From positions 1 through 24,906 of IMG/VR virus record IMGVR_UViG_3300020205_003601: a stretch of DNA of 24,906 nucleotides. One strand, written 5' to 3'. Below, one piece after another: positions 1 through 24,906 of the stretch. Position 1 is the stretch's first letter. Every line of letters starts with the position of its first letter. The notes under the pieces are model-generated. The model did no database searches, was not told where the DNA came from, and was given only the letters and a program-made list of their open reading frames with translations. Position numbers and translations under genes: made by a program. The DNA is from a virus.

Positions 1-80
1 AAAGATTGTCCAGCAATATTTCGTGCAGTGGCAAGAGTGGTTGCTGTACTTGCGTTACCTGTAAGAGCCGCCGTAACAGT
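1..80. repeat. Diverged intragenic repeat of the long fibre gene, copy A
   Basis: This stretch aligns without gaps to 1351-1430, an offset of exactly 1350 bases (450 codons). Both copies contain CAGCAATATTTC and AGAGTGGTTGC and encode (on the minus strand) a GNASTATTL-x-TARNIAGQSF block. It is a duplicated fibre module rather than a mobile element. Confidence 0.75.
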
Positions 81-1847
81 TCCAGCAGTAAAATTACCTG
101 AAGCATCACGAGCAACAATTGCTGAAGCAGTATTTGCATCGGTTGCAGTAGTTGCCGAGTTGGAAACTTTACCGGCAGTGGAAATTGTGGCAAGTTTTGT
201 GTCAACTATCGCCGCTGAAGCATCAATGTCCGCATTAACAATTGTTCCATCAGCAATCATCGTTGATGTTATGGTTCCACTGTCTGCCGTGGTTACCAAG
301 TTGCCGTAGACGGTTCCATCATTTGTGGCTTCCCACTTATCGGAAGTTTCGTTCCAACGAAGCACAACATTAGTTGATGAACCGCGCTCAACTTCAATGC
401 CTGCATTTTCGGAAGGTGCACCAGTCGCGTTGTTGTTAAGAACAATGATGTTGTCATCAACCGTGAGGGTTTCAGTATTGACTGAAGTTGTAGTACCCGA
501 AACAGTCAAGTTACCCGTCACCGTCAAGTTGTCATCAACTGTGACAGTTCCACCTGCTGAGTCAATTGTCAAATCACCCGAAACTGTGTCAATTTCGTTA
601 GCGGCAGTGACGCCAACTTTGATTGCATCAGCAGTTACGCCAGCAAAAGTTACGTTGTCGGTTGTCGCTACAGCCTGACCAATTGACAGCGAATGTGTTG
701 TGCCTTCGCCAGTAGTAGCGGCTGTTGAAGTAACACCCGTACCGCCAGTAATTGTGGCTACATAATCACCAGTTGTTTTAGTTCCGAGAGCAACCGTGTT
801 GTCTGGAAGAACTACTGTTCCTGTAAAGGTGGGCGAAGCAAGGTTTGCTTTGAGGTCTAGGGCGGTTTGCTGAGCAGTAGAAACAGGCTTTGCTGTGTCT
901 GCGGTGTTGTCAACGTTTCCTAAACCAACGTCACCCTTAACTAAACCAGCAGGAGAAGTAATAGTTTTATTTGTAAGCGTCTGCGTTCCAGTAGTAGTAA
1001 CCAAAATTGAGGTATCGGCAATCCCATGGACATCTGTTGTATCTGCCGAGTGATTACTGAGTGCGGTATTAGCATTGCCTACAGCAGTCGAAGCAGCCGT
1101 GTCAACATACAATTTTGTTGAAGCATCAGTGTTGTTTGTTGGAGTTGGAACGGTAACCGTGCCAGTGAATGTCGGAGAAGCAAGCGGTGCCTTGAGGTCA
1201 ATCTGAGTTTGGATTGCAGATGTAACGCCGTCTACATAATTGAGTTCTGTAGTACTTAGAGTAGCCCCGTCAAGAATATTAATTTCTGCGGCGCTTGAGG
1301 TAACCCCAGTTAAATCCGTAGGAGCGATTGAAATGTTGGCAGAACCGTTAAATGACTGACCAGCAATATTTCTTGCTGTCTGCAGAGTGGTTGCGGTAGA
1401 AGCATTACCCGTCAAAGCGGCAGTTACGTTGACGAAGGTTACGCTGTCGCTAGTTCCAACTGATTGACCGATAGCGATAGTCGGCGTTGTGTTTTCGCCG
1501 GAGTTATTAGTGAGAGTAACACCAGTGCCAGCAGTAAGCGATTGAACGAACGAACCTGTTGTATCCGTGCCAAGGTTTACGGCATCGTTAATCCATGCTG
1601 TGCCGTTCCAGCGAAGGAAATCACCATCTGCGGCAGATGAGATTGTGACATCACCAAGGTCGTTTAAGGTGGAAAGTGAAAGTGGGACACTCGTGTAAGT
1701 GAGGGAAGTCCATGCAGTGGTGCCGTCACCAACTTTAAATTTTTTGGTGTCTGTTTCGTAGCCAATTTCGCCTAGAAAAAGAACAGTATTAGCGGCTGTC
1801 CATGCTGCTGCGGTGCCTCGTTTTAGTTGAATTCTTGCGCCAGCCAT
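1..1847 (-). CDS. Long repetitive tail fibre protein (3' end outside window)
   Basis: The frame is open from an ATG at 1847 to the window edge, 615 complete codons with no stop (checked codon by codon). Its ATG overlaps the upstream stop by one base (TAATG), and GGAGG lies 10 bases upstream, inside that gene's end. Residues 1-50 contain RGTAAAWTAAN, GEIGYETDTKKFKVGDG and AWTSL, which resemble the N-terminal beta-prism domain of the major tropism determinant and many fibres. The rest is Thr/Ala/Gly/Asn/Val-rich and almost free of Cys. It contains repeated fibre motifs such as LASPTFTGTV (twice), TARNIAGQSF (twice) and a DNLTVTGNLTVSGTTTSVN / TVDDNIIVLNNNATG module known from phage fibres. It probably forms a trimeric receptor-contacting or structural fibre. 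The C-terminus, where receptor or chaperone domains usually sit, is not visible. Confidence 0.85.
   Translation of the reverse strand, partial: MAGARIQLKRGTAAAWTAANTVLFLGEIGYETDTKKFKVGDGTTAWTSLTYTSVPLSLSTLNDLGDVTISSAADGDFLRWNGTAWINDAVNLGTDTTGSFVQSLTAGTGVTLTNNSGENTTPTIAIGQSVGTSDSVTFVNVTAALTGNASTATTLQTARNIAGQSFNGSANISIAPTDLTGVTSSAAEINILDGATLSTTELNYVDGVTSAIQTQIDLKAPLASPTFTGTVTVPTPTNNTDASTKLYVDTAASTAVGNANTALSNHSADTTDVHGIADTSILVTTTGTQTLTNKTITSPAGLVKGDVGLGNVDNTADTAKPVSTAQQTALDLKANLASPTFTGTVVLPDNTVALGTKTTGDYVATITGGTGVTSTAATTGEGTTHSLSIGQAVATTDNVTFAGVTADAIKVGVTAANEIDTVSGDLTIDSAGGTVTVDDNLTVTGNLTVSGTTTSVNTETLTVDDNIIVLNNNATGAPSENAGIEVERGSSTNVVLRWNETSDKWEATNDGTVYGNLVTTADSGTITSTMIADGTIVNADIDASAAIVDTKLATISTAGKVSNSATTATDANTASAIVARDASGNFTAGTVTAALTGNASTATTLATARNIAGQS
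1351..1430. repeat. Diverged intragenic repeat of the long fibre gene, copy B
   Basis: This is the partner of the repeat at 1-80. The protein block is nearly identical and the differences are mostly at synonymous or conservative sites. A second, shorter pair of protein repeats in the same gene encodes DLKA-x-LASPTFTGTV, around 1160-1205 and 820-865. Confidence 0.75.
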
Positions 1848-2296
1848 TATGCTGCACCTCCGTCAAAACCTATCATTACGTAATTTGTAACTTCTGCTTC
1901 TAGTGGTTCTGCGTCTACATTACCACCATCTGCATCTCCGGATAGCAAGCCGCTGGATATCTCGTTCCACAAAGAATTTGACCGAAAATATAGTTTTGTG
2001 TTTGTCGTATCAACAGCCAATGCTCCATCTGGAAGTGCTGCGCTTGGTGCGCCTGCTGTTGTCAGGGTGATTACTCCGAGTGCAGCCTGGAAGGCGTCAT
2101 CGGTGAAAAGCAGGTTTGCAGAGGTTCTGAAAAGATTTGTGTCTCCCGTGGCCTCGCCAGAAGACCAAGTGATTCGCCCACCGGCATCGATTCTCAGTCG
2201 CGGATGAGTATCCCCATTTACTCGTGCAGAAACGGCCTCATCACTTACGCTACTAAAGTCAACTCCGCGAAGTGGTGTGCCTACAAATTTTGTCAT
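1847..2296 (-). CDS. Small fibre-type / tail accessory protein
   Basis: This 149-aa acidic protein sits between two long fibre genes and has no signal peptide or membrane segment. Residues 80-120 contain GAPSAALPDGALAVDTTNTKLYFRS and then LWNEISSG. This resembles the short 'GEI/LxxDTxxxKLYxxxxxxW' beta module found at fibre N-termini and in both large neighbours. It may be a separate fibre subunit, a cap or an adaptor. GAGG lies about 11 bases before the ATG, and the stop overlaps the next start by one base. The function is inferred from neighbours and one weak module. Confidence 0.7.
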   Translation of the reverse strand: MTKFVGTPLRGVDFSSVSDEAVSARVNGDTHPRLRIDAGGRITWSSGEATGDTNLFRTSANLLFTDDAFQAALGVITLTTAGAPSAALPDGALAVDTTNTKLYFRSNSLWNEISSGLLSGDADGGNVDAEPLEAEVTNYVMIGFDGGAA

Positions 2297-2357
2297 CTGA
2301 ACCCAGCCTCAACTGTTTTCTCGTAGTTCGCACCCCTCAAGGTGCTATGGATATTGC

Positions 2358-3830
2358 TTAACCGATTACTACAACTGTATATGCACTTGAAGATGGGGCA
2401 ACCGAGAACGAAATCGTTACGGTATTAGCATCTGTCCTTACGGTGTCAGCAATAACAGTATCGTATGTAGCCGTGTCGTAAACCTGAACCATTACTTCAC
2501 GAGTATTGAAGGCGTGGACAAGAGTAAATGATGTGTCTACGCCGTTACCTACTGCTTTGGTGACTTTTCGCGCAAGCGATGGAGTAGATACTCCAGCGCC
2601 CTGAGTTCCACCAGCAGCAAGGTTTGTTCGTGCGGTTGCTTCAGTAGAAGCATTGGTACCGCCTCGTGAAATCAAAAGTGAATTAGTTGTTGCAGAGGTC
2701 TGTGAAAGGTCAACGGCACCAAAGGCAGGAACCCCACCAGAGCCTGCACGGAGAACCTGATGTTCCGTTCCAGCACTAGTTACATCAAGAGCGCCTGTTC
2801 CGTTACCATAAACAACGCCGTTGTCGGTAAATGATTCAACTCCAGTACCACCAGCAGTTACGGCAACTGTTGTTGCATCCCATGTACCAGTGGTAATAGT
2901 TCCAAGTGTCGTGATTGAGGACTGACCAACATAGGTTGACGCAATGTCAATTGCGTCTGCAGTAATTGCTGTCCTATTAGCAGTGACATTGACATTGACC
3001 GTCGTGCCGGATTTTGAAAGACCGTCACCAGCCTCAAACGAACCAGCGCCAGAGAACTGTGTCCAAGTGATTCCCGTTGTTCCAACCGTGATTGTTCCAT
3101 TGGTTGAAATAACAAAACCTGAATCGAAGTTGACAGTACCTTCTTCTACGAATGTAAAGGTTCCCGCGGTGAGCGTACCGGTATCTGCAGTTCCGTTTGC
3201 ATCAGACGAGCGAGAAGCAGCGCCAGATGCAACAGCAACATAAATACCGTTTTCAGAGGAGGTTACTTGGTTCTTAACAAGAACACGGTCACCAGCGACG
3301 AGTGTTACTCCGTCAATTACATCGCCAGCCTCAAGGCCTGATGCGAGGTTAATTGCCGCAGTTGTAGCAGCCCTTACCGAGGCTTTGACATCAAGACCTT
3401 GACGAGCGGCGTCTACATAACCCTTAGTGGCAATGTGTGCCGAGTCTGTCGGCGTTGCAACTTTGGCATTACCGCTACCATCACGGATGACCAACTTGCT
3501 TGCCGTAGCATCCGCTGTGGCATCATCCAGTTTTGTTTTGTCCTGAGAGGACATAACACCATGAGCGGAAGTTGTCGCAAGAACTGGCGTAAGGGTGACT
3601 GCACCGTTGGCCTCGCTGGTGGTCAGTGCGGCAGAAGCGTCACCCGCGATGGATACCGAATGGAGCATCTTGCGCCATGCAGAACCCGTATAAACCTTTA
3701 TGGTTTTTTCGGTGGAGTTGTAAATTAACCTACCCTCAAAATTATCAACAGAGGGGTCGGAGGCGACGACCTGAAACTTGCCGTTCTGGAGTTCGTTCTG
3801 ATTAAGATTTAAGTTTGTTACAAACTTCAT
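2358..3830 (-). CDS. Tail fibre protein with modular repeats
   Basis: This is a 490-aa low-Cys, Thr/Ala/Gly/Val-rich protein. Residues 1-55 hold a fibre N-terminal module, with NLNLNQNELQNGKF followed by GRLIYNSTEKTIKVYTGSAW. The middle has HIATKGYVDAA and DVKASVRAATTAAINLASG. GDRVLVKNQ and NGIYV follow at about 185-200, a set often seen together in phage fibres. SAGTEHQVLRAGSG and LLISRGGTNASTEATARTNL come later and are also common in prophage fibres. The last 70 residues form a putative small beta domain (TKAVGNGVDTSFTLVHAFNT to the end) that resembles the end of the next fibre gene upstream. GGAGG nine bases before the ATG gives a clear start. Probable role: host recognition or a tail-tip fibre. 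Confidence 0.85.
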   Translation of the reverse strand: MKFVTNLNLNQNELQNGKFQVVASDPSVDNFEGRLIYNSTEKTIKVYTGSAWRKMLHSVSIAGDASAALTTSEANGAVTLTPVLATTSAHGVMSSQDKTKLDDATADATASKLVIRDGSGNAKVATPTDSAHIATKGYVDAARQGLDVKASVRAATTAAINLASGLEAGDVIDGVTLVAGDRVLVKNQVTSSENGIYVAVASGAASRSSDANGTADTGTLTAGTFTFVEEGTVNFDSGFVISTNGTITVGTTGITWTQFSGAGSFEAGDGLSKSGTTVNVNVTANRTAITADAIDIASTYVGQSSITTLGTITTGTWDATTVAVTAGGTGVESFTDNGVVYGNGTGALDVTSAGTEHQVLRAGSGGVPAFGAVDLSQTSATTNSLLISRGGTNASTEATARTNLAAGGTQGAGVSTPSLARKVTKAVGNGVDTSFTLVHAFNTREVMVQVYDTATYDTVIADTVRTDANTVTISFSVAPSSSAYTVVVIG

Positions 3831-3854
3831 GTTCTACTACCTCCAAGGCGTGCT

Positions 3855-4529
3855 CTAACTAAGATACGCCTTTCCGGCGAAGGATTGTGAGAAGGTCACC
3901 GTTAAAGCGTTTTCCGAAGTATAAACGACTTCCCCGATTACCTTTGATAGGGCTGTATCGACAATGCTCACGTTGGGGAAAAATTTCATATTATGAGTGA
4001 TGCTCCAGGTTTGCGATGCACTTGGTTGGTTATGAACAAATCTGGACCTCGTGCGGAGTTCTTCGATGGCGGCCTGAACGTTTACAGAAGTGATTTCCGA
4101 GGTGGGCGTAAAGATGATACCGGCTGCGTTTGCGGTATCGGAAAAAGCATCATCCACATACGCAACAGTCGCATAGTTAATCTGTACAACTGGGTCTATG
4201 CTCGGAACAAGGTCAGCCAAATCGACTGTGTCGCCGATTGCGTCCTTGTCAATGCTAATAAAGTATTTATTAAGGGCAGCGCCCCTAATTCTTTCGGTAA
4301 CTTCATAACCGACACCGCTTGGAACGGTGCCACTGTCATTGTTTGCTGGAAGAACTATCGAAAACTCTCCATCACCGTCCAGGGTTGCGACGACATCGGT
4401 CGGCACGATTGTGAGATTTCCCGCCGGTTGGCGCATTGTGGAAGTTAACTTAAAAGTGACGCGACCCTCTGCTGGGTCGCCAATTGGGTCCTCGTAAGTG
4501 CCGGTGACGGTGATGCTTGTAAACGCCAT
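3855..4529 (-). CDS. Tail fibre / receptor-binding type protein
   Basis: This 224-aa protein starts with a beta-rich domain (TSITVTGTYEDPIGDPAEGR, VTFKLTSTM) that resembles an Ig-like or jelly-roll fold. The middle has ATVAYVDDAFSDTANA and ITSVNVQAAIEEL, the short motif that often links fibre domains. It ends in a compact beta domain with WSITHNMKFFPNVSIVD and GEVVYTSENALTVTFS, a C-terminal fibre domain shared by many phages. The ATG overlaps the tail terminator stop by one base (TAATG), which couples a fibre gene to the neck genes. The fibre class is well supported, but the target on the host is unknown. Confidence 0.8.
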   Translation of the reverse strand: MAFTSITVTGTYEDPIGDPAEGRVTFKLTSTMRQPAGNLTIVPTDVVATLDGDGEFSIVLPANNDSGTVPSGVGYEVTERIRGAALNKYFISIDKDAIGDTVDLADLVPSIDPVVQINYATVAYVDDAFSDTANAAGIIFTPTSEITSVNVQAAIEELRTRSRFVHNQPSASQTWSITHNMKFFPNVSIVDTALSKVIGEVVYTSENALTVTFSQSFAGKAYLS

Positions 4530-4918
4530 TATTGAGCCTTCTGAGTCACGTTGAGGGTGATTGCATGTAGAACAGTATCATCTTCTGAGTCAAAAATCCT
4601 TTGAATGTCTGACACCCTAACTCGAAATATTTTTTGATTTGCTGTGATGTTTGCCGAATCCAATGTAGTCACAATCTGGTCTACTGTGGTCACATTTTCA
4701 CTTGGTCGAAGTTGCCAAAGATTCACCCTTAACTGACGAAGCCTTGCAAGAACCTGCTTGTCCCCCAAAAGACTTGGGGTATTGGTTATTTCGTCACTGA
4801 TTGTCACATACGGATAGGTCGTTTCGGGTGGTGCGATATCCCTGAATATCCGCGTAGAGATAGCCGTAATCGAGGCATTTGTCAAAGCCGTCCGTATTGC
4901 CCCACCCACCGAAGCCAT
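4529..4918 (-). CDS. Tail terminator (completion) protein, gp17/DUF3168-like
   Basis: This 129-aa protein has the length and order of residues expected of DUF3168-type tail terminators. It has a helical N-terminus (GGAIRTALTNASITAIS), then RIFRDIAPPETTYPYVTIS, then a beta sheet with RQLRVNLW and a helix with TTVDQIVTTLD. The 'P-x-x-YPYVTI' block is the most typical part. The family caps the finished tail tube and joins it to the head. The position, directly after the gp10-like gene with a one-base overlap, is the usual one in HK97-like siphoviruses. Similarity is by pattern, not by search. Confidence 0.75.
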   Translation of the reverse strand: MASVGGAIRTALTNASITAISTRIFRDIAPPETTYPYVTISDEITNTPSLLGDKQVLARLRQLRVNLWQLRPSENVTTVDQIVTTLDSANITANQKIFRVRVSDIQRIFDSEDDTVLHAITLNVTQKAQ

Positions 4919-5478
4919 CAGATTCTCAAATCCACAACGATTGCTTTTTGGCCAGTCGTTTTCTTGAGGGAGCGATTATAGGCAATTAAAAGATTTCGCA
5001 CAACAACGTCAGGTGCGCGTTTTGCTACTTTTGCCCTGGCCGGAAGCATGAATGGCCGAGCAGGCATTGTGGTGCTTCCGAATTCAAGTGTTCGTGCGAA
5101 TGGCGCGGTACTACCGAACTCTGCAGTTGCTGGGTTTTGATTGAATTTAGAAGTAACTGTTTGATAAATACTCGGCTCTAGTTCTTCGCCTTGTTGCGCA
5201 GCGGGTGGCTGTCCTGGCATAGAGGACATTCTTTCAGCACCTTTTTTGTAATACTTTTTGTAACTTCCCTTTTTGCCGATTAAGAGTTTTGTCTCGTTGA
5301 AACCGATGTTCGATAATTGCTCTGCGGCGACTCGCATCTGAGCAATTCCAGACAAAACCATGTTCAGTAGTCGCCTGTCTATCCCCTTGAATGCATCGTA
5401 AATGCTGCCCGTATACGTGAAGGCCTTGAAGGTTTCCTTGCCGCCACCAAAGTTGCCTGTTGAACTTATTGTCGCCAT
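4918..5478 (-). CDS. HK97 gp10-like neck / tail completion protein
   Basis: This is a 186-aa basic protein. It has a helix-rich N-terminal half (DRRLLNMVLSGIAQMRVAAE), a Lys/Tyr-rich loop (KKGSYKKYYKKG), MPGQPPAAQQGEEL, and near the C-terminus FARTLEFGSTTMPARPFMLPA. The pairing of 'tLEFGT' with 'aRPFMlPA' is the hallmark of the HK97 gp10 family of head-tail joining proteins. It lies between the head closure and tail terminator genes, as in HK97-like phages. The ATG follows the upstream stop by one base, so translation is probably coupled. Confidence 0.85.
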   Translation of the reverse strand: MATISSTGNFGGGKETFKAFTYTGSIYDAFKGIDRRLLNMVLSGIAQMRVAAEQLSNIGFNETKLLIGKKGSYKKYYKKGAERMSSMPGQPPAAQQGEELEPSIYQTVTSKFNQNPATAEFGSTAPFARTLEFGSTTMPARPFMLPARAKVAKRAPDVVVRNLLIAYNRSLKKTTGQKAIVVDLRI

Positions 5479-5479
5479 A

Positions 5480-5821
5480 TCAACGCATTGTCCTCTTGCA
5501 CTCTGCGCGCACGTGGGTTCTTGTGTAAAGCAGTGACTCCACTTCGTAGGTTCCGTTCAGCACGGAATGAACGTCCGAAATAATTATTTCATCTCCGTGC
5601 GTTATCGATGCCGAAAGCGGAATTCTGCAAACCACATTTCGCTCTTCGGTTCTTTGTCCGGTTGTTGTTTCGTCTACTTCTTCAGACGCCTTTGAATGAA
5701 CCGAGCCAAGAACAACTGTGTTGCTCCCGGTATTCGTCCAAATACCTTCGGTTGTATTTGCGTTAGACGAAAATCCCGCAACCATATTGCGAATGGTTAT
5801 TGAAGTTGTGGCTCCGCGCAT
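5480..5821 (-). CDS. Head closure / head-tail adaptor protein
   Basis: This 113-aa protein is predicted to be mostly beta. Segments include TGSNTVVLGSVHSKASEEVD, RNVVCRIPLSASI, GDEIIISDVHSVLNGTYEVES and RTHVRAECKR. The pattern 'D-x-I-x-i-D-x-x-x-x-l-n-G-x-Y-x-V' matches head-closure and SPP1 gp16-like adaptors, which seal the connector pore. The order connector, this gene, gp10-like gene, tail terminator supports the call. No strict signature residue settles it, so the role rests on size, predicted fold and synteny. The gap to the gene upstream is two bases. Confidence 0.65.
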   Translation of the reverse strand: MRGATTSITIRNMVAGFSSNANTTEGIWTNTGSNTVVLGSVHSKASEEVDETTTGQRTEERNVVCRIPLSASITHGDEIIISDVHSVLNGTYEVESLLYTRTHVRAECKRTMR

Positions 5822-5823
5822 GA

Positions 5824-6384
5824 TTACTGAATCACCCTTCGTTTAAATCTTTTTGCATAATTGAGTTCGGACTCCGTAAATCCCCCTTCACCATTGTCGG
5901 CAAGTACGTAATCGGTACCCTCAACCTTCAGGCGCGACAGACCTTGAGCGTCCAATAATAGACGTCCGAATTCTCGTGCGGCAGCAGTGTAAAGTATTCT
6001 TTCCAATGCGTGTGTCGCCTCGTTGGTCAATCCGGCGGTGTAGGTAACAAGTGCCTGCATCCCAGTGCCAGCAATTCTTACGTTGTCAATTCCCCACGTA
6101 TGGATGTCGAAATCTGCAACATTCTGCACCACCTCATCTCCGGGCATGCCAACCTTGAACTGTGTTACTTGGTGAACCGGGGCGTTGCGAAGAAAAATTT
6201 GTCTTTGATTCGGCACCAACTTGTGTCTTTCCTCAGAGAATAACTGGGTTCCCAGGCGTCGATTTAGGACGTATTCCAGTTCTGATTCAAGACTTGAGAT
6301 AATAGTTTGCGCAGCGTCTTCCTGCGCATTGGTGAAAGTTTTGCCGAGAAAAATTTCCAGGTCGTTCGGAGTCAAAATGGCCAT
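5824..6384 (-). CDS. Head-tail connector protein, HK97 gp6-like
   Basis: This 186-aa protein starts with AILTPNDLEIFLGKTFTNAQ, a 'tp-dv-flg-ftd' helical start typical of gp6/gp15-type connectors. A helix follows (AAQTIISSLESELEYVLNRRLG), then a beta part with FLRNAPVHQVTQFKV and LVTYTAGL, and a C-terminal helical part (ALERILYTAAAREFGRLL). This helix-beta-helix layout fits the ring protein bound under the portal. The shine-dalgarno before the ATG is weak, so the exact start is slightly uncertain. Confidence 0.8.
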   Translation of the reverse strand: MAILTPNDLEIFLGKTFTNAQEDAAQTIISSLESELEYVLNRRLGTQLFSEERHKLVPNQRQIFLRNAPVHQVTQFKVGMPGDEVVQNVADFDIHTWGIDNVRIAGTGMQALVTYTAGLTNEATHALERILYTAAAREFGRLLLDAQGLSRLKVEGTDYVLADNGEGGFTESELNYAKRFKRRVIQ

Positions 6385-6429
6385 AGGGCCGATAATACAC
6401 CAGCCTTCAAAATTATTGAAATTGGCTTG

Positions 6430-6822
6430 CTATGCCGAACATACCCAATAGATATCGCTGTAGGCGAACGCGCCAAAATCATCGTCGCCAAGGTTCATAA
6501 GAAAACCCATTTGTTCAGCATTGATGGTTATGTCCACCTTGTCAATGGTGCCAAAGCATGAGTGGGCAATCATGTTTTCATCATCAAGGAGTTCCCATGA
6601 ATATCGAACTTCAATGTTCTTTTTAAGTTGATATGCGCTGTAAATCATCCCGGTAACAGTGAGAGTCGTGATTAATTGGTCATAGGGATTCTCGGGATTG
6701 AAGTCATCTCGCTCTTGGAATATCCTTGTGATTCCAGACTTGATTATTGCAAAAGCCTGCGGGTGGTCCCATGCTTGGTCAAAGTCATGAGACCTTGCGC
6801 CCTCCTCGTCGGGTCTGGACAT
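6430..6822 (-). CDS. Hypothetical protein in the neck gene cluster
   Basis: I do not recognise this 130-aa acidic protein. It has a charged N-terminus (MSRPDEEGARSHDFD), a mixed middle (LITTLTVTGMIYSAYQLKKN, then EVRYSWELLDDENMI) and an end rich in Asp/Gly/Phe. There are no membrane segments or clear motifs. The ATG lies two bases after the stop of the 52-codon gene upstream and has no strong shine-dalgarno, so translation may depend on coupling. Its place between capsid-side genes and the connector suggests a virion or assembly role, as inference only. A 45-base gap follows before the connector gene, in which I see no feature. Confidence 0.6.
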   Translation of the reverse strand: MSRPDEEGARSHDFDQAWDHPQAFAIIKSGITRIFQERDDFNPENPYDQLITTLTVTGMIYSAYQLKKNIEVRYSWELLDDENMIAHSCFGTIDKVDITINAEQMGFLMNLGDDDFGAFAYSDIYWVCSA

Positions 6823-6824
6823 GG

Positions 6825-6983
6825 TTACTTTGTTTCGATGTTCGCAAACGATGAAACAGTAATCGGGAGGACTTTGTACTTTTTTGCTTCCTCTACCGTT
6901 AGGCGGTCACCACGAGTTTTTACCTTTACGGCAACCCCGTTGCGTGTTTCGAAGATATCTCTTGGGGCAATTACGTGTGTCAT
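6825..6983 (-). CDS. Small 52-aa protein upstream of neck genes
   Basis: A short open frame from an ATG at 6983 to TAA encodes a Lys/Val/Thr-rich peptide starting MTHVIAPRDIFETRNG and containing RGDRLTVEEAKKYKVLP. GAGG lies eight bases before the ATG, and the stop is followed after two bases by the next gene's ATG. It fills what would otherwise be a gap of about 175 bases. The good ribosome binding site and tight spacing support a real gene. The function is unknown; its size suits a small adaptor or capsid-associated peptide. Confidence 0.6.
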   Translation of the reverse strand: MTHVIAPRDIFETRNGVAVKVKTRGDRLTVEEAKKYKVLPITVSSFANIETK

Positions 6984-6997
6984 GTCTTAACCTCAAT

Positions 6998-7540
6998 TTA
7001 GTGGACGTCGATAATCAAATGAATTCTATCAGTGAGTCCTTCGTTATGAGCACTATGATATTTCCCTGTATTATCCAATTCCCAGAACTCCGACTCCCTG
7101 AAGTGTTGCTTTTTATCTTCAACAACAAAATAGCATTGGTCATTTGTTGTGATAGGCAAATGAATCCGCCTAGTCGATTGCAAAAATTCACCTCTATCCA
7201 TATGGGTTCCAATTGAAGATTTTGCTTTCAGCAAAACTATATTTGCTCTTTTGATTTCTGAAGGTTCATTAATCGACAAAAGATATTCGGAGATTTGATT
7301 CAAGTATTTTTCAAATAATACATATTTTGGATGCTCAATTTTTCTGTAAGCCTTTTTGACATCATAAAGAAGCGGTATGGTCATTGTGTCTTTATGACCA
7401 ACAATGTTTGTTTGTCTATAAGTGAATTCTTTCCAGTTATCACTAGGCAAAGATAGTATAGAAATTTGTAGTTCGTCCCAAAAATTTGGGCACTGCCCGA
7501 TAAATCTAAATTCAAAAGATTTATCTTTGAGGTCTTTCAT
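6998..7540 (-). CDS. Aspartyl/asparaginyl beta-hydroxylase-like Fe(II)/2-oxoglutarate oxygenase
   Basis: This 180-aa protein has the core of the Asp/Asn beta-hydroxylase family (double-stranded beta-helix oxygenases). The residues are H113-x-D115 in GTHMDRGEF, R125/H127 in RRIHLPITT, the distal iron ligand H162 in YHSAHN, and R172 in DRIHLIID, which would bind 2-oxoglutarate. Family members hydroxylate proteins or small molecules; the substrate here is unknown. The gene is much richer in A/T than its neighbours: 7261-7320 has 15 G/C of 60, against 36 of 60 at 7621-7680 in the capsid gene. The ATG lies 10 bases after a GC-rich hairpin and has no shine-dalgarno. It is a likely transferred accessory gene placed inside the virion module. 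Confidence 0.8.
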   Translation of the reverse strand: MKDLKDKSFEFRFIGQCPNFWDELQISILSLPSDNWKEFTYRQTNIVGHKDTMTIPLLYDVKKAYRKIEHPKYVLFEKYLNQISEYLLSINEPSEIKRANIVLLKAKSSIGTHMDRGEFLQSTRRIHLPITTNDQCYFVVEDKKQHFRESEFWELDNTGKYHSAHNEGLTDRIHLIIDVH

Positions 7541-7550
7541 ATAAGAAGAA

Positions 7551-7572
7551 GGCCGGGGCTTTCGCCCCGGCC
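7551..7572 (-). terminator. Rho-independent-type terminator after the major capsid gene
   Basis: This is a perfect inverted repeat with a 9-bp stem, GGCCGGGGC / GCCCCGGCC, and a four-base loop. On the minus strand it is followed by TTCTTCTTAT, a T-rich tail. It begins 22 bases after the capsid stop codon. It should end or reduce transcription after the capsid gene and partly shield the oxygenase and neck genes from capsid-level expression. Confidence 0.85.
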
Positions 7573-7594
7573 CGCAACTTTATCTCTTTGGTTA

Positions 7595-8860
7595 TCAGGC
7601 TTCTGGTGCGGCGTCGAATTCAACTTCGACAAACGACTCAGGGCGCTTGACTGCAAGCGCAAGGCGCTGCTCCGCCAGAACCGCAACTGCGTTCCTGATG
7701 AAGAAGTCGCTGTGCTGCTCGGCAACGCGGATGCTGCCTTCCATGCGGTCGTACAACGTGGCGCCGATACCGAACGAACCAACAAGAGCGAAGCCCTCGG
7801 TGATTGCCGGAGTCATTACCATTGGTAGACGCCACAGGCGTGCTTCGGCACCGAGAGAAACCGACATGACCATCAAGTGACGCTCTTCAGCATCCTTGGT
7901 CAGTTCGATGTCTTCCATGTCGTTCGGGTGAACGATGATGCCCGTTGGCTCGTAGTAGGCGAGCAACGACTTGGTGATAGCGCGACGCACTGCGTCAATT
8001 CGCGTATCGCCAACGGTGCCTGCGCTCCACACTTGCGACTGGATGCCCGAAGTCTCACGGATACCGGTCAGGTTCGAACCTGTGCCGTCACCGTTAAGAA
8101 TTTGGTCATCTTCCACAAGACGAAGGCCGTACAGCAACTCGTTGTCGATGATTCCACGAAGGGTTGGTTCATCGTCAAGTACGTTGCGGTGAGCAACTTC
8201 GAAGTGAGCAATCGTGCGCACTGGGGCTTGTACACCAACCACTGTCATGGACGACTGCGGCTTGGAAGCGAACACTGCAGGTGAACCTGAGCGCTCTGCA
8301 ACTGTTGCAGCGTTGTTGGTAAATCCGCTCACACGGAAATACTCAATCATGTTCGTGGTGGTCTGTTGTACTGGGAACAAGTCGCGAACTCGCGAAGTGC
8401 GCTTGGCGCGCTCAACGATGCCTTCACGCTGCGGGGTGCCGAAATCGCCAGGCGTACCTGATGGCAGTGCAGTGAAGATGTCCTTAACTTGGAATGGTGC
8501 ATTCATGCTGTAGCCATTACGGCCATTGCCGATGCTCTTGAACTCGTCAGACTCAATGAAACGCTGACCAAGGGACTTGCCTTGGCTTGAGGTCAGAATC
8601 TTAGGAGCCACTGCTGATGCAGATGAATTCTCTGCCCATGCCTTGACTTCTGAGAGACCTTCCAGCGCCTCAATTTCTGAACGGATTTCGCGAGCCTTGG
8701 CAAGTCCTGAACGGAATGCCTCAACATGCTTTGCTTCAACTTGAACTTCTGGGCCGCCCTCTTCACGGTTGGCCTCGACATGGTCGACAATTGTGTCGTT
8801 CTGTGCGAGGACATCCTTCAGGGCACCCTTAAGTTCCTTCAAACGGCTATCGTAAGCCAT
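7595..8860 (-). CDS. Major capsid protein, HK97 fold
   Basis: This 421-aa protein has the HK97 arrangement. Residues 1 to about 95 are a charged helical delta or scaffolding region (RLKELKGALKDVLAQND, HVEAFRSGLAKAREIRSEIE). The capsid domain follows, with SLGQRFIESDEFK, NMIEYFRVSGFTNNA, VGVQAPVRTIAHFEVAHRN, the 'l-x-GDGTGSNLTGI' loop and FALVGSFGIGATLYDRM. The C-terminal strand contains EQRLALAVKRPESFVEVEF. The family polymerises into the icosahedral shell, and the delta region is normally removed by the phage protease after assembly. The start follows AGGAG at good spacing, and the gene has its own promoter and terminator. Its G+C is visibly higher than that of the flanking genes. Confidence 0.95.
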   Translation of the reverse strand: MAYDSRLKELKGALKDVLAQNDTIVDHVEANREEGGPEVQVEAKHVEAFRSGLAKAREIRSEIEALEGLSEVKAWAENSSASAVAPKILTSSQGKSLGQRFIESDEFKSIGNGRNGYSMNAPFQVKDIFTALPSGTPGDFGTPQREGIVERAKRTSRVRDLFPVQQTTTNMIEYFRVSGFTNNAATVAERSGSPAVFASKPQSSMTVVGVQAPVRTIAHFEVAHRNVLDDEPTLRGIIDNELLYGLRLVEDDQILNGDGTGSNLTGIRETSGIQSQVWSAGTVGDTRIDAVRRAITKSLLAYYEPTGIIVHPNDMEDIELTKDAEERHLMVMSVSLGAEARLWRLPMVMTPAITEGFALVGSFGIGATLYDRMEGSIRVAEQHSDFFIRNAVAVLAEQRLALAVKRPESFVEVEFDAAPEA

Positions 8861-8899
8861 AATCGTTACTCCTTTTAGAGTGTTTTAACTAGTGGGACC

Positions 8900-8915
8900 C
8901 GAGGTAAGCACCTCG
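8900..8915. promoter_or_regulatory. Hairpin in the 5' leader of the capsid mRNA
   Basis: This is a perfect 6-bp inverted repeat CGAGGT / ACCTCG around a four-base loop. It lies between the predicted transcription start (about 8918) and the capsid ATG at 8860. A hairpin at the 5' end often stabilises an mRNA, as with T7 gene 10, but that role is inferred. The ribosome binding site (AAAAGGAG) lies farther downstream and is free. Confidence 0.6.
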
Positions 8916-8924
8916 TTGTAACAG

Positions 8925-8953
8925 AGTATGCTACAACATAAACACGTTGTCAA
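8925..8953 (-). promoter_or_regulatory. Sigma70-like promoter of the major capsid gene
   Basis: On the minus strand a perfect -35 box TTGACA (8948-8953) is followed after exactly 17 bases by CATACT (8925-8930), which matches four of six bases of the -10 consensus. It lies in the only clear gap (about 100 bases) just before the capsid gene. The predicted leader is about 58 bases and holds a small hairpin. Together with the terminator after the gene, it would let the host RNA polymerase express capsid protein as a separate strong unit. Confidence 0.7.
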
Positions 8954-8961
8954 GCATGGTG

Positions 8962-9267
8962 CTACTTCTTGTCTTCGTCGTCGTCCTCGTCATCTTGGAA
9001 GTCATCAAACAACTGCTCAATCAGAGTGAGAGAACCTGTACCAATTGGTTCAACCAATACCGTTCCCTTAAAGGTTATTTTTGGTGCCGGGACAGTGCTT
9101 TTGAGAATTGAAGCAACCTTTTCCAGTACCGCAGCCGCTATAAATGGGGGCACCGAACCAAGGTCCACGTGGATTGGTTCCTCCAGGTCATCATTGGATA
9201 CGGAGATGGTTATTACGGGAAATCTCAAGTCTCCGTCGTCTTCAAATGTGGTAGTACTATTCGTCAT
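8962..9267 (-). CDS. Small acidic hypothetical protein before the capsid gene
   Basis: This 101-aa protein has a mixed core (FPVITISVSNDDLEEPIHVD, VPPFIAAAVLEKVASILKS, KITFKGTVLVEPIG) and an almost purely acidic end (FDDFQDDEDDDEDKK). I do not recognise the fold. Acidic tails of this kind occur on small head-assembly proteins and on DNA mimics, but neither is shown. The ATG lies inside the end of the gene upstream (11-base overlap), so translation is coupled. The gene ends just before the capsid promoter, and its stop region abuts the -35 box. Confidence 0.7.
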   Translation of the reverse strand: MTNSTTTFEDDGDLRFPVITISVSNDDLEEPIHVDLGSVPPFIAAAVLEKVASILKSTVPAPKITFKGTVLVEPIGTGSLTLIEQLFDDFQDDEDDDEDKK

Positions 9268-9451
9268 CTTCGCCCAATTGAAAAAAATTCCTAAAAGCCT
9301 CTGCTAAATTTTTGCCCTCTTCGGTTGGTCCGTAAAGCCACTCCCCATCGTTGTCTATTCCGACAACTTCTATCAGCCCAATTTCGCGTAAGTGATTTAT
9401 CTCTTTGATTAATTCTTCATCGTGATCAAAAGGGGAATCGCTAAGCGACAT
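9257..9451 (-). CDS. Small winged-helix-like protein
   Basis: From the ATG at 9451 this gives 64 residues. That start has AGAGG about nine bases upstream and overlaps the phosphoesterase stop by 11 bases. A longer frame exists, but its extra residues lie inside the phosphoesterase gene and look like a shadow. The sequence ELIKEINHLREIGLIEV, then GEWLYGPTEEGKNLAEAF, has the helix, beta-wing and helix pattern of a winged-helix domain ('l-i-x-G-x-x-x-x-x-T-x-E-G'). It could be a regulator of phage or host genes. Confidence in the exact function is low. Confidence 0.65.
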   Translation of the reverse strand: MSLSDSPFDHDEELIKEINHLREIGLIEVVGIDNDGEWLYGPTEEGKNLAEAFRNFFQLGEDDE

Positions 9452-10625
9452 ACTCAACACCTCTGAATATCCCTCTGCCGTTATAAATCCACATCTGTTC
9501 GTAATTGAACCACTCTTCTCCGACGCCCTTTGGTTGATACTGAACAAGGGCAAGTCCTTGCTGCCAGTTTTCCGCACCCTGCATTAAAGGTCTGCCAAAC
9601 TCATCTGAACCAGACTTAACTGAGGGTACAGCACCGTCGATTCTGCACAGACATCCCGGACTTGCGGCCATGATGGTTCGTGGTCCCGACTCAGATACTC
9701 GTGTTCTGTACGCAACCTCCACACGATGAATGTGTCCATAGATAACAGATTTATGTGCATCATTTAGATACTTGGTTGTTGTTGAACTGTTTGAATTAAC
9801 CCTGTCGCCATGCCTAATAATCAAGTTCTCATTTAGCGCAATGAAGGATTCGGGATACCCCGGAAGGTAATCAACACCAAAGTCGTCCATTCGGCAAAGG
9901 TTCGGAACGGAAAGCACCGGCCAATTATCTCGTAACTCATCATTGAGTTTTCCGCGCGTCAATCCAAACGCCGCCTCTGCATTTGACTGGATATACCTTG
10001 CAAGACGTGCTTCGTGGTTCCCTGCAATCCAGGTTATCTTTGCGTTTGGTGCCGCGGTTCTTACTTGGGCGCAAAGTAATGTCGCCCTATCGATGGTGGC
10101 TTGTGTCAATTGTTTGAATGTTGGCGCAGTTAAATATTTTCCAAACTCGGCAAAGTCAAGATTGTCTCCAAGCATGACAACCCGGTCTGGGTTTACGTCT
10201 TCAACTAGTTTTAGCGCTACAGAAAGCGCAGCCTCATCATGAATTGGTTCAAGTTCTGCATTCTGCTCTAGTGATTTTTTGTAATAGCCCATTTGGATAT
10301 CCGGCAAAATAACTGCGGTCTCCCAATTTTTTGTTTTGCGAGATTTGCCTTTATTTTTTGGGACGTTGTATTTTGGTCCCTGCTGAACAACGGGCCATTG
10401 TGGACCCTCTGCCCACTTTGGACTCAAAATAAGACTTGCTCCTTTTAGGTCGTGGATTATCGCCTCTCCGGATTCGTCTTTGGTGACAGTTTGCCACTTA
10501 CCTATTCGCATTGATTTGATTGAGCCGACGTCTTCGGGTTTTATGTTGTGCTCTTTTAGTAATTTTGCAATTGTCTCAATGCTTTGATTGGCTTTTGCTT
10601 TTTCCATATCGCTCGAAAAACTCAT
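9441..10625 (-). CDS. Calcineurin-like metallophosphoesterase
   Basis: This 394-aa protein has an N-terminal region of about 100 residues, which may bind a partner or nucleic acid, and then a calcineurin-like phosphoesterase domain. The metal-ligand motifs appear in order: D109-x-Q111 (ILPDIQMGY), G153-D154-N155-L156-D157, G202-N203-H204-E205, H272 (RHGDRV) and G297-H298-I299-H300. The first motif has Gln where the family consensus is D-x-H. Members hydrolyse phosphoesters, including nucleic acid ends, cyclic nucleotides and proteins. The substrate is unknown here. The ATG overlaps the helix-turn-helix gene upstream by four bases (ATGA), and AAGG lies nine bases before it. Such genes are frequent in actinobacteriophages. 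Confidence 0.85.
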   Translation of the reverse strand: MSFSSDMEKAKANQSIETIAKLLKEHNIKPEDVGSIKSMRIGKWQTVTKDESGEAIIHDLKGASLILSPKWAEGPQWPVVQQGPKYNVPKNKGKSRKTKNWETAVILPDIQMGYYKKSLEQNAELEPIHDEAALSVALKLVEDVNPDRVVMLGDNLDFAEFGKYLTAPTFKQLTQATIDRATLLCAQVRTAAPNAKITWIAGNHEARLARYIQSNAEAAFGLTRGKLNDELRDNWPVLSVPNLCRMDDFGVDYLPGYPESFIALNENLIIRHGDRVNSNSSTTTKYLNDAHKSVIYGHIHRVEVAYRTRVSESGPRTIMAASPGCLCRIDGAVPSVKSGSDEFGRPLMQGAENWQQGLALVQYQPKGVGEEWFNYEQMWIYNGRGIFRGVEYVA

Positions 10626-10882
10626 TTGGTTACCTTTACATGTGTGGACCTGTTGCTGGATTTGACCTTATTGACTCGGCGCCATTGATTAATTGCCCAA
10701 ACCCCGCACTCAATCCCATTTTCCATTAGGACTCGCGAAATGGTTCGCGAAGAAATCACATCATCTAGCAGAGCGCTTCTTAAACTCTCAGCGTCTTTTT
10801 TCGGTAATTCAGTGAGAAAATAATCTACTTTGAGTTTTGCCAACCGATTGGTTTGCGTTTTGCACTCTTCGTAAATATCCAT
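10622..10882 (-). CDS. Small helix-turn-helix-like protein
   Basis: This is an 86-aa basic protein. Residues 38-68 (DDVISSRTISRVLMENG, then GVWAINQWRR) fit a helix-turn-helix in which 'S-x-R-x-I-S-R-x-L' forms the first helices and 'w-a-I-n-q-W-R-R' the recognition helix. Similar small domains occur in phage repressors and small terminase-like proteins, so either is possible. It starts a three-gene block with the phosphoesterase and the small winged-helix protein. GGAGG lies unusually close to the ATG (three bases). Confidence 0.65.
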   Translation of the reverse strand: MDIYEECKTQTNRLAKLKVDYFLTELPKKDAESLRSALLDDVISSRTISRVLMENGIECGVWAINQWRRVNKVKSSNRSTHVKVTK

Positions 10883-10946
10883 ATGCCTCCGTTGTGTAAC
10901 CGCCTATATATAACGATAGCACACGGTTGACCATTGATTGGGCATT

Positions 10947-10970
10947 AATTGGTCCGCGCACGGACCAATT
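10947..10970. terminator. Perfect 10-bp hairpin between head gene and HTH gene
   Basis: AATTGGTCCG (10947-10956) pairs perfectly with CGGACCAATT (10961-10970) across a four-base loop. On the minus strand it begins five bases after the stop of the acidic head protein gene. There is no T-run after it, so it may be a weak or factor-assisted terminator, an mRNA-stabilising hairpin or a binding site for the adjacent helix-turn-helix protein. The rest of the 92-base gap holds an AT-rich TATATATA stretch at about 10905 but no convincing complete promoter. Confidence 0.55.
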
Positions 10971-10974
10971 GCTT

Positions 10975-12408
10975 TTACTTGTTGAGGTCCTTCAACAAGT
11001 TGTGGAACTCTTTGAGGTCCTCAAAAGTGATGGATGCCTTCTGCTCTACGGGGGCTGCTGACTCTTCGGCAATCTCCTCTACAGCAGTTTCTTCCGTCTT
11101 TGCCTCTTCGGCAATAATTGCCTCAGCCTTGACTTCTTCGGTCTCAACTTCTTCGGCCTTGACTTCTTCGTCCGCCGGCACTTCTGTCGCAGCAACTTCT
11201 TGCTCTGACTTTACCTCGTCCGCGACAACCTCTGTAATGACAGTGTCATCGACAACTGCTTCGGTTTTTTCTTCGGTGTCAACTTCTGCGAGTCGTTCCA
11301 GAATCGCCGAATTGGCTTTGATGAGTTCCTCAACTTGCGCGCGAAACTCTTTGTCAATACTTTTCATTGCTGGCTCCTCATCATCGTCTCCATAATCGTA
11401 GTCATCTTCTTCGGTCCCAGTGGGCAAGGCTTCCTCTACCTTCAAACCGTCACCTCGGGCGACCACGGTTACATTGGTTGCGTGCCAAGCCCCGTGCTCC
11501 CCTTTTTCGTCCTCGTCAGCGTCGCTACCGTCGTAATCATCAGGCTTTTCGGTCATATTTGGGTTATGCCACACCCGAATTACGTACGCCGGGTTGTCCT
11601 CGGACCCCTCAATTTCAAGACCCTGAGGTTCGCCTCTGGCCATCCCTTCGGTGACAATATCGACGATGTCTCCGTAATACCTGCCCTTTGAGGTCTCCCA
11701 CGAAACGATTGATTCTTTTTCCATCATTTCACCCGCTTTTTCCGTAACGACAAACGTGCGGAGTTTTATTTCTGCGTAATCGACCTCGTAGAACTCGCCG
11801 GTTCGCTCACCAGCCTCATTGAGTTCCTCAACAAGCGCTACGTCGTCTTCGGCTTCGATGACAATGCCCTTCATCTCTTGCTCTCCGTCAAACCAGGAGA
11901 TATTGGTGTCTGCGTCGATAATGTTGTCCATGTCTTGAAGTCCTTTTACGGTGAGGTCTAGCGTTTCCGCTAGTGGGGCATTAATTAGTCCTTTAAACAT
12001 CATAATCGCATCTACGTTTTCATCTGACTTTAGTTCAGGGGCATCTCGACCCATTTCTTCGTAATGCTTGGCGATATGGCGGTACACGCCCTGTCTTGCT
12101 GCACCACGAAGCACTGTCCCCTGTCGTCCACCGTTCAGAACGGCGACCGAGTTTCCGAGAGCACGACCAGACGCTGCGCCGGCCTTACCGCCCGCATCAA
12201 CATAATGATGGATAAACGAATAATGAGTTTTCCTAGTTCCCTTGGTGTTGGGGAGTTGGAATGCGAAAATGTCGTTGAAGTAAGCGGGTGTTGCTGGAGA
12301 GCGCATTTTCTTAAACTGCGCAGTTCTATCCCACGCAGAAGAAGAGTCAACAGATGTTGAGTGAGAAGGAATAACGCGACCGTTAGGCCCCGTATCCTTC
12401 AACTCCAT
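10975..12408 (-). CDS. Acidic head-module protein sharing a domain with the prohead protease protein
   Basis: The ATG at 12408 has GAGGAG six bases upstream and gives 477 residues; an ATG at 12426 is also in frame but has no good site. Residues 5 to about 135 (RVIPSHSTSVDSSSAWDRTA, FAFQLPNTKGTRKTHYSFIHH, SVAVLNGGRQGTVLRGA, VYRHIAKHY) are paralogous to the C-terminus of the protein encoded just upstream. Two beta modules follow. The second (SIVSWETSKGRYYGDIVDIV, then GSEDNPAYVIRVW) resembles the HVA1/TUDOR-like domain seen in phage head proteins. The last 120 residues are Glu/Val/Ala-rich repeats (EEVKAEEVETEEVKAE). Probable role: assembly or scaffold-like factor, by inference. Confidence 0.75.
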   Translation of the reverse strand: MELKDTGPNGRVIPSHSTSVDSSSAWDRTAQFKKMRSPATPAYFNDIFAFQLPNTKGTRKTHYSFIHHYVDAGGKAGAASGRALGNSVAVLNGGRQGTVLRGAARQGVYRHIAKHYEEMGRDAPELKSDENVDAIMMFKGLINAPLAETLDLTVKGLQDMDNIIDADTNISWFDGEQEMKGIVIEAEDDVALVEELNEAGERTGEFYEVDYAEIKLRTFVVTEKAGEMMEKESIVSWETSKGRYYGDIVDIVTEGMARGEPQGLEIEGSEDNPAYVIRVWHNPNMTEKPDDYDGSDADEDEKGEHGAWHATNVTVVARGDGLKVEEALPTGTEEDDYDYGDDDEEPAMKSIDKEFRAQVEELIKANSAILERLAEVDTEEKTEAVVDDTVITEVVADEVKSEQEVAATEVPADEEVKAEEVETEEVKAEAIIAEEAKTEETAVEEIAEESAAPVEQKASITFEDLKEFHNLLKDLNK

Positions 12409-12418
12409 ATTGTGCTCC

Positions 12419-15019
12419 TCAGTCATTTACTTCTTCTTTCGTCAATGGTTCAGTGATGTAGCCAGCCTTAATCATAAGATTATCTACTTCATGGTCGGAC
12501 TTTAGCGAAGGTACTTCAAAGCCTCCGTCACGATAATGTTTCGCAAGATGATTGTAAACCGCTTTTCTATCTGCACCACGCAAAACAGTTCCACCTCGTG
12601 CGCCGTTTAGAACTGACATCTGAACTCTTAGTTCACCCATTGCAGCCGCTCCGGCTTGTCCATCTTTAGAAATGTGATGGTGGATGAACGTGTAATGGGT
12701 TTTGCGAGTTCCATCAGTGTTGGGCAACTGGTACGCAAAAATCTTTCTAAAGTAAGAAGGTGACTCTGGAGAACGGACAGCCAGAATTGCACTCCTGTTA
12801 ATTGGCGTATCGTCTCTTACTGCAGTTGAGTGACTACGGATTGGCCCACCGGCTTTTGATTCAATTGCTTCCCAGTCGGCTCCCTCTTCGCTTTCTTCCC
12901 ACTCAGTGATTGCTTCGGCGTAAGACTTGACCCCATCCAATTTGACAACTCCATCAGGGATTACCGCAAACCTGCATTTACCTTCTTCTTGCACTGTTTG
13001 TTTGATGATAGAGCAAACCCCATCACCTTTGTACAAAGTGCAATTTGAGCACTTCACTCCGATGTCTTTAACATCATTTTCTGCTGGAGAATCGTATGCA
13101 GCGTAAATTCCACTACCGTCTTCGTCGAATTTTCCGTAGACAGTTGCAATCTGTAGAAGGGACTCGTGTAGCGCCGCTTCTTCTGCCGAAAGCAGGAACC
13201 TGTGTCCGATGTGCTTTTGCTCTATGGTCTCAAATTGTGCTTTTTCTGCTGCATAAAGAGCAGCCATGTGGCGTCGTGCTTCGGCAAGGGTGTCGTGACA
13301 TCCACCTGGTACTGGACTGTCTTCACCCTCTTTTACAACTGCGTATCCGCCACAACCAGACATGTTCTTGGAGATGCGATACGGCTTACCTTCGGCTGGG
13401 CGACGACGACGAGGACGACGAGCACCAGGGCGACCAACAACACCTGGACGATACGGCGTCCCGAACGAACCGGGGTTTCCTTCTGGCATGTCTGTGTAGA
13501 TGTCTTTGCGACTGCTAAGGGGGTGAGCAGATGGAAGAAGGTCCGTGTCATATGCGGTGCGACGGAAGCGGCCAGTGCGAAGCGCAAACAAAAGACCGTT
13601 GACTCTTGCCATTGCCCATTGCTCGGGTCCCGTAACATTTGGACGCACCGACCCTGGGTTTGAGCGATAAGCGCCGACGCCACGTCGGAAACAAGCCGCG
13701 AGCATGGAATAAGTTGCTCTTTTGCCCGCAGAGTCTCCATACTTCTCATTGTGGTCCGCGACCTTCTTTCGTAGTGCTTTTTGCACACGAGCGGAGAGAG
13801 GTGCCTTCTCTTCGAGATTCTCTGGGCTGAATTGTTTTTCGTCGCGGCGATTCATGGCCTCAACAAGTTTTGTTGCCCAGGTTCGTCCAGCATCTCCACC
13901 CCAGAGTTTCCATGCAATAAGTCCAGCACCCGGATATCCATCTGCGCCTGGTTTGCTATTTGCTGGAGTACGAAGGTCAACTTCGTGGCGTGGGAAATAT
14001 CGAGCAATATGACGAACCTTCTCTGGACCGGCTACGGAATTATTAATCAAATAGCGAGCCGTATTCTTGCCAACTGAGGTACCCCCGCGATTGTATTCCT
14101 TAGACATGTCAAGGCCCATTTGTGCTTGTTTCTTGACACCAGAAGGAATGCTGAAATTAAGGTCGTCGTATTTGCCGGCCTTTTCTTCGTATTCCGCATA
14201 CTCTTTTTCGTCTTGGCGGAAATCTTCAATGACGCGGACATCGGAAACATTTTTGATGACACGACGGTCCGTACGCTGATGTGAGCCGTTTTCCAATATC
14301 GCATAAACACGAATTGTCACTACAGGGTTATCACTCGTCGCCTCAAGGGTCTCCGAGGTTTCGGGAAGCCTTACTTCTCCTGAGCGAGTTACCTTTTCAA
14401 CAATTCCGTGTGCTGACTGTGCTCTGTCTGGGGGTTTCGGCACGGAGTAAGAAACAGGCGTACCGACCATTACATCTTCCGGTGAGGCTTTCTCTTCTTC
14501 AATTGTTAAATCATCTTTGACGCTGAGCGTACGAGTGTTTGGCGCTGCTCCAAAAATAACTGGAGAGTATTCGTAAAGTTCTAAGGCTTTAATGAAACGA
14601 ACGCCAGTTTTTTCATCAGTTGTAGACTTGCCTTCTGGCACCGAATATCCAATTGACCACTCTTGTTCTTCAGCAAAAAACTGAACATCGTAGAAAGCAT
14701 CGCGACCACGGCTAGTGTTTAAGTTGAACTGCATTTTTACGAGTAGCGCACCGGCATTCTGTGCGCGAAGGTCTTCCGGTAGACGCGAGTCATCAGGAAG
14801 TAATTCTTCGACCTTAATCGTCTTTGCTACCGGAATGTTGGTGTCATGAGACCAAACGCCTTTAGGGTTGCGCTTGCGCAGAGTGTTTTTATATGCGCCA
14901 GGTTCAATGACGTCATTTACAGAATCCACAATGTTGGTAACAGAAACGATTGCCTCAACGATTCCATCCGCGTCATTCAAGCCACGAACTGATGAAACTG
15001 GGACGTTCTTTCGGTCCAT
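12419..15019 (-). CDS. Giant multidomain prohead protease (HK97/S78-like) fusion protein
   Basis: The ATG at 15019 has AGGAGG at good spacing and gives 866 residues; an upstream in-frame ATG adds nine unsupported codons. Residues 1-165 look like an HK97-family prohead protease, with H58 in GVWSHD, S122 in EWSIGY and an acidic 'ELYEYSPVIFGAAPNT' block. Then follow a TUDOR-like beta module (about 185-260), a helical module with LIAWKLWGGDAGRTWA (290-392), and a module with ACFRRGVGAYRSNPGSVRPN (408-500). An Arg-rich linker, PGARRPRRRRPAEGKP (531-546), comes next, then a GGYAVVKEG/GCHDTLAEARR module (550-592). A four-cysteine segment (C657, C660, C669, C682) precedes the domain shared with the next gene (725-850). 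Typical proteases of this family are about 200 residues, so this is an exceptional fusion or polyprotein. Confidence 0.85.
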   Translation of the reverse strand: MDRKNVPVSSVRGLNDADGIVEAIVSVTNIVDSVNDVIEPGAYKNTLRKRNPKGVWSHDTNIPVAKTIKVEELLPDDSRLPEDLRAQNAGALLVKMQFNLNTSRGRDAFYDVQFFAEEQEWSIGYSVPEGKSTTDEKTGVRFIKALELYEYSPVIFGAAPNTRTLSVKDDLTIEEEKASPEDVMVGTPVSYSVPKPPDRAQSAHGIVEKVTRSGEVRLPETSETLEATSDNPVVTIRVYAILENGSHQRTDRRVIKNVSDVRVIEDFRQDEKEYAEYEEKAGKYDDLNFSIPSGVKKQAQMGLDMSKEYNRGGTSVGKNTARYLINNSVAGPEKVRHIARYFPRHEVDLRTPANSKPGADGYPGAGLIAWKLWGGDAGRTWATKLVEAMNRRDEKQFSPENLEEKAPLSARVQKALRKKVADHNEKYGDSAGKRATYSMLAACFRRGVGAYRSNPGSVRPNVTGPEQWAMARVNGLLFALRTGRFRRTAYDTDLLPSAHPLSSRKDIYTDMPEGNPGSFGTPYRPGVVGRPGARRPRRRRPAEGKPYRISKNMSGCGGYAVVKEGEDSPVPGGCHDTLAEARRHMAALYAAEKAQFETIEQKHIGHRFLLSAEEAALHESLLQIATVYGKFDEDGSGIYAAYDSPAENDVKDIGVKCSNCTLYKGDGVCSIIKQTVQEEGKCRFAVIPDGVVKLDGVKSYAEAITEWEESEEGADWEAIESKAGGPIRSHSTAVRDDTPINRSAILAVRSPESPSYFRKIFAYQLPNTDGTRKTHYTFIHHHISKDGQAGAAAMGELRVQMSVLNGARGGTVLRGADRKAVYNHLAKHYRDGGFEVPSLKSDHEVDNLMIKAGYITEPLTKEEVND

Positions 15020-15084
15020 CTGGCCTCCTGGCAAGCGACTATACATTCCGCAAGCGTTCAGAATACCTTAACTTGGCGTATAGT

Positions 15085-17241
15085 CTAAGCAAACGCAAGC
15101 GTGCAGCGGCAGTTGATGACTGAAGTTCCGTCACCCTCGAAGTCGCCAGGAAAGCGGACCGACTTACCCTCTACATTAAAATTGTCTTCAATCCCAACGG
15201 TTACATTTGCGACATGAAGATGTTCGGTTCGACCATCTTCACCTGGGGCATGAACCCATGTCTTTTTGGTGAAACCCAACTGGCGGGCAGCCCACAAAAG
15301 CCCAGCATTAAAAGCACCTGAGACCTCTGTTCTAACGATGGTTTTGATTCTCTTTGAGAAAGAATCACCCATCCATTGACTCAACTCTGTCAAAAATGAC
15401 GAGTGTGGTCTTCCTGCATAAGCCTCAAGCATCTTCTGCATATTTATGTTTGTAGTTGTGTTGACGAGCAGGAGGTTCGCAATCCTGTCCCCTATGAGTT
15501 CCTGAATGACCTTGCCCTGCATGTCCAGACGGTCAAAGCCGTCACTGGCTATATCGATTGCGCCGTCAAGGAATACTGCCGAAATCCAGGTATTCCCGTC
15601 TGTTTTTAGTTGCTGGTTCCAAACCTCGATATCGAAAAAGTCGTCTACTTTAATTTTCTCACCCGAGTCCCAGCGCTCTTTAAGTTTCTTGGACCCTGCC
15701 TTTTCCAAAACGACTCGCTGTTGACGCTTAAAATATGACGCGATTTGAAGGGTCACGCTGGCCTCAAGTCGGTCCAACTGCCGCGTTCTCCGTTGGATGT
15801 TTTCGGTGCCCTTTAACTCTTCTGCTTCCGAATCGGCCAGAGTGCTCATTGCTGGTTCAAAAATAGGCCGAGGGGACGGGTCGACCGTGTTTGGCGTATT
15901 TACATCTGATGGTGCCGTTGGAGCACCAGTTGTTGGTGCTGGGCTTTCAGATGGACCACCTGGACGGCGCGGATTCTGATTTGGATTTACGGAATCGCCC
16001 TGCCGTAAACCAGAGCCGTCTGTAGACATGACAACCGGAGACAGGTTTGTTGGAACAAGAAGTTCGTCAATTCCTACACCCTTACGTCCGGTTAGTTCTC
16101 GGTATTCATCAATACTGATTGCACCCTGCTTGAGTTCCTCAAGGTGAAACCTTGACCTCTCTCTGTCATCTCGACTGAGTATCGCCACAGAAGAAAGGTC
16201 ATAGGAAATAAACGTGTTTTCGCTATCGTCCAAAATGTCAAATGCGCGCTCGAGAAGCGTCAGGTGTGGAAGCATGGTTTCGCGCCAGAAAACTTCTAGT
16301 TCAACGTCAGCGTTTGCAAATGTCCTATTGGAGGCATTGCCAATTACAGATTCAGGAACTCCGAACGCTAAAAGAATTTCTTCTTTGTTTTGTCCTCGTG
16401 CTTCTGTGTATTGAGCATCTCTTTGGTTAACTCCAGTATCGATAAAACTTGCATCCTCAGCAGAAAGAACTGTGATGCGCCCAGCACCACCAATATTCGA
16501 GCCAGTTGTACCCCTGAACCTGCGGGCAATTTCTTCACTTTGTTCCTCCTCCATGTCGCCCTTAATGACAAGCATCCCGCCTGGACGACCATCGTTGATG
16601 ACAAAGTTCCTGTTGTAAACGCGAGAGTAATAGTCAAACTCAATTGCCAAACCAGCAGACTCTAGGGGTGTTTGGCCTTTGTATGGGTCGATTGGATGCG
16701 GGACGCGAATCCACAACATTTCTTCTGCCGGAACGACTTTCTTGGGCGTATTCGGATATTCAACAGAAAAACCAGAAACATGTTTTACTGCATCTGGAAT
16801 AGGAAAAACATACTGCGGCTGATGCAAGAACAACTGAGTTACATCGCCAAGTCTATTTCGTGTTATTTGAACATACGCACCAGTTTTTGACAAAAGAACT
16901 TGCGATGAGAGCATAAATCTAAAAGAGAATGCATCGATGTTTGGGTTTGGACGACGATTCAAAACGTCAAGAATTTTGGCGTCGTAGGTCATTTCTCCTA
17001 TGCGCCAATCACCAACTCGGAGTCCGATTGGCAATGATGCAGCATTCGAAGCAATTGCGTAAACAGACTTGTAAACCCACACAACTCGGTCAAGGGCTTG
17101 GTTAATGCCTCGCTCTACGTCCCAGCCATCTTTATATGGCGTTCCGGGCCTACTAACTCCAGTCGTTACATAATTCTTTTTTTCACTCAATCCCTCAAAG
17201 CCTTGACTGGTCGCCTGCTTAAATGTTCTTAGAAATGCCAT
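15085..17241 (-). CDS. Portal protein fused to MuF-like minor head protein
   Basis: This is a 718-aa protein. Residues 1 to about 400 are an HK97-type portal: VVWVYKSVYAIASNAASLPI, ILDVLNRRPNPNIDAFSFR, LLSKTGAYVQI, LWIRVPHPIDPYKGQTPLES, LLAFGVPESVIGN. A Pro/Ser/Thr/Asn linker (about 410-480) leads to a C-terminal region with coiled-coil tendency (RRTRQLDRLEASVTLQIASY). It ends in a MuF-like domain: VRTEVSGAFNAGLLWAAR, KKTWVHAPGEDGRTEHLHV, VRFPGDFEGDG and INCRCTLAFA. The portal forms the DNA gate and MuF-type domains sit inside the head. In most phages these are two genes. The ATG follows AGGTGA and lies two bases after the stop of the membrane protein gene. Confidence 0.9.
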   Translation of the reverse strand: MAFLRTFKQATSQGFEGLSEKKNYVTTGVSRPGTPYKDGWDVERGINQALDRVVWVYKSVYAIASNAASLPIGLRVGDWRIGEMTYDAKILDVLNRRPNPNIDAFSFRFMLSSQVLLSKTGAYVQITRNRLGDVTQLFLHQPQYVFPIPDAVKHVSGFSVEYPNTPKKVVPAEEMLWIRVPHPIDPYKGQTPLESAGLAIEFDYYSRVYNRNFVINDGRPGGMLVIKGDMEEEQSEEIARRFRGTTGSNIGGAGRITVLSAEDASFIDTGVNQRDAQYTEARGQNKEEILLAFGVPESVIGNASNRTFANADVELEVFWRETMLPHLTLLERAFDILDDSENTFISYDLSSVAILSRDDRERSRFHLEELKQGAISIDEYRELTGRKGVGIDELLVPTNLSPVVMSTDGSGLRQGDSVNPNQNPRRPGGPSESPAPTTGAPTAPSDVNTPNTVDPSPRPIFEPAMSTLADSEAEELKGTENIQRRTRQLDRLEASVTLQIASYFKRQQRVVLEKAGSKKLKERWDSGEKIKVDDFFDIEVWNQQLKTDGNTWISAVFLDGAIDIASDGFDRLDMQGKVIQELIGDRIANLLLVNTTTNINMQKMLEAYAGRPHSSFLTELSQWMGDSFSKRIKTIVRTEVSGAFNAGLLWAARQLGFTKKTWVHAPGEDGRTEHLHVANVTVGIEDNFNVEGKSVRFPGDFEGDGTSVINCRCTLAFA

Positions 17242-17243
17242 GA

Positions 17244-17471
17244 TTATTCACCTGCTTCATAGCCGAGGAGAAGCGAAAGTACGATAAGCAAAAACCCCAG
17301 AGCAAAATAGCCGAATTCTGGCCCAACGATAAATCCCGCAGTCGTAATACACGACGCGCCTGATACAAGAACTGCGGTTGAGACGCGCTCTCTATAGGAA
17401 TTAACAATAAATTTGCTGCCGAAATAGACTGCTATCGCGAGCACCGATGCAACTATTCCTCCAACAACCAT
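17244..17471 (-). CDS. Small membrane protein
   Basis: This 75-aa protein has two or three hydrophobic segments at about 3-20, 34-50 and 52-71 (IVASVLAIAVYFG, TAVLVSGASCITTAGFIVG, YFALGFLLIVLSLLLGY) separated by a short charged loop (NSYRERVS). The size and topology would fit a holin. However, no endolysin lies beside it and it is coupled to the portal gene instead, so the call stays open. AAAGGAC lies before the ATG. It is the first gene of the head module after the inverted repeat region. Confidence 0.7.
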   Translation of the reverse strand: MVVGGIVASVLAIAVYFGSKFIVNSYRERVSTAVLVSGASCITTAGFIVGPEFGYFALGFLLIVLSLLLGYEAGE

Positions 17472-17522
17472 ATTTTGTCCTTTAGCGTAACGAGAACGAC
17501 AAACGTGCCATATTTATTAAAC

Positions 17523-17576
17523 TACACCAATGGTAGCGCGCACAGCCCTTAAGGTGTTCGCACCACCATTGGTGTA
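17523..17576. repeat. 12-bp inverted repeat with nested hairpin between SSB and head genes
   Basis: TACACCAATGGT (17523-17534) and ACCATTGGTGTA (17565-17576) are perfect inverted copies 30 bases apart. Directly adjoining the right arm is a small hairpin GGTG-TTCG-CACC (17553-17564), so the two stems could stack on each other. It lies seven bases past the SSB stop. There is no T-run. It could be a boundary or terminator structure, a processed RNA element, an operator for a dimeric protein, or a replication or packaging site. The sequence alone does not decide. The 111-base gap holds nothing else clear apart from the ribosome site of the next gene. Confidence 0.75.
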
Positions 17577-17582
17577 CGGATA

Positions 17583-18005
17583 TTAGAAGGACTCGTCGTC
17601 CCAAGAGGTCTGCTTGCCAACAGAGACTGGTTTTTTCTGCTGGGCTTGCTGACCTGTTTTATTAATTCCGGCGACTTGGGCCTTGCGCAGGGAAACTCCG
17701 ATGTCATCGGCAACCAAGACGACCTTGGATTGCTTTTGACCTTCTTTGTTTTCCCAAGTTTGCTGTTCTAGGCGACCAGAAATCAATACCCTTGAGCCCT
17801 TTGAAAGGCTTGCCGCGACATTGTCTGCCAATTCACCCCAAGCATTTACGTCGAAAAAGGATGTTTCCTCTTCCCACTCGTCCTGCTTGTTTTTCCAACG
17901 ACGGTTGGTCGCCACGCCAACCTTGAGGACACTGCTCCCCGTTTTGGTGATTTTTAGTTCGGGGTCTGCAGTGAGATTCCCTACCACCGTTACTTGTGCT
18001 GTCAT
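17583..18005 (-). CDS. ssb: Single-stranded DNA-binding protein
   Basis: This 140-aa protein has the bacterial/phage SSB OB fold in residues 1-105. Motifs include VTVVGNLTADPELK, VLKVGVATNRRWKN, SFFDVNAWGELADNVAASLSKGSRVLISGRLEQQTWEN (described here only as the SFFDVNAWGELADN and KGSRVLISGRLE blocks) and VVLVADDIGVSLR. The flexible linker is Gln/Lys-rich and the C-terminus is the acidic WDDESF tip that recruits partner proteins. It coats ssDNA during replication and recombination and would work with the nucleases encoded just upstream. AGGAG precedes the ATG. It is slightly shorter than cellular SSBs, as usual in phages. Confidence 0.95.
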   Translation of the reverse strand: MTAQVTVVGNLTADPELKITKTGSSVLKVGVATNRRWKNKQDEWEEETSFFDVNAWGELADNVAASLSKGSRVLISGRLEQQTWENKEGQKQSKVVLVADDIGVSLRKAQVAGINKTGQQAQQKKPVSVGKQTSWDDESF

Positions 18006-18036
18006 ATTTATCTCCTATGTACCTGATGTTTTATTT

Positions 18037-18594
18037 CTAGGCTTCCAAATCCAACATGAACCAATCATTAACCCACATGACGGCGATTACTGAATAACCG
18101 CAGATGTCAAGCCATGTGTCGTGAATCGGCTCAAATAGAACTGGACCATCATGCTTTTGTAGATTCTTGAGTCTCTCCAACTTGTCATTTAGACGAATCG
18201 CGAGCCCTGGAACCCCAAAGCGTGAGATGTTGCCGTGTCCATACATCCGCTGTTTACCTACCACGGTATTCAGTAGATGCATTCCCGCCTCTTTGACGGA
18301 AACCTTTGTTTCGTTTGCATAGCCAATTAGTCCGTTGGCTCCAATTGTTTCGAACATCTCCAGCCTTGATGCGTGCATCCCAATTTCCTTGGAATCGAAA
18401 ATGTCCCCCACTAGTTGCTCAAAGATGATGTTGATTTCTCTCTGACACAAATCGCTACTGTGCTCGGCGTAGGCGAGCAACTCTAATGAGTGCTGCACAA
18501 CAGCCCCCACCACATAAGAGGCCGCCATGTTCCATGTCTCCGGCTTCTCTTTGCGAACCTTGTTCAGAGACATCGGGCTGATACTTATATCCAT
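18037..18594 (-). CDS. DUF1599 / nucleotide modification-associated domain 1-like protein
   Basis: The start at 18594 is preceded by GGAGGA at the right spacing and gives 185 residues; a longer frame overlaps the nuclease gene and lacks such a site. The C-terminal part contains NISRFGVPGLAIRLNDKLERLKNL, quoted here in two pieces (RFGVPGLAIRLNDK and LERLKNL), then EPIHDTWLDICGYSVIAVMW. 'R-x-N-D-K-x-x-R-l-x-n-L' followed by 'D-t-x-x-D-l-x-g-Y' is typical of DUF1599 (Nmad1), whose members are linked with modified-nucleotide phages and act on nucleotides in an unclear way. The N-terminal 80 residues are helical and unassigned. It lies two bases after the nuclease stop and is followed by ssb. Confidence 0.75.
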   Translation of the reverse strand: MDISISPMSLNKVRKEKPETWNMAASYVVGAVVQHSLELLAYAEHSSDLCQREINIIFEQLVGDIFDSKEIGMHASRLEMFETIGANGLIGYANETKVSVKEAGMHLLNTVVGKQRMYGHGNISRFGVPGLAIRLNDKLERLKNLQKHDGPVLFEPIHDTWLDICGYSVIAVMWVNDWFMLDLEA

Positions 18595-18596
18595 GA

Positions 18597-19364
18597 TTAT
18601 CCTCCGTGTGTTACTGGGGCGAGCATTGCGGTTTTTGATTGTCGCGCTTCCCATTCAAATGTTCTGCGCAAAGCCAAAAAAGTATCGAAAATGTCATCGT
18701 CTATGCGAAGCGGGAACCACCCCCACTTATCTGGTCTTAGCCAGAGTGCTGCGCCTTGCTCAATTGCGGGTATTGCCATTTCGGTGGTGCCATCAAACAT
18801 GCAATCGGCTCTTGAGTACGCGGCAAGTTGCAGTGCAACTTTTGCGCTAATCCCCGAACGGGTTGTCTTAAAATCAAGCAGAGTTACTTTGTCTCTAATC
18901 TTTGCGATGGCATCAAATGAGCCGGCATACAAGTGCGTAATGGAGAATACTGATTTTTCTACATGTAGCCACTCGGGTTCATATTCAACGCAGAACTGGT
19001 CAAAGTTTTTGATGTACGGCTCCAGGTCGTGGTCGTACTGTGCTGACGGGTCATAGATTCTTTGTTCAATCGCTTCGTGAACCCTGGTTCCCATATCTGC
19101 GGCAATCGCAAGTTCTCTCTCGGGTGCAGCCTTCAGCCAAAGTCGTGCCTTCTCGTGCTTGCTGGCACCGATTAACTCGTTGACATATTCAATATTGTCA
19201 ACTGCCGCATTCGCTGTGATTTTGCTATTCCATTGACGCAGGAACGGCGCAGGAAGCATGTCGATTATTGAAGTAACCGAGGGAGCGGAAAGATTCTTTA
19301 TGTTCGGATGTTTGTAGTGCCGATACCCGTTGACGGTAGTGGTTTCAATTTTTGGATTTGTCAT
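18597..19364 (-). CDS. RecB/Cas4-like PD-(D/E)XK exonuclease
   Basis: This 255-aa protein has the full motif set of the RecB-type nuclease family. H96 lies in MGTRVHEAIE, E136 in WLHVEKSVF, and D151 in AGSFDAIAKI. D164-x-K166 lies in LLDFKTTR, and Q179-x-x-x-Y183 in LQLAAYSRA. The start of the protein (PSVTSIIDMLPAPFLRQWN) is also typical of phage members. Such enzymes resect DNA ends for recombination or degrade host DNA. No four-cysteine Fe-S set is evident, so it is closer to phage exonucleases than to true Cas4. The ATG overlaps the gene upstream by four bases (ATGA). Confidence 0.9.
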   Translation of the reverse strand: MTNPKIETTTVNGYRHYKHPNIKNLSAPSVTSIIDMLPAPFLRQWNSKITANAAVDNIEYVNELIGASKHEKARLWLKAAPERELAIAADMGTRVHEAIEQRIYDPSAQYDHDLEPYIKNFDQFCVEYEPEWLHVEKSVFSITHLYAGSFDAIAKIRDKVTLLDFKTTRSGISAKVALQLAAYSRADCMFDGTTEMAIPAIEQGAALWLRPDKWGWFPLRIDDDIFDTFLALRRTFEWEARQSKTAMLAPVTHGG

Positions 19365-19630
19365 TTGATGTAATGTGCCTGTTCCTTGAGATGCTTTTTA
19401 TAGTCATCCCAATTGTCTATGTACCGGTATGTTGCGTCCATAACTATATCAGGGTCTTGTCGCTCATACAACTCCGTACCCATTGATAAGACTAGATATT
19501 TTGGCGAAGGGAAGACCAAACCCAGGGTTTTACCGTCATAATTTCCACCAATAAATTCAACTTCGCACTTGGTTTCTGCTTTATTTTTGGACGTGGCCTT
19601 TTGCCGCGTCGCCTTCTTTTGGCCTGCCAC
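19361..19630 (-). CDS. Hypothetical small protein
   Basis: This 89-aa protein starts at a GTG that overlaps the stop upstream (TAGTG). The first 20 residues are Lys/Ala/Thr/Gln-rich and very basic. The rest (CEVEFIGGNYDGKTLGLVFP, YLVLSMGTELYERQDP, YRYIDNWDDYKKHLKEQ) looks like a small beta sheet followed by a helix. The 'FiGGnyDGk' phrase occurs in other small phage proteins that I cannot name. The gene is embedded in an operon of overlapping nuclease genes, so a replication or recombination role is possible. The function is unknown. Confidence 0.7.
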   Translation of the reverse strand: MAGQKKATRQKATSKNKAETKCEVEFIGGNYDGKTLGLVFPSPKYLVLSMGTELYERQDPDIVMDATYRYIDNWDDYKKHLKEQAHYIK

Positions 19631-19965
19631 TATTTCTGAGCGGTTATCAAAATTTCGTCGAACAGGTCTTTTAGTCTCTTGATGTTCTGCTCGTACTCGT
19701 CCACGAAGGCCTTATCTAAAGTAACCGAGTCGGTTTCTTCATCGATGACAATCATTTCTCTCATGACTTCAAGCCGTTCCACTGTTGAGCGAATTTGCTT
19801 GATTTGAGCGTTTAGCGCATTGGCCAGTTGCTCAATTTTGTGGCGGTGAATGTTCGCGTCGGAGCGCTGAATTTGTATTGCCGCATCCCTGCCACCAAGT
19901 TGCGAACCATAAACTTGGAATGGTTTATTAGGGTCACCTATATCGATACCGGAAATCTTGGACAT
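19630..19965 (-). CDS. Hypothetical coiled-coil protein
   Basis: This 111-aa protein starts SKISGIDIGDPNKPFQVYGS. The rest is largely helical with coiled-coil heptads (IEQLANALNAQIKQIRSTVE, RLEVMREMIVIDE, VDEYEQNIKRLKDLFDEI). No enzyme motif is visible. The ATG overlaps the stop of the PD-(D/E)XK gene by one base, with GGAGGA seven bases upstream, so the start is certain. It is probably an accessory factor of the recombination genes or a structural dimer. Confidence 0.7.
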   Translation of the reverse strand: MSKISGIDIGDPNKPFQVYGSQLGGRDAAIQIQRSDANIHRHKIEQLANALNAQIKQIRSTVERLEVMREMIVIDEETDSVTLDKAFVDEYEQNIKRLKDLFDEILITAQK

Positions 19966-20435
19966 TATTCCTCCGTTTTGTCGTATTTAATACTATACAG
20001 CATTTCCATAACCTGTTCGGGTTCCAATAAGAATCCTTTGGCTGGATTGTCGCTACTTCCGGCAAACACCTTTTTGGTTTGCTCATTAAATAACTCCCTG
20101 TTGACCCTTAGGTATCTCTTGAGTCGCTGGACATTGACGATGACCATCGATTGATGAATAGCATAAACATAAATCCACCATGCGGCTTTTGTGACATTGA
20201 TGCCGCTTGGAGACCATATTTGCACTCCAAAAACGTCGGTTTCCCTTCTGGGGTTTTGATTGGTTTCTACGACCATTCTGCCATTGCGGTATCTGTCCGT
20301 CTTCACTTCAGCCGAACCCTGAATGACCGCGGCATAAAAGTCACCGATGAATGTTTCGCCCTGTTGACCGAATTTTAAGTCTTTTGCAAAATCAAAAGAA
20401 TTAGCGGGAATGTCAAAGTCTTTGTTATAGGTCAT
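19965..20435 (-). CDS. PD-(D/E)XK nuclease-like protein, Holliday-junction-resolvase type
   Basis: From the ATG at 20435 (AGAGGA just upstream) this gives 156 residues; an earlier in-frame TTG at 20468 has no such site. Residues 21-60 (KFGQQGETFIGDFY, then SAEVKTDRYRNGRMVVETN) place E27 and E43-V-K45 in the pattern of a PD-(D/E)XK core, followed by a beta strand and 'SGINVTKAAWWIYVY'. Small phage proteins with 'GE...EVK-D...G.-vE...SGl..T.AdyW' are known as likely structure-specific nucleases. The C-terminal third (LKRYLRVNRELFNEQTKKV) is helical and unassigned. The fold call is moderate and the reaction is inferred. Confidence 0.7.
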   Translation of the reverse strand: MTYNKDFDIPANSFDFAKDLKFGQQGETFIGDFYAAVIQGSAEVKTDRYRNGRMVVETNQNPRRETDVFGVQIWSPSGINVTKAAWWIYVYAIHQSMVIVNVQRLKRYLRVNRELFNEQTKKVFAGSSDNPAKGFLLEPEQVMEMLYSIKYDKTEE

Positions 20436-20697
20436 TTTCCTCTTGTTTATACGTCCATTGAGCAGCAAGAAATCGTTCTATGTCTACTGAAATTTTTGGT
20501 TTGTTTTCTCCGGGTTTGACTTCTATGGATTTTGCGAATTCATCCGCTATGTACTTATATGCATTGATTGCGTCGATAGAGTTTTGCAACAGGGTTGAGT
20601 GAATCTTGACAGAGAATGTTGCTCCGACATCTTCCGACCTTTCTAAAAGTTTAACTAACTCCTCCAGGGCCTCGAGTGTTTGGTTGTGTTTTGACAT
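20425..20697 (-). CDS. Hypothetical helical protein
   Basis: This 90-aa protein is mostly helical (TLEALEELVKLLERSEDV, LLQNSIDAINAYKYIADEFA, DIERFLAAQWTYKQEEND). No motif tells its role. The shine-dalgarno before the ATG is weak. The stop overlaps the start of the nuclease gene by 11 bases, so the two are probably translated together. The function is unknown. Confidence 0.6.
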   Translation of the reverse strand: MSKHNQTLEALEELVKLLERSEDVGATFSVKIHSTLLQNSIDAINAYKYIADEFAKSIEVKPGENKPKISVDIERFLAAQWTYKQEENDL

Positions 20698-20734
20698 TTT
20701 GGTAGTCCGACTCTAATTAACAAATTTGGAATAG

Positions 20735-21061
20735 TCAACGATTGTCGCCGCTGCCAGCGATTGTGTTGCGCCTCTGCCGACCTTCAAGTTTCTGTACATT
20801 TCTTGCTGCGACTGCGCCAAGGTTGACATTTAAAGACTGAGCCAATTGGGCACAATACCAAAGAACATCCCCCACCTCATCTAGTAGTGCTGTCTTCAAT
20901 TCGTCGGTCATTTCGCCACCATTGTCTCGAATAATTTTTTTGTATTTCCCTGCTACTTCGCCTGCCTCAGACCCAAGACCTAAAACTAAATACTCAATAG
21001 CCCTGTCCTGTGGATATTTAGCCGTAAGGCCTGTTCGAAACTGATACTGGTTGAAATCCAT
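20735..21061 (-). CDS. mazG: MazG-like nucleotide pyrophosphohydrolase
   Basis: I choose the ATG at 21061 because GAGGA lies seven bases before it; an ATG at 21094 adds 11 acidic residues and has a poor site. The 108-aa protein has the MazG core: LGSEAGEVAGKYKKIIRD (E-x-x-E helix with Lys) and LLDEVGDVLWYCAQLAQSL (E-x-x-D), which bind Mg2+ and the triphosphate. It starts with DFNQYQFRT, as in many phage MazG proteins. These enzymes hydrolyse (d)NTPs to monophosphates. Phage versions may tune nucleotide pools or the stringent response. It lies beside the reductase gene, which also serves nucleotide supply. Confidence 0.9.
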   Translation of the reverse strand: MDFNQYQFRTGLTAKYPQDRAIEYLVLGLGSEAGEVAGKYKKIIRDNGGEMTDELKTALLDEVGDVLWYCAQLAQSLNVNLGAVAARNVQKLEGRQRRNTIAGSGDNR

Positions 21062-21138
21062 GAATGCTTCCTCATCAAAAGTGTCCAAGTCCATACAGTC
21101 ATCATAGTCGAGAACACTGTGAGTAGACGGTCAAACTG

Positions 21139-21167
21139 ATTAGTCTGCACTAACCTACTCGGTTCAA
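21139..21167 (-). promoter_or_regulatory. Possible promoter of the early minus-strand operon
   Basis: In the divergent gap between mazG and the reductase gene the minus strand reads TTGAAC (21162-21167), 17 bases, ACTAAT (21139-21144), matching four of six bases of the -10 consensus. A promoter for the operon is expected here because transcription runs both ways from this 128-base gap. The match is modest. No equally good pair was found for the plus-strand reductase gene. Confidence 0.35.
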
Positions 21168-21189
21168 ACTCATACGGAAGGTCAATGTC

Positions 21190-23115
21190 ATGACATCGCT
21201 AGACCAAAAATTTGTGGACTCCTATTCCCAAAAACAGGCTCCTTGGGGATTCAACGGAATGGGGGAAATTGTATTTTTGCGAACCTACAGTCGCAAGAAA
21301 AGCGATGGGAACAACGAGACGTGGACTGAAACTCTGCAGCGTGTCATTAATGGCGCTTGCGAAATTGGGGTCGACTACACACAGCAGGAGGCCGAGGCGC
21401 TCTTTGACCACATGTTCAATCTGCGTTGTTCGTTTTCTGGTAGGGCGCTTTGGCAACTCGGAACTCCACTTGTCCAGAAATTTAACGGGTCATCTCTCAA
21501 CAACTGCTACTTCACAAACATTGAAAAAATAGAGGATTTTGAACTCCTTTTTGAGTATCTGATGCTCGGTGGCGGTGTTGGTTTTTCTGTTGAGCGCTCC
21601 AAGATTCACGACCTTCCCAAGGTTAAATCAGGCGTAACTATTGCGCATGAGCGCACTAATGATGCGGATATTATTGTCCCAGACAGTAGACACGGATGGA
21701 AGCGCCTGCTTCATGCCGTATTGAAGTCTTACTTTGAAACAGGTAAATCTTTTACATACTCCACAATCCTCATTCGTGAATACGGCGCACCGCTCAAAAC
21801 ATTCGGTGGGACCGCTTCGGGGCCAGGGGCTCTCATTGATGGTATGACGGATATCTGCAACGTTCTTGATTGCCGCGTCGGTAAGAAGTTGCGTTCAGTT
21901 GATGTCCTTGATATCTGCAACATCATCGGTCGCATTGTGGTCTCCGGTTCCTCAAGACGCTCCGCTCAAATAGCGATGGGTGACCCAGATGACATTTTGT
22001 TTTTGCGCGCCAAGAACTGGTCATCCGGAACGGTTCCTGCGTGGCGAGCGAATTCAAACAACAGCCTGTATGCGGACTCTTACGAAGAAATCATGTCTGA
22101 ATTGTGGAAGGGTTATGACGGTTCGGGAGAGCCTTACGGTCTACTGAATAGAAAGTTGGCTCGCAGCGTTGGGCGTCTAGGCGAAAAGAACCCAGACCCA
22201 TCAATCGAAGGTTTTAACCCTTGTGCCGAAATCGCGTTGGCTGACGGTGAATCATGCAACTTGGCAACCATCTTCCTGCCGAATGTGGACAGCCTTGCCC
22301 AACTGAAAGAAATTTCAATCTTGCTTTACAAGGTACAAAAGCAAATCACCAGACTCGCCTACCCCTATGAGAAGACGACAAACATCGTTCGAAAAAATGC
22401 TCGTCTTGGCCAAAGTGTTACCGGAATCCTGCAGGTTCCCGCCGAAAAGATTGATTGGCTAGATGAATGCTATAAAAACCTTTCTGCTTTTGACAAAAAA
22501 TACTCAAAGGAAAGAGGCTGGCCAACTTCTGTTCGCCTAACAACAGTTCAACCATCCGGAACTCTCTCGCTACTTCCGGGTGCAACACCAGGAATACACC
22601 CAGCATTCGCGCAGTACTACGTGCGTCGTGTTCGCTTTGGTTCGTCTGACCCCCTTGTGGATGCATGTCGCAAGCGTGGCTACAAGGTTCAGTGGGACAT
22701 CGGCATTGACGGTCGGGAAGACCACTCTCGCTACGTTGTGGATTTCCCGTGCGCTTCACCAGAGGGCTCTGTCCTTGCTAAGTCGATGACCGCCATCGAC
22801 CAATTGGAGTGGGTGAAGAAGATGCAAACAATTTGGGCGGATAACGCTGTCTCCGTTACGGTTTACTACCGCAAGGAAGAACTTGGTCTCATCAAAGACT
22901 GGCTTTCTGAAAATTATGAAGACGGCGTAAAGTCGGTGTCCTTCCTTTTGCACAGCGACCACAACTTCCCACTCCCCCCGTACGAGGAGTGCTCAAAAGA
23001 GCATTACGAGAAACTCTTGGCTGGCATCGACTTTGGTGTTCCGCTACAGCAAAAGTCTTTTGATGGAGAGTTTCAGTTGGATGAGTGTGCCACTGGGGCA
23101 TGCCCGGTCAAGTGA
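21190..23115 (+). CDS. nrdJ: Adenosylcobalamin-dependent (class II, monomeric) ribonucleoside-triphosphate reductase
   Basis: This 641-aa protein resembles the monomeric Lactobacillus leichmannii-type reductase (about 740 aa), which makes dNTPs from NTPs. The catalytic set is complete. C106 (SLNNCYFTN) and C356 (GESCNLAT) form the redox pair, C345 is the thiyl radical site with E347 in NPCAEIAL, and the C-terminal pair C633/C638 lies in ECATGACPVK. The spacing C345-C356 (11) and C633-C638 (5) equals that of the model enzyme. 'VQPSGTLSLLPGATPGIHP' is the typical phosphate-binding loop. It needs B12 but no second subunit and no oxygen. It is the only plus-strand gene; GGAAGG lies about eight bases before the ATG. 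It probably boosts dNTP supply during infection. Confidence 0.95.
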   Translation: MTSLDQKFVDSYSQKQAPWGFNGMGEIVFLRTYSRKKSDGNNETWTETLQRVINGACEIGVDYTQQEAEALFDHMFNLRCSFSGRALWQLGTPLVQKFNGSSLNNCYFTNIEKIEDFELLFEYLMLGGGVGFSVERSKIHDLPKVKSGVTIAHERTNDADIIVPDSRHGWKRLLHAVLKSYFETGKSFTYSTILIREYGAPLKTFGGTASGPGALIDGMTDICNVLDCRVGKKLRSVDVLDICNIIGRIVVSGSSRRSAQIAMGDPDDILFLRAKNWSSGTVPAWRANSNNSLYADSYEEIMSELWKGYDGSGEPYGLLNRKLARSVGRLGEKNPDPSIEGFNPCAEIALADGESCNLATIFLPNVDSLAQLKEISILLYKVQKQITRLAYPYEKTTNIVRKNARLGQSVTGILQVPAEKIDWLDECYKNLSAFDKKYSKERGWPTSVRLTTVQPSGTLSLLPGATPGIHPAFAQYYVRRVRFGSSDPLVDACRKRGYKVQWDIGIDGREDHSRYVVDFPCASPEGSVLAKSMTAIDQLEWVKKMQTIWADNAVSVTVYYRKEELGLIKDWLSENYEDGVKSVSFLLHSDHNFPLPPYEECSKEHYEKLLAGIDFGVPLQQKSFDGEFQLDECATGACPVK

Positions 23116-24309
23116 TTAAGGACGCCCTGGAGAGTATCTCTTCGGAATCCACATCAATTGATTGCCGGTGTTGACACATACGTACGGAACCCCGTAAAAA
23201 ATTGTCCTCTCTGCTGGCTTTGTACAGTTCAAATCAAAAGTAGGTCTTTCAACTGGAACAGTTGGTTCTGGCGAGATAGTTACGACGGTCGTCGTTGTCG
23301 GATTAGTTACAACTGGAGCCACAGTCGTGGTTGTGGGAGCAACAGTTGTGGTCGTGGGAGCCACTGTTGTGGTCGTAGTGGTTACTGGAGAATCGTAAAG
23401 TCCCGAATATGCCAAAAGATTTGAACTGCCTTCTCCGACATTAAACAACGCTCCGACTGTTGCGGTTTTTCTCAAATTGACCATTATCTGGTTTTGCGTG
23501 AGTAATGGATTGACTTGAAGCATCAAGGCAGCAATACCGCTAACAATCGGTGCGGCATTTGATGTGCCGCTGCTTGAACGATAAGCATTTGTTCCTCCCG
23601 TCCAAGCACCGACAACATCCCACCCGGGAGCAAAAATATCCACACATGTACCCCAGTTGGACTGAGTGCCTCTAAGGTCTTGTGGGTCGGTGCCACCAAC
23701 CGTGATAACCGATGGTTCGGACGCTGGAGAGTAAAGACATGCATCTCTGTTGTTGTTGCCCGCTGCTCCAACAACAATCAAACCATCTTCGATAAGTCTG
23801 CGCACAGCACTGTTGAACACTTCATTTTTTGACAACGACACGCTCATGTTAACTACGGCTGGGACACCCGCCTGGTGATGATTTATTATCCAATCAAAAG
23901 CGTCGTACAGCGTCGCAATGGAGGTATTTATGTTGCGACAATTAAGAACCCTTACGGGAATAAGGCGAACGCTCTTGGCTACGCCATACGTTTTCCCACC
24001 TATGATGCTTGCGCTATGGCTCCCATGCCCACTGCAATCCTCGGTTCCCCATGAGTCCTCGGTCACTACGTTGTACCCGACATCAACACGACCTTCAAAT
24101 TCTTCGTGTGATGAATTTATGCCTGAGTCAAAAACATAAACATTTACCCCTTCCCCAGTCAGGGAATAGTTATACCTGTCGTCAAGAGTCGACTCGCGTT
24201 GGTCAATTCTGTCTAGGGCCCAGGCTGGCCGATAGCCGTTATCGTTCGGCAGCGTCTGGGAAAAAGACGTAGCGGCAGCAAGAAAAAGGGAAAGAAGGAA
24301 TTTAAACAT
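23116..24309 (-). CDS. Secreted subtilisin-like (S8, proteinase K type) serine protease
   Basis: This 397-aa protein has a Sec-type signal peptide (MFKFLLSLFLAAATSFSQT; cleavage near residue 17). The catalytic domain begins almost at once with RPAWALDRIDQRES. The active site is D61 (VYVFDSGI), H95 (SGHGSH), oxyanion N185 (GAAGNNN) and S250 (SSSGTSNAAP), where Asn replaces the usual Met after Ser. No I9-type propeptide, which most relatives need for folding, is visible. A Thr/Val/Ala/Pro linker (about 308-345) leads to a 40-residue module with C362 and C378 (NCTKPAERT, YVCVNTGNQLMW) like those on secreted actinobacterial proteins. It should act outside the cytoplasm on unknown proteins. Its stop abuts the reductase stop. 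Confidence 0.9.
   Translation of the reverse strand: MFKFLLSLFLAAATSFSQTLPNDNGYRPAWALDRIDQRESTLDDRYNYSLTGEGVNVYVFDSGINSSHEEFEGRVDVGYNVVTEDSWGTEDCSGHGSHSASIIGGKTYGVAKSVRLIPVRVLNCRNINTSIATLYDAFDWIINHHQAGVPAVVNMSVSLSKNEVFNSAVRRLIEDGLIVVGAAGNNNRDACLYSPASEPSVITVGGTDPQDLRGTQSNWGTCVDIFAPGWDVVGAWTGGTNAYRSSSGTSNAAPIVSGIAALMLQVNPLLTQNQIMVNLRKTATVGALFNVGEGSSNLLAYSGLYDSPVTTTTTTVAPTTTTVAPTTTTVAPVVTNPTTTTVVTISPEPTVPVERPTFDLNCTKPAERTIFYGVPYVCVNTGNQLMWIPKRYSPGRP
23315..23377. repeat. Three 21-base tandem repeats in the protease linker
   Basis: Units begin with GGAGC at 23315, 23336 and 23357 and differ at a few bases. Each encodes one TTTTVAP heptad of the linker. Repeat number could change by slippage without shifting the frame, so linker length may vary among relatives. 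Confidence 0.85.
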
Positions 24310-24376
24310 TTGTATAGCCTTTCATTGAGTTGTTAAGTAATTCTAGGGCACATGAGGCCCAATTGCTACTCTTGAT

Positions 24377-24637
24377 TTATGACTCTATAAAAATACATTC
24401 TCCTGGGCAGTCTTCTGCCGACTGGATAACCTCATCTAATAGGTTGTCGGGGAACTCCGCCGTTTGGGTCATTTGAAGTATTGGAGCGTCGCCTTTTCCA
24501 TCTGGGCCAAACAAGTTTGGCCATTCCGCATTCTTCACATAGGCAAGTCCGTCCGTATGCATCATAAAAACGTCCGGTGCTATTTCTGCGCAGAGGCCAT
24601 CTCCAGTACATAGGTCTTGGTCAATCCAAACGCGCAC
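24377..24637 (-). CDS. Single-cluster ferredoxin (3Fe-4S or 4Fe-4S)
   Basis: This 86-aa acidic protein starts at a GTG overlapping the stop of the nuclease upstream (TAGTG). Residues 4-18 (WIDQDLCTGDGLCAEIAPD) and 76-82 (DCPGECIF) match ferredoxins of the Fer4 single-cluster type. C10-x-x-D13-x-x-C16 with C77-Pro gives the cluster ligands, with Asp in place of the second Cys, as in the Pyrococcus furiosus protein, where it can hold a 4Fe or 3Fe cluster. A fourth cysteine, C81, is also present. Such ferredoxins donate electrons to cytochromes P450 or other oxidoreductases. No partner is encoded in the window. A phage gene of this type is unusual. Confidence 0.9.
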   Translation of the reverse strand: MRVWIDQDLCTGDGLCAEIAPDVFMMHTDGLAYVKNAEWPNLFGPDGKGDAPILQMTQTAEFPDNLLDEVIQSAEDCPGECIFIES

Positions 24638-24906
24638 TATTTTTTACCATTGCGTTTTTTCAACAAAGCGTCAAAGTCTTTTACTTTGGTTTCGCCCATA
24701 TAGCCCCACGCATAACCCTCATCAATCAAAGTTTGATTAATCGAGACTGTATTGCCATCCAAAAATACCCATCCTAAAATTCGCCCATATTTTTCGGAAC
24801 TGTCTGGCTTTTCTGTTTTAATGACAATGTTTGTCGCTGCGTCAATTGCTTTCTTTAGTTTATCTTTAACTTCTAAACCCAAAACTTTTTCGGCTTTATC
24901 TGTTGT
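24637..24906 (-). CDS. Thermonuclease-like (SNase) protein, C-terminal half
   Basis: The frame is open to the window end, so only 89 residues of the C-terminal part are visible. VLGLEVKDKLKKAIDAATN and EKYGRILGWVFLDGNTVSIN, then LIDEGYAWGYMGE, fit the second half of the staphylococcal nuclease family, where the Arg in 'YGR-x-l' is catalytic (R87 in the model). The first half with the other active residues lies outside. An in-frame TTG at 24882 could look like a start but cuts the domain. The enzyme degrades DNA or RNA, often outside the cytoplasm; whether it carries a signal peptide cannot be seen. Confidence 0.8.
   Translation of the reverse strand, partial: TTDKAEKVLGLEVKDKLKKAIDAATNIVIKTEKPDSSEKYGRILGWVFLDGNTVSINQTLIDEGYAWGYMGETKVKDFDALLKKRNGKK

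Follow-up and report, generated by a model that had tools for sequence, protein, structure and literature searches.

We describe a head protease gene, from an uncultured freshwater phage group, that probably encodes a capsid-maturation polyprotein. Sequence comparisons suggest that this protein would cut itself once, in the immature head, at a site like that of the major capsid protein (MCP) and close to the K505/D506 bond; we put the probability of this reading at slightly under 60%. The argument centres on an element of ~25 residues in the protease fusion (KDIYTDMPEGNPGSFGTPYRPGVV), whose counterpart in the MCP of the same genome is KDIFTALPSGTPGDFGTPQREGIV. The initial annotation had offered two options, a self-cleaving polyprotein that delivers several internal head proteins or one large assembly factor, and had overlooked this element, which spans residues 505-530 just ahead of an arginine-rich run. 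The polyprotein appears to be the better-supported option, given the MCP-like site and the existence of fusions that join the same modules to protease and MCP. Delivery of several proteins is not supported, because the fusion has a single element and two products are therefore predicted.

Gene structure and protein modules

The window, meaning the whole stretch of DNA analysed, is an entire IMG/VR record of 24,906 bases and is probably a fragment. As first described, the protease of 866 residues is encoded by an intact reading frame, which lies on the minus strand (no strand had been given). The longest reading of this frame has 875 codons (15046-12422, with the first ATG at 15046). We prefer the shorter form because a perfect AGGAGG stands just 5' of the ATG at 15019 and because relatives begin at the equivalent ATG; residue numbers follow the 866 scheme (875 scheme minus 9). 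Downstream of the fusion come the 483-residue gene, with its scaffold-like tail, a metallophosphoesterase gene (9441-10625) and the HK97-fold MCP (Table 1). Elsewhere in the window, an aspartyl/asparaginyl beta-hydroxylase-like gene (6998-7540; Pfam E=2.6e-13) sits immediately past the MCP, among head genes, and a B12-dependent-type ribonucleotide reductase (21190-24309, plus strand) adjoins an S8 subtilase-like gene on the minus strand.

Table 1. Features of the protease fusion and neighbouring head genes (window positions; residues in the 866 scheme).
Feature	Position	Strand	Remarks
Portal-MuF fusion gene	15085..17241	-	upstream of protease fusion
Protease-fusion gene	12419..15019	-	uninterrupted ORF, 866 aa from ATG at 15019
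Predicted HK97-family S78 prohead protease domain, 1-176	14492..15019	-	H58, S122
TUDOR/SH3-like barrel module, 177-273	14201..14491	-	AF model m5540fcde7747
Module M2, WKLWGGDAGRTWA core, 281-403	13811..14179	-	all-helical
Module M3, RRGVGAYRSNPGSVRPN core, 404-503	13511..13810	-	all-helical
MCP N-arm/cleavage-border element KDIYTDMPEGNPGSFGTPYRPGVV..., 505-530	13430..13507	-	predicted scissile bond K505/D506
Arg-rich run, 531-546	13382..13429	-	missing in L027/L033/L044 clade
Module M5, YRISKNMSGCGGYAVVKEG..GGCHDTLAEARRHMAALY, about 541-601	13217..13399	-	small beta-hairpin and helix, pLDDT about 80
HiPIP-like four-cysteine module M6	12872..13156	-	C657-x2-C660-x8-C669-x12-C682
Module M7, 726-866	12422..12844	-	paralogous to N-terminus of next gene
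Next gene, 483 aa	10975..12426	-	N-terminal M7 copy, weak Hva1_TUDOR match, acidic scaffold-like tail
HK97-fold MCP with N-terminal delta (scaffold) domain	7595..8860	-	Pfam PF05065 E=5.8e-41; PHROG 10
Matching MCP element, K126-R151, KDIFTALPSGTPGDFGTPQREGIVER	8408..8485	-	scaffold (delta) domain/N-arm border

The N-terminal domain is a predicted HK97-family S78 prohead protease. It passes the cut-off of Pfam Peptidase_S78 (PF04586; E=6.6e-12, 46.3 bits against 21) and matches PHROG 80, 'head maturation protease' (E=1.7e-31); its NCBIfam TIGR01543 match (E=4.9e-14, 52.7 bits) lies under the equivalog cut-off of 59. Both proposed catalytic residues are in place, the histidine within GVWSHD and the serine within EWSIGYS. 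In Pfam the protease is the sole named part of the fusion, and Pfam, PHROGs and NCBIfam revealed no recognised effector domain.

The extra modules listed by the initial annotation were borne out. The TUDOR-like module is modelled as a Tudor/SH3-type barrel, an assignment at the level of fold only, with Z under 8: VIA-align scored it at Z 7.4 to the SAWADEE domain 4iup (67 aligned, 2.5 A) and Z 6.6 to the Tudor domain 6hq9 (58 aligned, 2.4 A), and the matches listed were mostly Tudor, chromo-barrel and other SH3-like folds. The two cores assigned to M2 and M3 mark real, separate families; that the modules might be duplicates of one another was ruled out (hhalign probability 0.3%). The four cysteines of M6 are conserved among relatives in the alignment. 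The domain reported as common to the next gene is M7: the last ~140 residues of the fusion share 53% identity across 138 aa with the N-terminus of that gene. A single-sequence query with M7 found no match in annotated phages, and relatives of it are present in IMG/VR. The first AF model spanned 183-875 (875 numbering) and was poor for M3, M6 and M7, so we assign no fold to M6 or M7.

The next gene alone matches Hva1_TUDOR (PF11160), weakly and under the cut-off (E=1.9e-4). It has a Tudor-like stretch and a very acidic tail that ends ITFEDLKEFHNLLKDLNK, like the tail of marine 510-aa proteases. This likeness suggests a scaffold part that has been split off or fused.

A copy of the MCP border in the protease

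When its own record was queried with the protease fusion (tblastn), the MCP gene matched around the Arg-rich run (E=1e-6). We built an HMM from 38 MCP N-arm segments alone. Among the 322 window ORFs it matched the protease fusion at E=5.5e-10, the next score being 0.089, and only the MCP and the protease fusion matched strongly; among 11,023 ORFs of the fetched loci, matches were confined to 114 MCPs and 70 protease-family ORFs. A back-translated DNA pattern of the element, run against 2.9 million viral contigs, returned 94 stretches, every one at an MCP delta/N-arm border or in the protease-fusion family. Neither the window HMM nor the viral-contig pattern placed the element in portal, next gene, tail or other proteins. 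In six records of 59-106 kb the MCP segment matches exactly two places, the MCP and the protease fusion, and among annotated phages with the element the matches inspected were MCPs.

Searches with six peptides, one of them from the element, found 41 related loci. About 30 relatives retain the long ORF with its modules shuffled (full-length forms run from about 750 to 945 aa). The Tudor module is absent from L012-L015; in L017, L023, L024 and others it lies behind M2 and M3 is gone; several ORFs of L025-L047 end in two M7 copies; and L069 is without M3 and M5. In the distinct relatives recovered, the element occurs in the protease fusion and, in the same loci, at the end of the MCP delta domain. 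It follows M3 in the window, the Tudor module in L017-L044 and M2 directly in L069 (there as the variant KDVFTDSPSGTPSSFGTPQ). The element is thus kept while the flanking modules change, and it is near-invariant among relatives of 40-97% identity.

In marine relatives with a similar MCP the protease has 498-533 aa, M7 included, and its acidic tail is like that of the next gene. The element was present in 15/15 distinct protease ORFs with M2 and absent from 24/24 without M2 (the 498-533 aa forms). These counts, like those of the matches given above, are non-independent samples, because the motif or part of it served as query in two of the searches and the loci share ancestry.

The initial annotation had singled out the Arg-rich linker at 531-546 as an easy cleavage point. 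This run is unlikely to be the cut point, because the clade of L027, L033 and L044 has lost it (FGTPQRIGTTPNAPEEKPYS) and has retained the element that precedes it.

Predicted processing and alternative readings

The invariant lysine of the element aligns with the lysine of the HK97 scissile bond Lys103/Ser104. The published HK97 cut site, K103/S104, lies within a disordered, flexible N-arm (PMC10275583). The alignment covered MCPs of Gordonia, Brevibacterium, Mycobacterium, Salinibacter, Paracoccus, Vibrio and Marinomonas phages, of D3 and of HK97. In three alignment modes the HK97 bond falls exactly on the K/D of the element, in an HK97-MCP alignment that is gappy near the site and of which an earlier, narrower version put the bond 4 residues later. 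From this correspondence we place the inferred cleavage at K505/D506 or within a few residues of it.

We propose the following course of events. The 866-aa precursor, of about 96 kDa, would be brought into the procapsid by the protease and accessory modules it contains. When activated, the S78 protease would remove the MCP delta domain and would also cleave the chain to which it belongs at the MCP-like site, with K505/D506 as the likeliest bond. The N-terminal product, about 56 kDa (57.2 kDa from the longer start) and basic, would comprise protease, Tudor-like barrel, M2 and M3. The C-terminal product, about 39.5 kDa, would begin with the N-arm-like stretch (predicted N-terminus DIYTDMPEGNPGSFGTPYR, against DIFTALPSGTPGDFGTP for the trimmed MCP) and continue through M5, the HiPIP-like module and M7. 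By analogy with the part of the MCP that stays after the cut, this product may remain in the head with its N-arm-like end docked on the inner shell.

The element could also act as a capsid-docking peptide that is never cut, so that the uncut fusion would bind the inner shell and bring protease and cargo to the procapsid. We regard this as unlikely. Beyond the predicted bond ~25 residues are shared, including FGTPxRxG[VI]V of the N-arm; a protease usually recognises a much shorter site, and the shared stretch may for that reason be a structural N-arm mimic. Against this, conservation sets in precisely where the alignment puts the HK97 scissile bond, and the same protease facing the same sequence would be expected to cut. 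Both roles, cutting and N-arm docking, may be true.

Distinctly less probable is a single large assembly factor, a scaffold-like maturation protein that is never processed, whether it is degraded or stays whole, and in which the element has no special role. The related 498-533 aa proteases do work without the element, but where it occurs it is strongly kept between modules and is common only to the expected substrate, the MCP. That the element is a functionless relic, left over from an ancestor in which protease and MCP were fused or from an exchange with the MCP gene by recombination, is very improbable, for although single ORFs combining these modules, protease and MCP exist, a relic should decay, and the element has stayed near-invariant through changes of both flanking modules.

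Self-cleavage at the MCP-like site also fits the arrangement of related genes. Where M2, M3, S78 and MCP form one ORF, processing would be needed to free the MCP. A tree of M7 copies shows two kinds, both found on either side of the gene boundary. Relative to the protease ORF and its downstream neighbour, M7 copies and the boundary itself shift, which would be expected of separately acting units.

A HiPIP-like module

The M6 alignment was compared with all PDB sequences (177,635), and the three best matches were high-potential iron-sulfur proteins (HiPIPs), with modest E-values: 3h31 (E=0.0024), 1hpi (0.01) and PioC, 6xyv (0.047). All four cysteines align with those of the HiPIPs, and their spacing is that of PioC. 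M6 therefore resembles HiPIPs in sequence and is a candidate Fe-S module, whose cluster binding we infer. We term it HiPIP-like and not a HiPIP member because the E-values are modest and because no Pfam or NCBIfam HiPIP model matched the whole protein at E<=1. AF model confidence across M6 is <50. HiPIPs, PioC included, are small electron carriers, whereas M6 is a module within a head protease. In L040 (6001-8838) the M6 slot holds a different cysteine-rich module, which resembles a gene of phage DSL-LC01 annotated 'high potential iron-sulfur protein'. The open-access literature yielded no account of a head protease with a HiPIP-like module, and no paper that combines HiPIP, phage and capsid.

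A more speculative extension, which we consider doubtful, is that the copied cut site and N-arm release a redox-active Fe-S cargo with a capsid-like docking end. One maturation event would then trim the shell and anchor an Fe-S protein, as part of a modular head-loading system with interchangeable slots.

M2 and M3 in other genes

Profile searches, suggested at the outset as a way to find the modules as separate genes, did find them alone or on other head proteins. A scan of genomes with a single M2 sequence gave nothing; with an alignment it gave 290 relatives. Many bacterial chromosomes encode M2 by itself, as a protein of about 105-116 aa, and in 61/80 kept loci it is alone in a protein under 200 aa. 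Such free-standing genes, without a Pfam family, occur in Mesorhizobium, Rhizobium, Henriciella, Verrucomicrobia and others (L151, L172, L199 and others, about 5001-5330). As a fusion, M2 is joined to S78 proteases, protease-MCP ORFs, portals and MuF proteins, and also to a DUF2213-like and a ClpP-like gene, both recognised by eye.

For M3, viral contigs yielded at least 582 relatives. Architectures include 18 viral M2-M3-S78-MCP ORFs and many portal-M3, portal-M2-M3 and M3-M2-MuF ORFs. One ORF of 1177 aa (L302:2339-5872) holds portal, Tudor-like, M3, M2 and MuF domains. What the phage carriers of M2 and M3 have in common is that they are procapsid-interior or portal-vertex proteins.

The joint model of M2 and M3 is all-helical (pLDDT 90.9) and has many viral-library matches to predicted prohead proteases and portals. 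Among solved structures it had no match (Foldseek gave E 2.1 at best, and VIA scores stayed under Z 5, an ordinary value for helical models). In jumbo phage PaBG, M2 adjoins gyrase genes and is annotated 'putative DNA-binding protein'. We considered and rejected a known DNA-binding fold for M2: Pfam and NCBIfam gave scattered weak matches, the PDB sequence search was unconvincing and there was no solved structural match.

Gene 11 of the haloarchaeal virus HGTV-1 (L052:2633-5299) is an 888-aa protease gene with M2 and, by eye, Tudor-like and M7-like stretches; the module set may therefore cross domains of life. The cultured Gordonia phage DalanDe has a 1633-aa 'capsid maturation protease' (gene 27; L397:125-5026), with S78 from near residue 1130 and about 1100 unexplained residues ahead of it, and in the related Gordonia phage Gray the protein is 455 aa long.

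Implications and comparison with known systems

Head maturation proteases are usually regarded as short-lived tools. The protease described here appears to transport cargo, to import an iron-sulfur-type module into the head and, through its copy of the capsid site, to serve as substrate for itself. If this is true, finding the MCP cut border copied in another gene would be a sequence-level sign that the product is processed and loaded into heads. The analysis also gives a context for M2, M3, the Tudor-like module and M7, families that Pfam does not name and that hundreds of viral contigs encode as parts of portals, proteases and MuF proteins; M2 is additionally a free-standing gene in many bacteria.

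Several known systems share parts of this arrangement. Polyvalent proteins of phages and conjugative elements hold many domains in one polypeptide, include portal/MuF fusions and have a peptidase proposed to release the domains, although their peptidases and domains are other than those of the protease fusion (PMC5512222). Tudor, SH3 and iron-sulfur domains go unmentioned in the text of that study, where 'prohead protease' occurs nowhere but in the title of a reference. In the giant Salmonella phage SPN3US, one prohead protease, gp245, processes itself as well as the MCP, the portal and internal proteins, all at one shared motif; its substrates are, however, separate genes, and what it sheds is its own 64-residue C-terminal propeptide and not multidomain cargo (PMC10052503).

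The Actinomycetia phage DSL-LC01 has M2 and M6-like modules in 'capsid maturation protease' genes that adjoin the 'high potential iron-sulfur protein' gene. Its modules are distributed over several genes and its genome is metagenome-assembled; the metagenome paper does not discuss HiPIP or capsid maturation protease. Herpesvirus assemblin offers a further parallel, as its protease-scaffold precursor is cut at a site that the substrate also has. What the assemblin precursor shares is the scaffold C-terminus, not a capsid-protein border, and its modules differ.

We found no report, in the open-access literature, of a separate protease that carries a copy of its own MCP's cleavage border. HK97 gp4 and gp5 provide the same S78 family, the MCP delta domain and the K103/S104 bond that aligns with the K/D of the element, but gp4 is a single short protein that lacks the modules, and no copy of the gp5 N-arm border is known in it. 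Longer MCPs that include a prohead protease domain have been described (PMC11409702). In the protease-MCP ORFs of Roseobacter phage CRP-831 and Synechococcus phage S-CBS3, M2, M3 and Tudor-like modules are joined to S78, and processing is expected. In those ORFs the MCP belongs to the chain and the modules stand ahead of the protease, whereas in the window a separate gene encodes the MCP, of which the protease has copied the N-arm border only.
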